DNA of 64,000 nucleotides from Bdellovibrio sp. KM01. GTDB taxonomy: Bacteria > Bdellovibrionota > Bdellovibrionia > Bdellovibrionales > Bdellovibrionaceae. The stretch covers positions 2,790,001 through 2,854,000 of the forward strand of contig NZ_CP058348.1 in the NCBI RefSeq assembly GCF_013752535.1, read 5' to 3'. Under the pieces are notes generated by a model. It was not told the DNA's origin, ran no database searches, and saw only the letters and a list, made by a program, of their open reading frames with translations. A program made the translations under genes and the position numbers. Positions 1 through 64,000 of this stretch are shown piece after piece; position 1 is the first letter of the stretch; every line of letters begins with the position of its first letter.

Positions 1-1
1 T

Positions 2-1840
2 ACCAAAGTTACAGTGGACACAAAAGGTCGCGTGACAACAGGTGCAAACTTAGCCGCTGGCGATATCACGACGGCCTTAACTTACACTCCCGTGAATAAA
101 GCTGGCGATGTGATGACCGGTTCTTTGGGTCTTGGTAATTTCACGAACGCGACAGAAGCTACTTTGATCACAGGCTGGGGCGCTTCTGACAAAGGTAAAA
201 CCTGGTTTAATACTTCGACGAATCAAATGAAGTATTGGGACGGATCTGTTGCCCAGGCGTTAGGAGTTTCCGGTGCAGGCTTAACTTCATTGAATGGGCA
301 ATCTGGTTCTACACAAACTTTTGCCACTCCGGGCACCTCCGGAACGGCTCCGGCTTGGTCTTCATCTTCTAACGCGCATACCTTGAATATCCCCATGGCT
401 TCGGCCGCAAGTGTTACAGCGGGTCTTTTAAGTAAAACGGATTACGACGCTTTCGCGGCAAAACAGGCTGCAGGTAACTATGTGACCTCTTTAACAGGGG
501 ACGTGACAGCTACCGGTCCCGGTGCTGCTGCAGCAACGATCGCAGCAAATGCGGTAACGAGTTCAAAAATCGCTGATGGCACGATCGTGGGCGCAGATAT
601 CGATTTCACCGGAGCGAATGCAGCAACTACTGGAATCGTTCTGAAAGACAGCACTGGTAAATTTATGAATTTTACTTGCGCGACTGCAGGCCATATTCCG
701 ACTTGGACAGCTTCAGGATTTGCATGCCAAGCACCGACGGCTCTATTACCGACTCTTGCTGATGGTAAAATCTGGGTGGGTGTAGCGGGAACCGCAACCG
801 CTGCAACTATGTCTGGTGATGCGACAATTTCAAATACCGGTGCATTGACACTGGCAACTGTTGCAACTGCAGGCACTTATACGAAAGTCACAGTCGATAC
901 CAAAGGTCGCGTCACGACCGGTGCAAATCTTGTGGCGGCAGATATCACGTCAGCATTAACATACACGCCAGTAAATAAAGCTGGTGATGTGATGACCGGC
1001 TCCCTGGGATTGGGCAACTTTACTGATGCCACAGAAGCCACTTTAATCACAGGCTGGAATACTGCCGACAAAGGTAAAACGTGGTTTAATACGACTTCCA
1101 ATGTTGTAAAATATTGGGATGGTAGCGCCATAAAAGTTATCGGCTCTGTCGGTGCCGCAATCAGCTCGATGAATGGTCTTTCAGGGACAACTCAAACTTT
1201 TGCAACTCCGGGCACTACAGGCACCGCTCCCTCATGGTCTTCAGTGGGTTCCTCTCACACACTCAATATCCCAATGGCATCTGCATCGAGCGTTACCGCG
1301 GGTCTTTTAAGTAAAACCGATTATGATGCATTCGCCGCCAAGCAAGCCGCCGGCAACTATGTAACTGCATTGACAGGTGATGTAACTGCATCGGGGCCGG
1401 GTTCCGCAGCCGCCACAATTGCGAACAGCGCCGTGACAAACGCTAAAATGGCCAACATGGCAGCGAATACTCTAAAAGGCAATAATACCGGTTCTGCAGC
1501 TGCGCCGACAGATATTACGATTGCGAGTCTTCAAGGTACAACATCCACAACATTCGCGGCGGGTAATGACTCTCGTATCACAGGGGCAATGCAATCAGGT
1601 GCAACAGCAGGCGGTGATTTAACGGGAACATATCCAAATCCAACCGTGGCATCAGGGGCTGTGACGACTGGAAAAATTGCCTCGGGAACCATTCTTGGAA
1701 CGAACATGAATTTTACTGGTACGAATGCCGGTACGACCAGCATGGTTTTGAAAGATTCAACAGGTAAGTTTTTTGACTTCGCCTGCAGTACTGCAGGCCA
1801 CGTTGCCACTTGGACCGTTTCCGGATGGGCTTGTCAGGTA
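2..1840 (+). repeat. long in-frame tandem duplication inside fibre gene
   Basis: The segment from about base 2 to 880 is repeated from 881 to about 1840. Matching landmarks are the DTKGRVTTGAN, TPVNKAGDVMTGS, WFNT, LLSKTDYDAFAAKQAAGNYV and LKDSTGKF stretches. The second copy carries an extra insert of about 80 codons (about 1440-1680) with a TGTYPNPT motif. Nucleotide identity is visibly lower than protein similarity, so the duplication is old or has been held by selection on the protein. Confidence 0.75.
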
Positions 1841-2959
1841 GTCAGCCTTACTCCTTCCGGCTTTGGGTCCCAGACACAGAATACCTTCCTTGCCGCTCCA
1901 AACGGTTCAGCGGGCAATCCCACATTTAGAACAATCGCCTCTGCGGATCTTCCGATTACAGGTGCAACCGGTGTCTATATCAATGGTGGTAACTCATTTG
2001 GGTCGGCTGCAACACTTGGTACTAATGATGCCAACTCTCTTTCTTTAGAAACGAACAATACCACGCAGCTTTTTATCAGCGCGACAGGTTCTGTGGGTAT
2101 TGGGACTGTATCCCCGACGGCAAAACTTCACATAAGCAGTTCACTTACAGGAAACTCCGGGCAACTTTACACCAACTTCTTTTATGCAACGGCAGATCCG
2201 ACCGCGGCCTCGTCTGCCACTTACTATGGAAGTCAGGGGACTGTTTCAAACTACAACAGCAATACCAGATTGAACGGTGCAACTCTCACGGGTGTTGCAG
2301 GCCTGGTTGAACAAGGTGGAACTGGAATAGTTGGAAATGCGAACGCTATCGAAGCCCTGGTCAGTAAATTCGCATCGGGCAATATGACATCGGTAAATGG
2401 TGTTTACTCCCACCTGAATAGTTCAACTTCTGGCACAACCGATACGTTCCGCGGACTTTATGTAAGCACGAATATTTCTGGCACAAGTACGTTGACGAAT
2501 GGTTATGGGGTTTACATAGATTCAATGAGTGGGACGACGAATAGCTATGGTATTTATCAAAATGGCGCCAGCGATCGGAACTACTTTGCAGGACGCGTTG
2601 GTATCAATACTGCATCCCCAAGCGCCAATGCAAAACTTGAAGTCACAGGCACCATCGTCAGCACTCCGACTTCAGTCGCTGGAGCCTCTGTGAATCTTGC
2701 AACATCAAATACGATAACTCTTACGGCTGTGGGAGGAACTGCGATTACGCTTTCGAACATGGTTAATGGAGGCAACTATACATTGCTTGTGAGTGATACG
2801 ACTTCCCGCACGTATACTTTCACTGGTTGTAACACGAGCAAATTTAGACCCGCAAATGCTGCAACTGTCGCCGGCACTGCCACCATGTACAGTATTATTA
2901 CGATCTATAACGGATCCACATACGATTGCTGGATTACCTGGGGAAGCGGCTATCAATAG
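2..2959 (+). CDS. repetitive tail-fibre-like surface protein, C-terminal part
   Basis: The frame is open from the first bases of the window, so only the 3' part (about 985 codons) is present. The protein is rich in Gly, Thr, Ala and Ser and made of low-complexity beta-type repeats such as DTKGRVTTGAN, NKAGDVMTGSLGLGNF and DLTGTYPNPTVASGAVT, typical of phage tail fibres and large bacterial surface fibres. A long unit beginning TKVTVDTKGRV recurs about 879 bp later (near bases 2 and 881). Residues from about 650 on are less repetitive and contain GIGT and GINT turns as in tail-fibre heads. I see no S74 chaperone domain or anchor motif at the C-terminus. The nearest gene is convergent, and no other phage genes are nearby, so a cell-surface or predation-related fibre is more likely than a prophage gene. 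Function is inferred. Confidence 0.75.
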   Translation, partial: TKVTVDTKGRVTTGANLAAGDITTALTYTPVNKAGDVMTGSLGLGNFTNATEATLITGWGASDKGKTWFNTSTNQMKYWDGSVAQALGVSGAGLTSLNGQSGSTQTFATPGTSGTAPAWSSSSNAHTLNIPMASAASVTAGLLSKTDYDAFAAKQAAGNYVTSLTGDVTATGPGAAAATIAANAVTSSKIADGTIVGADIDFTGANAATTGIVLKDSTGKFMNFTCATAGHIPTWTASGFACQAPTALLPTLADGKIWVGVAGTATAATMSGDATISNTGALTLATVATAGTYTKVTVDTKGRVTTGANLVAADITSALTYTPVNKAGDVMTGSLGLGNFTDATEATLITGWNTADKGKTWFNTTSNVVKYWDGSAIKVIGSVGAAISSMNGLSGTTQTFATPGTTGTAPSWSSVGSSHTLNIPMASASSVTAGLLSKTDYDAFAAKQAAGNYVTALTGDVTASGPGSAAATIANSAVTNAKMANMAANTLKGNNTGSAAAPTDITIASLQGTTSTTFAAGNDSRITGAMQSGATAGGDLTGTYPNPTVASGAVTTGKIASGTILGTNMNFTGTNAGTTSMVLKDSTGKFFDFACSTAGHVATWTVSGWACQVVSLTPSGFGSQTQNTFLAAPNGSAGNPTFRTIASADLPITGATGVYINGGNSFGSAATLGTNDANSLSLETNNTTQLFISATGSVGIGTVSPTAKLHISSSLTGNSGQLYTNFFYATADPTAASSATYYGSQGTVSNYNSNTRLNGATLTGVAGLVEQGGTGIVGNANAIEALVSKFASGNMTSVNGVYSHLNSSTSGTTDTFRGLYVSTNISGTSTLTNGYGVYIDSMSGTTNSYGIYQNGASDRNYFAGRVGINTASPSANAKLEVTGTIVSTPTSVAGASVNLATSNTITLTAVGGTAITLSNMVNGGNYTLLVSDTTSRTYTFTGCNTSKFRPANAATVAGTATMYSIITIYNGSTYDCWITWGSGYQ

Positions 2960-2968
2960 TGAGTTCAG

Positions 2969-3865
2969 CTATTCCCCGACTTCTTCTGTGAAGTGCTCAA
3001 TGAAAGAGCGTGCCGCCAGACTTAACTGACGACCTTTTTTAATTGCTAACCACAAGTTGAATTCATGAGGATGCTCGACCGGAACTTCGAAAAGCTCTCC
3101 GTTGGCAATTTCCTTTTCAACCATGGAACGAGTCAAATATGCCAATCCTTCACCGGCCAGACAAAAACGCTTTTGCGCTTCTTGGCTGTTGGTTTCCAAA
3201 CCGATCTGCGGAGCTTCGCCAAACAGTTCCATGATCACGCGTTTGGGACGAGTTTCAAGCAGCGCCCCGATCGAGCAGAGATAGCCGTAGTTTTCCAAAA
3301 CTTTACGCAAAGTCTTTTCATTATTCGAAGACTTACATTCCTTCCACAGTTGCGGCTTACAAACCAAAGACATGAATTCAGAAGTCAGACGGCGATATTC
3401 GATATTGGGAATCGCGACCTTCGCAAATAAAAGCGCAAACTCGTTTTCCGTGTGAATCAAAGAATCAATGATATCATCAGGTGGACCCGACATGATACTT
3501 GGAATGACTTTAGGGTACTTACGACGAAACGTATGCAAGGGCTCTACTAAATAATCATTGATCACGTTGTCAGTAGCTGCGAAACGCAGAGGGCCTTCGC
3601 ACTTTTCCTGAACCTCGCGGCACAGATTTTCAATCGCCTTTTCAGTGCGGAAGAGCTCTTCACACAGATGGAATACTTGATGACCTTTGGCAGTTAGTTC
3701 TACTCCGCTTTTAGAGCGGTCGAATAAGACCACGCCCTCTTGTTCTTCGAGCAAAGAAACTGAACGGCTCAGAGCACTTTGACTGATGTTCAGCCGAGCT
3801 GCTGCTTCCGAAAACTTTCCAGATTTAGCCACCTCAAAGAATGCGCGAAGATAATTCAGCTCCAC
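2969..3865 (-). CDS. LysR-family transcriptional regulator
   Basis: This is a DNA-binding transcription factor. Residues about 1-60 form the LysR winged helix-turn-helix (LRAFFEVAKSGKFSEAAARL followed by SQSALSRSVSLLE), and residues about 90-290 resemble a LysR effector-binding domain. I chose the GTG at 3865 because an AAAGGAC Shine-Dalgarno site lies just upstream and it gives 298 residues, the usual LysR length. A longer open frame to 4000 would add 45 residues unlike the family. It is convergent with the fibre gene (9-bp gap). Upstream on the same strand lie a small membrane protein and a periplasmic binding protein that could be co-transcribed. The effector is unknown. Confidence 0.88.
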   Translation of the reverse strand: MELNYLRAFFEVAKSGKFSEAAARLNISQSALSRSVSLLEEQEGVVLFDRSKSGVELTAKGHQVFHLCEELFRTEKAIENLCREVQEKCEGPLRFAATDNVINDYLVEPLHTFRRKYPKVIPSIMSGPPDDIIDSLIHTENEFALLFAKVAIPNIEYRRLTSEFMSLVCKPQLWKECKSSNNEKTLRKVLENYGYLCSIGALLETRPKRVIMELFGEAPQIGLETNSQEAQKRFCLAGEGLAYLTRSMVEKEIANGELFEVPVEHPHEFNLWLAIKKGRQLSLAARSFIEHFTEEVGE

Positions 3866-3953
3866 CGAAGAACGTCCTTTTGAAAATATCTCAAATATAG
3901 ATAGTAAAATGTTATCATTCGAATTTGTGAATCGAAAGATTATTTCGCGTTTA

Positions 3954-4142
3954 CTATAAGTTATCCAGCCATAGGTAAAAGGCACAGAAGGGATAAGCAA
4001 AGCAGGCCGAGTAGAGGATCTGCAAGGGTGTTAATTTCTTTTTATCGATATGGGTGTGAAGTTTCTTTTTGGTATCGTACCATCGCGCCACAATTCCCAA
4101 TGAAACACTCGCGATGGAGCTGATGACTAAAAAAGTCATCAC
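3954..4142 (-). CDS. small membrane protein, translationally coupled
   Basis: This is a 62-residue protein with a hydrophobic N-terminal stretch (MTFLVISSIASVSLGIVA) and a second aromatic hydrophobic stretch near the C-terminus (ACFAYPFCAFYLWL), so it may span the membrane twice. Its GTG start overlaps the TGA of the upstream binding-protein gene by 3 bases, which suggests coupling. I recognise no family. An ATG one codon later could also be the start. The last bases overlap only the rejected N-terminal extension of the LysR gene, not the chosen form. Existence is supported by coupling and hydrophobicity only. Confidence 0.5.
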   Translation of the reverse strand: MMTFLVISSIASVSLGIVARWYDTKKKLHTHIDKKKLTPLQILYSACFAYPFCAFYLWLDNL

Positions 4143-4915
4143 GGCAGGACACTCTTGTTCTTATGAAGATAGGCTTCCACTGCGTTATTATATCCAGCTT
4201 CAGTAAAGGATGCATTAAAAACTCTCAAGGCTTCTTTGCCATTAGGTGAGTTTTTGAAGGCGACTCCATATTGGTACACTTGCAATGGTTTGGCATTAAA
4301 CTGCAGCTTCTTTTTACTTCCGCGCAGCTGTTCATTTGTTTGCATCAGTCTGTTGAAGACGGCGCTATCAATAAATACTAAATCCAAACGGCCTTTGGCT
4401 AACTTTAAAAGATTCAGCTCATCTCTGGCCGCCTCTTCAATATCGAGCGCTTTGGCTTTTTGGAGCGGCCACAAAACCGCGGCCAAATCATAACCCACGA
4501 CATTGCCGATACGGTATTTCTTGAGATCAGAAACATTTCTCCAAATCACGGGACGATCGGCCCTTTCCGCCATCCCCCACGTGCTGACTTGCACTGTACG
4601 GGACAATATAAAATTCTTCTGAATGTTTTCAGAGACGGCGGGAAAATAACCATCGACATCGGGACGTTCTGCCGCCTGCTTTTTAGTGCGGATCACTGGC
4701 GCAAAGGAAACTTTCAGATTGTATCCTTCTTTACGGTAGAGATCTTTGAATGCTGCCACGGCAGCGCCGCCCTCCGGAAGACTTTCCTTGGCGAAAGGGG
4801 GAAGTTCAAACGTCATAAGTTGAACTTCTTTGGGCGGACTTGCCGCAGAAGCAAAACTGGATCCGATAATTAAATAGGATATTATACCCGAGGAAAGCAA
4901 TCCCACCTCATTCAT
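4139..4915 (-). CDS. periplasmic solute-binding protein (SBP_bac_3-like)
   Basis: The 258-residue product begins with a signal-peptide-like segment ending near FASAAS. The body looks like a type-II periplasmic binding domain: an ELPPFAKE-type first strand, a two-lobe layout with GNVVGYDLAAVL at the second lobe, and GRLDLVFIDSAVFNRLM as in amino-acid-binding proteins of ABC systems. No permease or ATPase is adjacent, so it may serve sensing, a distant transporter or another periplasmic role. Such stand-alone binding proteins are common in Bdellovibrio (family knowledge). A coupled small membrane protein follows. The ligand cannot be told from sequence. A second, divergent member lies at 15099-15893. 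Confidence 0.75.
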   Translation of the reverse strand: MNEVGLLSSGIISYLIIGSSFASAASPPKEVQLMTFELPPFAKESLPEGGAAVAAFKDLYRKEGYNLKVSFAPVIRTKKQAAERPDVDGYFPAVSENIQKNFILSRTVQVSTWGMAERADRPVIWRNVSDLKKYRIGNVVGYDLAAVLWPLQKAKALDIEEAARDELNLLKLAKGRLDLVFIDSAVFNRLMQTNEQLRGSKKKLQFNAKPLQVYQYGVAFKNSPNGKEALRVFNASFTEAGYNNAVEAYLHKNKSVLP

Positions 4916-5036
4916 ATATATTAATGCTGAATCAGATTAAAGGACGCTCCCCTAGTGAAGCAATCGACGAGCCAGAATGACAATCCGATCTGGACCGTCC
5001 CCACAAGCAAGGCAATGAAATTAAATAACTGATGGT

Positions 5037-5366
5037 TTATTTTTCACTTTCGACAACATAACCTGCATCGAAATAAACGTTTTTATCCATCGTGACCTCT
5101 GCATATTTTTTGTCGTGAATTTTTGAAACTTGAGCAAAGCCAACGCGGTCTTTGGTGCAAACAGAAAATCTGCCACCTTTGCATTCTTCACGGAACACAG
5201 CCAGACGCTGCCCCAGTTTAACAGCGATTTTGGATTCTTCCAGATTCACTTGTGCAGTGGATTCACTTAGCTTCATCGTCACATCACCATGAACGGCTTT
5301 TTTATAAGAACACAATGCAGAAACAGAAATGAACATCATCGCCACGAACGTGAACGCCGCCACCAT
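5037..5366 (-). CDS. hypothetical protein with N-terminal membrane anchor
   Basis: A 109-residue protein with an N-terminal hydrophobic segment (VAAFTFVAMMFISVSALC) that could be an uncleaved anchor or a signal peptide, followed by a polar domain of about 85 residues with two cysteines. I chose the ATG at 5366 because a GGGGGG Shine-Dalgarno-like run lies 7 bases upstream; an in-frame GTG at 5381 has none. Residues 25-109 may form a small beta-rich domain (alternating QVNLEESKIAVKL and YAEVTMDKNVYF). No family recognised. It is divergent from the SDR gene at 5559. Confidence 0.6.
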   Translation of the reverse strand: MVAAFTFVAMMFISVSALCSYKKAVHGDVTMKLSESTAQVNLEESKIAVKLGQRLAVFREECKGGRFSVCTKDRVGFAQVSKIHDKKYAEVTMDKNVYFDAGYVVESEK

Positions 5367-5558
5367 ATTGAAACCCCCCACAGTTTTTTCTCAAACTTAC
5401 TGCACCGTAAACCTCCGGGCAACATTGGTGAGAGATTCCTTGGGAAATTAATTATTCCGACTACGAACTATGCCCCCAGAATATGCTGTGCGTTTTGCAC
5501 AGGCATCTATATTTTCCCCTCGAGAGATGTCTAAAATAGATTCTATCAAGGAGTTAAA

Positions 5559-6311
5559 ATGAAAATTGCAATCATCACTGGCGGCAGCCGCGGACTTGGA
5601 AAAAGCTCTGCTCTTCATATGGCTGATAAGGGCATTGGAATCATCCTGACGTACAACAGCCAAAAGGAAGAAGCCGATAAAGTCGTTTCAGAAATTGAGA
5701 AAAAAGGCGGCAAGGCAGCAGCTTTGCAATTAGATGTGGGAAATTCTAAAAACTTTGCGGCATTTTCAAGCGCCGTTAGAGATGTGCTGAAATCCAAATT
5801 CTCTGCCGATCATTTCGACTATTTGGTTAACAACGCTGGCACCGGTGCCTATGTGGCTTTCACCGAAATGACCGAAGAAGTTTTCGATCAACTTTCCAAC
5901 ATCCACTTCAAAGGACCTTACTTCCTGACACAAAAATTATTGCCCCTCATCAATGATGGCGGTCGCATCGTGAATGTTTCCAGCGGCCTTGCCCGCTTCT
6001 CCGTTCCCGGCTCTTCTGCCTATGGAGCAATGAAAGGTGCCGTGGAAACATGGACACGTTATTTGGCAAAAGAATTGGGTCCACGAAAAATCACCGCCAA
6101 TGTTGTTGCGCCCGGCCCGATTGCCACAGATTTCGGTGGAGGACGCGTTCGCGACAATAAAGAAATGAATGCCATGCTTTCATCCCAAACCGCATTGGGT
6201 CGAGTCGGAGAAGCAGATGACATCGGCAAACTTGTCGCAAGTCTGGTTCAAGACGACATGGGCTGGGTTAACGCCCAAAGAATCGAAGCCTCCGGCGGAA
6301 TCTTTATCTAA
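5559..6311 (+). CDS. SDR-family NAD(P)-dependent oxidoreductase
   Basis: A 250-residue classical short-chain dehydrogenase/reductase. Visible family marks are the N-terminal TGGSRGLGKSSA nucleotide-binding loop, the NNAG motif near residue 91, the catalytic Ser in NVSSG, the YxxxK catalytic pair (YGAMK), and the PGPIATD segment after it. FabG-like enzymes share this layout, but similar proteins act on many substrates, so a FabG role is not claimed. AAGGAG lies 6 bases before the ATG. The gene stands alone between a divergent hypothetical gene and a strong bidirectional terminator shared with smc. Confidence 0.9.
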   Translation: MKIAIITGGSRGLGKSSALHMADKGIGIILTYNSQKEEADKVVSEIEKKGGKAAALQLDVGNSKNFAAFSSAVRDVLKSKFSADHFDYLVNNAGTGAYVAFTEMTEEVFDQLSNIHFKGPYFLTQKLLPLINDGGRIVNVSSGLARFSVPGSSAYGAMKGAVETWTRYLAKELGPRKITANVVAPGPIATDFGGGRVRDNKEMNAMLSSQTALGRVGEADDIGKLVASLVQDDMGWVNAQRIEASGGIFI

Positions 6312-6320
6312 TTATTGCAA

Positions 6321-6356
6321 AAAAAATCCCAGGTGTTTTGCACCTGGGATTTTTAT
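6321..6356. terminator. bidirectional intrinsic terminator
   Basis: The stem ATCCCAGGTG/CACCTGGGAT has a 5-base loop and is flanked by an A-run on the left and a T-run on the right, so it can end both the SDR gene (+) and smc (-). Confidence 0.9.
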
Positions 6357-6374
6357 TTTTGGAATCTTAAAAGA

Positions 6375-9300
6375 CTATTTAATATCGTTCAAGGCTACGG
6401 AAACCATCGTCGATACACCACGCTCTTGCATAGTTACGCCGTAAAGTTTCTTAGCAACTTCCATCGTGTGCTTGTTATGGGTAACAACGATGATTTGAGA
6501 GCGTTTGGCCATCTCGCGAACCAAGTCGTTGAAACGGAATACGTTGGCGTCATCAAGTGGCGCATCAACCTCATCCAGCAAGCAGTATGGTGATGGTTTC
6601 ACCAGGAAGATCGAGAATACCAGAGCTACCGCAGTCAAAGCTTTCTCACCACCGGACATCAAAGACACGTTTTGTGTTTTCTTACCTGGAGGGCGAGCGA
6701 TGATTTCGATACCCGCTTCGTTTTTCTCAGTTTCTTCAACAAGCTCCAACCACGCTTCACCACCACCGAATAGCACTGGGAATACGCGAGTGAAACGCTC
6801 GTTAACCAAGTCGAATGTCTCTTTGAAACGTTTTGAACAGATTCTGTTGATACGATCGATCACTTTACGAAGTTGTTCTTTCGCTTCAGTCAAATCTGCG
6901 TGTTGTTTCGTCAGGAATTCATAACGAGTTGCTGTTTCTTCGTACTCTTCGATCGCTGACAAGTTCACTTCACCGATTTTCGCCAATTTTTCGCGAAGAT
7001 CTTTCAATTGAGCATCAGCTTCCATGAAGTCGCCCTCTTTATTGATGTATTTTTCAATAACATCAGGAAGGTTCAGCATGTAACGTTCACGGATAGAATC
7101 AACCAAGTACTGCTCTTTCATCTTGGCTTGTTCAAGCTTCAATTGAGAGTCGTTCATTTTGTGTTGTCTTTCGTTGCGAAGACGCTGAGAAGCGCTAGCT
7201 TCCTCTTCGATCGCGCGGATAGTTTCAGACATCACTTCGTATTCGTCTTTCGTGCGAGCCGCTTGAAGTTTCAATTGCTCAACTTCATCCAAAAGACGTT
7301 CAAATTCGATTTTCTTTTCTTCCAAAGTCACTTGGCTCTCAGTCATTTGAGAGTTGTAGCCTTCAGCTTCTTCGCTCATACGAGCCAATTGAGCATCAAG
7401 GTCTGACAAAGATTTGGAAACCATCTCAAGCTGTCTCAAAACACCGGTGTATTCCTGAGTTTTAGAAGCAGATCTTACCTGAAGATCTGTTACTTCCGCT
7501 TGCAGACCGTCAAAGCCCAAACGAACTGAGTTCAATTCAGAGTTCAAAGCTTCCACTTCGCCTTCAAGAAGAACTTTCTTCTCGCGAGCTTCGATCAAAG
7601 CTTCGTTCAACTCTTCCATTTTCAGCTCTTGAACTTCCAATTGCTCAGTCAGTTTTTTGACTTCGCGTTCTTGACGTTCAACTGCCGCTTGGGCGTTTTG
7701 AACTTCGTTCTCGGCGCGTTCAAGGTCTTTTCTGAATTCAGTAACTTTGATTTCTTGGTCAATTTTGCGTTTTTGAGCGCCTTCGAAATCGTTCAATACG
7801 TTCGCCAATTGCTCTTCAACTTTTTTAAGAGCCATTTGCGCCAATTGAAGTTTGCCGGCGTATTCGTCTTTTTTCTCAGACAATTCTTTGATCTCACGGC
7901 GACGTTTAAGCATTCCAGAATCCGCAGATTCAGAAGAACCACCCGTCAAAACACCGTCAGCAGTCAAAGTGTCACCGTCAAGAGTAACGAATGTCCAGCC
8001 AGTGTAAGTCGCGCGAAGATTCAATGCCGTACGAATAGAATCAACGATCGCTACACCGTCCAACATATAAGTGACAGCGTTTTTGAACTTATCCGCCGCT
8101 TGAACCACATCTTTCAAGATAGCTTGAACGCCTTCTTGACCGATTGGAGATTCGGAACGGTTGAAAGCCACGTTTTGGTCGCTTGCAGACATGAAGCTGG
8201 AACGACCGGATTTTTGTTCTTTCAAATGAGAAACAGCGTCTACGGCGATGTTCGCATCAGAAGACAAAAGCATTTGCAGGCGTGAGCCCAATGCCGCTTC
8301 CATTGCCACTTCGTATTCAGCCGGAACTTCAACAACCTCAGATACCGGTTGGAAGTGGGTGACGACTGAACCATCCGCCATCAACTCTTGAGAGCGAGTT
8401 TTTTGCCACAACATCACTTGTTTCACACCTTCTTGGAAGCCCTCGAAGTTGTTTTGCAAGTTTTCAAGACCGTACAAACGAGAAGCCACTTCATTCAAAG
8501 AGTCTTTGAATGATTCCACTTCTAATTTTTTCTCGGCCGCTGACTCAGTCAGGATCTTTTTATTAGCTTCGAAAGAATCAACATCAGAAGCCAAGTCCAA
8601 TTGCATTTGGCGTTCTTTATCAAGATCGTTCGTCACTTTTTTGCGACGGCTTTCGAACTCAACTTGCTTTTCACGAAGTTCGTTCAAAACTTGTTGTTCA
8701 TTGTCCTGGCGTTCGCTCAAGTCAGCGATCTGTGCAGACAAAGAGTTCACACGCGCATCCAAAGACGACTCCGATTGGCCCACAGCGAACAATTCGCGGC
8801 GTTTCGTCGTCAAATCTTCATCAACAGTCCCAATACGTGAGTTGAAGTTTTGGAAGATGTCATTTTTCTCGTTAAAGGTCGCTGTCAGTGTTTCAGCTTC
8901 TTCTTTAAGCTCTGTTACTTGAGCTTCCAAAGTCGCTTTATCACGAGCTAGCAATTCCTGACGAGCTTGTTGCTCTTGCAGGATTGTCCCTGTCATTTGT
9001 TCATTACGACGGGCTTGTTCAATTTCGAAACGAAGTTCTTGAATCTCCATTTCTTTCTTTTGAACAGTGCCTTGTTTGTCGAAATAAACTGTCTGATGCT
9101 CTTCAGCCATTTTTTCTTTTTCAAGGATTTGAAGTTTCAGAACTTCCAATTGACCTTGAAGAGTCGAAAGGTTGGCGTCGCCTTCGATTTCCATACTTTG
9201 CGCTTCATTGAAGATCGCTTGAGCTTCTTCAGCCGCACGAGCCAACTCGACGTACTGAGCCGTCGAAATCCACAAATCCAAATCTTCAATTTGGTTTTTG

Positions 9301-9962
9301 ATATTGCGGTAGCGTTCCGCACGTTGCGCCTGTCTTTGCAAAGAATCGATCTGGCGTTTCAACTCGCCCACGATGTCTTGCAAACGAAGCAAGTTTTGAT
9401 CTGTTTGGATCAATTTACGTTGAGATTCTTTTTTACGAGCCTTGAACTTCGTGATACCCGCAGCTTCCTCGATAAGCATGCGACGGTCTTCAGGTTTCGA
9501 AGTGATGATCTTACCGATCATACCTTGCGCGATGATAGAGAAACCTTTAGAGCCCGCCCCCGTATCCATGAAGATCTCTTGCAAGTCCTTCAAACGAGCT
9601 GGTTCTTTATTGATGAAGTACTCACCCTCACCGTTTCTGTGAAGACGACGAGTCACCATGATCTCAGAGTGTTTGATGTATTTAACTGGGAAGGCGCCGC
9701 CGTCGTTTTCAAGCGTCAATGACACTTCACACATACCTAGTGGCGCGTAACCTTCAGCACCACCAAAGATAACGTCCGTCATTTGCGATGCACGAAGATC
9801 CTTCGCAGACTGGTCACCCATAACCCACATCAGGGCATCTACGATATTGGATTTACCGCAACCATTTGGTCCGACGATACCTGTAATACCAGAATCGAAA
9901 TGGATCACTGTACGATCTTTGAACGATTTAAAACCAATGAGTTCAATCTTTTTAATTCTCAA
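6375..9962 (-). CDS. smc: chromosome segregation ATPase SMC
   Basis: A 1195-residue condensin ATPase that organises and segregates the chromosome with ScpA/ScpB. Seen in order: the N-terminal head with FKSF and Walker A GPNGCGKS (residues 31-38), a long coiled coil, a hinge around residues 500-660 with the GVLTGGS element, a second coiled coil, and the C-terminal head with signature LMSGGEK and Walker B CLLDEVDAPLDD. Length matches bacterial SMC. I chose a TTG start at 9962: the protein then begins (L/M)RIKKIELIGFKSF as in the family, and AGAGGGG lies 8 bases upstream. The longer frame to 10013 adds 17 atypical residues. The gene is apparently monocistronic, ended by the bidirectional terminator at 6321. 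Confidence 0.96.
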   Translation of the reverse strand: MRIKKIELIGFKSFKDRTVIHFDSGITGIVGPNGCGKSNIVDALMWVMGDQSAKDLRASQMTDVIFGGAEGYAPLGMCEVSLTLENDGGAFPVKYIKHSEIMVTRRLHRNGEGEYFINKEPARLKDLQEIFMDTGAGSKGFSIIAQGMIGKIITSKPEDRRMLIEEAAGITKFKARKKESQRKLIQTDQNLLRLQDIVGELKRQIDSLQRQAQRAERYRNIKNQIEDLDLWISTAQYVELARAAEEAQAIFNEAQSMEIEGDANLSTLQGQLEVLKLQILEKEKMAEEHQTVYFDKQGTVQKKEMEIQELRFEIEQARRNEQMTGTILQEQQARQELLARDKATLEAQVTELKEEAETLTATFNEKNDIFQNFNSRIGTVDEDLTTKRRELFAVGQSESSLDARVNSLSAQIADLSERQDNEQQVLNELREKQVEFESRRKKVTNDLDKERQMQLDLASDVDSFEANKKILTESAAEKKLEVESFKDSLNEVASRLYGLENLQNNFEGFQEGVKQVMLWQKTRSQELMADGSVVTHFQPVSEVVEVPAEYEVAMEAALGSRLQMLLSSDANIAVDAVSHLKEQKSGRSSFMSASDQNVAFNRSESPIGQEGVQAILKDVVQAADKFKNAVTYMLDGVAIVDSIRTALNLRATYTGWTFVTLDGDTLTADGVLTGGSSESADSGMLKRRREIKELSEKKDEYAGKLQLAQMALKKVEEQLANVLNDFEGAQKRKIDQEIKVTEFRKDLERAENEVQNAQAAVERQEREVKKLTEQLEVQELKMEELNEALIEAREKKVLLEGEVEALNSELNSVRLGFDGLQAEVTDLQVRSASKTQEYTGVLRQLEMVSKSLSDLDAQLARMSEEAEGYNSQMTESQVTLEEKKIEFERLLDEVEQLKLQAARTKDEYEVMSETIRAIEEEASASQRLRNERQHKMNDSQLKLEQAKMKEQYLVDSIRERYMLNLPDVIEKYINKEGDFMEADAQLKDLREKLAKIGEVNLSAIEEYEETATRYEFLTKQHADLTEAKEQLRKVIDRINRICSKRFKETFDLVNERFTRVFPVLFGGGEAWLELVEETEKNEAGIEIIARPPGKKTQNVSLMSGGEKALTAVALVFSIFLVKPSPYCLLDEVDAPLDDANVFRFNDLVREMAKRSQIIVVTHNKHTMEVAKKLYGVTMQERGVSTMVSVALNDIK

Positions 9963-10013
9963 GGTATATTCCCCTCTTGAGTCACATGAGTTACTCAAAA
10001 TATACAAGCCCAA

Positions 10014-10262
10014 GGTCCAGCTAGACCAAAGGCCATTTAACTCTCCAGTCTGGAGAGAACTATGTCAACTGTGGCTTGCCAAAAGAATCCCAAACGCTGA
10101 AAAGTTAAGCAGAAATATCGCGAGTCCTTAAACGAAAAAGCGCTCCGCATTATATGCGCAGCGCTAAATTTCTGCTTTTGATTTATTTTTGATGAGGTTT
10201 CAGAGGCATTTTACGCCTCCTTAATTCAGGCAGATTTATGATCTGCTCATCAGGAGGCACCT
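10014..10262. promoter_or_regulatory. smc upstream control region with palindromes
   Basis: This gene-free stretch holds a near-perfect 17-bp palindrome, CTCTCCAG-t-CTGGAGAG (10041-10057), and a shorter GGTC-N6-GACC inverted repeat (about 10015-10028), both upstream of the smc start. They could be operators or hairpins in the smc leader. Further right are a minus-strand terminator (10134-10165) and a small GAGGC/GCCTC hairpin (about 10211-10227) just before the ribosome-binding site of the small ORF at 10263. No protein function is assigned to the palindromes. Confidence 0.4.
10134..10165 (-). terminator. intrinsic terminator for the 10376-12243 gene pair
   Basis: The stem AGCGCT-c-CGCAT / ATGCG-c-AGCGCT is followed on the minus strand by TTTTTCGTTT. 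It sits about 210 bases past the stop of the secreted-protein gene at 10376 and isolates that pair from smc. Confidence 0.7.
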
Positions 10263-10379
10263 ATGCAATACAAAAAATCTGAAATTTATCCGAAAGAAGA
10301 ACTCTCTAAAATGGCCACATTTAAGATTGTGATAACCACTGTAACTCTCAGCATTTTAGTGACGTACTTTCTGCGCTAG
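10263..10379 (+). CDS. small single-pass membrane protein (38 aa)
   Basis: A 38-codon ORF starts at an ATG with a strong AGGAGG-type site 5 bases upstream. The product has a charged N-terminal half (MQYKKSEIYPKEELSKMA) and a hydrophobic C-terminal helix (IVITTVTLSILVTYF) ending in Leu-Arg. Its stop overlaps the stop of the convergent gene at 10376 by 4 bases. I know no homologue. The good ribosome-binding site and the transmembrane pattern are the only support; it was too short for routine ORF lists. Confidence 0.5.
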   Translation: MQYKKSEIYPKEELSKMATFKIVITTVTLSILVTYFLR

Positions 10380-11419
10380 TTAAAAAAGTACAGATCGCCA
10401 ATTCTGCGCGCGTGTTGATCGAGCAAAACGAAACTCAAAGTTTTAGGCGCCTGAATACTGAGCTCCAGGAACATTCCATGGTAGTACTCTTGATACGGCG
10501 TCTCACCTCTGACGTTATCCAAAATGGCGATATTAATTGGATGTGGCTCCAGAAGAAAATCGCTGAAGGCCAGATAAAAGAGATTTTCGGGATTCTGGGC
10601 TGCCTTCACGCGAATCACATCACGCAAATCAATTTTGTACGGAAAAGGCTCCAAACACCTGATCGTAGGTCCTCTTTTGCACAGGAATTGATTCAGACCT
10701 TCAGAGCCACCAAAGAAATCTGCCATTGGAATCGTCACAGGCGACCAATCTTCGTTTACAATCGAATCAGGACGATATTGAAGAATGATCGCAGGAACCA
10801 GAGGCAGCATCGGCTGATGAACAAAAACTCCCAGCGAATACAATACTCTTAACAGAGCGGACGAACGAGTGGGCTCTTGAAAATAAGCTTGAGCGGCCTG
10901 TTCAATATTAATGATCTGCTCATAAGTCGCACGAGGATTCACCAACCACAAAGCTTCATGAAAAAGAATCGCCGCTTGTTCAATTTCGTTTAAGCGAAAG
11001 AACTCCGGCAAAAGCATCGTTTTTTTCGTCTTAGGTTCCGTGACCGCAAAGATCACCACATTTTCCGGAGAAATATTCAAAAGCTTCGCATAAATGGACA
11101 CCAGATTCGCACGGGCTTCCGGATCGAATTTGTCAGAGCTGATCTGATGATAGTTGCGAGCCAGCGAAGGCGTGATCGCCGCCAACAAGTCCCCTTTTAC
11201 ATTTTCCGGCAACGGCATTCGTAAAATACGATTGGTCAAAAGACTTAATCCCGGAACCGCATAGAAGCTCAAGGGATCTTTATCAACGGAAATTCGCGCC
11301 GAACCAAAAGTTTGGTAAGAACCATCTTGAGAAGTCCCACCACCACCGTTTTGAACTTCCTTCGCGGCAAAGATATTTACAGAAAAAAACAAAACACAAA
11401 CGCCGATTAGAATTTTCAT
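10376..11419 (-). CDS. secreted hypothetical protein, coupled to TIGR02147 regulator
   Basis: A 347-residue product with a clear signal peptide (LIGVCVLFFSVNIFAA), then NGGGGT and a body without cysteine-rich or repeat features. Around residue 155 the segment AAILFHEALWLV resembles the HE part of zinc-peptidase helices but lacks the second His, so catalysis is not supported. The ATG overlaps the stop of the upstream TIGR02147-type gene by 4 bases, so the two are co-translated. This pairing of a regulator-like protein with an exported protein is the main clue to its role. No family is named with confidence. Confidence 0.7.
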   Translation of the reverse strand: MKILIGVCVLFFSVNIFAAKEVQNGGGGTSQDGSYQTFGSARISVDKDPLSFYAVPGLSLLTNRILRMPLPENVKGDLLAAITPSLARNYHQISSDKFDPEARANLVSIYAKLLNISPENVVIFAVTEPKTKKTMLLPEFFRLNEIEQAAILFHEALWLVNPRATYEQIINIEQAAQAYFQEPTRSSALLRVLYSLGVFVHQPMLPLVPAIILQYRPDSIVNEDWSPVTIPMADFFGGSEGLNQFLCKRGPTIRCLEPFPYKIDLRDVIRVKAAQNPENLFYLAFSDFLLEPHPINIAILDNVRGETPYQEYYHGMFLELSIQAPKTLSFVLLDQHARRIGDLYFFN

Positions 11420-12243
11420 TCCGCATCTCCTTTGAGCTCAAACAACTGCATAGACAAACTAAAAACTTTTTCTTTACCCGGAATCGCTTCCAGCTCACGA
11501 ACCAAAGCGCGACGGAATTCACGGAGTCGGTCTTTGGCATATTTCATCTGCTCTGCACTCATGGCAAAGATCACCGATGAAAACTCGCGATCTTCAACGG
11601 CATCATTCTGAATCGCTCGACCCGCACGTTTTAGCATCTGATTATGGAAATTTTGAATCGCATGGGAAGACACATCAGCAGAGGTTGTGAAGTCGCCTTC
11701 CAGCGCCTGCCAGCGCTCCCCGGTTGTATCCAACATCTTGCTCGCCACCAGTTGCGCGACGACGTCTTCAACTTCAGATACGGTAAGCCCAAGGTGTTTC
11801 GCAAAAGACTCGGCCGAAGTTTCGATTTCTGGAACCGTCAAAAGTTCAAGCAAAGCCAGGTTTCGCCAATCTACCACGGCGTGAACTTCAGAATCTGTCA
11901 AAGTGCGTTCATCAAGCAGGTACATGCGAACGCGTTCGCGAGCTTCTTTCTTAGCAATTGAACTGCGCGCATGTTCCGAGCGAATCAAGTCCAAGAAGTA
12001 TTCGCGATCTTTACCACTGAGGCCAAAACGTTCTGCCATCTCAGCGCCCTTAAGATCCGACAAACCTACTTTACCATTCATAATTTCACTCAAGCGAGAG
12101 GCATTCATGTTCAAATCACGAGCGAACGCACGCATCGAGTAAGAGGAGTTTTTGGTCTTTCTTTTCTTGAATTCGTCGAAAATAAAATTTCTGTATGTCT
12201 GCGACTTAAGATTTCCCGTTTTCATAAGTTCGTCATTAAACAT
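11416..12243 (-). CDS. TIGR02147-family putative regulator
   Basis: A 275-residue protein of the TIGR02147 type (DUF4423-like), a family expanded in Bdellovibrio and Fibrobacter. The N-terminus (about 15-75) reads as a helix-turn-helix: YSMRAFARDLNMNASRLSEI then GKVGLS and AEMAERFGLS. The mid part carries the typical HAVVDWRNLALLELL and a second winged-helix-like region (FAKHLGLTVSEVEDVVAQLV). The C-terminus has the family's REFSSVIFAMS and LREFRRALV segments. I chose the ATG at 12243; in-frame alternatives exist at 12279 (GTG) and 12222 (ATG), and none has a strong Shine-Dalgarno site, so the start is uncertain. It is coupled to the secreted protein at 10376 and divergent from the metallopeptidase at 12411. 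Confidence 0.85.
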   Translation of the reverse strand: MFNDELMKTGNLKSQTYRNFIFDEFKKRKTKNSSYSMRAFARDLNMNASRLSEIMNGKVGLSDLKGAEMAERFGLSGKDREYFLDLIRSEHARSSIAKKEARERVRMYLLDERTLTDSEVHAVVDWRNLALLELLTVPEIETSAESFAKHLGLTVSEVEDVVAQLVASKMLDTTGERWQALEGDFTTSADVSSHAIQNFHNQMLKRAGRAIQNDAVEDREFSSVIFAMSAEQMKYAKDRLREFRRALVRELEAIPGKEKVFSLSMQLFELKGDAE

Positions 12244-12363
12244 TCGTAACTTTATTTGTCGAACCATAACACACGGCACTGTTTAGTTTTTCGGCATCAT
12301 CATCGCAGTGATATTTAGCGTGTTCGAAATTCGGAAACCACATCCAATAAGTGTTGGTTTCAA

Positions 12364-12379
12364 TGTCAGCACATTGACA
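12364..12379. promoter_or_regulatory. candidate operator upstream of metallopeptidase gene
   Basis: The inverted repeat TGTCA-N6-TGACA lies about 32 bases before the ATG at 12411, next to a TATAAC sequence that could be a -10 element. The divergent TIGR02147 gene is a natural candidate regulator, but this is inference. Confidence 0.25.
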
Positions 12380-12410
12380 GGTGTATAACTAAATTCGGGA
12401 GATTCTCATA

Positions 12411-14153
12411 ATGAGACATTTCATGACTCTTACAGCAATTACTCTAGCCTTAGCTACCAATCTGGCTGCTTGTCGTGATACCTCCTCGAAAAATCCCGAG
12501 AGCCTGAGCCCCGCAGAGATTGCCGATCAAACTCAACCTGCAACGGACCCCGCTGACAGCGATAGCCGTGGATTTACAGCGAACGGCCGCTTTCGCCAAA
12601 GTTTTAAAAACAGCTACCCCCTTGAGTACGCTTGCACCACAGAGCTGTGCACCCCCGAATTTCAAAAATATCCAAGCCGTATTGAAACAACTCAAGCAGC
12701 GTCTTTACCCACAGATGCGCAAAAAAAGTATTATGCAGACTACATTCAGCCGGCCTTGGTAAATTACTATAATTCACGCAAAGCCAACTCTGCAAAATGG
12801 CTTAGTCAGCTTGAAGCGAAAGACGCCGACTTTGCCAATATCAAATTAAGTGATGATCAACTGAGAATTCTCCAAACGTTAAATGCCCTTCAAAATTCCG
12901 ATAAAATTCCATTAATGTCCCTGTATTGGACCGGGAAATTTTCCCAAGTCGATTTCCAAAAAGCTTTCGCCATTTACCAACACATGGGCACATGGTCATA
13001 TCTGCAACAAATGCATCCCAAGCTTTCATTAATCGAAGCCGCTAAAATGGAATTAGACTTCATTGAGAAAAATCTTCCGCGTCTAAGCAAAATCATCGGC
13101 GGCGCAAATTCCCTGGATGCGAATATCACGGAAAAAATCAAAGCCTCTCAAGCTCTGGATCTGGATGAAATGGAGGAGCTTTCAGAGTACTCCATCTCTA
13201 TCCACAGGCTGGAACATTTTCTTTTTGGCGAAGGCAAGGCCGTTATCGCGGAGCTAATGAAAATGTCTCCTTTAACACCAGAAATGCTTTACCAGATCTA
13301 TTCTAAAAAGAAACTGCAGACGGAACATACCAAACGCATGCAGACGGATCTAAGAGACAATTGCTCAGATCGCTATTTTCAATCGATCAATCTGTATCCC
13401 CAAACAGAGCAACTTGAAAAGTTTAAATCCCTGGCAGAGCAAACTCGCGAATCAGCCCTGTCTTTGATTAGCACGCAGGACCCGGCCTATGAAAAAGTGA
13501 AGGCGATACAATTTATGTATCCGCCCACTTCAGATAAGAATAGCACCTCTTGGTTAAATGCCCTGCTCTCCAAAGCAGCAAGTATCCAGGAGGACACCGA
13601 TGGACTGGAACAGCTGGATTCCCAGTCTTTGTATGCCAAGGCGCTGATCATGACGATGTTTGCAGACTATTCCAAAGAGGAAAACCTTTGTCCGAAAATT
13701 CCTGACGAGAAAATTTCTGACAAAAATGCAGTCGCCTATGGTTACGTGATGGTCAGCTGGTACAGCGTCAGATATCCAGAATTGGGTGCTTCGATCGTAG
13801 CTCATGAAATCGGACACTCTGTTTACGCTTACAGCAACATGTCAGACGTAACCAAGTCCTGCCTCAAACAGAAGCAGGCATCGGATAACTTTACCAATGA
13901 AGATTTCGCAGACCTATTCTCTGCGAAGGTCAGTCAGAATCTCGCTGCGAAATATCAGATTCCCACAGGTAATATGGCTTGCGCCTTGATGGATAATCTC
14001 TATCCCCTGAACAGTCGCGATACCTCAGATCCGCACTCAACCTTTTTGTATCGCGCCTTGCAACTGAACATTGCGAATGGAAAACAGATTCCAGCGTCCT
14101 GTCAGCAGTTAGCTCTGCGAGACAATGCTGCTGCGACAAACCAGTGCAATTAA
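12411..14153 (+). CDS. M13-like zinc metallopeptidase lipoprotein
   Basis: A 580-residue lipoprotein: signal peptide with lipobox LAAC at residues 18-21, then an Asp/Ser/Thr-rich linker. The C-terminal third has HEIGH (His465, Glu466, His469) and, 27 residues after it, EDFAD (Glu497, Asp501), i.e. HExxH plus ExxxD as in M13 (neprilysin-type) gluzincins. A DPHS..LYR segment near residue 540 resembles the M13 substrate-binding DxH region. Overall similarity to M13 is weak, so subfamily is tentative, but the zinc-ligand set is complete. Predicted site is the periplasmic face of a membrane. Its stop overlaps the stop of the convergent gene by 4 bases. Confidence 0.75.
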   Translation: MRHFMTLTAITLALATNLAACRDTSSKNPESLSPAEIADQTQPATDPADSDSRGFTANGRFRQSFKNSYPLEYACTTELCTPEFQKYPSRIETTQAASLPTDAQKKYYADYIQPALVNYYNSRKANSAKWLSQLEAKDADFANIKLSDDQLRILQTLNALQNSDKIPLMSLYWTGKFSQVDFQKAFAIYQHMGTWSYLQQMHPKLSLIEAAKMELDFIEKNLPRLSKIIGGANSLDANITEKIKASQALDLDEMEELSEYSISIHRLEHFLFGEGKAVIAELMKMSPLTPEMLYQIYSKKKLQTEHTKRMQTDLRDNCSDRYFQSINLYPQTEQLEKFKSLAEQTRESALSLISTQDPAYEKVKAIQFMYPPTSDKNSTSWLNALLSKAASIQEDTDGLEQLDSQSLYAKALIMTMFADYSKEENLCPKIPDEKISDKNAVAYGYVMVSWYSVRYPELGASIVAHEIGHSVYAYSNMSDVTKSCLKQKQASDNFTNEDFADLFSAKVSQNLAAKYQIPTGNMACALMDNLYPLNSRDTSDPHSTFLYRALQLNIANGKQIPASCQQLALRDNAAATNQCN

Positions 14154-15049
14154 TCGATAGGAATCAGACGTTCATGCCGCTGCTGTCTGTAGCGGTTGAT
14201 CACACCTTGAGTGTCTTCCGGTGCCACCGACGGTCGTGCCGACTCACCGAACTGGTAAATCATCCCTACACCATAGCCCACATTCAAATCGGATCTGTGG
14301 AGCGGGCTGGAGCGATTCGCAGACCACGTATAGTCCGAAACCGATGCTCCAAGATAAAGTGAAAAACGACCTGAAGAAAATCTTTGATAGTAAGAAAGGT
14401 TGTTATTCAAAAAGCCTGCCTGAGCATTGTAAGCCGTGCGCGAAGCCGTCGCGAACATCGGGTCCACTTCAAAGTAAGTTTTCATGTATTCTTGGCTAGC
14501 AGCATTCATTTCCAGCGCCGTTGTGCCGGAAATATAAATGGGCGAGGAAAAAGGTCCGCGGGCATAGCTTTCCCAACGATAGATAACTTGAGCCTTAAAG
14601 CGCATTCCATTCTGACGAATATACGTCCCGTAAGCTGCCGCAGAAAGAAAGGGAGCCAATTGAAACTCCCACGTTCCCCCACTTGACCAAACCAGCTGGG
14701 GGCCGCCATCTAATACCAAGGGCAGGTTTTCCATACCTTCACGAGCCAAATTCTTGGTTGAATCCAGAGGCAGTCGACCTCCTCCGGAAAACTCCAAAGA
14801 CCATGTATTTGATTTAAAAAGATAGGCCCGGCCCCCTTCGCGATCGTCGGCACGCAAATATTCACCACGATATTGAAAAGTCGGAAAGGGAAGCATCAAA
14901 TCGGAATACTCATCCGAAGACGGATAATCAGAGTAGCGAATATATCCCAGACCAAGGCCCCACTCCCACAATGGCGGAGAGGGCTCATCACTAGCGGACG
15001 CCAATGGAGAAATTGAAAGTACCAGAAGGAGAACCAGGAAAAAACGCAT
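14150..15049 (-). CDS. MipA/OmpV-like outer membrane protein
   Basis: A 299-residue exported protein (signal LVLLLVLSISPLASAS). The mature N-terminus WEWGLGLGYIRYSDYPSSDEY and the pattern of alternating aromatic beta-strands match the MipA/OmpV family, outer-membrane barrels that in some species scaffold murein-synthesising complexes. The usual closing strand (GYGVGMIYQF) is followed by an unusual Arg/Gln-rich tail of about 35 residues. I chose the ATG at 15049, which places the signal peptide at the N-terminus; an in-frame TTG at 15091 would add 14 residues. It lies 49 bases below the binding-protein gene on the same strand. Confidence 0.75.
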   Translation of the reverse strand: MRFFLVLLLVLSISPLASASDEPSPPLWEWGLGLGYIRYSDYPSSDEYSDLMLPFPTFQYRGEYLRADDREGGRAYLFKSNTWSLEFSGGGRLPLDSTKNLAREGMENLPLVLDGGPQLVWSSGGTWEFQLAPFLSAAAYGTYIRQNGMRFKAQVIYRWESYARGPFSSPIYISGTTALEMNAASQEYMKTYFEVDPMFATASRTAYNAQAGFLNNNLSYYQRFSSGRFSLYLGASVSDYTWSANRSSPLHRSDLNVGYGVGMIYQFGESARPSVAPEDTQGVINRYRQQRHERLIPID

Positions 15050-15098
15050 AATGCCGTTATCGGATTTTCTCAGGTTTTCCCAACTGGACAATCAGAGA

Positions 15099-15893
15099 TT
15101 AATCGTTAGGAACAATCGCGTTTTGGATAGCAAGAGCGGAGGAATATTTGGCGTAAATTTTGGCAAATGTTCCATCACGCACCATCCCCTCCAAAGCTGT
15201 TTCGAGCAACTTAACATCTGCACTGCTAATGCGCTTTTTTGAATAATAACTGCCAACGCCCGTAAGGACCTTGCGATCGATCTGCAAGCCAAATTCCTGC
15301 ATTCGATATTTCTGCAAAAAATAGTCTGAAACAGAAACGGAACCGACAAAGACTTTGACCTGACCTCGCTTCAACGCTTGAAACACAGTCGCATAATCTG
15401 GAAATTGCCGGACCCGCCCCTGCTCTCGCAGCAGATTCAGTTCTTGATCGCGAAAGTAGCCTTGCGTGCCGATGAAGGCCCCAAAGATCACCGATTTATC
15501 AGCTAGTGCTTTCTCAAGATCGTATTTCTTTTTTTGCAGATCCGGAGCAAGAACGACAGCACGATAACTGCGAAACATTTGAATAAAATGTCCCACGCTG
15601 TCCATCGTCGGAGTTTTGATGGATAGTACCGTGATATCCACGCTGGAATTTTTCATCCGCTCCACCAGCGTGGGTCGCGACATTTCTAAAACTTCAAAAA
15701 TACAGCCGGTGCGTTTTCGAAGCTCATCGACTGTATCCAACATCGATCCGCGTGCCTCACTTTTTTCCAAAAAATAAAGGGGCTCATTCTGAATCACCCC
15801 CACGCGGAAAGCCCGCTCACACTTTACAACTGCAGGAGATGAAGACGTGTAAGTCAGAATCCCAACCAAAAAAACGAAGCAACTTTTAAACAT
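15099..15893 (-). CDS. periplasmic solute-binding protein (SBP_bac_3-like)
   Basis: A 264-residue exported protein (signal FVFLVGILTYTSSSPAVV) with an SBP_bac_3-type body: FRVGVIQNEPLYFLEKSEA, SVDITVLSIKTPTMDSVG in lobe 1, GTQGYFRDQELN at the lobe 2 entry, and GQVKVFVGSVSVSDYFL. No transport genes lie next to it. Like the 4139-4915 protein it lacks an obvious partner; the two are only distantly similar. It probably precedes the OmpV-like gene in one transcript. Ligand unknown. Confidence 0.75.
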   Translation of the reverse strand: MFKSCFVFLVGILTYTSSSPAVVKCERAFRVGVIQNEPLYFLEKSEARGSMLDTVDELRKRTGCIFEVLEMSRPTLVERMKNSSVDITVLSIKTPTMDSVGHFIQMFRSYRAVVLAPDLQKKKYDLEKALADKSVIFGAFIGTQGYFRDQELNLLREQGRVRQFPDYATVFQALKRGQVKVFVGSVSVSDYFLQKYRMQEFGLQIDRKVLTGVGSYYSKKRISSADVKLLETALEGMVRDGTFAKIYAKYSSALAIQNAIVPND

Positions 15894-15969
15894 AAATAGA
15901 AGTTATCAAGAACTTTTGTTTTAGGAAAAACAATTTGGAAGCTGTCTGCAGCCATACATAGCAGCGAAA

Positions 15970-15996
15970 TAAAAAAGGGAGCCCTCAGGCTCCCTT
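15970..15996 (-). terminator. intrinsic terminator of ppdK
   Basis: AAGGGAGCC/GGCTCCCTT with loop CTCA, followed by a T-run on the minus strand, 8 bases after the ppdK stop. Confidence 0.9.
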
Positions 15997-16003
15997 ACGA
16001 TTG

Positions 16004-18721
16004 TTAAGAATGCAGCTTCTTTGTCAGAAGCGCCGCTCTGGCAGCAGCAAGTCTTGCAATTGGTACACGGAATGGAGAACAAGAAACGTAATCAAGTCCC
16101 ACTTTGTGGAAGAACTCGATAGATTCTGGATCACCGCCGTGCTCACCGCAGACACCGATTTTCAAAGTCGGTTTCATGCGACGACCCAAATCCACGCCCA
16201 TTTTCACCAATGCGCCCACGCCCACCTGGTCGATTGATTGGAACGGATCTTTAGGCAAGATGCCGTTAGAAACGTAAGAACCCAAGAAGCGGCCGGAATC
16301 GTCACGAGAAAGGCCCAACGTCGTTTGAGTCAAATCGTTCGTACCGAAGCTAAAGAAGTCTGCATGTTCAGCGATCGCATCCGCAGTCAAAGCCGCGCGA
16401 GGCAGCTCGATCATTGTACCGATAGCATAATCGAACTTCATGTTCTTTTCGTTTAGAACTTTTTTAACTTCTTTTTCCGCCTGACCACGAAGTATATCCA
16501 ACTCTTTGTCAGTAGCCACCAGTGGAATCATGATTTCAGGAGCTGAAAGTTTCAAACCTTCCTTCATGATCATGCACGCCGCCTCTGCGATAGCGCGAAC
16601 TTGCATGATGTAAATCTCAGGATAAGTGATCGCCAAACGGCAACCACGGTGACCCAACATTGGATTGAATTCGTGCAAAGCTTTTACTTTGGAACGAAGA
16701 CGATCAAAGTCAGTACCAATACGGTTTGCCAATTCTTTAGTTTCTTCATCCGTATGAGGCACGAACTCATGAAGAGGTGGATCCAACAAGCGGATCGTCA
16801 CTGGTAAGCCGTCCATAATTTTGAACAATTGATAGAAGTCATCACGTTGCATCGGCAACAACTTCGACAAAGCTTTTTCACGGTCCATTTTGTTATCAGC
16901 GATGATCATTTCACGAACTGCATCGATACGGTCTGCCCCAAAGAACATATGCTCTGTACGGCAAAGACCGATGCCCTCTGCACCAAAGTTTTTAGCAGTT
17001 TGCGCATCTTTCGGAGTATCGGCATTCGTACGTACTTTCAATTTACGCGTGCGATCTGCGATTTTCATGATGCGTTCAAAGTATTGATCCAATTTTGGTT
17101 CGATAGTTTTAACTTCGCCCAAGAACACTTCGCCGGTTGAACCATCCAAAGTGATCACATCGCCCTTTTTAAGAACGTAGCCTTTCACCTTCATAGTTTC
17201 AGTGCGATAGTCGACTTCAACCTCGCCACAACCAGCTACGCAGCATTTCCCCATACCACGAGCGACAACCGCCGCGTGAGATGTCATACCACCCCGAGTT
17301 GTGAAGATACCTTGTGCTGCGACCATGCCCGCGATGTCTTCTGGAGAAGTTTCCACGCGAACCAAGATGACTTTTTTGCCTTGTTCTTTCCATTCAACCG
17401 CTTCTTCAGATGTGAAGACGATTTGACCGTTCACGCCACCCGGAGACGCTGGAAGACCTTTAGCCAATAATGTTTTTTGAGCTTTTGGATCCAATGTTGG
17501 ATGCAGAAGCTGATCCAATGACGAAGGATCCAAACGAAGAAGGGCCTCTTCTTCCGTGATCAACTTTTCATCGATCATGTCACAAGCGATTTTCAAAGCC
17601 GCTGCCGCTGTACGTTTACCGTTACGAGTTTGCAGCATCCACAAAGTAGAGCGCTCGATCGTGAACTCGATATCTTGCATATCGCGGTAGTGACCTTCCA
17701 GTTTTTTATAAATATCGACAAGCTGTAGGTAAGCTTGTGGAAGCGCTTCTTCCAAAGACTGAACGCCAGATGCTGCGGCCGCGATTTTGGTAATCGGTTG
17801 CGGAGTTCTGATACCCGCCACCACGTCTTCACCTTGCGCGTTGATCAAGAATTCACCGTAGAATGCTTTATCACCTGTGGAAGGGTTGCGCGTGAACGCC
17901 ACACCTGTTGCAGAGTCTTCACCCATGTTACCAAAAACCATGGATTGGATATTAACCGCCGTGCCCCATGCAGCAGGAATGCTGTGAAGTTCACGGTAAG
18001 TAATCGCACGAGGAGTGTTCCAAGAGCGGAATACTGCAGAAACAGAACCCCACAATTGCTCCCAAGGATCAGAAGGGAAAGATTGACCTGTCATTTGGTG
18101 CACAAGTTCTTTGAACTTTTTAACCAACAACTTCAAATCGTCCACTGTCATTTCAGTGTCAAGTTTGTAGTGCTTGTCTTCCTTCATGTCTTCCATAGTC
18201 ACTTCAAGAAGCGAAGAGTTCATACCCATCACAACATCAGAGTACATTTGGATGAAGCGGCGATAAGAATCCCAGGCAAAGCGTGGATTGTTAGAAGATT
18301 TAGCCAAGCCCTCTACCGTTTGATCGTTCAAACCCAAGTTCAGGATTGTATCCATCATCCCTGGCATGGAAGCACGAGCACCGGAGCGAACAGAAACCAA
18401 AAGCGGATTGCTCACATCACCAAATTTTTTACCGATTTTCGTTTCAACTTTTTGCATGGCTTCGATCACTTTAGGACGAACCCATTCTGGAAGCTTGCCA
18501 CCTTCTTCATAGAAGTGCGTGCAGATCTCTGTAGAGATTGTAAATCCCGGAGGAACTGGAATTCCCAGAGAAGTCATTTCGGCAAGGTTGGCACCTTTAC
18601 CACCCAGGATGTTTTTCATTCCCGCGTTGCCTTCAGAATCCCCGGCAGCGAAGAAATAAACGAATTTCTGCGGAATAGTCGTTTTGTTAGTTGGTTTCTC
18701 AACGGTGACGTTCTGGTTCAT
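16004..18721 (-). CDS. ppdK: pyruvate, phosphate dikinase
   Basis: A 905-residue cytosolic enzyme that interconverts pyruvate, ATP and phosphate with phosphoenolpyruvate, AMP and pyrophosphate. In order: the ATP-grasp domain (GGKGANLAEMTSLGIPVPPGF near residue 40), the phosphohistidine swivelling domain with GGMTSHAAVVARGMGKCC (catalytic His), and the C-terminal TIM barrel with CGEHGGDPESIEFF (catalytic Cys) and CSPFRVPIARLAAA. I chose the ATG at 18721 because GGAAGGGAAACTT precedes it; the longer frame to 18778 adds 19 residues. Flanked by its own terminator, so it is likely monocistronic. In such bacteria it may serve gluconeogenesis or pyrophosphate-linked glycolysis. Confidence 0.96.
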   Translation of the reverse strand: MNQNVTVEKPTNKTTIPQKFVYFFAAGDSEGNAGMKNILGGKGANLAEMTSLGIPVPPGFTISTEICTHFYEEGGKLPEWVRPKVIEAMQKVETKIGKKFGDVSNPLLVSVRSGARASMPGMMDTILNLGLNDQTVEGLAKSSNNPRFAWDSYRRFIQMYSDVVMGMNSSLLEVTMEDMKEDKHYKLDTEMTVDDLKLLVKKFKELVHQMTGQSFPSDPWEQLWGSVSAVFRSWNTPRAITYRELHSIPAAWGTAVNIQSMVFGNMGEDSATGVAFTRNPSTGDKAFYGEFLINAQGEDVVAGIRTPQPITKIAAAASGVQSLEEALPQAYLQLVDIYKKLEGHYRDMQDIEFTIERSTLWMLQTRNGKRTAAAALKIACDMIDEKLITEEEALLRLDPSSLDQLLHPTLDPKAQKTLLAKGLPASPGGVNGQIVFTSEEAVEWKEQGKKVILVRVETSPEDIAGMVAAQGIFTTRGGMTSHAAVVARGMGKCCVAGCGEVEVDYRTETMKVKGYVLKKGDVITLDGSTGEVFLGEVKTIEPKLDQYFERIMKIADRTRKLKVRTNADTPKDAQTAKNFGAEGIGLCRTEHMFFGADRIDAVREMIIADNKMDREKALSKLLPMQRDDFYQLFKIMDGLPVTIRLLDPPLHEFVPHTDEETKELANRIGTDFDRLRSKVKALHEFNPMLGHRGCRLAITYPEIYIMQVRAIAEAACMIMKEGLKLSAPEIMIPLVATDKELDILRGQAEKEVKKVLNEKNMKFDYAIGTMIELPRAALTADAIAEHADFFSFGTNDLTQTTLGLSRDDSGRFLGSYVSNGILPKDPFQSIDQVGVGALVKMGVDLGRRMKPTLKIGVCGEHGGDPESIEFFHKVGLDYVSCSPFRVPIARLAAARAALLTKKLHS

Positions 18722-19013
18722 AAGTTTCCCTTCCAGCTTGTCTAAAATACTCTTAAATGTGTCTGAAACACCTAGCATAAGACCAAGCTAAACCCTTAGA
18801 ATCAATGAAATATTTCGACACTTCGCCCCTCACAATATTAGAGCCAGGGCTCGATCCAGGGGGTTCCGTAATCTCAAAGAAAAACCAGCACTTAGGTGAC
18901 AATTTTGTGAACACCTTTTCAAGGTTTTACAGGCTTGGGGTTTCCATACCGGGAACTTCGCCTCGCTATGTTAAAACTGCGGCATCTGTTTAAACGACTT
19001 TAAGGAGATTCTT
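18722..19013. other. intergenic region between ppdK and 19014 gene
   Basis: Divergent promoter region of about 290 bases. I see AAGGAG before the 19014 start but no confident promoter boxes, no RNA gene and no significant ORF. Confidence 0.5.
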
Positions 19014-19322
19014 ATGAAAGTTTTTGCTGTTATTTTGACTTTGCTAGCTGCCACTTCTGCTTTTGCATCTGCTAACGATTGCTCTATCGAACAAGCCCAA
19101 ATCATCGGCCGCATTGTGACAATTCAGCCTACTGGCGGTGACCTTTGCATCGCTCAAGTAGCTATCACCCAATACACTCCAAGCTCTGAGTGTCCACTTT
19201 TGAGAGGCGTAGTGAGCCATTTCGGCAGCCAGATCTATCTTGAGTGCAATCACCAAGCTGGCTCGCAGGTTGATGGTATTTTGAATTGGCCAGTTGGCAG
19301 CGATAAAATCAGCCTTTACTAA
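19014..19322 (+). CDS. small secreted protein, first of a paralogous pair
   Basis: A 102-residue exported protein: signal peptide FAVILTLLAATSAFASA, mature part of about 83 residues with four cysteines. The layout C-x4-AQIIGRIVTIQPTGGDLCIAQV followed by C..LRG and IYLEC closely follows the next gene at 19335, so the two arose by tandem duplication. The fold looks like a small beta barrel (OB or SH3-like), an inference from strand pattern only. AAGGAG precedes the ATG. No known family. Confidence 0.75.
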   Translation: MKVFAVILTLLAATSAFASANDCSIEQAQIIGRIVTIQPTGGDLCIAQVAITQYTPSSECPLLRGVVSHFGSQIYLECNHQAGSQVDGILNWPVGSDKISLY

Positions 19323-19334
19323 GCTGGAGATTGT

Positions 19335-19661
19335 ATGAAGTTGGTTTTATCTCTTTTCGCATTTTTCGCTACTTCTTCGGCTCTTGCAGACAATGTTGTC
19401 TGCAAGCAGTTGGATGCACAAGTGGTTGCAGAAATTGTCGACATCAAACCTATAGAAGGTACGGGGCTTTGCGAAGCAGAACTTTCCTTTGATGGGCCCA
19501 AGGCGCTTTATCTGAAAAATAACTACTGCGCACTTCCTTACGATGAAGTGCTCGCTAAACGAGTTGCTTTAAAATGCCAATACGAACCCGGTGACCAAGT
19601 GATTGGGTTACTCTATCGTTCCGTATTTGACGTTCAGATCTATTTCTCTAGACCAGAATAA
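19335..19661 (+). CDS. small secreted protein, second of a paralogous pair
   Basis: A 108-residue exported protein (signal LVLSLFAFFATSSALA), with mature part aligned to its neighbour: C-x3-LDAQVVAEIVDIKPIEGTGLCEAEL, then NYCALPY, ALKCQYEPGDQVIGLL and an IYF end. It starts 12 bases after the stop of 19014 with its own GGAG, so both are one operon ended by the terminator at 19661. Identity with the first copy is low, suggesting an old duplication or fast divergence. Function unknown. Confidence 0.75.
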   Translation: MKLVLSLFAFFATSSALADNVVCKQLDAQVVAEIVDIKPIEGTGLCEAELSFDGPKALYLKNNYCALPYDEVLAKRVALKCQYEPGDQVIGLLYRSVFDVQIYFSRPE

Positions 19662-19695
19662 AAAAAGGGAGCCGCTAAGCTCCCCTTTTTTTTAT
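19661..19695. terminator. bidirectional intrinsic terminator
   Basis: Stem GGGAGC/GCTCCC with loop CGCTAA between an A-run and a long T-run. It serves the 19014-19661 pair (+) and the convergent gene ending at 19692 (-). Confidence 0.9.
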
Positions 19696-20381
19696 TTCTT
19701 TTTAAGATCGCGATAGTCGCGCAAGTATAATTTCCTGTCCACCATATCCATTACGGTGAATTTCCCCGAATCAAATGCCGAGCGAATAATTCCAGATCGG
19801 GCTCCGACCCAAACATTGTCTTCCGCACAAAGATTTCGATAACATGAAATTCTCTTTGCCACCAAAGTTTGATCACGAACATAACTGCCCCCATCATAAT
19901 TTTCCTGGACGATGAAAAGGCCCCTCTCGTACACTGCTCTGACAGTGCCCTCGGAATAGGTTTGATTTCTAAACGGTCCTACTAAAACTTTATCTCCCGG
20001 CCAGATATCGCGCGGTCCTTTTTTCATCTGTTTTGAAATATAACGCGATTCCCGTTGATAGACTTGATAGTCGTCATCATCCCTCACCCACACCGTGCGC
20101 CCGTCAGTCGAAACCTGAACTACCATTCCGGTGATGTAACGACCGCCCTTAAAGGGGCCTGATAACACAAAATCTCCAATAGTAATTCGTCCCGGTGCAG
20201 GAGTTGGCGACGATGGTGGTTTGGGAGCTGGTTGTTGCGGGGGCTGAGGTGGGGGATCGTTAGGATCTGGAGGAAGAGGTTGCGGAAATTCATCCCCTGG
20301 ATTCGGCAAGTCTTGAAGCTGTGCCCAGGAAGTTGTCGTGAACGCGAATAAAACCAAGATGACAAACAATGCTGCTTTCAT
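19692..20381 (-). CDS. secreted Pro-rich protein with SH3-like repeats
   Basis: A 229-residue exported protein: signal peptide LFVILVLFAFTTTSWA, a Pro/Gln-rich linker (about 25-65), then about three repeats of an SH3/Tudor-like unit, each with a G-D-x-V strand, a GTV turn and a following Y/V strand. A CYRNLC pair separates the last two units, and CYRSLC recurs in the paralogue at 20435. AAGGAG precedes the ATG. The two genes lie in tandem on the same strand, 53 bases apart. The layout (exported, flexible Pro spacer, small beta modules) suggests an envelope-bound or wall-spanning role, but no family is recognised. Confidence 0.7.
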   Translation of the reverse strand: MKAALFVILVLFAFTTTSWAQLQDLPNPGDEFPQPLPPDPNDPPPQPPQQPAPKPPSSPTPAPGRITIGDFVLSGPFKGGRYITGMVVQVSTDGRTVWVRDDDDYQVYQRESRYISKQMKKGPRDIWPGDKVLVGPFRNQTYSEGTVRAVYERGLFIVQENYDGGSYVRDQTLVAKRISCYRNLCAEDNVWVGARSGIIRSAFDSGKFTVMDMVDRKLYLRDYRDLKKK

Positions 20382-20434
20382 AAAACACGGCTCCTTTAAG
20401 CGAAGCCGTGTATCGTGAAATTACGCGGCCCCTT

Positions 20435-21343
20435 TTAGCGAATCTCGCGGTAAGGGCGCAAAGTCAAATTACCAGAATAAGGGTCTTGGATCGCAAAGAA
20501 GCCGTTGTCGTAAGCACGAACGATTGTACCCATGTAAACCTGTTGACCAACACATAAGCTGCGATAGCAAGTCGCCTGTCTTACCAAATCGCCATTTTTG
20601 CGAATGTCCTTACCGTTGTACAAAGCATTAATTAAGTACACGCCTCCTTCATAAACTTCAGCCACGCGAGTTTCAAAATACGGAGCGCCATTCACTGGCT
20701 CTGTCAGAACCATGTCATCTTTGCAGATACGTGTCTTGCGATCACAATTCGTTGCACGCAAAACTTCTTTCGTCGACGCCACGTAAACTCGCCCCGATAA
20801 TTCTTCTCTGACGACCATGTAACCGTTTGAGTAGACCCCTTGGATTTCCACCGGGTTGTAGTTACGACCGCGGTTGAATTCGTACATACCTTTTGCACCA
20901 ACGCAGTGACCTTTGTTATTGCAGTTCAACCATACGCCAACGTACTTCGCTTTGACGGAAGTAAATTGACCGTTGAATTCGTTACGGACAGTGATGATTT
21001 TTGCGTCCCGTGAAATACCCGCAACAGTTCCGGTAATGTACATGCCATCAAGTACCGCCAACGCACGATCACCGATTGTAAATTGATCGTCAGTATCCAC
21101 ACCCGGACCGCCGTTAGATGGGGGACGAGGCACCGGCTGAGTCGGTGACTGCGGTTGTTGTGGAGGTTGCGGCTGCTCCGGATTCGGCCAAGGAGTTGGC
21201 TCTTGGGGTTGTTCAGAAGGAGGCTCCGGAAGGGGTTGCACCGGACCCGAACCATCATCACCTGGAATCGGAAGATCAGATTCCTCGGCCCAAGCGTGAG
21301 AAAGATTGAAAATCACCAAAGCGGCAATCAATAGGTTTTTCAT
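20435..21343 (-). CDS. secreted Pro-rich protein with SH3-like repeats, larger paralogue
   Basis: A 302-residue exported protein with signal LIAALVIFNLSHAWA, a Pro/Gln/Glu-rich linker (about 22-85), and about four SH3-like units. Units are separated by short cysteine pairs: CNNKGHC, CDRKTRIC and CYRSLC, likely disulphides. The last two units match those of the 19692 protein (CYRxLC, then a V.G.R.AYD.G.F strand set and a terminal RDYR/RPYRE). I chose the ATG at 21343, 7 bases after GGGAG. An upstream in-frame start at 21379 lacks a ribosome-binding site. Family unknown. Confidence 0.72.
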   Translation of the reverse strand: MKNLLIAALVIFNLSHAWAEESDLPIPGDDGSGPVQPLPEPPSEQPQEPTPWPNPEQPQPPQQPQSPTQPVPRPPSNGGPGVDTDDQFTIGDRALAVLDGMYITGTVAGISRDAKIITVRNEFNGQFTSVKAKYVGVWLNCNNKGHCVGAKGMYEFNRGRNYNPVEIQGVYSNGYMVVREELSGRVYVASTKEVLRATNCDRKTRICKDDMVLTEPVNGAPYFETRVAEVYEGGVYLINALYNGKDIRKNGDLVRQATCYRSLCVGQQVYMGTIVRAYDNGFFAIQDPYSGNLTLRPYREIR

Positions 21344-21501
21344 CGGAACTCCCTTAATAAACAGGGACCCAGCTATCAAAATACCAAAGTGCTGTCACCT
21401 TTTATGCCCTCAGAACGGGCAACATTGAGTTTCCTTTGAAAAACGTTCGCCATCCCAACGAACACACAGCGCGTCATCAGCGAACATAGGTCATTTGAAA
21501 C

Positions 21502-21530
21502 AAAAAAAGGGAGCTTCATAAGCTCCCTTT
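21502..21530 (-). terminator. intrinsic terminator of glyQS
   Basis: AAAGGGAGCTT/AAGCTCCCTTT with a 3-base loop and a minus-strand T-run. Confidence 0.9.
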
Positions 21531-21557
21531 TTAACGCGATATCGCTACCAAAAAGCG

Positions 21558-21586
21558 GCAGGCACCTTTTAGCAGGCACCTTTTAG
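21558..21586. repeat. 14-bp tandem duplication spanning glyQS stop
   Basis: GCAGGCACCTTTTA occurs twice head to tail (period 14). The second copy contains the glyQS stop codon, so the duplication left the protein end intact. Confidence 0.8.
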
Positions 21587-22926
21587 AAATTTTTGATTTT
21601 TCCAGCCACGTACGCGTTCAATTGTGACATTGGGATACGTTCTTGAACCATTGTATCGCGGTGACGAACTGTTACCGCTTGGTCATTGATTGTATCAAAG
21701 TCGATAGTTACGCAGAACGGAGTTCCGATCTCGTCTTGACGACGGTAGCGTTTACCGATGGAAGCCGCTTCGTCGTATGTCACATCAAAGTCTTCAGCCA
21801 ATTGATCACGAAGTTTATCCGCAATCGAAGTCAGCTCTTCTTTTTTAGACAATGGCAAGATCGCCACTTTAAACGGAGCGATTTCTGGGTGAAGCCCCAT
21901 CACCACGCGCACGTCTTCTTTACCCGCTTCGTCTTTCGTCACTTCTTCACGGTAAGCATCACACATGAATGCCAGGAACAAGCGATCACAACCCACAGCT
22001 GTTTCAATAACGAATGGGATGAATTTTTCTTTGTTCGCTTCGTCGAAGTACTCAAGGTTTTTACCAGAGAACTTCATATGTTGAGTCAAGTCAAAGTCAG
22101 AACGGTTATGAATACCTTCAAGTTCCGAAAAACCCATTGGGAATTTGTATTCCACGTCAACCGCCGCGCGTGCATAGTGCGCAAGCTTTTCGTGAACATG
22201 AACTTTCAAGTTTTCTTTTTTGATTCCGTATTTGGAATAGAACGCCAAACGACGCTCTTTCCATTCTTCAAAGAATTTTTCGTCAGTTCCGGGTTTTACG
22301 AAATATTGCATTTCCATTTGTTCGAATTCACGCGTACGGAAAATGAAGTTTCCTGGAGTGATTTCGTTACGGAAAGACTTACCGATCGCTGCGATACCAA
22401 ATGGCACTTTGTAACGGGAAGATTGTTGGCAGTTCAAGAAATTCACAAAGTGACCTTGAGCTGTTTCAGGACGCAAGTAAACCACACTCGCAGAATCCTC
22501 CAAAGGACCCATGTGAGTTTTGAACATCAAGTTGAAGTTACGCTCTTCAGACAAGTTTTTACTACCGCAGTTCGGGCACTTTTTATCTTTAAGGTAAGAC
22601 TCTGTGTTGTCAGCGCGGAAACGTGTTTTACACTCTTTACAGTCCACCAATGGATCCGAGAATCCATCCACGTGACCAGACGCTTTCCAAACAGTTGGAT
22701 GCATCAGAATAGCCGCATCCAGACCCACGATATCAGGTCTGCGAGTCATGGCATTCCACCATGCGCGTTTAACGTTTAATTTCATCAAAGAGCCCAAAGG
22801 ACCATAGTCCCAGCAGCTGCCAAGACCACCGTAGATCTCGGATGATTGGAAGACAAATCCACGACGTTTGCTAAGGCTGACCAAGGTTGCTAAATCTGTA
22901 AGTGGTCTGATTTCAGGAGTGCTCAT
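21583..22926 (-). CDS. glyQS: glycyl-tRNA synthetase (single-chain alpha2 type)
   Basis: A 447-residue class II aminoacyl-tRNA synthetase that charges tRNA-Gly in the cytosol. It is of the single-polypeptide dimeric type, not the GlyQ/GlyS tetramer. Visible: [17 protein letters not shown] (motif 1 region), a CxxC..CxxC zinc-ribbon-like insert (CKECKTRF and CPNCGS, about 97-125), [12 protein letters not shown], the RNEITP motif 2 region, ESCxGxDR-like [11 protein letters not shown], and the C-terminal anticodon-binding domain ([10 protein letters not shown]). Length fits the family. Ended by the terminator at 21502. Confidence 0.96.
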
Positions 22927-23091
22927 GCAGGCTCTACTTTCCCCTCCGATGGCTTCGGAGTTGCTAGTTTGTTTTGGACACAGGGCAGGACTGCCTTGTG
23001 CTAGGTCACGAAGTTACACTTGGGTCCAGATACAGTCAACAAAACAGGGTCTTTCTTGATCTGGGACCTGGTCCTGGGCGATCCTAGTTTT

Positions 23092-23445
23092 ATGCAGCGC
23101 AATTTCATGATTTTCAGTCTTCTTTCGGTTCTGTTTTTCGTGGGTTCAATCACGTCGGCAGAGTCCGTACCTAAATTCGTTAAAAAAGAAGAAAATATTC
23201 GCGAAGAGATGGTCACTATCTCCCGTGAACTTGGCGTCACTTGCACTGAATGTCATAACGTTCAAAACTTCACTGACAACAGCAAGAAAAGCTTCAAGGT
23301 CGGCAAAGAGCACATGAAGCTGACTCAAATGCTGAAAGAAAACGGTTTTGACGGTAAAAAAGGCCCGACAGCCACCTGCTATATGTGCCACCGGGGAAAA
23401 CTAATGCCGGAATATAAAGAACCCCAGTCCGCTCAGGCACACTAG
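23092..23445 (+). CDS. secreted di-haem c-type cytochrome
   Basis: A 117-residue exported protein (signal IFSLLSVLFFVGSITSA) with two CxxCH haem c motifs, CTECH and CYMCH, separated by about 45 residues. The motif context (ISRELGVTCTECHNVQNFTD, then TATCYMCHRG) resembles the tetrahaem cytochrome subunit family of photosynthetic reaction centres (CytoC_RC-like), short versions of which occur in non-phototrophs. The start is uncertain: I chose the ATG at 23092; another ATG lies 5 codons further. Likely a periplasmic electron carrier. Divergent from glyQS. Confidence 0.8.
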   Translation: MQRNFMIFSLLSVLFFVGSITSAESVPKFVKKEENIREEMVTISRELGVTCTECHNVQNFTDNSKKSFKVGKEHMKLTQMLKENGFDGKKGPTATCYMCHRGKLMPEYKEPQSAQAH

Positions 23446-23581
23446 GACTGTGTGCCCATCCTCGGCACAGCAGCATCCCTTAGCCGCATCAACTTGAGAA
23501 TGCCCACCCTAACTCCCCTATAGCTTCTCCGAGCCTGCGCACACCCCTTGCTTTTAATTTCTGCAAACGGGAGTACGAAGA

Positions 23582-24040
23582 ATGAAAATCTTTTTGTGCT
23601 GTCTCATGTTGGGACTGACTTTTCTGAAATATGGCTCCGAGATGACCAGCGAATTCGCATCGACAACTCCACGCCTGTGGGATGGTCGCGAAGGCTCTTA
23701 CACCCTGATCGGCGGAGCTGATGACTGCCCTACTACGATCACCCTGATTGAACAGTGTGGCGGCTTTACTTTAAATCCACGCCTTAAAGACACCGACCTC
23801 GATACAGTTCGCTTTTGCCATATCGATAAAGGCCCGCGCTTTTCCCGCAATGACTTTGGGAAGGTTTCGACGGCCTCTAAAACTGAAGACGAATACATTC
23901 GCAGAACTGAGGTTGCTCACCTGGGTCCTCAGATCTTGCCGCTCAGTCAGGATTTGGTGTTTTTAAATCCGGATCGCCTTCGATTTCAGTGGGAGCACAT
24001 CGTGCGCGGACGTGGTGTGAGCTGCCTTTACGCCCGATAA
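23582..24040 (+). CDS. secreted hypothetical protein
   Basis: A 152-residue protein with an N-terminal hydrophobic signal-like segment (FLCCLMLGLTFLKYG) and four further cysteines (DDCPTTITLIEQCGGF, RFCHID, VSCLY). GGGAG precedes the ATG. The ITLIEQCGGFTLNPR segment suggests a beta-sandwich of the small lipocalin-like type, but no family is assigned. Convergent with the gene at 24060. Confidence 0.6.
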   Translation: MKIFLCCLMLGLTFLKYGSEMTSEFASTTPRLWDGREGSYTLIGGADDCPTTITLIEQCGGFTLNPRLKDTDLDTVRFCHIDKGPRFSRNDFGKVSTASKTEDEYIRRTEVAHLGPQILPLSQDLVFLNPDRLRFQWEHIVRGRGVSCLYAR

Positions 24041-24059
24041 TAGACGATCGAAATTGATT

Positions 24060-24473
24060 TTATTTTTTATGAAGAATGGCGTTGTAAGCCGTTTCGTAAA
24101 ATTCAATAGACCCTTTGTCGCAACGACGGATCTGGGTCTGATAAGCCTCGGTGACAGTCTTGATCGAGGCCCCAGCGGGCACGCCTAAAACTTCGTAAGC
24201 ATCCCAGGTATGGGAATTATAGCTAAAGATCACATTTAGATTTTTGGATCTTACCCCTTGCAAATCCGGATGAACAGCTGCGCGCGTAGCCGCCACAGGC
24301 CCCACCTCTTTGGCAGAAGCTGGCTGTTCGGGCTCGATGAGCGGCGGTGCGCTGTCCTTTGCTTTCATGTCCAGGCGCGTAGGAGTTTTCTCCCCACCTC
24401 TAGATAAAAGGTACCAGACAACGAAGGCCCCTGCTCCCACAAGGTTCAACGTCAAAAAATCTTGGCTATTCAT
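24060..24473 (-). CDS. membrane-anchored degenerate J-domain-like protein
   Basis: A 137-residue protein with one N-terminal membrane helix (LNLVGAGAFVVWYLLS), a polar linker, and a C-terminal J-domain-like segment (WDAYEVLGVPAGASIKTVTEAYQTQI then FYETAYNAIL). The HPD tripeptide needed to stimulate DnaK ATPase is missing; the loop reads RRCDKGS. It resembles DjlA-type membrane J proteins in layout, but catalytic co-chaperone activity is doubtful. I chose the ATG at 24473. It is divergent from mrp, with 51 bases between starts. Confidence 0.65.
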   Translation of the reverse strand: MNSQDFLTLNLVGAGAFVVWYLLSRGGEKTPTRLDMKAKDSAPPLIEPEQPASAKEVGPVAATRAAVHPDLQGVRSKNLNVIFSYNSHTWDAYEVLGVPAGASIKTVTEAYQTQIRRCDKGSIEFYETAYNAILHKK

Positions 24474-24524
24474 GTAAAGTCTATTATTCGTTGTCAGCTT
24501 AAAATTAGCAAGGAGTCCCTGACC

Positions 24525-25319
24525 ATGGCAGCACCAAATCCTTTCGAAAAACAAAACGCTATTCCCGGAGTGAAACATATTATCGCAGTGAGCTCGGGCA
24601 AGGGTGGAGTTGGTAAGAGTACCGTTGCGACTAATCTTGCAATGGCCTTGGGGCGCAAATCAAAAGTTGGTTTACTTGATGCCGACGTCTATGGTCCGAG
24701 CATTCCTCGTATGTTGGGCTCACTTGCTCAAAAACCAAACATCAATCCCGAAACGAACCAACTTGAGCCGATTAACCGTTATGGCATCAAGCTAATGAGC
24801 ATCGGCTTTTTGATCGAGGAAGGGTCGGCAGTTATCTGGCGTGGTCCGATGTTGTTCAAAGCGATGGATCAGTTCCTGCGCGATGTGAACTGGGGCGAAT
24901 TGGATTACTTGGTAGTCGACTTGCCTCCAGGCACTGGTGACATCCAACTGACTCTGGCACAAAAAGTTCCAGTGGCCGGCGCCGTTTTAGTATCCACTCC
25001 GCAGAACGTTGCGTTGATTGATGTCAAAAAAGCAGTCGATATGTTCCAACGCGTAAATGTCCCTTTGCTAGGTATGGTTGAAAACATGGCCTATATGGTC
25101 AACCCGGTGAATGGCGAAAAAATGCAGCTCTTCCCTAAGGGGGAGATCGACTCTTACGCAGCACAAAAAGGTATTGCAAAGCTTGGGGAAATTCCATTTA
25201 ACCCCTCTGTAGGCTTGGCATGTGAAGCGGGTATTCCGATCGTCGAAGCAAACAGCAACGGCGCAGAGGCACAGGCTTTCATGGCGATCGCTGACAAACT
25301 GCGTGAGATGTTGCCGTAG
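24525..25319 (+). CDS. mrp: Mrp/NBP35-family P-loop ATPase lacking CxxC
   Basis: A 264-residue ATPase of the Mrp/ApbC/NBP35 family (iron-sulphur cluster carriers). Visible: the deviant Walker A GKGGVGKST (residues about 27-35), GLLDADVYGPSIPRMLG, the switch region DYLVVDLPPGTGDIQLTLAQ, and TPQNVALIDVKKAVDMF. The usual C-P-x-C that bridges the cluster is replaced by Asn193-Pro-Val-Asn196, and the protein has only one other Cys (GLACEAG). The N-terminal DUF59 domain of long Mrp proteins is also absent. I chose the ATG at 24525 because AAGGAG precedes it. Confidence 0.92.
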   Translation: MAAPNPFEKQNAIPGVKHIIAVSSGKGGVGKSTVATNLAMALGRKSKVGLLDADVYGPSIPRMLGSLAQKPNINPETNQLEPINRYGIKLMSIGFLIEEGSAVIWRGPMLFKAMDQFLRDVNWGELDYLVVDLPPGTGDIQLTLAQKVPVAGAVLVSTPQNVALIDVKKAVDMFQRVNVPLLGMVENMAYMVNPVNGEKMQLFPKGEIDSYAAQKGIAKLGEIPFNPSVGLACEAGIPIVEANSNGAEAQAFMAIADKLREMLP

Positions 25320-25416
25320 ATTTAACGATCACAAATCCCCTTCATTGAAGTTTTACAACTTGCCATCACTCTGGATTGTTTGTTGAATAACTGAAAACCA
25401 TATTGAGGGGGATCTC

Positions 25417-25701
25417 ATGAAAAAATTCTTCGCTGCTACTTTGATCGCTTTGGGTTTCTGCGTTTCTGCACAAGCTGAAACTGCAATGCCTATTCTTCCA
25501 GTTTCTGTTCAATCTGAAGTTTACGCTACAACTGCTGAACAAGCTGCTGGCGAAACTCAATGGGCAACTCAAGGTAAATACTGCTGCTTCCAAAGCCATG
25601 GTGGCGGTTTCTGTGAATTGAACAACTACTTCAACGTAGGCACTCCATGCAAATGCACTAACGGTGGCAACAACACCATCTCTGGTCACGTTTGCCGCTA
25701 G
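25417..25701 (+). CDS. secreted six-cysteine protein A
   Basis: A 94-residue exported protein: signal MKKFFAATLIALGFCVSAQA, a linker with the motif P-V-x-x-Q-x3-YATTAEQ, and a C-terminal cysteine domain of about 40 residues with CC-x8-C-x11-C-x-C-x12-C spacing and a conserved Gly 4 residues before the fourth cysteine. The same linker and cysteine pattern occur in the next two genes. Six cysteines in about 38 residues suggest a disulphide-stapled mini-domain, like secreted toxins or defensins, although no such family is recognised. GAGGGG precedes the ATG. Confidence 0.8.
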   Translation: MKKFFAATLIALGFCVSAQAETAMPILPVSVQSEVYATTAEQAAGETQWATQGKYCCFQSHGGGFCELNNYFNVGTPCKCTNGGNNTISGHVCR

Positions 25702-25823
25702 TTCTGTAATAGAACGACTCGGCCATGGGTCCGTCCCAGCTATGTTCCGCAACACAGTATCTTGTGAGTGGTGATTAGCTGGGCGAAACTAGATTCGTGG
25801 CCGTTATAACTCCAGAGGCAATC

Positions 25824-26105
25824 ATGAAAGCGTTTTGTCTCGTACTCATTACAGGATTGATTTTCTCAAACTCGATCCAAGCTTCGACTCAGGAAACTCT
25901 TCGTTTCCCCCTTCAAAATCAAACACCATTGTATTCTACATCTGCACTTGATCCCGAGATCGATAGTGATGACGTGTATGTGATGAGCGTGTGCTGCCCT
26001 GTGGGTCCTGCTCCATCCTGTGGTTGGGGTGACTTCCCTATTGGCAGCGAATGTTACTGCAGTCATGCCGGTCAAATTTATCCTGGAACCGTTTGCGGAA
26101 AGTAA
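25824..26105 (+). CDS. secreted six-cysteine protein B
   Basis: A 93-residue exported protein with signal MKAFCLVLITGLIFSNSIQA, linker P-L-x-x-Q-x3-YSTSALD, and cysteine domain CC-x7-C-x10-C-x-C-x11-C. It aligns end to end with proteins A and C. I chose the ATG at 25824 preceded by AGAGGC; the longer frame to 25797 would place nine residues before the signal peptide. Separated by 122 bases from gene A and 29 from gene C. Confidence 0.78.
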   Translation: MKAFCLVLITGLIFSNSIQASTQETLRFPLQNQTPLYSTSALDPEIDSDDVYVMSVCCPVGPAPSCGWGDFPIGSECYCSHAGQIYPGTVCGK

Positions 26106-26134
26106 TTTCTGTGAACTTAAATTAGGAGGATTTT

Positions 26135-26449
26135 ATGAGAAAGGTATTAGCAACCCTTGCTCTGGCTCTTGCATTCTCTTCAGCTGCGATCGCGGCTCCG
26201 CAATCACAGCTGCCTTCAGGACGTCCTCTTTTCCCTATTGAAACGCAAGCCGCAGGACTGATGAGTACGACGGCAGAACAAGAACAATTGGATATGGCGA
26301 AGCTTGATGAAGGTGATGCCAAATATTATTGGGGCAATAAATGTTGTACCAATTATGGTTGGTGTTATCTGAACCAATGGGCGCCCATCGGTTACAACTG
26401 TTACTGCTATAGCTATGGTTGGTACTATTACGGCAGAGTTTGTTACTAA
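26135..26449 (+). CDS. secreted six-cysteine protein C (Tyr/Trp-rich)
   Basis: A 104-residue exported protein with signal VLATLALALAFSSAAIA, linker P-I-x-x-Q-x4-MSTTAEQ, and cysteine domain CC-x5-C-x11-C-x-C-x11-C. The domain is extremely aromatic: about 11 Tyr and 4 Trp in the last 45 residues. A strong AGGAGG site precedes the ATG. It is the last gene of the cluster, followed by a 16-bp stem at 26477. Confidence 0.8.
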   Translation: MRKVLATLALALAFSSAAIAAPQSQLPSGRPLFPIETQAAGLMSTTAEQEQLDMAKLDEGDAKYYWGNKCCTNYGWCYLNQWAPIGYNCYCYSYGWYYYGRVCY

Positions 26450-26476
26450 CTCTCCCTGAAGCTTGCCACTCGCGCC

Positions 26477-26512
26477 TGAATAAAGATGCCGATTGCTCGG
26501 CGTCTTTATTCA
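26477..26512 (+). terminator. long hairpin after six-cysteine cluster
   Basis: A 16-bp stem, TGAATAAAGATGCCGA paired with TCGGCGTCTTTATTCA (one G-U), loop TTGC. There is no long T-run after it, so it may be an atypical terminator or an mRNA-stabilising hairpin. Confidence 0.6.
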
Positions 26513-26522
26513 CATTGCAAAT

Positions 26523-26984
26523 CTATCTGTAAATGTGTGCCCTCATCTGAATATTAAAAAGATCCTCCTCTCCCGGTTCATCATGGGCATAGCGGATTTC
26601 AAGCTTGCCGGTTTTACGACCCACTGCCGACGCGGGATTCGCATAAAATGAAACTTTCATCGCAGTTGTTTCACCCGGTTCAACGGCAAAATTCTCCACT
26701 GTGTACCCGAAACCCTCTCCGGTAAAAGTCGCACCCCGACAAGTTACAATATGATTGGTATTATTCTTAAACTTAACAAACTTAATTTTAGTATGTCGCT
26801 GCTTCACTCTTCCAAAATCCACAAACTGAAGTTGCTCGCGAAGATCCTTTTTTAAATTCTCCATCTGATAGATTTCTATAGTGGGTATTTGCGAACCATC
26901 GTAAATCAAGGCAGGCTCGACACTTGCGAAGACCAAGGAGACCGAGAACAACAAGCAACTGCTGCATATTAAGGCAATCTTCAT
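26523..26984 (-). CDS. secreted ASH/HYDIN-like Ig-fold protein
   Basis: A 153-residue exported protein with signal ALICSSCLLFSVSLVFA. The mature part (about 50-150) follows the ASH/HYDIN or 'choice-of-anchor D' beta-sandwich pattern: VDFGRVKQR, KIKFVKFKNNTNHIVT, GYTVENFAVEPGETTAMKVSF and KTGKLEIRY. Such domains usually mediate protein contacts at the cell surface. GAGGAT precedes the ATG. It converges with the six-cysteine cluster; whether it works with it is unknown. Confidence 0.65.
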   Translation of the reverse strand: MKIALICSSCLLFSVSLVFASVEPALIYDGSQIPTIEIYQMENLKKDLREQLQFVDFGRVKQRHTKIKFVKFKNNTNHIVTCRGATFTGEGFGYTVENFAVEPGETTAMKVSFYANPASAVGRKTGKLEIRYAHDEPGEEDLFNIQMRAHIYR

Positions 26985-27151
26985 TCTTATAATCCTCTTT
27001 TTGTTTTCTTTTTCAGTCTTGCTGATATTTTTTTAAGCGCAAGCAATCGCCCTGTTCTGTGCTTTCAATCAATTTATCGAGGGGCTTTTACTCAAGATTT
27101 CTCGACGTGAGACGAATCTCGAACTGTTTTGAGAAAATGATGACCATCACT
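26985..27151. other. intergenic, T-rich promoter region
   Basis: Gene-free; it contains the upstream region of the 26984 gene and the TCTCGA direct repeats (about 27099 and 27116) before the riboswitch RNA. Nothing else is supported. Confidence 0.4.
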
Positions 27152-27186
27152 TTGTCGAAAAAGAAAATCGAGCTATTCTGTAAATG
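27152..27186 (+). promoter_or_regulatory. candidate promoter of the GEMM RNA
   Basis: TTGTCG (27152-27157), a 16-base spacer and TATTCT (27174-27179) give a plausible housekeeping-type promoter, placing the 5' end near 27186. It matches consensus only partly, and I found no FliA-type box. Confidence 0.35.
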
Positions 27187-27258
27187 TTGAAACCGAGTGG
27201 CCTGTTAGACTCGACTTGTTCGGGTGAATGCTTAAGGGCCAGCTATAGGAGGACAGTG

Positions 27259-27303
27259 ATGAAGTTTCGTATTCACGACCATCATGACGAAGCACCGAAG
27301 TGA
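27259..27303 (+). CDS. 14-codon leader ORF inside the GEMM RNA
   Basis: ATG with AGGAGG placed 6 bases upstream; the product is MKFRIHDHHDEAPK, then TGA. It is rich in His and Asp. The ribosome-binding site is among the best in the window. It lies about 100 bases upstream of the aptamer. It may be translated, or the purine-rich stretch may be structural RNA. Confidence 0.35.
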   Translation: MKFRIHDHHDEAPK

Positions 27304-27404
27304 CGAGGCGTCACCAGGATTGCTAAAGCAAAAGGTTCGGTTCGGATTCTTACGATAACTCAAAGGAGGTTCCTAGGGTTATACTCGTTAGGATTTAGAT
27401 CCTT

Positions 27405-27482
27405 CCTTTGCCTCAAGGCAAACTACGGGAAACCGTAGGGCGCAAAGCTACAGGGGCTTCACTGCCAGCCAGCTGCCAAAGG
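27405..27482 (+). promoter_or_regulatory. GEMM-I cyclic-di-GMP aptamer
   Basis: Conserved parts in order: P1 strand CCTTTG (27405-27410), AAGGCAAAC, the P2 hairpin CTACGG-GAAA-CCGTAG with a GNRA loop, GGGCGCAAAGC, the second arm CAGGGGCTTCACTGCCAGCC, then AGCTGC and the closing P1 strand CAAAGG (27477-27482). This is the order of class I c-di-GMP riboswitches, including the ACGCAAAGC-like joint and the GNRA tetraloop with its receptor arm. Confidence 0.88.
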
Positions 27483-27561
27483 TCACAGAGTACCTAAGGG
27501 AACTTAGAGGTGTGCAAAATGGAAGGTCTTTTTATTACAAAGGATTGGTTTCATTCCCCTC

Positions 27562-27606
27562 GCCTAGGAGCTATCAATGATGATTATTCCTAGGCACTTT
27601 TTTTTC
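27562..27606 (+). terminator. intrinsic terminator of the GEMM RNA
   Basis: GCCTAGGA/TCCTAGGC stem with an 18-base loop, followed by AC and a run of eight or more T. Confidence 0.88.
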
Positions 27607-27841
27607 TTTCTTCTCTTCTTTTAAAATTCCTTAAAACTAGTTCTCGGTACACCCAGCTTGCTGGGTAGGTGTGTTTGCATAACGTCGACACAGCGTCGTG
27701 CTTCGCCGTGGCCCGCCTTTGGCGGGTGCGCGCATCCATGCGCCCACGGAGGTCGACTTTTATGCAAACACACCTACCCATCAATCTGGGCGCACGACGG
27801 CTTTTTTTCGGGCTTTTAAAAGCAGAGAAGAAAGAAAAAAA
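27599..27841. mobile_element. 243-bp large inverted-repeat element (MITE-like)
   Basis: Outer arms of 28 bp (27599-27626 and 27814-27841) match at 27 positions and are T/C-rich to A/G-rich. Inner arms of 20 bp match perfectly (27662-27681 and 27761-27780, TGGGTAGGTGTGTTTGCATA) with GTCGAC continuing on both sides. At the centre are a CCGTGG/CCACGG stem (27706-27749) and two hairpins, CCCGCC-TTT-GGCGGG and GCGCAT-CC-ATGCGC. No convincing protein is encoded. It may be a non-autonomous mobile element or a structured RNA. Its left end coincides with the T-run of the GEMM terminator. Confidence 0.6.
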
Positions 27842-27906
27842 TGGTCTTGGTTAACTTCGGTGCTTGCCCCTTCGGTCGGTTCTATCACCCCTCTCCATAT
27901 TGAATT

Positions 27907-28392
27907 TTAGTGTCTTGCTAGGCCCAAGGACTTTTGGGTCGGGAGGACGTTTATGTCTACTACCTTGGTTGATGGGAGTTGTTTTTTTATTTTTTCGGTT
28001 AGGTAGTGGCGGTGGCAGTCGGTGGCTTCGTTTTCATAGCATAGGAGGGCTGAACGGCCTCTTTGTTTTGATAGAGATATAACTTCTTCTACTTCTTTGG
28101 GGTGTTTGGGTAGGATTTTGGATTTGTAGTCGCTGAACATTTTTTTGCGGGTGATGAGGTGTTCTTTGGCGGCTTTTCTCCAGGCCGAGGGAACTCCTAG
28201 TTCTTTTCCTAGATAGACGTAATCGATTCCGACTTCTTTTAGTTCTGCTGCCAGTTTATTTTTGGAGAAGCCTTTTTTGCGACTTACTGGGTTTCTTCTG
28301 ATGTCGATGATTCTTTTTATTTTATTCTTTTTTAGGCCCTCTACGAATTCGTCGATGTCGCAACCTTCATAGCCTACAGTGTAGATTGTCAT
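27907..28392 (-). CDS. DUF488-family protein
   Basis: A 161-residue protein of the DUF488 family. Typical marks are the N-terminal YTVGYEGCDIDEFVEGL, IDIRRNPVSRKKGFSKN, YVYLGKELG, ALLCYENEATDCHRHYL and the C-terminal VVDINVLP. Conserved Cys, Glu and His in CYE..CHR suggest a hydrolase or nucleotide-linked site, but the biochemical role of the family is unclear. Codon use differs from neighbours (more AGA, ATA and CTA codons), and the gene sits between an inverted-repeat element and lipoprotein genes, which hints at transfer. Confidence 0.88.
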   Translation of the reverse strand: MTIYTVGYEGCDIDEFVEGLKKNKIKRIIDIRRNPVSRKKGFSKNKLAAELKEVGIDYVYLGKELGVPSAWRKAAKEHLITRKKMFSDYKSKILPKHPKEVEEVISLSKQRGRSALLCYENEATDCHRHYLTEKIKKQLPSTKVVDINVLPTQKSLGLARH

Positions 28393-28458
28393 TCATGCCT
28401 CCCCTCTTAGTTTATTTTTCTATGGTGTTGTATCCAAGAGGGGTCGGAAAAATGCAGA

Positions 28459-29007
28459 CTACTTTAAGTCGGAATCTCTGTAGTTAATGTACAAAGTGAC
28501 ACTGTCGGCGATTGCTTTTCTGCCATCTGCTAATGTGATTGGCGTTGGAGCTAATTTTATTCGGATTGGATATGCGAAAACACCGGCGATAGGTACGCAG
28601 GAGTTAGCAATTCTTTTGGAATCCTCGAACGTAATTGAAAATGAATAGGTGTTATCAGACTGCGGGTTGCTAAAGCCCGCACTTCTCGCTGGGCATCCAG
28701 GCAAGTTCGTGATGATTTCATACCACCCCACCAATTTGAACTCAGCCGATTGAACCTCAGACTGTAAGAATTTAACGTCCTTAAATGACCCTTCGATGTC
28801 TGCACTGTTCTCCCAAAACCGACTTGCAGAAAAATCAATTGATGCGGAGGCGTAGGCCTCGAGACGAGTTAAATGCAGCTCATTCCCTTGGGTGTATAGT
28901 CTGGGTTTGCCGTCGTCGGAGGCCTCGTGACCGGCACACCCTACCACGCTTGCAGCAGCCAACATTAAGACAGATAAGAAAAGGCTTTTTATAGTATTTG
29001 ATTTCAT
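28459..29007 (-). CDS. lipoprotein, unknown family
   Basis: A 182-residue lipoprotein: signal FLSVLMLAAASVVGC with lipobox VVGC. The mature part is beta-rich with two cysteines (LPGCPARS and ANSCVPIA) that may pair. I chose the ATG at 29007, preceded by AAGGAGA. Divergent from a second lipoprotein gene at 29225. No family recognised. Confidence 0.72.
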   Translation of the reverse strand: MKSNTIKSLFLSVLMLAAASVVGCAGHEASDDGKPRLYTQGNELHLTRLEAYASASIDFSASRFWENSADIEGSFKDVKFLQSEVQSAEFKLVGWYEIITNLPGCPARSAGFSNPQSDNTYSFSITFEDSKRIANSCVPIAGVFAYPIRIKLAPTPITLADGRKAIADSVTLYINYRDSDLK

Positions 29008-29224
29008 AGTGATCTCCTTGATGGAGACCGGACATTGCATCCGGCAGGCCAACTTCAGATTGAATATATAAGAGGTCAGCAGGGGCTATTCCTAAGCTCC
29101 GGATTCTAGGACTCCATTTATTCCAAATTTCTGGATTGTATCGCTCTCAAACTCGAAATAATAAGCATTGGGATTGGCATCATGGCTGCAATTCGGGAGC
29201 GAAACTAAACCGAATGGAGAAACC

Positions 29225-29911
29225 ATGAACACGACCCAATCACTAATGACCCTAGTTACCCTTGTTTCTGCTCTAAGCTTTCTGACTGCTTGTCAGCCCT
29301 CTTCACATAAAAAAGTCGACCCTACACTCATTTACGAATTCGAATTTAACGGATGCAACACCGGTGCTCACGGCTTTAAGACACTGGCTGAATATTGCGA
29401 GGCTCTTAGCGATAATATTTTGAATAGAGGCTGTGCAGTGGGTTTGCGTGAACAAGAATATGCTAACCGTTGCGAAGGCCAGGAACAAAAAACGACGCCT
29501 AGCACGCCAAAAAATAAAAAGGATGATATTTCTGCGACTGTTCTGAACTGGTCGTCCTCTGAAAGCGCGTACACGAATTCTAGCGTTATCTCGGGCTCAA
29601 TGATGGTGGATTCTTTTTCTGATACTTCTGCTGTCGAATATAATTTTGCAATCGCTAAAGGCTTGTCGGAGACGACCGAAGACAATCACTGTACAATCCG
29701 AGCGCACTTCGAACCTGCCATTCTGAACAAAATGTTGAGCTTTACAATTTTAGTTCAACAATCCCACTCGCAAACATATTCATGCGCTAACAAAGTGGAA
29801 GAATCTCTAAGACAAGGCACATTCTTAGATCTTTCAGAAGTAACGGTGAAATACAAAAACGGAAAATACGCCCTTAAAAACGTGGTCCTAAAGCTAATCC
29901 CAAAAAACTAA
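29225..29911 (+). CDS. lipoprotein, unknown family
   Basis: A 228-residue lipoprotein: signal LMTLVTLVSALSFLTAC (lipobox LTAC). After it come a short Cys-containing helical region (FNGCNTGAHGFKTLAEYCEAL, RGCAVG, NRCEG), a Lys/Pro linker and a beta domain of about 120 residues. I chose the ATG at 29225 with TGGAGA upstream. Ended by the terminator at 29931. Function unknown. Confidence 0.72.
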   Translation: MNTTQSLMTLVTLVSALSFLTACQPSSHKKVDPTLIYEFEFNGCNTGAHGFKTLAEYCEALSDNILNRGCAVGLREQEYANRCEGQEQKTTPSTPKNKKDDISATVLNWSSSESAYTNSSVISGSMMVDSFSDTSAVEYNFAIAKGLSETTEDNHCTIRAHFEPAILNKMLSFTILVQQSHSQTYSCANKVEESLRQGTFLDLSEVTVKYKNGKYALKNVVLKLIPKN

Positions 29912-29930
29912 CTCCCTCCAAATACAAATA

Positions 29931-29960
29931 AAAAACCCACTCTCTCGAGTGGGTTTTTTT
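29931..29960 (+). terminator. intrinsic terminator after 29225 gene
   Basis: CCCACTC/GAGTGGG stem with loop TCTC and a following T-run. Confidence 0.9.
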
Positions 29961-29974
29961 CTACCGAGAATGCA

Positions 29975-30098
29975 GCAGTGATCAAAAAGGTTCAGCCGCG
30001 AGGCGGAGGTAGAGACCTGCCACGTAGGCGTACTCAAAGTACGCCGAAGAGCAAGGGCTCTGCCGACAACGAAGTGGATGGGCCTTTTTCATCACTGC
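29975..30098. repeat. dispersed palindromic repeat, copy R1
   Basis: Outer arms GCAGTGATCAAAAAGG and CCTTTTTCATCACTGC pair with one mismatch. Inside are AGGCGGAG, a GGCGTAC-TCAAA-GTACGCC hairpin (30027-30045) and CCGACAACG. Copies R2 (47.9 kb) and R3 (60.5 kb) share this order of parts. Confidence 0.65.
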
Positions 30099-30107
30099 GG
30101 GTAGAAA

Positions 30108-30135
30108 GCAAAAAACCCGCTTGTTAGGCGGGTTT
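30108..30135 (-). terminator. intrinsic terminator of the MltD-like gene
   Basis: AAACCCGC/GCGGGTTT stem, loop TTGTTAG, minus-strand T-run; directly after the stop at 30140. Confidence 0.88.
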
Positions 30136-30139
30136 CTCA

Positions 30140-31738
30140 TTAGTTGGCTTCGGCGATTGGGATGTGGATTCTTGTTCCGACCATCAAGCTGGCTGGGTTG
30201 CGAAGCTTTTTGTTGTTCTGTTTTAGCTGGCTTACTGACACGTTGTATTTGGCAGCGATTTCAGTCAGGTTGTCGCCCTTACGGACTACGTGTACCTTGC
30301 TTTTGGCTACCTCCCGGGCAGAGCTGCTATTGTCTCCGCCTGGAATTTTAAGTTTCATGCCCAATTTCAATTTGCTTTTGCGTTTGATGTTGTTGGCTCT
30401 TTGCAGCTCAGCGACGCTTGTTGAGTATCGTTGTGCGATAGAGAACAAAGAGTCACCAGATTGAACCACATAAAAACGGCCACCAGTTAATTCTGCGGCT
30501 GCAGTTTCAACTGATTTTTCTGGAGCTGGTTTTGCGTTGGCTTTCGCAGCTACAGTGCTGTTGTTTTTGCGGTCAGAGCGATCACGAAGCGGAGTGCGAT
30601 CTGGAACGTAGATCGTGCGACCTACTGTTAAACGTGACTTTCTTGGCAAATCATTTAGGTCGCGAAGGTAAGCCACAGAAGTTCTGTACTTACGAGCGAT
30701 AGATTTCAAGTTGTCACCTTTACGGATTTTATAAGTTTGCGTGTCGCCGCTGTCAGCGATGAATTTCACGTCAGTTACGAAAGATTCCGTTGCAGCAACA
30801 GTTGCCGTCTCTGTCGTGCCCGGTGGGATACGAAGGATCAACTCGTTGCCTTTAAGGATCGCCACTTCACCTTTGAACTTAGGATTCAATGCTTTGAAGT
30901 CCTCGTAGTTCAAGTTTAGTTTTTCAGCCATTTGGCGCATGTTCACTGGTTGTTTTACTGTGATGTGATCGAACTCGATCGGTGGAAGATAATCGATATC
31001 TTCGAAACCATACTTAGCTGGATCTTTTGCGATCAACTTTGCTGCGATGAATTTCGGCACATAGTTGATCGTTTCTTTAGGCAGGCGGTTTTTGCGCGCA
31101 AGTTCCCAGAAATCACGCGTGTAGTGATTCATCACTTCGCGTTTTACGCGGTTTTCACCCACGTTGTAGGATGCCATTGCCAAATACCAAGAACCGAATA
31201 CGGAATAAAGACCTTTGAAGTATTCTGCTGCTGCTTGAGTAGCGAACACAGGGTCACGACGTTCATCGACGAATGGATTGATTTCCAAACCATAACGTTT
31301 ACCCGTTCCACGAATGAACTGCCAGTATCCGACAGCTGCTGCGTGTGAGGTTGCTTGCGAACTGAAACCTGATTCGATCAATGCGATATAGAAAATATCT
31401 TCAGGCAAACCGTTGTCACGCAACACTTTCTTCATCAGCTTTTCATAGCGTGAAGAACGCGCCAAATATCTTTCCATGTGCTCGCGACCGCGGCCTTGGA
31501 AATACGTGATCCATTTTTCAACCAACGGATTGATTTCTGTAGGGATAACATCCAACTCTTGGTCTACGACCTTGGGACCCTCAGGATCAGACAAACGGAA
31601 CGAGCCGATGTCTTTGATTTCAGAAGCAGGCTCGTTGCCCGCGTTCCCTGTTGCCTTTTCGCCATTTGCATTCATTTCCTTATGAACGCAACCCGAAAGC
31701 AGGCCCAGGACTATACTTAATGTAACTAGTCTCCTCAT
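30140..31738 (-). CDS. mltD: MltD-like lytic transglycosylase lipoprotein with LysM
   Basis: A 532-residue lipoprotein (lipobox LSGC at residues 14-17) that cleaves peptidoglycan glycan strands to 1,6-anhydro products. The transglycosylase domain (about 95-250) shows the catalytic Glu in ALIESGFSSQA, then AVGYWQFIRGTGKRYGL and MASYNVGENRV. After it are a degenerate LysM-like segment and three LysM repeats (YKIRKGDNLKSIARKY, YVVQSGDSLFSIAQRY, VHVVRKGDNLTEIAAKY), the last at the very C-terminus. Domain order matches MltD. It may act in wall remodelling or in entry to prey. It is transcribed towards its own terminator, 62 bases below the Slt-like gene's stop. Confidence 0.92.
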   Translation of the reverse strand: MRRLVTLSIVLGLLSGCVHKEMNANGEKATGNAGNEPASEIKDIGSFRLSDPEGPKVVDQELDVIPTEINPLVEKWITYFQGRGREHMERYLARSSRYEKLMKKVLRDNGLPEDIFYIALIESGFSSQATSHAAAVGYWQFIRGTGKRYGLEINPFVDERRDPVFATQAAAEYFKGLYSVFGSWYLAMASYNVGENRVKREVMNHYTRDFWELARKNRLPKETINYVPKFIAAKLIAKDPAKYGFEDIDYLPPIEFDHITVKQPVNMRQMAEKLNLNYEDFKALNPKFKGEVAILKGNELILRIPPGTTETATVAATESFVTDVKFIADSGDTQTYKIRKGDNLKSIARKYRTSVAYLRDLNDLPRKSRLTVGRTIYVPDRTPLRDRSDRKNNSTVAAKANAKPAPEKSVETAAAELTGGRFYVVQSGDSLFSIAQRYSTSVAELQRANNIKRKSKLKLGMKLKIPGGDNSSSAREVAKSKVHVVRKGDNLTEIAAKYNVSVSQLKQNNKKLRNPASLMVGTRIHIPIAEAN

Positions 31739-31800
31739 GAGTCCTCCGAACAGCTTTCAGGCTACAAAAATCGAAGGACTTTTACAATAAAACAACGTAC

Positions 31801-34038
31801 TTATTTTGCCTTTTTAGTAAGCAAGTCTTGCCAAATGATTGGCGGAACGGTGTAGGACTCCTTACCAATAGTCTGATAAAGCAGAGTATTTCTTAGAATC
31901 GCTTTCACATAAAAGCTCGTCTCATTCCACGGCAACTCATCCACCCAGATCTCCGCCTCGGGAGTGGATCCTGGCTCTGTCATCGCCGAAGAAACTTCGG
32001 GACGTGCTTCGATCCATTTTTTCAAACGATAGGGTCCTGCGTTATATGCTGCGAGTGCAAATGGCACACTTTGCGAGAACTGGCCCAACATCTGGGAAAC
32101 ATAGAACGAGCCCATAGGAATATTCACTTCGGGTCGGAACATATCTTCTGGCACTTCCACTTTCATTCCCAAACGTTTCGCAGTGTCTTGCGCTGTCGGA
32201 GGAATCATCTGCATCAAGCCCAACGCATTTGATGTGGAAATCGCCTTCATATTGAAACCACTCTCTTGACGAGTCAGGCTTCGCAGCAGAATCACATCGA
32301 TGCCATAACGATCTGATTCTTTCTTGTAAAGACTGGTGAAGACTTCTGGATATCCGATTTTCAAGAATTTTTCCTGGCGTAAACGCGGATCATTTTCCAG
32401 GGCATCATTCACGAAACGGATCGCTGTAAAGTACTGCCCTCGCTGGGAAAGTTTTTCGGCCAAGGCAACTTTCAACGTTGGATCTTTCATCGGAGGCAAA
32501 TCAGAAAGTTCTGCCTGAGCTTCGCTGACCCACCCCGCCTGCGACAAGGCGACAAAACGGTCCCAAGATTTTTTCTGAGTTCCCGCAAGATAAAAGGAAT
32601 CTGCAAGCGCAAGATTTTTATCAGTTACTTCTGGCCAAGTTAATTTTCCATTTTGATTTTCAGCACGCAAGCGCAAGCCATAATAAGAGAATGGATATTT
32701 TTCGATCAAAGCCAGAGACGCTTTATCTGCGCGGTCTTTACTAAATTGCTGAAGCGATCGTACCAACCAGTACTGTGCATTCAGATCATAACGATCTTTG
32801 CCTTGCTGAACCAAGCGCTCAAGCAGTGCAGCTGCTGTCGTGAAATCTTGCTTGCGATAGTAAATTAAGCTTGAGCGGAACAGAGCTTCGGAAGATTCGT
32901 CTGAACCATTGGCCATGACGATCAATTTATTATAAAGATCGAGTGCTTTATCGTACTCACCCAAAAAGTGCGCAGAACGAGATGCCACCCATAGGGAGCT
33001 CACGATCGACGATGATTGATGGTTTTTATCGTAAGCCTTTTGCGCAAGCACCAGACTGGAAGCCCACTCCCCTTTGCGGTGCAGATTTTGCGCCCATTCC
33101 AACAATCGTGAAGCATCAGCCTGAGACATTTCCACCAGGGCTTTTTCAGCAACCATTTTATCGCTGATGGAATTATAGATTTCCAAAGGCTTGTCTTTCA
33201 GACGGCGAGCCGCGCGACCACCTGGAAATTGATTTAACAAACTGATTGTATCTTTTAGGGCTGGAATTAAATCATTTTGTTTTAAAGACTGACGAATGCG
33301 CTCTTCAAGTTTTCCATCCTCGCCGATGGCTTCCACTTGCACAGGTACAGCGGCTTTCGCAGACTGATTGCGGGCTTTGGCCAAAAACTCTAACTTTTCG
33401 GTCAGATATTTTGAATCCTTCATGCTTTGCGCTTCTTCGTACAAGAACTGCGCTTGAACGTAGTCATTTGAGTTCAACGCAAAATCACCCAGCATTTGAT
33501 AACACTGAGATTTCTGTTCGCGGTTTAATTTGGAGCCATTGTCCAATAGCTTTTCTATGCGGGACTCGATTTTACGATTTTTAAGTTTTGCCTGGGCATC
33601 AAGATAGCTTAGCTCCTGGCTTACCCACATATTCCACAAATCTTGTGACCAAGGGCCTTCATCAAATAGGTCCCAGGATTTTGCAATCGCCGTCAATACG
33701 CGATCTTCCTGACCGGAGCTGGTTTTCTTTTGCTGAGCTTTGTCCAGACAGTGCAACCACACTTGACCAACCCAACCCTTAAGTTCTTTTTGTGCCGCGA
33801 ACACTTTCGGTGAAAGATTCAAACATTCGTTCCAACGGCCGTTGATTTCATGACCCTTCAGCTGAGCCAGTGCCGGAAGCTTGGCGATTTTTTTTGCATC
33901 CATATCATAAAGGTCCACATAACCCGTGCCTTTAAGATCACGATTGATATCGATTTTACGAACGACAGAGGCCGGCGCCGCAGGAGCCGCCGTGGCACTA
34001 GTCACCAAAAGTTTTAATAACAGAGACATTCCAGACAT
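31801..34038 (-). CDS. Slt-like lytic transglycosylase with TPR-like superhelix
   Basis: A 745-residue exported protein. A short N-terminal segment (LLLKLLVTSATAAPAAPA) looks like a signal peptide. About 400 residues of helical repeats follow (TPR-like, e.g. ALDLYNKLIVMANGSDESSEALFRSS), as in Slt70. The C-terminal SLT domain has the catalytic Glu in LTRQESGFNMKAIS, then GLMQMIPPTAQDTA and AAYNAGPYRLKKW. The start overlaps the stop of the upstream glycosyltransferase gene (TAATG), with GGAG upstream, so the two are coupled. Confidence 0.9.
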   Translation of the reverse strand: MSGMSLLLKLLVTSATAAPAAPASVVRKIDINRDLKGTGYVDLYDMDAKKIAKLPALAQLKGHEINGRWNECLNLSPKVFAAQKELKGWVGQVWLHCLDKAQQKKTSSGQEDRVLTAIAKSWDLFDEGPWSQDLWNMWVSQELSYLDAQAKLKNRKIESRIEKLLDNGSKLNREQKSQCYQMLGDFALNSNDYVQAQFLYEEAQSMKDSKYLTEKLEFLAKARNQSAKAAVPVQVEAIGEDGKLEERIRQSLKQNDLIPALKDTISLLNQFPGGRAARRLKDKPLEIYNSISDKMVAEKALVEMSQADASRLLEWAQNLHRKGEWASSLVLAQKAYDKNHQSSSIVSSLWVASRSAHFLGEYDKALDLYNKLIVMANGSDESSEALFRSSLIYYRKQDFTTAAALLERLVQQGKDRYDLNAQYWLVRSLQQFSKDRADKASLALIEKYPFSYYGLRLRAENQNGKLTWPEVTDKNLALADSFYLAGTQKKSWDRFVALSQAGWVSEAQAELSDLPPMKDPTLKVALAEKLSQRGQYFTAIRFVNDALENDPRLRQEKFLKIGYPEVFTSLYKKESDRYGIDVILLRSLTRQESGFNMKAISTSNALGLMQMIPPTAQDTAKRLGMKVEVPEDMFRPEVNIPMGSFYVSQMLGQFSQSVPFALAAYNAGPYRLKKWIEARPEVSSAMTEPGSTPEAEIWVDELPWNETSFYVKAILRNTLLYQTIGKESYTVPPIIWQDLLTKKAK

Positions 34039-35549
34039 TACTCTTTCTCCTTTGCAGGACCGACAACTTGAAACGCTCCTGTATAAAGCTCACCGAAAAG
34101 ACTTTTCTTTAGATACACCACGGAATATTCACGCTGCTGACGAAGCATAATACGTATTTTCATGAATTGTTCTGTGAGCTGGCTTTCCACATTGGCTTCG
34201 CCAGCCGTATCACAATAATAAAGCCAAGCATCAGGAACGGCGCGATCCGCGCACAGATCCCAATGAGTTTTGAACGATCTGTAAATCCACGGGAATGGCC
34301 ACTGTTCTTTCATTCCGATCTGCACCGACTCGGTTAAAAGATTCGGATGATCCTTGGCCACTTGCAAAATCAAATTCTGCAAATCCTTCATCTCATATGT
34401 CGAATTCACATAGATATACGGGTGATTCAAATCGATGGGCTGTGAATAGACCGAACGCCAGTCACTGCGAAGGCTGCCCAAGGTTCCGACCAACACGATG
34501 GAACCAAAAAGATATCCCCGCCAGTCACGACGCGCGAGAATTTTTTCAGCATACAATGCCAAAACGAAATAAAAACCCCAAACCAAAGAAAGAATGCACC
34601 ACACGGTTTTATAAGGGATCCAGGAATAGACAAACAGCTGGAACAAAGAGAACGCCGAAACCATGCGCAGGCGTGCATCTTTCGTGAAAAGTCCCACGAA
34701 AGCCATTCCCACACCGAACAGCACCATAGGCTCAGCATCTGCGAGGACCTTCACCCAATAAAGGAATTCTTTGTTGTGACCTGTTTCGCCCACGCCGGTT
34801 TTCATCCACGGCAAAAAGGCTTTAATGAAATCAAACAACCCAGGCCAATTACGTAAGAATCCTGTGAATAACAAAACAAAAGAAATCAATAATGCCACAA
34901 CCATATAGGTTAAACGGTGTGACCACGCGGCTTTAATTTTTTCAAAATTAAAATACTGGCGAATCACAGCCGGGCCCGCAAACACCAACCCCACAACCCA
35001 TGAAGCCAAAGTGATCGCGAAAGTTTCTTTTAACGTCGCCATGCCCACAACGCCTGTCAAAAGCAGTCCTAAGGATGTGCCGTCAAATTTTTCGGTCCAA
35101 CGAAGCATGCCTAAAGCAAATAGCAATTGAAAAAACACAAAGGGCATCTCATGGATGCCTGACCGTCCATAAAACAAAAATGCGGGGCTGAAAAACAAGA
35201 AGAACAGCATTGACCAGCGCACAGCTCGCGAACGAATCAGGGCGAAGCTGAAAAGCATGACGCTAAATACAGAGAACACTGCTGGAACAGCGCGCAGAAT
35301 CTCAACACTGTGTCCCCAGATCGCGGTGAATGCCCGCAAAAGATAAAAATACAGCGGACCATGATAGTTGGTGGGGTCATATTTGTAGAAACCATTGATT
35401 TTCATCTGCAAAACGAACCAGCCGTTGATGCCTTCATCAAAATGCAGGGGCTTATTGGTCAATAAATAAAAACGGCTAAACACCGTCAAAAGAAGAATGA
35501 CAAGCCAAATGATGTATTTCTGGATTTGAGTGACGCGAATCGATTTCAT
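34038..35549 (-). CDS. GT39/TIGR03663-like membrane glycosyltransferase
   Basis: A 503-residue polytopic membrane protein with about 10-12 hydrophobic helices. The first loop reads FDEGINGWFVLQMKINGFYKYDPTNYHGPLYFYL, close to the DE...YDP..HGP pattern of dolichyl-phosphate-mannose-type transferases and the TIGR03663 family. A soluble C-terminal domain of about 110 residues follows. It should use a lipid-linked sugar to glycosylate an envelope acceptor; donor and acceptor are unknown. I chose the ATG at 35549. Its stop overlaps the start of the Slt-like gene. Divergent from a GT2-like gene only 17 bases away. Confidence 0.82.
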   Translation of the reverse strand: MKSIRVTQIQKYIIWLVILLLTVFSRFYLLTNKPLHFDEGINGWFVLQMKINGFYKYDPTNYHGPLYFYLLRAFTAIWGHSVEILRAVPAVFSVFSVMLFSFALIRSRAVRWSMLFFLFFSPAFLFYGRSGIHEMPFVFFQLLFALGMLRWTEKFDGTSLGLLLTGVVGMATLKETFAITLASWVVGLVFAGPAVIRQYFNFEKIKAAWSHRLTYMVVALLISFVLLFTGFLRNWPGLFDFIKAFLPWMKTGVGETGHNKEFLYWVKVLADAEPMVLFGVGMAFVGLFTKDARLRMVSAFSLFQLFVYSWIPYKTVWCILSLVWGFYFVLALYAEKILARRDWRGYLFGSIVLVGTLGSLRSDWRSVYSQPIDLNHPYIYVNSTYEMKDLQNLILQVAKDHPNLLTESVQIGMKEQWPFPWIYRSFKTHWDLCADRAVPDAWLYYCDTAGEANVESQLTEQFMKIRIMLRQQREYSVVYLKKSLFGELYTGAFQVVGPAKEKE

Positions 35550-35566
35550 TGGTATTAATCGTAAAG

Positions 35567-36310
35567 ATGGAATCCTCAGAGTCAACCCCTCACTGCTCTC
35601 TCTTGGTATATCTGAACAAAGATGCGGACGTTATCCCTTCTTTTCTTCAGGATCTGCGCACGTTCTTTCAAAAATTTCCTATGCAGTACGAGTTGATTAC
35701 CCTTGTGGAGCAAGGCGCCGATAAAACTTTTGAAGTGCTTAATTTACAGGCTGCGAATTCAAACTTTAATGAAACACTGAGCGTCCATAAAAACGATCGC
35801 AAGAAAGGACGCGCACTGAGCCTTTATCAAGGCATGGAGTTGGCACGGGCACCTTATGTAATGATATTAGACTCGGAATTGGCTTCGCCTTTTGGAGATG
35901 TTTTCAAATTATGGCAGCATCTGGTCGCTGAAGACAAAGTCGACGTGTGCTGGGGCGATCGTTACCGCAAAAAAGAAAATCCATTTCTCCGTGGTGAATC
36001 ACCGCGCGCAAAAACAGAAATCCTGTTCAACAATATTCTGCGCGAAAGATATCATAACTCTTTGCAAGACCCTTTGTGTGAAGTTATTGCCATTAAAAAA
36101 TCTGCCTGGGAAAAAATCCGCACAGAGCTGCCATTGCAAAAGCTTCGCGGATGGTATCTAACCCCGGCTTTGCATCAAAGCGCACGCTTGCAGACATTAA
36201 GTATTATTGAAATTCCGGTTTATGACTCCGGCAGATCGTCCAAGTCATATAACGTATGGAAAGAACGTTTGAATTTATTCCGGGACAGTATTTTTACGAA
36301 CCGGCAGTAA
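35567..36310 (+). CDS. GT2-like glycosyltransferase
   Basis: A 247-residue protein resembling family 2 glycosyltransferases (GT-A fold): N-terminal CSLLVYLNKDADVIPSFL, KKGRALSLYQGMELARAPYVMILDSELASP (DSE in place of the usual DxD), and GDRYRKKE near residue 135. It lacks membrane helices. I chose the ATG at 35567 (MESSESTPHCS); a start at 35549 would overlap the divergent gene's start codon. It may make the lipid-linked sugar used by the divergent GT39-type enzyme, as dolichyl-phosphate-mannose synthases do (inference). Convergent with the hydrolase gene. Confidence 0.78.
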   Translation: MESSESTPHCSLLVYLNKDADVIPSFLQDLRTFFQKFPMQYELITLVEQGADKTFEVLNLQAANSNFNETLSVHKNDRKKGRALSLYQGMELARAPYVMILDSELASPFGDVFKLWQHLVAEDKVDVCWGDRYRKKENPFLRGESPRAKTEILFNNILRERYHNSLQDPLCEVIAIKKSAWEKIRTELPLQKLRGWYLTPALHQSARLQTLSIIEIPVYDSGRSSKSYNVWKERLNLFRDSIFTNRQ

Positions 36311-37280
36311 ATTCTTCGGCCATCTTACCCAAAGCTTCATGCAAATAGTAGTCAAGCCAACGGTGGCTTCCCAACGGGGTTTTATGTTTAGAAATATAAC
36401 CCAGGTGCCCCCCGCGCCCTTCAATATGCAAAGAAATGTCTTTAGATAAATTGGCATCTCGATAGTCTTGGACCGTCACAAATGGATCATCGGCCGCGGT
36501 TAACATATACGTCGGCACATCGATATTGTGAACATAGTGAATGGCTGAACAACTTTCGTAGTAGTCTTCGCGATCGCGGAAACCCGATGCGGGCGCTGTG
36601 TAAATGCTGTCTAAATCATGAATCGTCGCCCACATAGGAATACGATACGGTTGCTCAATCAATCCAAAGCGATATTTCATATCGATGTTTTGGCGCAGTC
36701 GATGAACAAAGCGAACGTCGTAAATACGATTGAAGCCACTGCCCAGCAAACGTGCTCCCCGCCCCAAATTCAAGGGAGCATTGACCGTGATGATGCCATC
36801 GGGCTTGTGATCACCACGAAAGCCTCCGCCAAGTCCCAACACAATACAGCCACTCATCGAGTAACCGACGGCGATTTGTTTTTTGTTCGGAAATTTCTTT
36901 CTTAGCACTTTAAGAACTTCAGAAACATCCTCAGCCCGGCCGGAATGATAAGGATGTCTTGCCGCTGTCAGCCCCGGGCCCGCTCCGCGGTGATTAACCA
37001 ACACCACCGTGTGACCTAATTGGCGACAAAGGATCGCCGTTCGTTGCATGTAATCAGCTTGCATGTCTCCAGAAAGGCCATGATAAAGGCTGACCACAAG
37101 ATCCGTGTGACCCGGATGGTAATAACAAAAAAGTCGATCCCCATCAGGAAGATCGACTTCAAAATTAATCCCAGGATTTTCCAACTCAGGTGATTTTAGG
37201 AAATGCCCCCATAAAGTTTGTCCGTGACCGCTATCGGCCCAGAAGGGAGCTTCACATGAAATCAACTCTAGTCTTTGCAA
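36294..37280 (-). CDS. YheT-like alpha/beta hydrolase
   Basis: A 328-residue alpha/beta hydrolase of the YheT/ABHD1-3 type. Visible: the opening PFWADSGHGQTLWGHF, LYHGLSGDMQADYMQ (oxyanion region), VNHRGAGPGL, nucleophile elbow GYSMSG (Ser), ADDPFVT (Asp) and GGHLGYIS (His). Substrate unknown, probably an ester. The only suitable start is TTG at 37280, which has GGAG 7 bases upstream and overlaps the DUF3465 gene by 13 bases, so the pair is coupled. Its 3' end overlaps the convergent GT2-like gene by 17 bases. Confidence 0.88.
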   Translation of the reverse strand: MQRLELISCEAPFWADSGHGQTLWGHFLKSPELENPGINFEVDLPDGDRLFCYYHPGHTDLVVSLYHGLSGDMQADYMQRTAILCRQLGHTVVLVNHRGAGPGLTAARHPYHSGRAEDVSEVLKVLRKKFPNKKQIAVGYSMSGCIVLGLGGGFRGDHKPDGIITVNAPLNLGRGARLLGSGFNRIYDVRFVHRLRQNIDMKYRFGLIEQPYRIPMWATIHDLDSIYTAPASGFRDREDYYESCSAIHYVHNIDVPTYMLTAADDPFVTVQDYRDANLSKDISLHIEGRGGHLGYISKHKTPLGSHRWLDYYLHEALGKMAEEFTAGS

Positions 37281-37693
37281 TAGTAAACTCCATTTAGCAG
37301 CACATAACCGTCAGGACGGTTGCCGCGTGGATCGTGATGGAGCCAGTGAAGCAAACCACCTTGGTTTGTCCAAAGGAACATTCCCCCCATAGCGACGCGA
37401 TCACCGACTTGAACTGGAACGCGTGGGCACATATCTGAATTGTACACGGCTTGCATTGTTTTTCCATTTGAAAGTCTCACAACCCACTTTTGGTGTTGAT
37501 TGCCATTCGTGTCGTCAGGCAACACTTGGATAACTTCCATGTCTGAACCTTCAACGAAATCCACGCGTCTGTGAGATTCCATCGCACTTACGATTGCAGA
37601 ATCATTTCCGGATGCTTGGTAGTATGCATGTGCTTGGCTTGAAATTGCGGCAACTGACAAAAGAACTGAAAGTAAACGAGTCGTTAACTTCAT
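37268..37693 (-). CDS. secreted DUF3465-family protein
   Basis: A 141-residue exported protein (signal LLSVLLSVAAISSQAHA). The mature domain matches DUF3465: VEGSDMEVIQVLPDDTNGNQHQKWVVRL, CPRVPVQVGDRVAMGG, LLHWLHHDPRGNRPDGYVLLNG. It resembles an OB-like beta fold with conserved His residues. I chose the ATG at 37693 with AGAGGGGGA upstream. It is coupled to the downstream hydrolase. Role unknown; the family name is from memory of its HxxHHDP signature. Confidence 0.8.
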   Translation of the reverse strand: MKLTTRLLSVLLSVAAISSQAHAYYQASGNDSAIVSAMESHRRVDFVEGSDMEVIQVLPDDTNGNQHQKWVVRLSNGKTMQAVYNSDMCPRVPVQVGDRVAMGGMFLWTNQGGLLHWLHHDPRGNRPDGYVLLNGVYYCKD

Positions 37694-37821
37694 TTTGATC
37701 CCCCTCTGAATCGGCAACGAAGTTATCATTTGTTAGGACAAAAACAAGACAATAAATAGGCTATTTCTTTAGGGTTTTGTTAGGGCCTGGTTCGTGACCC
37801 TAATGACAAAAAGTGAAATTT

Positions 37822-38298
37822 TTACTTATACTCGACATTCTCGATCGTTACGAAAACTTCCCCAGAAGGTTTGATGAGTTTCACCTCATCTCCGAGCTTC
37901 TTTCCAAGCAAAGCTCGCGCAACCGGAGACTTCCACGAAATCTTACCAGCCTTGGGATCAAACTCATCTTCACCGACGATTTGATATGTGAGCTCTTCAC
38001 CATCTTCATTAACCAATGTCACCGTGGCGCTGAATAAAACCTTATCACCCTTCATCAATTTTGGATCCACGACTTCAGCATCTTCAATTCTTTTCGTCAG
38101 AAAATGCACACGACGGTCAATTTCACGCAGACGTTTTTTTCCATACTGATAATCAGCATTTTCAGAACGATCACCATTGCTCGCGGCCCACTGCACGATC
38201 TCCACAATCTTCGGACGCTCTCCATGCATGAGCGCCTGGTACTCGTCGCGGAGTTTGGCTAGACCTTCGGGGGTGATGTAGTTCTTGTTATTATCCAT
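37822..38298 (-). CDS. greB: transcript cleavage factor GreB-like
   Basis: A 158-residue Gre factor that rescues backtracked RNA polymerase by stimulating transcript cleavage. N-terminal coiled coil with YITPEGLAKLRDEYQAL, the acidic tip region NGDRSENADYQYGKKRLREID (Asp and Glu that enter the polymerase channel), and the C-terminal FKBP-like domain ending SPVARALLGKKLGDEV. The basic patch and YQYGKKRL favour GreB over GreA. The start is uncertain (ATG at 38298 or 38307). Divergent from the FecR operon. Confidence 0.9.
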   Translation of the reverse strand: MDNNKNYITPEGLAKLRDEYQALMHGERPKIVEIVQWAASNGDRSENADYQYGKKRLREIDRRVHFLTKRIEDAEVVDPKLMKGDKVLFSATVTLVNEDGEELTYQIVGEDEFDPKAGKISWKSPVARALLGKKLGDEVKLIKPSGEVFVTIENVEYK

Positions 38299-38395
38299 GG
38301 GTAACATACTAGACCATTTTCCGGTCACATTCCAAGTCTTTTGGACCATCAAATAAATCGAGAAATTTTCCGATAAATGTATGAGGAGGAAACAG

Positions 38396-40270
38396 ATGAA
38401 AAATCAAGTGAAGAGATTAGTTGTCGCTGCGATAAGCTCGTCATCTGTTTTTGCGCTTACGTGGATCTGGTATCAGTCAACGGATAAGCAGCAAAACTCT
38501 CATACCAATGAGAAACCGCTGGCTTACGTCGGCAAAGTTGTCGATGACATCCAACGCCGGCCCGCAACACGCTTGCTGTGGCAACTAGTGAACTCCGGTG
38601 AACCACTTTACGACGGTGAAGCAATTCGTACTTCTGACCGCGGTGAAGTGCGCATTCAATTTACAGATTCAGATCGCTATTTGGATTTAGAGCCAGAATC
38701 ATTGATTGTTATTAAAAAATCCCAGGGCGAAATCGCTCTTGATTTGATGGAAGGTAGTCTTTTCGTTAATGCGAAAGCCGGCAACGAAGATGGCAACGCT
38801 CCAGGACTCGTGCTAAATTCCGCGAACGGTAAAGTCGACTTGAGTCAGGCATCCGCCTCTCTATCTAAAGGCAGTGGCAACTCGGTCGATGTCCAAGTCC
38901 TTGAAGGTAAAGCGTCGGTGAAATCCAAAGACGGTAAAAGTCAGGAGATCTCAACGGGAAGTTTCGGTGCCTTGGGGGCGAGTGGTTTGCAGTTTGATAA
39001 AAACAGTGTGAAAATCACCAGCCCGAATTTGCAAAAACCTGTGGCTATGAACGCCGATGATTTGCAACCGATTCCCATTAAATGGTCAGGCTTCCCGGCA
39101 AATGCGCAAGTCTCTCTTTTCACCGGTACAAATCGTCGTGAGATGAAGGAAATGGCAAAAGCACCTGCAGGTGATTCTGTCATTATGGCGAAGCTTCCAT
39201 TTGGTAAGCACTATTGGAAACTCGTGGCGAAATCCGCCGATGGCGAGTCCCTTGGCGAGAGTCCTATTTATAGAACCGAAATCCAGGCTCGCTATGCCCC
39301 GACTGTGACTTTCCCTACAGCCGACGTGGAAATTCCAGCTCACACAAATCCGTTTGATATGACTTTCAAATGGCAAAAAAGCGATGACACTCGTCAGATG
39401 ACTTTACAGGTTTGGTCAGATGCTAAATTGACTCAACCGATTGCCACGAAAACATTCACGACAGAAGACAGCTATACGATGCCGGGCCTTCAAGAAGGCA
39501 CGTATTACTGGCGCATGACTTCTTACTTTAACGATTCAGACAAACCCGTGCTTGGCAAAATGCAGAAATTCTCTGTGAAATTCACAGAGATGTTAAAGCA
39601 AGCTTCAGCTGAAGCTGCAGCACCAACCCCTGCTCCGAAACCAGAGGTAAAACCTTTGGCCTTCACGATGACGGAATCTCAAATGACTCAGTACTTCGTG
39701 GATGCTCCAAAAGTAAATATGTCCTGGGGTACCGAGAACATGCAAAATGTCAGCGCCTACCGCGTAAGACTGCATGATGAGACTCAAACCGCAGCAGATG
39801 TACAGCCCGTGGAAGTGAAAGAAAACAAACTGACGGCAGCAGTTCCAAAACCAGGCCGTTACATCGCATCCATTGAGGCCGTGGATAAAGACGGCCAAGT
39901 TGTGGGCTCTGGTACTTCGCAAGCCATCACTGTCACACCGATGCCAATCCTGAAAGCTCCTTTATTCATCCCGGCTGAAGGCCCATTGCAAGCCTCGATG
40001 GATGGTCGCTCTACTTTAGAGTGGAATAAAATTGACGGTGCTGCTGATTACGAACTCGTGATCAAAAAAGACGGCAAAGAATTGAAACGCACTAAATACA
40101 AAAACACGTCCACTGCCATCCGCAATCTTTTGCCGGGTGAGTATGAAGTGATGATCTCGGCCCAAGACACTTACGGGCGTGCCGGAGAAACAGGGCCAGT
40201 TCGCAAATTGATCGTGCCGGATAAATCGAACTTGAAGGCACCGACATTAAAGAAGATTAAAGTGAATTGA
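38396..40270 (+). CDS. FecR-domain protein with FnIII-like repeats
   Basis: A 624-residue protein anchored by an N-terminal membrane helix (LVVAAISSSSVFALTWIWY). Residues about 40-200 form a FecR-type domain (GEPLYDGEAIRTSDRGEVRIQF, DLEPESLIVIK, VLEGKASVKSKDGK). Residues about 220-610 hold four fibronectin-III-like modules (FGKHYWKLVAKSADG, EGTYYWRMTSYF, PGRYIASIEAVDKDG, PGEYEVMISAQDTYG). I chose the ATG at 38396 with AGGAGG upstream. It is the first of three overlapping genes. Similar FecR proteins without an iron sigma factor occur in Bdellovibrio and myxobacteria; this one likely acts in the periplasm as a scaffold or sensor. Confidence 0.82.
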   Translation: MKNQVKRLVVAAISSSSVFALTWIWYQSTDKQQNSHTNEKPLAYVGKVVDDIQRRPATRLLWQLVNSGEPLYDGEAIRTSDRGEVRIQFTDSDRYLDLEPESLIVIKKSQGEIALDLMEGSLFVNAKAGNEDGNAPGLVLNSANGKVDLSQASASLSKGSGNSVDVQVLEGKASVKSKDGKSQEISTGSFGALGASGLQFDKNSVKITSPNLQKPVAMNADDLQPIPIKWSGFPANAQVSLFTGTNRREMKEMAKAPAGDSVIMAKLPFGKHYWKLVAKSADGESLGESPIYRTEIQARYAPTVTFPTADVEIPAHTNPFDMTFKWQKSDDTRQMTLQVWSDAKLTQPIATKTFTTEDSYTMPGLQEGTYYWRMTSYFNDSDKPVLGKMQKFSVKFTEMLKQASAEAAAPTPAPKPEVKPLAFTMTESQMTQYFVDAPKVNMSWGTENMQNVSAYRVRLHDETQTAADVQPVEVKENKLTAAVPKPGRYIASIEAVDKDGQVVGSGTSQAITVTPMPILKAPLFIPAEGPLQASMDGRSTLEWNKIDGAADYELVIKKDGKELKRTKYKNTSTAIRNLLPGEYEVMISAQDTYGRAGETGPVRKLIVPDKSNLKAPTLKKIKVN

Positions 40271-41892
40271 TGTTGAAAAGACTTGCCACCCTTCTTTTAC
40301 CAATGCTTCTTGTCTGCGGAGTGACCGCCAAGGCCGAGCCATATCGTCGCCTGGTGAACTTTGAGTGGGAGCAAATTGAAGGTGCAAAGTCTTATGACAT
40401 CGAATTGACCCAGGTGAAAAAAGAAGGCGAAACCGGCAAGCCGAAAACCTTCAACTTCAAAACTGCAGACTCTATCTGGAATGGCCGCCTGACTCCGGGC
40501 AAATACATGATGAAATTGCGTGCGCGCGACTATCGTGGCGTTCCAGGTGAATGGTCTGAGCCAAGTGAATTCAACGTGGGTTTGGATAACGTCAACATGA
40601 AGTCCCCTGCTCCTAAGTCATCGGTAGCTTCCAATGACGAAGAAAAAACAGATGTGGAATTCAAATGGGATCCCGTGGGTGGCGCGGATCAATACGCATT
40701 CGAACTGACGTCCGATGACGGAAAAACAAAAATTTCTGAAATCGTGAAGGAGGCGAAGTTTAAGACTTCGGTTCCTGTTGCCAGTTCTTACACCTGGAAA
40801 GTCACAGCGCAAAGCTCTGAAGGTATTGCCAGTGATGCGACTTCCACTGCGCAGTTTACGGTTATGGGTAAAGCTTTGGCGGCCCCGGCGATTGTAAAAC
40901 CAGAATCCATGTTCGTGCGTGAAATCAAATGGACTCGACCGGATTATATCAAAGACTACGAAGTGATTGTGGCGCGTGCGAATCCTACGACCAAAAAATG
41001 GGAAAAAGTTAAAACGTATGAAAACTATACGGAAGACTCTTTGCCGTTTGATTCCTCTTGGGAAGGTGGAAAATACCAGGTCATTTTGAAAGCCAAGTCA
41101 GATCTGCGCCCGGCTTCTCCATCCAGTAAAATTATTTTTGACGTTCGTGATGGCGATCGTTCAGCAGCCGCGGAATACACAGCATTGGTTCGACGCTCAA
41201 TTGAAAAAACCAATGGCTGGTACGGTATCGCAAGCTACCTGGTCACAGATATGAAGTTCTCGGGTTCAAATCCAGAGAAAAATTCCCTAGTTGCCTATGA
41301 TGCTTTCGGTGGTACGGGCCGCGTGGGTGTGGGTTGGAATGGTCGCAAATCTCCTTGGGGATTTCTGGCGATCATCGACATGAGCGGTTTCACAATCGGT
41401 GGACAAGTTCGTACCTTTGCAGCCGCAGAGGCCAACGCCGTTTACAAGCAACCCGTTGGTGATCGCGCAGAACTTCGCTATCAAGTGGGAGCTTTCTATA
41501 AAGAGCTTCCCGAAACAATTGGTGATCCATTCACTGGCTCGTCAGAAAATCAAACTATCAGCTCCGTGGGTCCTCATGGTGGTGTGGAGTATTGGTATTC
41601 ACTGACGCCGAAATGGGGTATTCAATTGAATGCCCACCTTTATGCATCGGTGATGAAAGTGTCGACGCCCAATGGCCAGGACATTTCACCAACGATGTCG
41701 ACTCAATTTGGAATTTTAGGCAGCTATAGATTTAGTGAGCGATTCACAGGACTGATGGGCTATGCACGCCGCGAAGACCGTATGTCCTATAAAGCCATCC
41801 CTTCGACGACGAACTTTGCGTTGGACGGTGATGTCAATGAATCCGTAGTTGTCGGTAACTATCTTAACTTCTTCGCGGAATGGAGTTTCTAA
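40270..41892 (+). CDS. outer membrane barrel protein with FnIII modules
   Basis: A 540-residue exported protein. The signal (ATLLLPMLLVCGVTAKA) is followed by two or three fibronectin-III-like modules (FEWEQIEGAKSYDIELTQV with PGKYMMKLRARDYRGVPGEW; FKWDPVGGADQYAFELTS). The C-terminal 240 residues contain alternating aromatic strands and end in FFAEWSF, the terminal Phe of outer-membrane barrels. The ATG overlaps the previous TGA by one base, and its TAA overlaps the ATG of the cyclase gene. The FnIII modules resemble those of the FecR protein, so the two may bind each other across the periplasm (inference). Confidence 0.78.
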   Translation: MLKRLATLLLPMLLVCGVTAKAEPYRRLVNFEWEQIEGAKSYDIELTQVKKEGETGKPKTFNFKTADSIWNGRLTPGKYMMKLRARDYRGVPGEWSEPSEFNVGLDNVNMKSPAPKSSVASNDEEKTDVEFKWDPVGGADQYAFELTSDDGKTKISEIVKEAKFKTSVPVASSYTWKVTAQSSEGIASDATSTAQFTVMGKALAAPAIVKPESMFVREIKWTRPDYIKDYEVIVARANPTTKKWEKVKTYENYTEDSLPFDSSWEGGKYQVILKAKSDLRPASPSSKIIFDVRDGDRSAAAEYTALVRRSIEKTNGWYGIASYLVTDMKFSGSNPEKNSLVAYDAFGGTGRVGVGWNGRKSPWGFLAIIDMSGFTIGGQVRTFAAAEANAVYKQPVGDRAELRYQVGAFYKELPETIGDPFTGSSENQTISSVGPHGGVEYWYSLTPKWGIQLNAHLYASVMKVSTPNGQDISPTMSTQFGILGSYRFSERFTGLMGYARREDRMSYKAIPSTTNFALDGDVNESVVVGNYLNFFAEWSF

Positions 41893-43703
41893 TGAGAATA
41901 CCCATCTCAACCAAACTCATCACAGTGACGATCCTGATTCTGGTGGCCTCCACCGGTGCGATCACACTGATTTCATCAAACTACTTCGAGAAAAAAGCCT
42001 CGGAGCAAGTCGATATCGCCAATCTGGAATCTGCTTCGGCGAAAGCCAAAGAAGTTGATAACATCATCGCATCGTTGATCGATAAAACGCGTACGAACGG
42101 TTCCCTGCTGATGAAGGGTGCAGCAGCAGCGGAAGATTTGGATTTCAATTTTACCAAAGACAAAAACTTTGTGGCTTTGGAAGTCTTAAAATTAAATGGC
42201 TCTTCAGTGGAGTCCGTGGCTCGAAAAGTGAAAGAAGATGTGCTTAAGCCTTATCTGTTGGGTGAGTCTTATTTCGTTAACTTGCGTGCTTGGCAGCAGT
42301 TTCCGGTGCGTAACTTGGCTGAAGGCAGCATCGAAATCAAAAATGCCTCTTATCCAAAAGCTCCTGCGATGATCACAATCGGTATCCCGTTAGTGAAAGA
42401 TGCTCAGGGGAAAATCACTCATGTGGTTTTGGCTGACGTCATGATGGCTCCATTGCAAAAACCCTTCACGGATCTTTCCGAGCGCACTCAATATCTGATT
42501 GATGGCCAAGGTGAGGTTCTTGCTCATAAAGACGAACAAAAAGCGATCTCTCGTTTAAGCATGAAAGCCTACCCGTTCGTGACAAAAGCGATGAACACCA
42601 AGTCGCCGCAATATCAAACAAAGTTCGTGGACCCTGAAACTCAGTCTAACTTCTTTGGTGCGTCCGTTAAGACTTCCTATGGTCCAATGGTAATTTCACA
42701 AACATCCGAGGCTGCGATCCTGGAAGTATCGAATGAAGTAAAACGCCGAGCGATCTTTGTGGCGGGTTCCGCGATCTCGCTGGCGATTTTCTTTATCTTC
42801 CTGTTCTCTATGACCCTGACCTCCCCGATTGAAAAATTGGCAGGTTTGATCAACATGGTTTCCAGAGGTAATTTCGACGTAAAAGCCCGCGAACATGTGA
42901 AATCCCACGATGAGGTGGGCGACTTGGCTTCCGCATTCGACCACATGACTGAGGGTCTTAAAGAACGTGACAAGGTGAAAAGCTTGTTCTCGAAGTTCCA
43001 CGGCTCGGCGGTAACTGAGGACTTGATCGGTAAAGACATCGGTGTCGGCGGTCAAAGTAAAAACGTGGTGGTCTTTTTCTCGGATATCCGTGGCTTCACA
43101 GCTTTCTCTGAAAAACGATCTCCTGAAGAAGTCGTGGAAATGCTGAATGAATACTTTGGTGTGATGGTAGGAATCATCAATGCCCACGGCGGAGTTGTCG
43201 ATAAATTTATCGGGGATGCGATTATGGCCGTTTGGGGGGCTCCTAAAACAGGTCCAAAAGATGCATTCAATGCAGTTCGTGCCTGCCTGGAAATGCGCCG
43301 GGGCTTGGACAAATTAAATGAAACCCGCATTGCCCGCGGCCAGCCTCCGATCAATATCGGTATGGGCTTGCATGCAGGCCCTGCGATCTCCGGAACGATC
43401 GGTTCTGACGAGCGCATGGAATATACAGTTATCGGTAATACCGTGAACACCGCTTCCCGTATCGAAGCTTCAACGAAAGCCTTTGGTGCTGACTTGCTGG
43501 TCACTGACTCGGTTATCGACCAAGTGGGCGATGCGTTTAAAACCGAGCTTGCGGGAGCCGCCGAAGTCAAAGGCCGCTCTGAGGCGATCAAGATGTATAA
43601 AGTCCGTGCCTACAAGGCGGGAGACAAATACGTCGAGGTCAAAACGCCGTATTCCGATTACGAAGCCGAATCTGCTGATAAAGTGAAAGTCAAAGCGTCT
43701 TAA
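41892..43703 (+). CDS. class III adenylate cyclase with sensor and HAMP
   Basis: A 603-residue inner-membrane receptor cyclase. It has an N-terminal helix (LITVTILILVASTGAITLI), a periplasmic Cache-like domain (about 40-290), a second helix (AIFVAGSAISLAIFFIFLFSM), HAMP (about 310-370) and a C-terminal class III cyclase domain (about 390-570). The catalytic parts are present: FFSDIRGFTAFSE (first metal Asp), VDKFIGDAIMAVWGAP (second metal Asp and purine-contacting Lys), MEYTVIGNTVNTASRIE (transition-state Asn and Arg). The ATG overlaps the TAA of the barrel gene. It should make cAMP in response to a periplasmic signal, possibly relayed by the two FnIII proteins. Confidence 0.92.
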   Translation: MRIPISTKLITVTILILVASTGAITLISSNYFEKKASEQVDIANLESASAKAKEVDNIIASLIDKTRTNGSLLMKGAAAAEDLDFNFTKDKNFVALEVLKLNGSSVESVARKVKEDVLKPYLLGESYFVNLRAWQQFPVRNLAEGSIEIKNASYPKAPAMITIGIPLVKDAQGKITHVVLADVMMAPLQKPFTDLSERTQYLIDGQGEVLAHKDEQKAISRLSMKAYPFVTKAMNTKSPQYQTKFVDPETQSNFFGASVKTSYGPMVISQTSEAAILEVSNEVKRRAIFVAGSAISLAIFFIFLFSMTLTSPIEKLAGLINMVSRGNFDVKAREHVKSHDEVGDLASAFDHMTEGLKERDKVKSLFSKFHGSAVTEDLIGKDIGVGGQSKNVVVFFSDIRGFTAFSEKRSPEEVVEMLNEYFGVMVGIINAHGGVVDKFIGDAIMAVWGAPKTGPKDAFNAVRACLEMRRGLDKLNETRIARGQPPINIGMGLHAGPAISGTIGSDERMEYTVIGNTVNTASRIEASTKAFGADLLVTDSVIDQVGDAFKTELAGAAEVKGRSEAIKMYKVRAYKAGDKYVEVKTPYSDYEAESADKVKVKAS

Positions 43704-43717
43704 GCTTTGATATTTTC

Positions 43718-44131
43718 TCACGCGGCCCTGTTTAGAAACTTGTCCACCTTCAACCGAAGGTGAGACAAGGTCAAGGGCTTCACCAATAGGTCATCGACAC
43801 CTTTGCGAAATGCTGCCTCGACGTTATCAAGGTCCGCTGCTCCGGTAATCATAATTACATACATTCCAGAAGTATTTGCACGGGACCTTAGAGATTCAAT
43901 TAAAATAAGACCATTTTCACGAGGCATACGCAGATCCACAAAAACCAATTGAAACGGTTCACCGATTTTGCAGGCATTCTCGATTTTATATTCTGCCAGA
44001 CGACCATCCTCGGCCTCTTGAATTTCATAAAAACCCAAAGTTTTAAGCGCCTGGCGCAAAACCAAACGATCCGCTTGATTGTCATCAACGATAAGTACTG
44101 GAGTATCGTAACTTTTACGCAATATTGGCAT
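43718..44131 (-). CDS. single-domain response regulator
   Basis: A 137-residue CheY-like receiver: VLIVDDNQADRL (acidic pocket), phospho-acceptor Asp in VFVDLRMPRENG, switch Thr in VIMITGAAD and Lys in LLVKPLTL. No output domain. It starts inside the 3' end of the hybrid kinase gene (overlap about 17 bases; I chose the ATG at 44131, with ATGs or TTG at 44137 and 44146 as alternatives), so the two are coupled and it is the probable partner of the kinase's Hpt domain. Confidence 0.9.
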   Translation of the reverse strand: MPILRKSYDTPVLIVDDNQADRLVLRQALKTLGFYEIQEAEDGRLAEYKIENACKIGEPFQLVFVDLRMPRENGLILIESLRSRANTSGMYVIMITGAADLDNVEAAFRKGVDDLLVKPLTLSHLRLKVDKFLNRAA

Positions 44132-46307
44132 ATCCATATCTTTCAAGAGCCGTCACAAGCTCTTCTCTACTTTTATTATAACAGCGTTCCAGATTTACCA
44201 GTGCCTTCACTCGTTCTTTGTCTGTCCACTCAAGATACATCTTTTCAATTGATTCACAGACATCCGCCATATGAACCAATCCTAAGGTGCGACATGACGA
44301 TTTCAACTTATGCGCACGCTCCACGATATCTTGAAATTTTGCTTTCTTTTCTAAATCTTTCATTTCGACAATTTCTTTTAGCGCCGAATCAAAAAATAAA
44401 TCTGCAAGGTCATGAATCAAGCCCACTTCTCCGTCATGAAGCCTCCTTAGCTCATCCAGTGCACTTGTCTGCACCCAATTGCACTGCCCAGAAGAACCCA
44501 CCCGATCATGTACACGGATGAGGTTTTCAATTTTACTGAAAAGATCCTGATATGATAGTGGTTTAATACAGCAGTCATCCATGCCCGCTTCTAGGGCTTT
44601 TTCATACTCCCCCTTAATCGCATTGGCAGTCGTCGAAATGATTGGAATGTTATAGTAACCTTTCCCACTATGACGAATCTTACGGGTCGCCTCATAACCG
44701 TCCAGTACGGGCATATGACCATCCATCAAAATGATGTCAGCGTTGTTGCTCTCCAGAAATTCAATGGCTTCTTGGCCATTATTTACAATAGAGTAATCAT
44801 GTCCCATTTTTTTAAGCATACCTTCGACGACTTTTTGATTGATCAAATTGTCTTCGACCACCAGAACATGGGCATGCCGCAATGATTTCAAATTCGGCAC
44901 CTCGGGCAAAGCTCCCACCTCATCAAGGGCAAGATTTCCCACCGGCAGAGTCAAATCAATAGTAAATCGCGACCCCACACCGGGAGTACCTTCCGCAAAA
45001 ATTTTTCCATTCATCATCTCCACAAGCTGTTTGGAAATTGAAAGTCCCAAGCCGGTTCCGCCAAACTTTCGAGTCGTCGAAACATCCCCTTGAGAAAATG
45101 ACGTAAACAATTTCGCGAGCGTCACCTCGTCAAGACCAATCCCTTGGTCCTCCACTTCAAACCTCAAAGTTTGAGTGCCCTCATTCGAAATACCCAAGGA
45201 GGACACCGATAACGTAATCTCTCCTTTATGCGAAAACTTAAAAGCATTTCCGACCAGATTAATCAAAACCTGGCGCAACCTCAGAGCATCTCCAATAAAA
45301 TTAGATCCGACCTGGGGATCGATAATAATACGCAATGGAATACCTTTGTGCCGTGAAGTGTATTCGAATATGCCCCGTAAAGAATGAATCAGCTTGGGAA
45401 GCGAAAAGTGAGAAGACTCTAACTCGAGCTTGCCCGACTCAATTTTTGAAATGTCTAAAATATCATTCACCAAAGCCAACAAAGCCCGCGCTGAATCTTG
45501 CATGGTCGAGAGGTACTGCTGCTGGTCTTTGTCCAATGTCGTCTGCTCCAAAATTTCCGCCATACCTAAAATCCCATTCATGGGAGTACGAATTTCGTGG
45601 CTCATTTTAGCTAAAAATGCAGTCTTATAGCCTGAGGCTTTTTGCAAATCAGATTCCACTTGAATACGGCGTCTAATTTCCAGTCCCATTAAAATAAAAG
45701 CAGTACAGATCAAGATAGTGCTAAACAGAAGTCCGTAAATAATGGCCTGTTGAAGAAAGGCTCCTTTGCGTTCAACCAGTTCCCTATATTGCTGGAGCAC
45801 CTTGCCTTCAGCGGCATCCATTCTTTCGATTTGGGCCCGAATCTGCATCATCAGATCATGGCTCTCACCGGAAGCAAATCGCGCAATAACTTGAGCTTTG
45901 CGTCCCAATCGATAGGCTTCCACAGTTTCACTCATATAGATTCCATGTTGACTGATGAGGTCTGCGAACACCTGGAAACTTTCTCTTTGAATCTCGTCCT
46001 GTTCTGTTAACCTTTGCAAGCGACCTATCAAGACGGGCATTTCCGCGCGTGCTTTTTCAAAAGGAGCTAAAAAGCGAACATCACCCGTTAGCAAGTATCC
46101 TCTTTGTCCCGTATCGGAGCTGACGACATTTTCTAGGATCGCCTTGAGGGCATGCAGGACCTCTGTGCTGTGGTCTCTGCGTTCAGAGACTCGCTTATAC
46201 TCTTGGGTGGCATGAATAGACAAAAACGCCAAACCTACCAGAATGGCAACGGCCAGAGGCATTCCAACTAGCACAAGACGGCGACGAAATTTCTCTTTAA
46301 AGCTCAT
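44115..46307 (-). CDS. hybrid histidine kinase (CHASE3-HisKA-HATPase-REC-Hpt)
   Basis: A 730-residue membrane sensor kinase. Domains in order: helix 1 (LVLVGMPLAVAILVGLAFLSI), a CHASE3 sensor (SSDTGQRGYLLTGD), helix 2 (QAIIYGLLFSTILICTAFIL), HisKA with KMSHEIRTPMNGILGMAEIL (phospho-His), HATPase with N, G1 (DQGIGL) and G2 (GGTGLGLSISKQL) boxes, a receiver (VLVVEDNLINQKVVEGML, ILMDGHMPVLDGYEATRKIR), and a C-terminal Hpt with AHKLKSSCRTLG. This gives a complete His-Asp-His relay. The final phosphate acceptor is likely the overlapping receiver at 43718. Confidence 0.95.
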   Translation of the reverse strand: MSFKEKFRRRLVLVGMPLAVAILVGLAFLSIHATQEYKRVSERRDHSTEVLHALKAILENVVSSDTGQRGYLLTGDVRFLAPFEKARAEMPVLIGRLQRLTEQDEIQRESFQVFADLISQHGIYMSETVEAYRLGRKAQVIARFASGESHDLMMQIRAQIERMDAAEGKVLQQYRELVERKGAFLQQAIIYGLLFSTILICTAFILMGLEIRRRIQVESDLQKASGYKTAFLAKMSHEIRTPMNGILGMAEILEQTTLDKDQQQYLSTMQDSARALLALVNDILDISKIESGKLELESSHFSLPKLIHSLRGIFEYTSRHKGIPLRIIIDPQVGSNFIGDALRLRQVLINLVGNAFKFSHKGEITLSVSSLGISNEGTQTLRFEVEDQGIGLDEVTLAKLFTSFSQGDVSTTRKFGGTGLGLSISKQLVEMMNGKIFAEGTPGVGSRFTIDLTLPVGNLALDEVGALPEVPNLKSLRHAHVLVVEDNLINQKVVEGMLKKMGHDYSIVNNGQEAIEFLESNNADIILMDGHMPVLDGYEATRKIRHSGKGYYNIPIISTTANAIKGEYEKALEAGMDDCCIKPLSYQDLFSKIENLIRVHDRVGSSGQCNWVQTSALDELRRLHDGEVGLIHDLADLFFDSALKEIVEMKDLEKKAKFQDIVERAHKLKSSCRTLGLVHMADVCESIEKMYLEWTDKERVKALVNLERCYNKSREELVTALERYGYANIA

Positions 46308-46458
46308 CCTCTAATAAATAAAGAGAATCAATGCACTCCGCAATAGCAACCCCTGCGCCCCGACTTCTTCTTTACCCGTAAGGGTTACAACCGAGGGTAG
46401 ATCTTAGATTCCTCATATTAAATTATAAAATACTTTGAATTCTGTGCCTTGATAAAAT

Positions 46459-46488
46459 AAAAACGGCGACCTCAAAGTCGCCGTTTTT
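46459..46488 (-). terminator. intrinsic terminator after 46493 gene
   Basis: AAAAACGGCGAC/GTCGCCGTTTTT with a 6-base loop, immediately after the stop at 46493 on the minus strand. Confidence 0.9.
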
Positions 46489-46492
46489 GTTT

Positions 46493-46684
46493 CTAAAGTT
46501 GCTTTAGGATTTCTTCGACAGTCTCTTTCACTTCAACTTTATCGTGTGTTTCCAGACTGAAACGGATCACAGTGTATGATTCCTTCCCTGCCCCTTCATC
46601 GCGTTCATGCTGTGACATCCAGTGGATGTGATCGGCATTGATATACAAAACCTCATGGGCCTTAGTCACTTTAACGAACTTCAT
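46493..46684 (-). CDS. small FlbD-like hypothetical protein
   Basis: A 63-residue acidic protein. The layout (MKFVKVTKAHEVLYINADHI, then YTVIRFSLETHDKVEVKETVEEILKQL) is like the small FlbD family found in flagellar operons: an N-terminal strand set, an I..I...ST.I.F core and a C-terminal VKE..EEI helix. The similarity is in pattern rather than strong identity. GGGGGAAGT precedes the ATG. It is monocistronic with its own terminator and not near flagellar genes. Confidence 0.65.
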   Translation of the reverse strand: MKFVKVTKAHEVLYINADHIHWMSQHERDEGAGKESYTVIRFSLETHDKVEVKETVEEILKQL

Positions 46685-46755
46685 ACTTCCCCCAATTCAT
46701 TTAAACTATGAAATAAGAGTAGCATCCCGCCGTGTGCTCCCGCAACACGGCAAGA

Positions 46756-46791
46756 AAATAAAAAAGGCTGCATCCTTACGAATGCAGCCTT
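46756..46791 (-). terminator. intrinsic terminator of pstS-like gene
   Basis: AAGGCTGCAT/ATGCAGCCTT stem, 8-base loop, and T-rich tract on the minus strand. Confidence 0.88.
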
Positions 46792-46818
46792 GGAGGGTCT
46801 GAATCTTTGAAGCGACTC

Positions 46819-47811
46819 TTACAGAGTTGTTTCAAGTTTCAAGATTTGTTCAATCGTCAAGCCAACTTTCGCTTCGCCGCCGAAAACAGTTCCTGTTTTC
46901 TTTTTCGTCAAATGCTCTTTCGCTGTTTTATAAGCATTTGCTGGAAGAGGGATGTACTGAACTTGCTTAGCCATTTCAGCAGCTTTGTCCAAATAGAATT
47001 CCACGTATTGTTTCACTTCCGGTTTTTTCATCGCTTCTTGAGAAACGTAGATGAAGATAGGACGAGATAGTGGGTTGTATTGACCCGAAATCACAGTTTT
47101 TTCATCTGGAAGAACCGCTTTGTTTTTCATTGGAGATTTAGGACCGCCCACAACGCCCAACAATTTCAATTTGTCTTTGTTAGTTACGTAGTATGAGTAC
47201 GGAAGGTAACCCAAGCCACCTTTGTTACCGCTAACACCTGTTACACGCGTGTTGTGATCAACAGACGCTGTGTAGTCACCGCGAGAAGATTTAGCTTTCT
47301 CCATGATCGCTTCAGTGAAGTAGTCAAAAGTACCATTGTCAGTGGAAGCACCGAAAAGAGTCAGTTTTTCCTCAGGCCATTTTGCATTCACTTGCTTCCA
47401 AGTCATGATTTTGCCTTGAGCTGCTGGCTCCCACATTTTTTTCAATTCTTCAGTCGTGATTTCATTCACCCAGTTGTTTTTTGGGTTTACTACGATGGCG
47501 ATCGCGTCGAAAGCGACTGGCAACTCAAAGTAAGTCACTTTAGCAGCACGGCACGCAGCCATTTCTTCTTTAGTGATAGGACGTGATGCATTTTGAATAT
47601 CTGTTTCAGCACGGCAGAATTTTTTGAAACCGCCACCCGTACCAGACACGCCAACAGTAACTTTAGTAGCACCTTTAGAAACTGTTTGGAATTCCTCAGA
47701 AACAGCTTCAGTGATTGGAAATACTGTGCTGGAACCATCAATTTTAACTAGGCTTTCCGCTTTTGCGGCAAATGCGCTTAGAACCAAAGCGCTCATGATC
47801 AAGAACTTCAT
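46819..47811 (-). CDS. pstS: PstS-like phosphate-binding protein
   Basis: A 330-residue exported binding protein (signal [15 protein letters not shown]). Family marks: [18 protein letters not shown] (phosphate loop), [77 protein letters not shown]. It belongs to the PstS/SphX type that delivers phosphate to PstCAB; no Pst permease genes are in this window. AGGAGG lies close to the ATG. Ended by a strong terminator. Confidence 0.9.
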
Positions 47812-47920
47812 TATTATCCTCCGATAAATGGATATCAGAAAATTAACAAAGTCCGTGGCGAAGAGGTATCTCTTCGCCGTTAAGATTGTGTCAGGGAATC
47901 GTCAAGAATAGCGGTTAGGA

Positions 47921-48025
47921 GTAGTGCCTCGCCAGATTCGTTTTATCAAGGCGCCAGGAGGAAGCTGTACACCGTACAGCGACGACGCAGCAACGCAGAG
48001 AAAACGGATCTGGTGATGCACTACA
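47921..48025. repeat. dispersed palindromic repeat, copy R2
   Basis: Outer arms beginning GTAGTGCCTCGCCAGAT and ending ATCTGGTGATGCACTAC pair at most positions. Inside are AAGGCGCCAGGAGGAAG, a CTGTACACCGTACAG hairpin and CGACGCAGCAACGC. The right arm covers the last codons and stop of the permease gene. Confidence 0.6.
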
Positions 48026-49286
48026 AGCGGACGCTGAGGCCGTCTTTGAGTGCCTGCTTTTGCGCACGTAGCGCCGGGATAAGGCCGATCAAAATACCTG
48101 CGGCAATGGCTGCAAATATATAGATAAGTTCAGAACCTGTGATGGCTGCTCCATCTAAATACAAACCAAATTCATTCTCTAGCCACGGCTTCAAAGCGAT
48201 AGCAAGGATGAAGGATAAAACAGTCCCCGATACGACTCCAACAATTGTCAAAAGAGCGGATTCAAAAACCAACAGACCCAGAATTTGTTGCGATCCCGCT
48301 CCCACGGCACGCAAGATCGCCATTTCGCGGCGGCGTTCGTTCAATGTCGTCGTCAGAGCAATCAACATCCCCATAAAGCCCACGGCCAAAACCATCCAAG
48401 AAATCATCCGCAGAACATTTTCCACATAGGAAAGTCCCTGCCACAATTCACTTAAAGTCGCACCCGGAATGATTGCCAATAACGGTTCGGCTTTGAATTC
48501 ATTGATTTCACGTTGCAACTTTAAAGTTTCAACGCGGGATTTAGCGCCCACGAAAAAAGCTGTGATGCTGTGAACTTTGATATTTTCTTTTTTAATTTCG
48601 GCAGCCGGCGTTTCTTTCGCTGCCGACGGAACGGCTCCGTCTTGCCAGTCCATATGAAGAGCTTCCATCCCCTCCAGGCTGACATAAACTGAACGATCCA
48701 GCGGAGTACCTGTACTATTCAAAATACCTGCGATTTTAAATGGACGACGGTCATGTTTAACCACGCCTTCGCCTTTAGTCACTCCGTGAGCAATGACCAC
48801 ATTGTCACCTAGTTTATAACCAAGCTTATGCGCAACCTCAGCCCCAATCACCACATCCCAAAGATCCTGAAGCTCGTGGCCAGAATGCAAAGATACCTGC
48901 TGATCACCACGATAATGATAATGCTTAAAGAAATCCGCCGTCGTCCCCACCACACGGAAACCACGGTGGCTATCCCCCAGCGAATATGGAATCGTCCATT
49001 CAACTGCCGGAAGCTTTTGAATCTCTTGATAGGATTCATAGGAAACGTTATGAGTCGCATTCCCCATATTGAAAACCGTGTACAGAATCAACTGCAACGG
49101 ACCACTGCGGGCGCCTACAATCAAATCGGTTTTAGAAATAGTTTGAGTAAAACCCTCTTGCGCGGCTCTTTGCGCGCGCTCCACGGACAAAAGTAAACCC
49201 ACACTGAGGGCGATGGAGATCACAGTCAAAGTCGTCGCCAAGGCGCGGTTCTTAAGAGATTTAATTGCCAGGTTCAAGAAGATCAT
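48021..49286 (-). CDS. ABC transporter permease, FtsX/MacB type (ZrgC-like)
   Basis: A 421-residue permease with one N-terminal helix (NRALATTLTVISIALSVGLLLSVERA), a periplasmic MacB-like domain of about 220 residues, and three C-terminal helices with the FtsX signature (SYVENVLRMISWMVLAVGFMGMLIALTTTLNERRREMAILRAVGA). The start overlaps the ATPase stop by 4 bases. Together with ZrgA and DUF3299 proteins upstream, the context is that of Zrg-type zinc-linked systems in Vibrio rather than lipoprotein export. Confidence 0.85.
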   Translation of the reverse strand: MIFLNLAIKSLKNRALATTLTVISIALSVGLLLSVERAQRAAQEGFTQTISKTDLIVGARSGPLQLILYTVFNMGNATHNVSYESYQEIQKLPAVEWTIPYSLGDSHRGFRVVGTTADFFKHYHYRGDQQVSLHSGHELQDLWDVVIGAEVAHKLGYKLGDNVVIAHGVTKGEGVVKHDRRPFKIAGILNSTGTPLDRSVYVSLEGMEALHMDWQDGAVPSAAKETPAAEIKKENIKVHSITAFFVGAKSRVETLKLQREINEFKAEPLLAIIPGATLSELWQGLSYVENVLRMISWMVLAVGFMGMLIALTTTLNERRREMAILRAVGAGSQQILGLLVFESALLTIVGVVSGTVLSFILAIALKPWLENEFGLYLDGAAITGSELIYIFAAIAAGILIGLIPALRAQKQALKDGLSVRL

Positions 49287-49978
49287 CGTGCTGTCCTGTT
49301 AATTGATTCAAGCGACAGCGAACGCGTAAAGAGGCCCTCGATGCCTCGATCGTGAGAAACAAAGACCACTGTCGTTCCATAAAGCTCAGACAAGTCAAAA
49401 AGCAGCTTCAAAAACTTCTCGCGATGATCGGCATCCAATGCCGATGTTGGCTCATCAGCCAACAACAAGTCAGGTTTCCCCAACAAAGCTCGCGCGACGG
49501 CAACACGCTGCTGCTGTCCTACGCTTAACTCAGTCACTTTTTTATCCAACAAATCGCCGATGCCCAAGTTACCGCACAATGCACGGATCACCATATCCGT
49601 ATCCACGCTACCAAGGCGGGACTTACGCACAGGACTTAGGTGCAATGGCAATTCAATGTTTTCAATGACTGACAGATACGGAATCAAGTTGAAGCTTTGA
49701 AAAACATAACCCATGTGTTCAGCGCGAAAGGCATCGCGTTCGGCGGAGCTCATTGTGGAAAGATCACGACCCAAAACCTTGATACTGCCTTTCGTGGGAA
49801 CCAAAACTCCCGAAAGACATTCCAATAAAGTTGTTTTTCCAGTCCCACTGGGACCATACAAAAAGAGTTCTTCGCCTTTTTGCACCGTGAACTCGGGTAC
49901 CACTAAAGTTGGCTTGTTATAGCCAGGATAAGTGTACTCAAGGTTACGAATTTCAATCAACGCTTCACTAGAGCTCAA
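49283..49978 (-). CDS. ABC transporter ATP-binding protein (ZrgB-like)
   Basis: A 231-residue ATPase. Walker A GPSGTGKTT (about residue 43), Q-loop YVFQSFNLIPYLSVIENIELP, signature LSVGQQQRVAVARALL, Walker B LLLADEPTSALD and switch His FVSHDR. LSVGQ replaces the common LSGGQ. I chose a TTG start at 49978 because GGAG lies 6 bases before it and it overlaps the upstream stop by 11 bases; an ATG at 50026 has no ribosome-binding site and lies within the ZrgA gene. It drives the permease at 48021. Confidence 0.88.
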   Translation of the reverse strand: MSSSEALIEIRNLEYTYPGYNKPTLVVPEFTVQKGEELFLYGPSGTGKTTLLECLSGVLVPTKGSIKVLGRDLSTMSSAERDAFRAEHMGYVFQSFNLIPYLSVIENIELPLHLSPVRKSRLGSVDTDMVIRALCGNLGIGDLLDKKVTELSVGQQQRVAVARALLGKPDLLLADEPTSALDADHREKFLKLLFDLSELYGTTVVFVSHDRGIEGLFTRSLSLESINRTAR

Positions 49979-50447
49979 CCTGTTCTCCGCTCTTCTTAAT
50001 TTCCTGGGACTTTTGTGTTTCCCCATTGATCACTGTGACTTTCACAGTTTTCACATGAGCAAACACTTTTTGGACCCCAAAAGTCACCGCTGTACCAGTC
50101 GGTGCTGTTTCACAAGTCACATTAAAAATGGCATTTACATCCGCGTGTTTGTCCTTTTGGACAACCTCGTTGTAATCCATTTTTACTTCACACTTGTTTT
50201 CCGCTGCAAACTGAAACAAGTCATTCACTTTATCATTAAATTTCTTAAGACCTGCCTCTTTATTAGCCTTGTCTTTGGCAGACTTAGCTTCGTATTCAAA
50301 ACCATAAATACTTGATGCCGGAGCATGGAACTCAATTTTGCCGTTTTTTCCATCAAAAGCGACATTGACCGTCGCCAGACCGTGGGCGTGAGCCCCTTGC
50401 TCGCGTGCGGCCAAGGCCAACACTGAAAACAAAAGCACCTTGAACAT
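49968..50447 (-). CDS. ZrgA-like (DUF2796) periplasmic metal protein
   Basis: A 159-residue exported protein (LLFSVLALAAREQGAHA). The mature start HAHGLATVNVAFDGKNGKIEFHAPASSIYGFEYEA and the later CEVKMDYNEVVQKDKHADVNAIFNVTCE match the DUF2796/ZrgA family, linked to zinc uptake in Vibrio cholerae. The His residues at the N-terminus and the D-K-H-A-D segment may bind metal. GGGGG precedes the ATG. It is second in a four-gene operon with the DUF3299 protein and ABC genes. Confidence 0.8.
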   Translation of the reverse strand: MFKVLLFSVLALAAREQGAHAHGLATVNVAFDGKNGKIEFHAPASSIYGFEYEAKSAKDKANKEAGLKKFNDKVNDLFQFAAENKCEVKMDYNEVVQKDKHADVNAIFNVTCETAPTGTAVTFGVQKVFAHVKTVKVTVINGETQKSQEIKKSGEQVEL

Positions 50448-50480
50448 AAAACCCCCTTATGTGGTGAGTTTGGCAGGAAC

Positions 50481-50927
50481 CTATTTATAAGGCTCTACCG
50501 CCTCACCGGTAATTTCGAAGGATGCGTCACCGTACATTGATTTCTTGGTTACGAGTTTAAAAGTGCCATACACCCAGATTGGGCCTTGCATTGCTGGCAC
50601 ACCCTTTTTCATTTTAACATAGACCATTTGATTCGGTGGCGGAGCGGGTACGTGAATGCACGCCTGAGAACTTGGCACCAACAGAAACTCCACCACCTGG
50701 CGCTGCTCGTCTTCCAGAGGCACCATGAAGCCAGGAATTCTGACCGGCTTTTCGTTTAAGGCATCCAGCTCTGGAGTGCCTTTCCCCGTAATATAATCCA
50801 TCTCCCCCAAAAGGCGCCAATCGACGGTCGCTCCTCCGAGGTCAGGGCCCTCTTTCAATCGCTGATAAGTAGCGACTGTGGCGATGACTGCCAGAATTAA
50901 AATACCGGGTATAAGCCAATTCTTCAT
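50481..50927 (-). CDS. DUF3299-family membrane-anchored protein
   Basis: A 148-residue protein with an N-terminal helix (LIPGILILAVIATVATY). The domain matches DUF3299: VDWRLLGEMDYITG, PVRIPGFMVPLEDEQRQVVEFLLVPSSQACIHVPAPPPNQMVYVKM and GPIWVYGTF. The ACIHVPxPPPNQ motif with Cys and His is diagnostic. Genes of this family often sit beside ZrgA/ABC genes, as here. First gene of the operon; divergent from hisS. I see no Zur box in the 99-base intergenic region. Confidence 0.82.
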   Translation of the reverse strand: MKNWLIPGILILAVIATVATYQRLKEGPDLGGATVDWRLLGEMDYITGKGTPELDALNEKPVRIPGFMVPLEDEQRQVVEFLLVPSSQACIHVPAPPPNQMVYVKMKKGVPAMQGPIWVYGTFKLVTKKSMYGDASFEITGEAVEPYK

Positions 50928-51026
50928 AGCTCTAATTTAAGACCTCTGCCCTCTTAAATGCAATAGCTTTGCTTGACTCCAGCATCTCTGCTATAACCAA
51001 AAACCTGATACCAAGAGGTACTAATT

Positions 51027-52277
51027 ATGAGCGGAAAAATTCAAAGAGTTCGTGGCACGCGTGATCTTCTTCCCGAGGAAAGCAGAGTCTTTCGTTTTGT
51101 CGAAGAATCAGCCTATAAAAAAGCAAATCTTTACGGTTATGGCGAAATAGAAACGCCGATTTTTGAATTTTCTGACGTATTTCATCGCACTTTAGGCGAA
51201 ACTTCCGACGTTGTTAGCAAAGAGACTTATGATTTTACAGATCGCGGTGGAGAAAGCCTCACTTTAAGACCCGAAGGCACTGCGGGCGTGGCTCGCGCTT
51301 TTATTTCAGAAGGCATGAGCCAAAATCTTCCCCTGAAATTCTATTATTCTGGCCCTATGTTTCGTTATGAGAGACCACAAAAAGGTCGCTATCGCCAATT
51401 CTTCCAATTAGGCGCAGAGTGTCTAGGTTATGACACTCCTCATGCAGATGTCGAGTGCATCGCCTTTGCCTGGGACCTCCTTAAAAGTATCGGTATTTCT
51501 GGTGAGTGCACTTTGGAATTGAACACACTTGGTGACGCTGAAAGTCGCGCTGCCTACCGCGAAGCCTTGGTGCAATACTTTACGGCACACCAGGAACAAT
51601 TGTCTGCAGACAGTAAAACTCGCTTGGCCAAAAATCCCCTGCGTATTTTGGACTCCAAAGACGAAGGCGACAAAAAGTTGAGCGAGAACGCGCCAAAGTT
51701 CCAACAGTATTTAAACGAAGCTTCACAAAAATTTTTCGCCGCTGTGATTTCAGGAATTGAAAAACTGGGCATCCCTTACAAAGTGAATCCATTCATCGTG
51801 CGTGGCCTTGATTACTACTGCCACACTGTTTTTGAATTCACGACAGATAAGTTGGGAGCGCAAGGAACGGTTTTGGCCGGGGGACGTTATGACGGCTTGG
51901 TTGAAACCATGGGTGGACCTCGCACACCAGGAGTGGGCTGGGCCGCAGGGATTGACCGCTTGGCCGACCTGACTCCGAAAGAATTAGCCCTTAAAAAAGA
52001 AGTACTGGTAGCTGTTATTGGAGCCGACGATCAAGGCGAAGACGAAAGCGTCAAGCTTGCTCATGAGATCCGCAGTCGCGGCATTAAAGCCGAAAATTTC
52101 TTGTCCGGTAAAATGGGTAAAAAAATGCAGAAGGCCAATAACAAAGGTGCACATTATGCGCTGATCTTGGGTGGCAACGAAGTCTCCAGCAAAACTGTCA
52201 CAGTTAAGAATTTTGTGACGGGAGAGCAAAGTACAATCCCAAGATCTGAAATTGCCACTTTCGATTTTAAAATCTAA
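51027..52277 (+). CDS. hisS: histidyl-tRNA synthetase
   Basis: A 416-residue class II synthetase. Visible: VRGTRDLLP at the N-terminus, motif 2 region [21 protein letters not shown], the HisA box [23 protein letters not shown], and motif 3 [15 protein letters not shown], then an anticodon-binding domain ([12 protein letters not shown]). The start is supported by AAGAGG. Followed by a 25-bp perfect palindrome that may end transcription. Confidence 0.96.
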
Positions 52278-52279
52278 AA

Positions 52280-52339
52280 GGTACGGACACACTTTATCCA
52301 TGCGACAACATGTCCGCATGGATAAAGTGTGTCCGTACC
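52280..52339. repeat. 25-bp perfect inverted repeat
   Basis: Left arm 52280-52304 begins GGTACGGACACACTTTATCC. The right arm 52315-52339 is its exact reverse complement, with a 10-base loop ACAACATGTC that can itself pair partly. It lies 3 bases after the hisS stop and 12 before the stop of the convergent lipoprotein gene. No T-run follows on either side. Confidence 0.92.
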
Positions 52340-52350
52340 AAATCGCTATC

Positions 52351-53097
52351 TTAGTTACCAGCAATCAAAGACATCAAAATTTGGCTGACTTGTTCTGGGC
52401 CCACGCCGTTTGCTTGCGCCGCTTTTTCAACCAAAGCATTTACGTCACTGTAGTCACCTTGAGATTGCTTAACCATAGCGGCTTTCAATTGGCCGTATGA
52501 GCTACCGATGATCTCTTTTGTGTAAGCGTCGTAATCCGCATCCGTCATGCTGGATTTTGGATTGTTTTTCAATTGAACCGCCAGGCGAGCCAAAGTTGTT
52601 GAACGTTCTGCGCTCAAACCGAATTGCGCTTGGATGCCTTTAGCAGATTCATTGATGTCCATCGCTTGTTTCATTGCAGTTACTTTTGCCAAATCTTTGC
52701 TGGAAGTCGCTGTCTCTTCATAAACGTAACCAGCAGCATCTTGATAGTAACCATTCCCGATGTAGTTAACATCGTACCATTTTTGAGAGTAGATGTAGTT
52801 GCTGATGTCTTGGCCGACTTTCCAATCATCGATGTACACAGCTTGGGTATTGCCGTGATAATCAACAACGATGTAACCCGCAGAGTTCGTCGTGCTTTTC
52901 ACTAACGTCAAATTCACACCGGCATCAGTGTAAGCTCTTTTTACAAACTCACGCGCTAATTCATCGTGCGTGTAATAAACATTGCCCGTGCTGACAGAAC
53001 CGCCACCACCACCGCCGCCGCAAGCGCTGATTGCAACTGCTGTTGCAGTGACCAATCCCAAACTCATTGCCGATTTCAAAATTTTTGATGCATTCAT
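52351..53097 (-). CDS. lipoprotein with poly-Gly after lipobox
   Basis: A 248-residue lipoprotein: long signal (KSAMSLGLVTATAVAISAC), lipobox ISAC followed by seven Gly, a form often seen in outer-membrane lipoproteins. The mature part has a Tyr/Asp-rich beta region (VYYTHDELAREFVKRAY, VDYHGNTQAVYIDDW, YYQDAAGYVYEE) and a helical C-terminal region of about 100 residues. AAAGGGG precedes the ATG. No family recognised. Confidence 0.75.
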   Translation of the reverse strand: MNASKILKSAMSLGLVTATAVAISACGGGGGGGSVSTGNVYYTHDELAREFVKRAYTDAGVNLTLVKSTTNSAGYIVVDYHGNTQAVYIDDWKVGQDISNYIYSQKWYDVNYIGNGYYQDAAGYVYEETATSSKDLAKVTAMKQAMDINESAKGIQAQFGLSAERSTTLARLAVQLKNNPKSSMTDADYDAYTKEIIGSSYGQLKAAMVKQSQGDYSDVNALVEKAAQANGVGPEQVSQILMSLIAGN

Positions 53098-53219
53098 TTG
53101 TGGTTCCCCTTTTTTCTGTAGAACTTAGTTCTACGTTTGTTGTTCAGTGTTTTTTTTAAAATTCCGTTAGCAATCTGTTTAGCAAATCCTTTGCCAACTT
53201 TTTCAGTGTCGTTTTGTTC

Positions 53220-56159
53220 CTAATACGTCAGAGGCAAGATGCGTAACTCTGCATTCGCGTTGCCTCCGCACATCAACACCGCAAAGTTTTTATTTTTATA
53301 ATCCGTGAATTTTTGCGGCGTCAGTGCGCGACATTCAGAGGGAACATCCAGATTTAATTTTGCTGGTGCGACAAGTTTTCCCTCGTCACTTTCTGTCCAG
53401 AAATAAATATGATTGGAATACATCTGCGTCGCATCGACATAAATCGCAGGGCTTAATCGCGATCCATTTTGCACCACTGCCGGGAATAGTAATTCTGTTG
53501 AGCTGATGCCAGGCCATGTCGCTCGGTGAATCGAGCTCTCATAACGGCGTACAGAGCCGTTCGTATTGTTAACCTGCATGATCAAATTACTTTTGCTTTG
53601 TGCAAAGGTGAAATATTCAGCACCACGGCGAAAGCTTTGCACCAAACTGATCAACAGATCTTTTGTGGTCGATGACTGCAAAATAAATTCACCTTGCACA
53701 CGTGCGTTCAAATCGAAAAATAAATTTTGCGCTTTAATAGGTGTCAAAAACACACCGAAAGAAACTGCGGAATTTTTGACGGCGACATTGTCGGTCAAAT
53801 CTGTCACCGGAGCGGAAACACCGCTGGCCATCATCGATGAAGAGTAATCCATCGGGCGCAATTCAAACTTATGTTGATCCAACCACTCCCCGCGTGTTTC
53901 AACCACCACGAAGCGTTTTAAATCTTGGCTTCCATAGGCATAAAGCAAGCGAATACGATCAAGGCTGTTCACAGATTGAGGTAACATTGTGATCAGGCGC
54001 AAATCCTGTTGGAAATTTAGTCCCAACGCGGCTCTGACACCTTCATTGAATTGATAGTTGTCGAAATTGCGCGTCTGATATGTCCAAGCACCCTTTTCCT
54101 GAACAGCTTTCAAATAAAACACTCGGCGCATCGGCGAGTTGTTTTCAAATTGAAATCCGTCGGGATTGACGTCAGCTTTTGGAATTTTACCGATTGTCGT
54201 GAAGACTGGCACCAGACCGCTCGAGCTTTGTAATGCAAACTGCAAGCTAGTCACAGCATCTTTATCCATCACCACCGTCTCTGGTGTAAACGTGATCACG
54301 CGGCGCTGAGATACCAGGTCTTCTGAAACCAAAAGATACGTCATCGTTTTGGTTTTGCCATCAGCCGCTAAGCCCATGGTGCCAATCCAGTATCCTTGCA
54401 GGCCATTCGCAAGCGGAACTTTCATGAAACTTAAAATATTTTTTGTCCCAACTGGCAGTTCAATGTGTCTTTGTTGATAGGAGGAGCCGTTCTTTTGCAG
54501 GATCGAAAGTTGAAGCTGGCCTTCTTTCGCCTCCCAGAAATAATAGTCTGGTGAATCAGAGATCCCTGCCACATCATTGACGGTCATTGTCGTTTTGATG
54601 ACGGCAGGAGAAGTTCCCGGCAGCAGGCGAATCGGCAAACGCGTCACCGCAGCGTCATTTTTTAGACTGCGGGATAATTCAAATTCATGAACAAAGGAGC
54701 GTGCGCCAAAAGAAGTCTGCACGATTACACGAATTTTGACACTGGAGCTGGCACTTTGATCTTGAATGCGCGCCACGAGTGCCAAATTTTTCTGTTCGCC
54801 ACTTGCCAAAGACAAAGTTTGGGAGGCACCCGATTCAAGGGAAAAATTTGCAGAAAGCGATTGCACTGTCACACCAACTGCGTCGGCGGCCTGCCAATAG
54901 TTCTTAATTGGTAACGCGATTTGCACCACGCCTTCGCCCGCATTGAACAAGGCACGCGAAAGACCCTTGAAATCTGGCGCGATCACAGGACGCGCTGACA
55001 TATTTAGTGCTGACTGAATTTTCAATGTTCCAAACAGAGTAAATTTACCTTTTTCCAGATCTTGAGCTGCGGAAAAAAGGCGAGCCTTGATTTCATCGGC
55101 ACTGATTCCTGGATAGGCTCCCTTTAGAACTGCCACCGCAGCACTTACGAATGGCGCCGCCTGACTGGTTCCATTTAAAAGCTCATAGCCCTTCACTGAA
55201 AAATTCATCGGGGCTTTGACATTCGGATAAGTACTAAGAATTTCCTCACCCGGAGCACTGATATCAACTTGGCCACCGTAGTTTGAAAATCCCGTTAAAG
55301 TATTATCAATCCCCGTCGCGGCGACACACAGAACACCCGGGTAAGAACACGGGAAGTTAAAGCTGTTGTTATTGTTATTTCCGGCAGCAGCAACGATAAA
55401 AATCCCCGCCTGCTGAGCTTGCGCAAAAGTTTGGCGAAGCTCCGCCGAATCTGTCGCCGCTGGCCACCCCATACTGATATTGATCACATCAACATGCTTT
55501 TCAATGGCATATCTAAGGGCTTTGATCACGCGAGAGGTTAATGCTGTGCTAGCGGAAATTGAAGAGTTCGCGGCATTGGCATCCGCTGCACCAGTCACTT
55601 TCAGAGGTAAAATGCGCACACGGTTCGTAATCCCCGCCACACCCGTTTTGTTATTGATTTGAGCAGCAATGATTCCCGCCACATGAGTACCGTGTCCCAA
55701 GTCGTCATCTGGATTGTTTTCATTCGGAGCCCCGGCAGCCACCATGAAGTTCCAACCGATGCAATCGCCTTTATATCCGTTCGCATCTTTGTCGGCTTCG
55801 GGTTTATAAGGAATCCCTCCGTTAAGACATTCTTTGTCGTTGTGATAAAGACTGGCGGCAAGGTCCCCGTGTTGCACTTCCACCCCGCTATCCAAAACAG
55901 CCACGACAATGTTTTTCTTCATCACTGAAGCAAAACCATCGCTGCTTGCCTGAACATCAGAACTGCGCCCTGGAATGGCAGACACCTCTTGCGAGCGAAT
56001 ATCGGTATCATCGCGAAGGACACGGTGATCACTCGCCTGCAACGCCCATTGGTACTTTGTTAAAGTGTCATTACTAAAGGGAGCCCGCGTGGACGCAGTT
56101 AATGCACCTTGTGCAGAAGTCGCCAGAATTAAGCCGAGAGTAAGGATGGTTTTATTCAT
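53220..56159 (-). CDS. subtilisin-like (S8) secreted serine protease
   Basis: A 979-residue exported protease. Signal TILTLGLILATSAQGA, then the S8 domain (about 75-390) with all catalytic residues: Asp in AVLDSGVEVQHGDLA, His in DDDLGHGTHVAGI, oxyanion Asn in VAAAGNNNNN, and Ser in LNGTSQAAPFVSAA. About 590 residues of beta-type sequence follow without recognised domains. It starts 9 bases after the stop of the 1040-residue gene, with AGGAG, so both form an operon. Likely an extracellular or prey-directed protease. Confidence 0.92.
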   Translation of the reverse strand: MNKTILTLGLILATSAQGALTASTRAPFSNDTLTKYQWALQASDHRVLRDDTDIRSQEVSAIPGRSSDVQASSDGFASVMKKNIVVAVLDSGVEVQHGDLAASLYHNDKECLNGGIPYKPEADKDANGYKGDCIGWNFMVAAGAPNENNPDDDLGHGTHVAGIIAAQINNKTGVAGITNRVRILPLKVTGAADANAANSSISASTALTSRVIKALRYAIEKHVDVINISMGWPAATDSAELRQTFAQAQQAGIFIVAAAGNNNNNSFNFPCSYPGVLCVAATGIDNTLTGFSNYGGQVDISAPGEEILSTYPNVKAPMNFSVKGYELLNGTSQAAPFVSAAVAVLKGAYPGISADEIKARLFSAAQDLEKGKFTLFGTLKIQSALNMSARPVIAPDFKGLSRALFNAGEGVVQIALPIKNYWQAADAVGVTVQSLSANFSLESGASQTLSLASGEQKNLALVARIQDQSASSSVKIRVIVQTSFGARSFVHEFELSRSLKNDAAVTRLPIRLLPGTSPAVIKTTMTVNDVAGISDSPDYYFWEAKEGQLQLSILQKNGSSYQQRHIELPVGTKNILSFMKVPLANGLQGYWIGTMGLAADGKTKTMTYLLVSEDLVSQRRVITFTPETVVMDKDAVTSLQFALQSSSGLVPVFTTIGKIPKADVNPDGFQFENNSPMRRVFYLKAVQEKGAWTYQTRNFDNYQFNEGVRAALGLNFQQDLRLITMLPQSVNSLDRIRLLYAYGSQDLKRFVVVETRGEWLDQHKFELRPMDYSSSMMASGVSAPVTDLTDNVAVKNSAVSFGVFLTPIKAQNLFFDLNARVQGEFILQSSTTKDLLISLVQSFRRGAEYFTFAQSKSNLIMQVNNTNGSVRRYESSIHRATWPGISSTELLFPAVVQNGSRLSPAIYVDATQMYSNHIYFWTESDEGKLVAPAKLNLDVPSECRALTPQKFTDYKNKNFAVLMCGGNANAELRILPLTY

Positions 56160-56168
56160 GACGCACTC

Positions 56169-59100
56169 CTAAAGTGGATTTAGCAACCAGGTGATAAAAA
56201 ACTCACCATTTAAGATTTGTAGATTTTGTTGAATGAAGTTCAAAGGACCGTTGCTGGCGCGAGCACCCACCACACCGATGGTATTTCCCATCAATGGTGT
56301 ATCGCCCAATTCATCGTTTTCACGGAAACCCTGGATGCGAGCCTGGATAAAGATATTTTCTTCACCCACAACTGCGACCAACTTTTTCCCTGGGAAATAT
56401 GTCTCTGCCAGATCCACCATGGCCAAAGCACGCTCTGCCGCCAACGGACCGTTCGTGGCTTTTACTTCCAGATATTCTTTCTGTGATCTTAAGTAGCGGC
56501 GGAAATGCGTATCCAAGGATTTTTGCGCACGATCGCACTCGCCACTGGGCCAAGGATTTTTGCACAGATCATACATGGAGTTTTTCATCAACATTTCCAC
56601 TTGATCGCGCGGCATCGTCGCCAATTTTTGCAAACCTGTTTTATAGACATTGATGCTAAGAGTGATCGAGTACAGAAGAATCTTGCGCGTGTCGTTCAAT
56701 GCCTGCGCATCAATTAACTTTACACCAAAGTCTTCATTCATTTCTTTTAGGATCTTAAGGGCTTTCTCTTTGGAGATATTCCAACCTTTGTGCTGATGAA
56801 CGACCTGGGCAAACTCTGCTTCAGGCCCGCTGGCCAAACCGGCATTCGGGTCATTGCTGTCTTTCTGCGTACCTTGGAAACTAACCAGTCGTGAAACCGC
56901 ACTCCCCATAAAGGTGTCGCCTGGATTTCCACTGCCACCGGTGTCCAGAACCACGTTATCACTGCCCGTTTTATCACGCAGGAATCCCGCTAGGGTCTGC
57001 ATCACCAATGAGTAATAGTCTTTGCCTGTGCGCAAACCTGTCGAGCGGTACAGCACCGATGTTTTGCTGCCGGAAGGAAGCTCTACTTGAAAGCGGTCTT
57101 TCAAAGTCATTTTACGAGTTTGATAGAACAAGAATCCGAAGTTCACGTCTCTTTCAGAAAAATCATGAGAGATCAAAGTCGGATCTTGATCCACATTCAG
57201 CATCTCAAGTGAATTGCTCATAAAGATCTGACGCAAGATACGCACGTTGGTTTCGTACTGAGCAAGATTTCTCTCCATCTCGCCTGCGTCTGATGAACCA
57301 ATCGTCAGGGTGTAAAACTTGGTATTCACACGTCCGGCCATTGCACCCACGCTTAACGTCACCAGTGGCACACCATAAGACGTTAAGCCCACTGCCACGG
57401 AACCCTTGGTCACGCGACCTGGGTCATTGTAGATCTGGAATGTGTATTTATCTTTTTTGTAGATCTGAATACGGTGCAGGAACATTTGCGACGCATTGAA
57501 GGCCGTTTGGAATTGCACAGTAGGTGATGTTGGGTATGTCAGGCTTAAGCCCGCTTGTCCTGTCACGCTATCGGTAATTAGCAAGGACTCGCCCACGCCC
57601 ATTTCCTTATCTAATGACTCAGCGATAGCTTGCAAGTTGCTGGAACCATCCGCTGCCGTTGGTTCATCCAGTTCTGCTGCCCATTTTTTCTTAAGGAATG
57701 GAACCAGTACGTTGCGGTAAGGAGTTTTATTAACAGCTTTGATACTTTTTAATGGTTTGATGTGAGTGTAAGAACGTTGCAATTGCAAACCGATGTTACC
57801 GCTTTCACTGATACCATTCAGACCTTGAATCCCAATGAAGAATCCTGGGGTGACTTGGAATCCAAAGGTGTCAGCCATTTGCACCAAGTTATCCGTGCCC
57901 ATATAGCTGCCCACCACCACTTCACGAGAAAACAAAAGGCGGCCTGACCAGGATGGAATCGCATACATACCCAATGGGATGTTTTTCTTTTGCCCTGTCG
58001 TGGCTTCGCTGATCATTTGATCAACGATGTTACCCAAAGTACGTTGGTTCACTTTGCCTTGAACGGCGTTGTTGTTATTGAAAAAGGAATTCATATATGA
58101 CATCGCTGAATCAATCAGAGAGCTGATTCCTTTGGCTTTTAAGAACGCGGTTACTTCGGATGTGGAAAGTGGGTTGTCAGGATCACCGAACGAAAAACGA
58201 GACGCATATCCTGGCCAGTTGGAAGCCTTTAGTTTTCCTTCGACCAAGTTTGGTGCAGAAGAAACAGCACTGATAACTGTCAGTGGTTCGGCCGAGATTT
58301 GAAATAGTTTAACCAGATCATTACGACGGGATTTTAATTTTTCATGAAGGAGCATGGAAACTTCATTGGGAAGTTTGGCCGCTTGAACGATCTCTTTCCA
58401 GTCATGGGAACCCAGCCGTGAAAGACGGCGTACGATCCACTGCGCATCTTGAAAGCTTGGATTAAACCAAGAGGCCCATTCATAATTCAAATAGACCGCT
58501 TGGTTCACAATACGACCGGCCAGCCACGAAAAGCTGTTCAAGCTTTCAGGTACATCTACTAATTGATACGGAACCAACAAAGCATTCATCACGCGGCGGC
58601 CCTGAATCACCGACGGAGGAATCGCTCCTGTTTCCAGACTGTAAAAAGTTTGGGTCGCCGGCAATAGCACGACGTCTTGCAAATCCACGTAATCTACATT
58701 GGGATCCTGGGTGTTATTCACGACCCAACGGCTGGGGGCGCCCTCTGTATTATTTTGAATATCAGTAAGAAATCCTAAAAGACTGGCGTGACCATTCAAG
58801 CGCACACGGAGATGTGACATCCACTGCGTGGGCTGAACTTTATATCCCAATTTTTCTAGCAAAGCTTTGCGCAGTAAAAGGTTGTGCGCCTTTTTACCAA
58901 GCATCACTTGATATTGTTCGATGACGCCGTTATTTTGAAAGTGCACAATGAAACGATACTCACCGACAACTGACGGCGTATTCCCGGCCATTTCCATTTC
59001 TGCATTCGCAGGAATATTCAATGTGTGATTGCTAAGATCTAAAGGCTTCACCGCAGAGTCTTGCCAAATATCAGAGGGGGCCGGATTCATTTTTGAAATA

Positions 59101-59291
59101 TCGACATTTGATTTCAACATGCGCGTCAAATCTTCGGGCAAAACAATTTGTCCCTGTTGACCGATAATATCAACAGCCTGCGCACTGTCGCTGCCAACCG
59201 CAATCATTCCCGGGAAATCAGTCGGAGATGCTGTCGCTCGAAGAACGAAAAATGTTAGCGAGAAAAAAATTAAAGAAAGATATTTTGCCAT
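56169..59291 (-). CDS. large secreted protein, unknown family
   Basis: A 1040-residue exported protein (signal LSLIFFSLTFFVLRATA). The mature part has no transmembrane helices and only one Cys pair (LCKNPWPSGEC). It looks mixed alpha/beta, with no recognised domain or repeats; segments such as NHTLNIPANAEMEMAGNTP and VVGEYRFIVHFQNNG suggest beta-sandwich parts. I chose the ATG at 59291, with GAGGGGACT upstream. It is the first gene of an operon with the S8 protease, so it may be its partner, substrate or co-secreted factor. Confidence 0.75.
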   Translation of the reverse strand: MAKYLSLIFFSLTFFVLRATASPTDFPGMIAVGSDSAQAVDIIGQQGQIVLPEDLTRMLKSNVDISKMNPAPSDIWQDSAVKPLDLSNHTLNIPANAEMEMAGNTPSVVGEYRFIVHFQNNGVIEQYQVMLGKKAHNLLLRKALLEKLGYKVQPTQWMSHLRVRLNGHASLLGFLTDIQNNTEGAPSRWVVNNTQDPNVDYVDLQDVVLLPATQTFYSLETGAIPPSVIQGRRVMNALLVPYQLVDVPESLNSFSWLAGRIVNQAVYLNYEWASWFNPSFQDAQWIVRRLSRLGSHDWKEIVQAAKLPNEVSMLLHEKLKSRRNDLVKLFQISAEPLTVISAVSSAPNLVEGKLKASNWPGYASRFSFGDPDNPLSTSEVTAFLKAKGISSLIDSAMSYMNSFFNNNNAVQGKVNQRTLGNIVDQMISEATTGQKKNIPLGMYAIPSWSGRLLFSREVVVGSYMGTDNLVQMADTFGFQVTPGFFIGIQGLNGISESGNIGLQLQRSYTHIKPLKSIKAVNKTPYRNVLVPFLKKKWAAELDEPTAADGSSNLQAIAESLDKEMGVGESLLITDSVTGQAGLSLTYPTSPTVQFQTAFNASQMFLHRIQIYKKDKYTFQIYNDPGRVTKGSVAVGLTSYGVPLVTLSVGAMAGRVNTKFYTLTIGSSDAGEMERNLAQYETNVRILRQIFMSNSLEMLNVDQDPTLISHDFSERDVNFGFLFYQTRKMTLKDRFQVELPSGSKTSVLYRSTGLRTGKDYYSLVMQTLAGFLRDKTGSDNVVLDTGGSGNPGDTFMGSAVSRLVSFQGTQKDSNDPNAGLASGPEAEFAQVVHQHKGWNISKEKALKILKEMNEDFGVKLIDAQALNDTRKILLYSITLSINVYKTGLQKLATMPRDQVEMLMKNSMYDLCKNPWPSGECDRAQKSLDTHFRRYLRSQKEYLEVKATNGPLAAERALAMVDLAETYFPGKKLVAVVGEENIFIQARIQGFRENDELGDTPLMGNTIGVVGARASNGPLNFIQQNLQILNGEFFITWLLNPL

Positions 59292-59375
59292 AGTCCCCTC
59301 ACGCAGGAGGGACCCATTGCCGAAATCGTGCCAAGCCAAAATGGCACCACAGGTTTACATTTCACTCGCAGCGCA

Positions 59376-59405
59376 CAAAAAAGGGCGAGTCCAAAAAACT
59401 CGCCC
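59376..59405 (-). terminator. terminator after gene remnant
   Basis: GGGCGAGT/ACTCGCCC with loop CCAAAAA and a minus-strand T-run. It lies directly after the 38-codon ORF ending at 59424, which argues that a minus-strand gene once ended here. Confidence 0.8.
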
Positions 59406-59423
59406 TCATAAAATCGCTTCAAT

Positions 59424-59540
59424 TTATTTTTGAATTTGTTCACGCACTGACACGGTCAACATCAAGAATTTTTTTTCGTCGCTCGATAAAGTCAACACCA
59501 CACACCTAAAAGCTCCCAGCGCGCAAGGGGTATCGGTCAT
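59424..59540 (-). pseudogene. probable gene remnant or small ORF joined to a REP
   Basis: An open minus-strand frame ends in TAA at 59424 and codes MTDTPCALGAFRCVVLTL then SSDEKKFLMLTVSVREQIQK (38 residues from an ATG at 59540). The first codons (TDTP) come from the REP palindrome. The C-terminal part reads like a real strand-rich protein end and a terminator follows. The frame also stays open for some codons upstream through the REP pair. I think this is the 3' end of a gene cut off by REP insertion, but it could be a small gene using the REP for its start. Confidence 0.45.
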
Positions 59541-59582
59541 GCAGGCATCCAGCTCGATGACAACAAGGTGACCGATACCCCT
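59526..59582. repeat. REP palindrome pair 1
   Basis: AGGGGTATCGGTCA (59526-59539) and its exact inverse TGACCGATACCCCT (59569-59582), 29 bases apart. Confidence 0.9.
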
Positions 59583-59635
59583 CCTTAATTATCTCTCTAA
59601 TTTCCGCCGGAATGATCACCGCAAAATTAAACCTC

Positions 59636-59692
59636 GGGGTATCGGTCAAGTATCCTTCAGAAGCATGGTTGCCAAAGAGTGACCGATACCCC
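59636..59692. repeat. REP palindrome pair 2
   Basis: GGGGTATCGGTCA (59636-59648) and TGACCGATACCCC (59680-59692), same unit and nearly the same spacing as pair 1. Between pairs 1 and 2, and on to 59803, I see no gene. Confidence 0.9.
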
Positions 59693-59803
59693 TACGAACA
59701 CGCGGATAAAATAATTCAACATACGGACATCAACGCATCTGTTTTCCAACGAGTTCCACCTCACCCAAGAACCCATTTTGCAACGTCCACAAACATTCTC
59801 GAT

Positions 59804-60203
59804 GGGTATCGGTCATGCCCTCTGAAATCGAAAGGCTCAGATGAAACAACAAACCTTTTCCTCCCTAAAAATTCCTTGGAAGCATCGCTACTGCCACGGT
59901 GGGATTCTTCGCAAATCATCACTCGGTCGCGGTGCGAGACCTCTTTCACATCGAGATCCTATGCATCTGGTTTTTAAAGTTAATAAGGCAGCAATAAAAG
60001 GCGGACTACGTCACTCACGGAATTTTTCACTAATAAATAGGCTGATGAAAAAATATTCCGCCAAATTCTTTGTGAAAGTCGAACAGTTTTCCGTCCAGAC
60101 TGATCACGTCCACTTGCTGGTGAGAGGAAGTAAACGGTCGAACGTGCAAAGCTTTTTACGAGTGCTTGCCGGCCAGTTCGCGCAAAGGTTGACCGATACC
60201 CCT
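59804..60203. repeat. REP half-sites around and inside the RAYT gene
   Basis: GGGTATCGGTCA (59804-59815) lies just before the transposase gene. Its inverse TGACCGATACCCCT (60190-60203) lies within the coding sequence and encodes Leu-Thr-Asp-Thr-Pro. The two half-sites thus bracket the first two thirds of the gene. Confidence 0.85.
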
Positions 60204-60392
60204 AACCAGAAGCGAGAAGGACCGAGCGTTTGGAAGTATCGTCCATTTTCGAGAGTGATTAAGGGGTTTAAGCCGTATAAAATCGTCAAAGACTATATTC
60301 AACTGAATGAGCGAGAGGCCCAAGGAAGACCGTATTCAAAAACAAGACTGCGCGGCCTCAGCCAGGAACAGCTGATAGAGTTATGGAAATAA
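59841..60392 (+). CDS. REP-associated tyrosine transposase (RAYT)
   Basis: A 183-residue Y1 transposase of the IS200/IS605-related RAYT type (TnpA_REP). Visible: N-terminal HGGILRKSSLGRGARPLSHRDPMHLVFKVN, the HUH-type metal motif DHVHLLVRG, and C-terminal FKPYKIVKDYIQLNEREAQGR with the candidate catalytic Tyr. Such enzymes cut single-stranded REP hairpins. Three sets of matching REP sequences lie around it. GAAAGG precedes the ATG. Length is normal, so the gene may be intact, but one REP half-site forms part of the coding frame. Confidence 0.92.
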   Translation: MKQQTFSSLKIPWKHRYCHGGILRKSSLGRGARPLSHRDPMHLVFKVNKAAIKGGLRHSRNFSLINRLMKKYSAKFFVKVEQFSVQTDHVHLLVRGSKRSNVQSFLRVLAGQFAQRLTDTPNQKREGPSVWKYRPFSRVIKGFKPYKIVKDYIQLNEREAQGRPYSKTRLRGLSQEQLIELWK

Positions 60393-60417
60393 AAAAACCC
60401 ACACCGAAAGATGTGGG
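60391..60417 (-). terminator. minus-strand terminator beyond lgt
   Basis: CCCACA/TGTGGG stem followed on the minus strand by TTTTTTT. It probably ends lgt transcripts about 150 bases after the lgt stop, past repeat R3. Confidence 0.75.
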
Positions 60418-60459
60418 CTATCGAAATTTAAAAATCTCCAAAAAAAATGCCGCAAAACA

Positions 60460-60559
60460 GAAGCGGTCAAAAAGGTTCGAGTGCAAGGCGGAGGGCTATC
60501 CCCGCAGCGCAGGCGTGCTCTAAGCACGTCGAAAGCAATCGGGCCTTTTTCACCACTTC
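60460..60559. repeat. dispersed palindromic repeat, copy R3
   Basis: Outer arms GAAGCGGTCAAAAAGG and CCTTTTTCACCACTTC pair with two mismatches. Inside are AAGGCGGAG, a CGTGC-TCTAA-GCACG hairpin (60514-60528) and a terminal GGGCC. The outer AAAAAGG/CCTTTTT boxes match R1. Confidence 0.65.
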
Positions 60560-60567
60560 CCTCGCGG

Positions 60568-61626
60568 TTACTTACGATTCAGACGAATCGATTGGCCACG
60601 CCCCCAGCCGCTGATTTTCAGCGAACCCGATCGGCTCCATAGGAACATCAGTGCGAAGCCCACTGCCAACATCGCTACACTCAACCATTGTCCACGCGTC
60701 AAGCCCAACCATTGGAAGCCGATTTGGGCATCAGGCATGCGGAAGTGTTCATCAGCGATGCGCACACAAGCATACAACACGATGAATGCTGAAGCGATGA
60801 AACCTGGCTTACGTGGTTTTCTCCACAACAAGAATAGAACCAGGAACAAGAACAACCCCTCACCCACCGCTGCAAACAATTGCGACGGATAGCGTGGAGT
60901 TAACAACGGTTCAATCGCTGCTTTCACAGCGGTGTTGCCATCTTGAATCGTCAGAATGATTTTGTGCAAAGTCGCGTAGACTTGTTCGCGTGCGCCTTGA
61001 TCCATGTGGAATTTCCCCACAAGTTCCAACCACTGCTCACGTGTCGTTCCCATTTTATCGACGACATTACCAAGATCATTCAAACGGTTGAATTCTTGGG
61101 AAGGCCACATTTCGATGTCTTGAGGAAACTTCACAGCCAAAGGGAATGAAGGATCACAAGGACGCCCCACAAGCTCACCATTGATGAAGTTAGCAATACG
61201 ACCAAAGAAAACACCCACCGGTCCCGCAACCGCTACCAAGTCAAAAAGGTAAGTGGCATTCACGGAGTACTTTCTTGCGTAAAGCAAGCAGGCCACCACG
61301 ATACCGATCATACCGCCATGACTCGCCATGCCACCCTCATTCACCGCCAACACTCCCCAGAAAGGGAATGCGGATTTGAATTTCCAGATCAGATCAGGGC
61401 CATAAAAGAATACGTAACCCAAACGACCGCCCACCAAAGTACCGATCGCTGCATATGTGATGAAATCGCCTACCATTTGGGCAGTCAGGCCTGCGCGTTG
61501 GCGTTGGGCCAACCATTTGATTAACAAGTAAGCACAGATGAAGCCCATCATGTAAGAGAGGCCATACCAACGCACACCGAAGTCACCAGAAATTCTTAAA
61601 GCAAAGGGATCAAAATCGTGAACCAC
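60568..61626 (-). CDS. lgt: prolipoprotein diacylglyceryl transferase
   Basis: A 352-residue inner-membrane enzyme that adds diacylglycerol to the lipobox Cys of prolipoproteins. Seven or so helices are visible. Key marks: RWYGLSYMMGF, GGRLGYVFFYGPD, GGMASHGGMIG (conserved His region) and the Lgt signature GRIANFINGELVGRP with the essential Arg and Asn. An insert of about 70 residues (about 175-245) enlarges the usual 270-290 residue length. The start is GTG at 61626, with AAGGAT upstream. The product serves the many lipoproteins seen in this window. Confidence 0.95.
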   Translation of the reverse strand: MVHDFDPFALRISGDFGVRWYGLSYMMGFICAYLLIKWLAQRQRAGLTAQMVGDFITYAAIGTLVGGRLGYVFFYGPDLIWKFKSAFPFWGVLAVNEGGMASHGGMIGIVVACLLYARKYSVNATYLFDLVAVAGPVGVFFGRIANFINGELVGRPCDPSFPLAVKFPQDIEMWPSQEFNRLNDLGNVVDKMGTTREQWLELVGKFHMDQGAREQVYATLHKIILTIQDGNTAVKAAIEPLLTPRYPSQLFAAVGEGLFLFLVLFLLWRKPRKPGFIASAFIVLYACVRIADEHFRMPDAQIGFQWLGLTRGQWLSVAMLAVGFALMFLWSRSGSLKISGWGRGQSIRLNRK

Positions 61627-61640
61627 TGTTCATCCTTCTT

Positions 61641-61686
61641 TGAGACAGTTTTTACGTCTCATATTTGTGTCTCATCCTGTGTCTCA
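61641..61686. promoter_or_regulatory. repeated TGTCTCA boxes between lgt and 61735 gene
   Basis: TGAGACA (61641), then TACGTCTCA (61653), TGTGTCTCA (61666) and TGTGTCTCA (61678), spaced 12-13 bases. This regular array upstream of two divergent genes could be an operator or an upstream promoter element. Confidence 0.45.
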
Positions 61687-61734
61687 ACAGGGAAAATTTT
61701 AGACTCGGTCCTAATAAAGCGAGAAAATAGGGGC

Positions 61735-62502
61735 ATGTCCAGATTTTCATATTTACTTCTGTCATGCATTATCTTGTTTTCCCTTCATTCTGAGGCACAA
61801 ACAGCCTCCAAGTGGAGCAACGGATTCGATTGGACCCAACGGGCCACCAAACGTGAGGCCGGCCGCTGGTCTTTGACCGATTGGTTAGCGATCAAAGATA
61901 AAAATCGCATGATGGATCAATGGCTTTCCTTAAACAGCCCCTCCCCCTATGAATTCATGCTGGGCGGTGGATATCTGTCGTATGACAAACATCTTAGTGA
62001 TGGCTCCGTCGCAGATTCCGCATATTCGGTGATCAATGGGGAGTTAGCAGCTTATGCCCAATTTGTGGGAGTGGGCGCCGAGTATTCGAACAATACCAAC
62101 GAAAACTATTCGGATCTTGCGGGACTTTTTAATCTGAGAGTGCTGGGAAATTCCTTACAAAATACCGGTCTGACTTTTTCATATGGTCTGCGCACAAGGG
62201 ATATGACCGGTACCACCGTCACCAAACTTTCACAGCAATTTGCTCAGGCTGATTTGCAAATGTATCTGACGAAGTATTTCGGTTTGGATGGTAAATACAG
62301 ATACTATATGCCCGTGAGCAATGATCAACTGGGCGACGTCAACGAGGACCTGTTCGAGGCGAGCGTTTTTATTGACTTTAAAGCGCTTCGAATCTTTGGT
62401 TCGTGGGTTCGAGAGAAACAGAAAATTAAAGCCCCCGGGGGAACGGATGAAGTAAATACCGAACGTACCGGAATTCGGTCAGGTATTAAACTTTTCTTTT
62501 AG
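61735..62502 (+). CDS. outer-membrane-like beta-barrel protein
   Basis: A 255-residue exported protein (signal YLLLSCIILFSLHSEAQ). The mature region starts with a basic Trp-containing segment (WSNGFDWTQRATKREAGRW) and continues as about ten amphipathic strands (FMLGGGYLSYDKHL, LAAYAQFVGVGAEYS, LTFSYGLRTRDM, KYFGLDGKYRYYMPV) ending GIKLFF, with the terminal Phe typical of barrels. I chose the ATG at 61735; the longer frame to 61618 runs through the repeat boxes. Divergent from lgt. No family named. Confidence 0.7.
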   Translation: MSRFSYLLLSCIILFSLHSEAQTASKWSNGFDWTQRATKREAGRWSLTDWLAIKDKNRMMDQWLSLNSPSPYEFMLGGGYLSYDKHLSDGSVADSAYSVINGELAAYAQFVGVGAEYSNNTNENYSDLAGLFNLRVLGNSLQNTGLTFSYGLRTRDMTGTTVTKLSQQFAQADLQMYLTKYFGLDGKYRYYMPVSNDQLGDVNEDLFEASVFIDFKALRIFGSWVREKQKIKAPGGTDEVNTERTGIRSGIKLFF

Positions 62503-62535
62503 ACTTCGGAACCTGCTTCCGGTATTTCCCTGCCT

Positions 62536-63375
62536 ATGAAGACACACGTTCTTTCCTGGGCATTCATGACAACACTCCTTTGGGCTGCGCCAAGCTGGGC
62601 CGTCATCTCAAATCCGGGAAACATCGTAGATTTCAAAGGCGACAACATCTGTCGCATCATGATCAATGATCAAGGCATAAACTCCATCTGCAGCGGCTCC
62701 CTGATTCGTCCTGATCTGGTCTTAACCGCTAACCACTGTGTCGTCGGACCTTCTGCAAGAGTCGAAGTCGGCTGCGGATATCAAGGTTTTGATCCGCAAA
62801 ACATCGTCACGGTAAAAACGGGCAAAGGAAACGTGGTTGTGCAGAATGTTTCCTTTAAAGAAACCTCTTTGGGGAAATTTACCAGCGTCGACACGGAACT
62901 TGATCAGGCTTTGATCAAACTCGATCGAAAGTTTTCCATCGCGCCGCTAAAAATCGGCTTGGATTCTGAGTTTGATGGCACCCGTCCTTGCCTGCTTTCA
63001 GGATATGGAATTAATAAATCGGGAACTGCAGGAGTCCAACTTTCTGCCTGGGTGCCGATTGTTCAGATCGCAATGGAAGCCTATCGCTTTGACAATGTTT
63101 TCGAAAGCACCATGCCCGATCCAGGTTACGCCAAACCACGAGTCGATGAAATGGCCGCCACGTCCATCGAGTCCACGATGCAAGGGGTTTCCTTGCTAGC
63201 GGGAGATTCTGGTGGTCCTTTTCTTTGTTACAACAAGCAGGGCGAGCTGATGCAACTGGGCATCAGCAATTCAATTCTCCGCCAGAGTGAAATGAAATCG
63301 GGACACCTGTTTTTTACCGTGAACTCTTTTGCGATGAAGATCAGCCCTCGGATGCGCAAGACTTTAGGTCTTTAG
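62536..63375 (+). CDS. trypsin-like (S1) secreted serine protease
   Basis: A 279-residue exported protease (signal SWAFMTTLLWAAPSWA). The catalytic triad is complete: His in LTANHCVVG (residue 67), Asp in TELDQALIKL, Ser in LAGDSGGPFLC. Six or more cysteines could form disulphides. The chain is of usual S1 length without extra domains. It follows the barrel gene by 33 bases and may share its transcript; a small CGGAA-CCTGC-TTCCG hairpin lies between them. Stop overlaps the convergent gene's stop by 4 bases. Confidence 0.9.
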   Translation: MKTHVLSWAFMTTLLWAAPSWAVISNPGNIVDFKGDNICRIMINDQGINSICSGSLIRPDLVLTANHCVVGPSARVEVGCGYQGFDPQNIVTVKTGKGNVVVQNVSFKETSLGKFTSVDTELDQALIKLDRKFSIAPLKIGLDSEFDGTRPCLLSGYGINKSGTAGVQLSAWVPIVQIAMEAYRFDNVFESTMPDPGYAKPRVDEMAATSIESTMQGVSLLAGDSGGPFLCYNKQGELMQLGISNSILRQSEMKSGHLFFTVNSFAMKISPRMRKTLGL

Positions 63376-64000
63376 TTCAAAGCTTCGAAAACACCTTCCC
63401 CCGTCACAAAATAACTTTGAGTGGATTCTTGATGGCTGACTGCCGAATCCAGCGTCCAGTGCAAGTTCATCTGCATGGCTGCGATGGGATTTTTCGTGGT
63501 CCCAATATTTGTGACGGCAGGAATATTTGCCTGAACGTTGAATTCAAAACCCCACGCCACTGACAGATCTGCGGGCAGAATCGTCGCATTCGCAATATAA
63601 CGACCCAACCCATTCACGCTGCCATTCGTGGAGTACATCACTCGGTAAGTGAAATCCACGACAACCATATCGAATCCATTTTTGTATTGCACATTATAGG
63701 TTCTGTATTGGGGAGTACTCCAACCTTGCAAATCAGTCCAGCACTTCACTCCTGAAGGCAAAGCATTGGCCGTATCAAACTTGGAATTCGTCACGGGCTT
63801 TCCTGCCTGAATGATCTCCCACACAGTTTTTCCGATGTTCACGACTTCCCCCAGGGACTGCAGATTCCAAGCCGCCGCAGGAATATTGCAGGCACTTTGA
63901 TTCTGCAAAGCAGACTGAGAATTTTCGTCAGTCACATCCCGAACAATGACATTCTTAATTTCGAAAAATTCCTTTGAACGCTGCTGAGTTTGCGCAAAGG
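63372..64000 (-). CDS. exported or surface protein, C-terminal part (gene runs off window)
   Basis: The frame is open to the right window edge with no ATG near it, so only the C-terminal ~209 residues are seen. The sequence is beta-rich (RTYNVQYKNGFDMVVVDFTYRVMYSTNGS, LSVAWGFEFNVQANIPAVTN) with two cysteines (SACNIP and VKCWTD). A GTG at 63935 could start a 187-residue form, but it would lack a signal peptide. No family recognised. Confidence 0.6.
   Translation of the reverse strand, partial: FAQTQQRSKEFFEIKNVIVRDVTDENSQSALQNQSACNIPAAAWNLQSLGEVVNIGKTVWEIIQAGKPVTNSKFDTANALPSGVKCWTDLQGWSTPQYRTYNVQYKNGFDMVVVDFTYRVMYSTNGSVNGLGRYIANATILPADLSVAWGFEFNVQANIPAVTNIGTTKNPIAAMQMNLHWTLDSAVSHQESTQSYFVTGEGVFEALN

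Follow-up and report, generated by a model that had tools for sequence, protein, structure and literature searches.

In-frame REP sequences have been described inside the tnpAREP transposase genes of subclass 2.4, where they lie between the HUH and Tyr motifs and are regarded as insertions with possibly little impact (Quentin et al. 2018, PMC6006769); this subclass corresponds to RAYT group 4 of Bertels et al., as mapped in the same work (PMC6006769). The case described here, from Bdellovibrio, is a variant of this known arrangement. The gene family concerned carries an inverted pair of half-sites, with a plus-oriented site at or over the start codon and a minus-oriented site within the coding sequence, where it falls between HUH motif and catalytic Tyr.

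The window (the whole 64,000-nucleotide stretch of Bdellovibrio sp. KM01 DNA that was analyzed) contains a gene for a RAYT-like Y1/HUH transposase of 183 amino acids (Table 1). A sequence-only reading of this DNA had let the gene span 59526-60392; the coding start is instead at 59841. The same reading had noted two perfect inverted pairs of a repeat upstream, one further repeat just before the gene, and an inverted copy within the transposase frame. The pairs are borne out by exact copies of GGGGTATCGGTCA at four upstream positions, the repeat before the gene (TGGGTATCGGTCA) is present with one mismatch, and the internal copy is exact and reads TTG ACC GAT ACC CCT, encoding Leu117-Thr-Asp-Thr-Pro121 (LTDTP, residues 117-121), as had been proposed. 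Within the window, all exact copies of GGGGTATCGGTCA are confined to the transposase locus. The label 'REP hairpin' does not suit the repeat, however: the unit is a 13-base half-site with an 11-base core, it has no GT[AG]G head, no internal palindrome and no hairpin of its own, its flanks are not conserved, and it is not dispersed. Between the transposase gene and lgt lies a further intergenic element (60459-60567; GGTCAAAAAGGTTCGAGTGCAAGGCGGAGG...), which is duplicated in the sister species and recurs beside lgt in other congeners; it looks like an unrelated, genus-wide intergenic repeat.

Table 1. Features of the transposase locus (positions are those of the window)
Feature	Position	Strand	Basis or remark
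Y1/HUH transposase gene, RAYT-like	59841..60392	+	PF01797 match; HUH motif D88-HVH; probable catalytic Tyr152 (DYIQLN)
Upstream half-site, left arm of inverted pair 1	59527..59539	+	Exact sequence match
Upstream half-site, right arm of inverted pair 1	59569..59581	-	Exact sequence match
Upstream half-site, left arm of inverted pair 2	59636..59648	+	Exact sequence match
Upstream half-site, right arm of inverted pair 2	59680..59692	-	Exact sequence match
TTGCAA, member of the conserved TTGC[AT] element	59778..59783	+	Usually 20-35 nt 5' of the start-proximal half-site
Start-proximal half-site (+S) TGGGTATCGGTCA, one mismatch; core GGTATCGGTCA at 59805-59815	59803..59815	+	26-38 nt before the start codon
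Internal cognate half-site (-I); + strand reads TGACCGATACCCC; core TGACCGATACC at 60190-60200	60190..60202	-	Exact match; paralogues; codon test

The protein has the HUH motif, the Tyr helix and the fold of the Y1_Tnp (HUH single-Tyr) superfamily, and it matches Pfam PF01797 (Y1_Tnp) at 40 bits, above the cut-off. H89, H91 and Y152 are invariant in the alignment, and the motifs of the family are DH[VILF]H, W..RPF and YIQLNExEA. A Foldseek search with the AlphaFold2 model (mean pLDDT 76.9) gave matches to 2a6o, 2vic and 4er8; the best PDB matches are to ISHp608 TnpA, with E. coli TnpAREP (4ER8) at rank 15. In the model, residues 117-121 form a helix end and the start of a low-confidence loop, placing the site between helix 99-117 and strand 136-139, in a loop that precedes the strand leading to the Tyr helix; this loop may be the one that tolerates extra residues with the least harm, and hence perhaps holds the site. 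Inverted cognate repeats flank the gene, as they do in RAYTs, but the repeat is present in 30 copies rather than the usual more than 100, it does not have the GT[AG]G head and hairpin of a REP, and the curated NCBIfam model REP_Tyr_transpos gives 28 bits, below its cut-off of 80; we therefore call the protein RAYT-like. With tnpAREP subclass 2.4 it shares the in-frame repeat between HUH and Tyr but not the motifs NH[IFV]H, WQ and YIxNNP, and it is set apart from IS200/IS605 TnpA both by the NCBIfam IS200 model (31.9 bits, below the cut-off of 55) and by loci that agree between sister species, unlike those expected of a mobile insertion sequence.

In the window genome, a single contig of 3.96 Mb, there are seven intact genes of this type, one broken copy and two distant relatives; the six other intact paralogues are 69-77% identical to the window gene. 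The genome scan that the sequence-only reading had called for yields 30 exact copies of GGGTAYCGGTCA, 24 of them at the seven RAYT-like loci, and congeners without the gene have about one to three copies of the repeat, indicating that it belongs to the genes and is not a dispersed REP. Across 66 genomes of the family the site is plentiful only where these genes or a divergent relative occur, with few exceptions. Many isolated copies, both of the window genome and of one congener, lie in coding sequence, an example being the LTDTP of a glycosyltransferase-like protein (identity judged by motif, not by annotation). A citrate-synthase-like MGIGHRVY (L002, around 1500; identity again by motif) happens to spell the half-site, both in the window genome and in a congener, which calls for caution in genome scans with the half-site motif.

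Alignment of relatives over the LTDTP segment, which had also been proposed, shows the internal site in all seven intact paralogues, with TGACCGATACC at identical codons. In the codon alignment of these seven genes the site stays invariant over 11 nt, the next longest such stretch measuring 4 nt, and only 5 of 82 conserved degenerate residues keep a single codon throughout, three of the five being the consecutive Thr-Asp-Thr of the site. The wider family, drawn from genus, family and phylum searches together with retrieved loci, comprises about 50 genes from Bdellovibrio and related genera. All 51 members have xT[DG]T in the loop between GQxxQ and RPF, no intact member lacks an internal site, and TGACCGRTACC is spelled in 48-49 of the 51. 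The site floats within this loop (1-27 residues past GQxxQ, in loops 17-53 residues long) and is read in frame 1, and internal sites other than those at start codons are nearly always in minus orientation. Codon x is TTG, ATG, GTG or CTG (Leu, Met or Val), with one GCG, such that the residue varies and the TG is fixed. Additional internal copies are present in L123, L124 and L125, and some genes have two or three copies.

We evaluated the codons of the site on a tree computed from the 51 genes with the site left out. The third base has changed once at one Thr codon of the site, never at the other, and once at the Asp codon, as compared with 16-27 changes at other conserved four-fold codons; ACC accounts for 27% of the Thr codons elsewhere in the family genes. 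The two bases that follow the 11-base core show no constraint, and the synonymous positions of the site stay frozen in a family whose protein identity falls to 37%. Because third bases at the Thr codons of the site are frozen where comparable codons are not, the constraint is on the DNA and not on LTDTP; on this codon evidence, the internal site is under DNA-level selection.

A separate subfamily, represented by six paralogues in one genome of another genus, carries an unrelated repeat, GGGGCGGTGCC, in minus orientation at about -52, in plus orientation at about -12, and in plus orientation inside the gene, in the same loop, where it encodes xGGA. Its internal copies are exact over a 10-base core in five of the six genes, and one copy has a second change. 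The presence of an unrelated repeat in the same loop excludes chance and residue constraint. The sequence-only reading would have taken homologues with the same residues but unrelated repeats as a sign of coincidence; here, the homologues with another repeat do not keep LTDTP and carry their own repeat instead, which favors a functional site. Its suggestion that the internal site acts in cis thus gains support from two sides, the near-zero synonymous change and the unrelated repeat of the relative. A third lineage, known from five loci of one type, has the site GGGGCGAGGGT, with ACCCTCGCCCC upstream and the complement inside the gene and near the stop codon; it fits the layout, although the five are too similar to one another to allow a codon test. 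Outgroup genes with VTG, ITG or LTG at the same place use varied codons, indicating that the residues alone do not force the DNA, and a search of the other subfamilies of the phylum with VTG/ITG/LTG found no intragenic repeat.

The orientation of the sites is regular across loci. Start-proximal sites are in plus orientation in 43 of 44 cases (one is minus), and in some genera the start codon itself lies within the site (ATGGGTATCGGTCA, giving MGIGH; GGTATGGGTCA, giving MGHQ). All 16 downstream sites are minus, none plus, and at several loci the gene's stop codon, TGA, forms the first codon of a minus site; upstream minus sites are mostly the second arm of an inverted pair. Inverted plus and minus cognate sites occur at all but a few loci, the right-hand one often being only the internal site, and the commonest layout (17 loci) consists of '+S -I' alone. 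The element TTGC[AT] lies within 40 nt of 39 of 46 start-proximal sites, as compared with 2 of 33 far-upstream plus sites and 7.5% of control stretches. It is present in the GGGGCGGTGCC subfamily as well, in the stretch that separates the two upstream sites, and may be part of a promoter or a cleavage site, among other roles. A sigma-54 reading of TTGC[AT] was rejected, as no GG stands at the required distance (by eye). At one locus (L277 436-867; G020:C4:86435-86866), a small secreted-protein-like, non-transposase open reading frame has a plus half-site near its start and an in-frame VTDTP (minus half-site) inside, a site arrangement that resembles that of the transposase genes.

Our preferred reading, to which we give about an even chance, is that the internal sequence serves its own element as a functional DNA recognition site, kept by selection on the DNA and probably autoregulatory. 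The encoded Y1 transposase would read the half-sites, and joint occupation of the start-proximal and intragenic sites would lower expression of the gene. This would amount to negative autoregulation with an auxiliary intragenic operator, by analogy with lacO1/lacO2. In the lac operon, the auxiliary operator O2 lies inside lacZ. Negative autoregulation would fit a low-copy, vertically kept, non-spreading transposase. The regulatory reading is also supported by an outgroup element, ACC[AT]TCG[GT]TCA, that lies between the -35 and -10 boxes, in their 17-nt spacer (TTGAnn in 10 of 11, TA in 11 of 11), at 11 outgroup loci of one family (L222-L226, L228-L231, L233, L234), once per locus and without an internal partner. 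This is an operator-like place, in which a bound protein would block RNA polymerase; the element need not be the same kind of site as the half-sites, and no recognizable promoter spacer was found around the start-proximal site in the main family. What speaks against autoregulation by the transposase is that the Y1 transposases studied bind single-stranded hairpins (PMC8266576), whereas a lone half-site forms no hairpin, and that a host factor could read the sites in its place. Somewhat more tentatively, we suggest a domesticated Y1 transposase lineage that is controlled via sites in its own coding sequence (start codon, inter-domain loop and stop codon), with the intragenic site rewritten as the recognition sequence changes, such that enzyme and embedded site co-evolve.

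The main rival reading, which we regard as unlikely, takes the internal site as the right-hand end of a transposase unit (for transposition or REPIN-type movement), kept since the enzyme must process the plus/minus pair around the gene. The strictly inverted orientation, plus on the left and minus on the right, and the stop codons inside minus sites speak for it, and TTGC[AT] 5' of the start-proximal site recalls the ends of IS200/IS605 elements, whose left cleavage or target sites it presumably resembles. RAYT genes are reported to be always flanked by two inverted REPs (Nunvar 2010, PMC2817692), and at the many loci here without a downstream site the internal one is the sole right-hand partner. 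One deletion remnant in the sister species (L161, around 14470; G014) has its left edge exactly beside an upstream half-site. The other deletion examined, which removed the 3' part of the truncated copy in the window genome (L271; G000), has no breakpoint at the sites, and neither of the two breaks at the internal site. Furthermore, the unit from the start-proximal to the internal site does not include the catalytic Tyr152, and the gene would not survive excision of this unit. Between sister species, seven of the eight loci agree in position and sequence, with no sign of recent movement, and dN/dS is 0.04-0.09 in orthologue pairs, both indicating that the genes are kept and are not moving. A copy in the window genome that the sister lacks was considered as an insertion, but it is the sister that has undergone a deletion. 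The lgt flanks of 24 congeners were compared to look for an empty counterpart of the window locus; the intergenic region is too diverged for boundaries to be placed. Of the two roles offered in the sequence-only reading, autoregulation is the likelier branch, and mobility is disfavored by the matching sister loci and by the missing Tyr. Its further idea that the gene arose by recombination through a REP is not upheld, because trees of the gene parts 5' and 3' of the site show no supported conflict and neither of the two deletions examined has a breakpoint at the internal site.

Alternatively, a host regulator that has nothing to do with the transposase could use the sites as operators. The similar element in the outgroup promoter spacer would agree with this, but the sequence of the site changes from one transposase subfamily to another, and congeners that lack the transposase have only background copies, making the idea improbable. 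We consider quite improbable a tolerated insertion, as has been proposed for other genes with internal REPs, in which the enzyme spreads its repeats and some of them settle, without a function, in a permissive loop of the transposase gene itself: the variable loop length and the genes with two or three copies would be expected, but such insertions would decay, whereas the synonymous positions are frozen across the family, every intact member has the site, and there are hardly any copies elsewhere in the window genome. For this family, the codon test largely refutes tolerated insertion. RNA-level control, with the start-proximal and internal half-sites pairing in the mRNA and closing the start region, is very improbable in our estimate. 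The sites are opposite in orientation with complementary cores, Watson-Crick pairing is complete in 20 of 46 pairs, and a further 5 depart from it only by wobbles; however, 21 of 46 contain an uncompensated mismatch, including all loci with the start-codon-altered GGTATGGGTCA, and the Y/R variants do not covary. That LTDTP is simply conserved as protein, with codons that match the repeat by chance, has next to no likelihood of being right, given the codon invariance, the varying residue x with its fixed TG, the floating position and the different repeat in the loop of the other subfamily, even though outgroups have xTG at the same place.

If we set the preferred reading, a functional and probably autoregulatory site, beside the known systems, the IS200/IS605 TnpA proteins (IS608, ISDra2) share with the Bdellovibrio family the fold and the Pfam family, but the latter gives no sign of being mobile at present, and its cognate sites are inverted half-sites, one of them intragenic. 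Gammaproteobacterial RAYTs, including E. coli TnpAREP (PMC2817692; PMC8266576; 4ER8), are similar in their Y1/HUH fold and in the inverted cognate repeats around the gene; unlike them, the Bdellovibrio family has no GT[AG]G head, a repeat that is not dispersed in the window genome, up to seven paralogues per genome, and a right-hand site that is intragenic. The likeness to lac O2 lies in the proposed logic, by which an auxiliary operator within the gene is paired with one near the start; the lac protein is unrelated, and binding here is putative. The mainly open-access literature searched contained nothing on such sites in Bdellovibrio and nothing on DNA-level selection acting on them. An intragenic site under such selection allows a direct test by synonymous recoding, and the family touches on the open questions of how RAYTs serve their hosts and of how their copy number stays low over long times.

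The closest likeness in gene structure is to subclass 2.4, in which the transposase reading frame likewise includes a repeat between the HUH and Tyr motifs. There, the repeats are REPs with a GT[AG]G foot and a hairpin, in a variable insertion between beta3 and alphaC (PMC6006769), whereas the Bdellovibrio family has an 11-nt half-site after the helix that follows the HUH strand, and YIQLNE in place of YIxNNP. In the Bdellovibrio family, moreover, the site is universal and under DNA-level selection, sites also contain start and stop codons, and recognition sequence and intragenic copy have changed together at least once; REPs inside tnpAREP genes had been thought to be tolerated, and here is a case with measurable selection.
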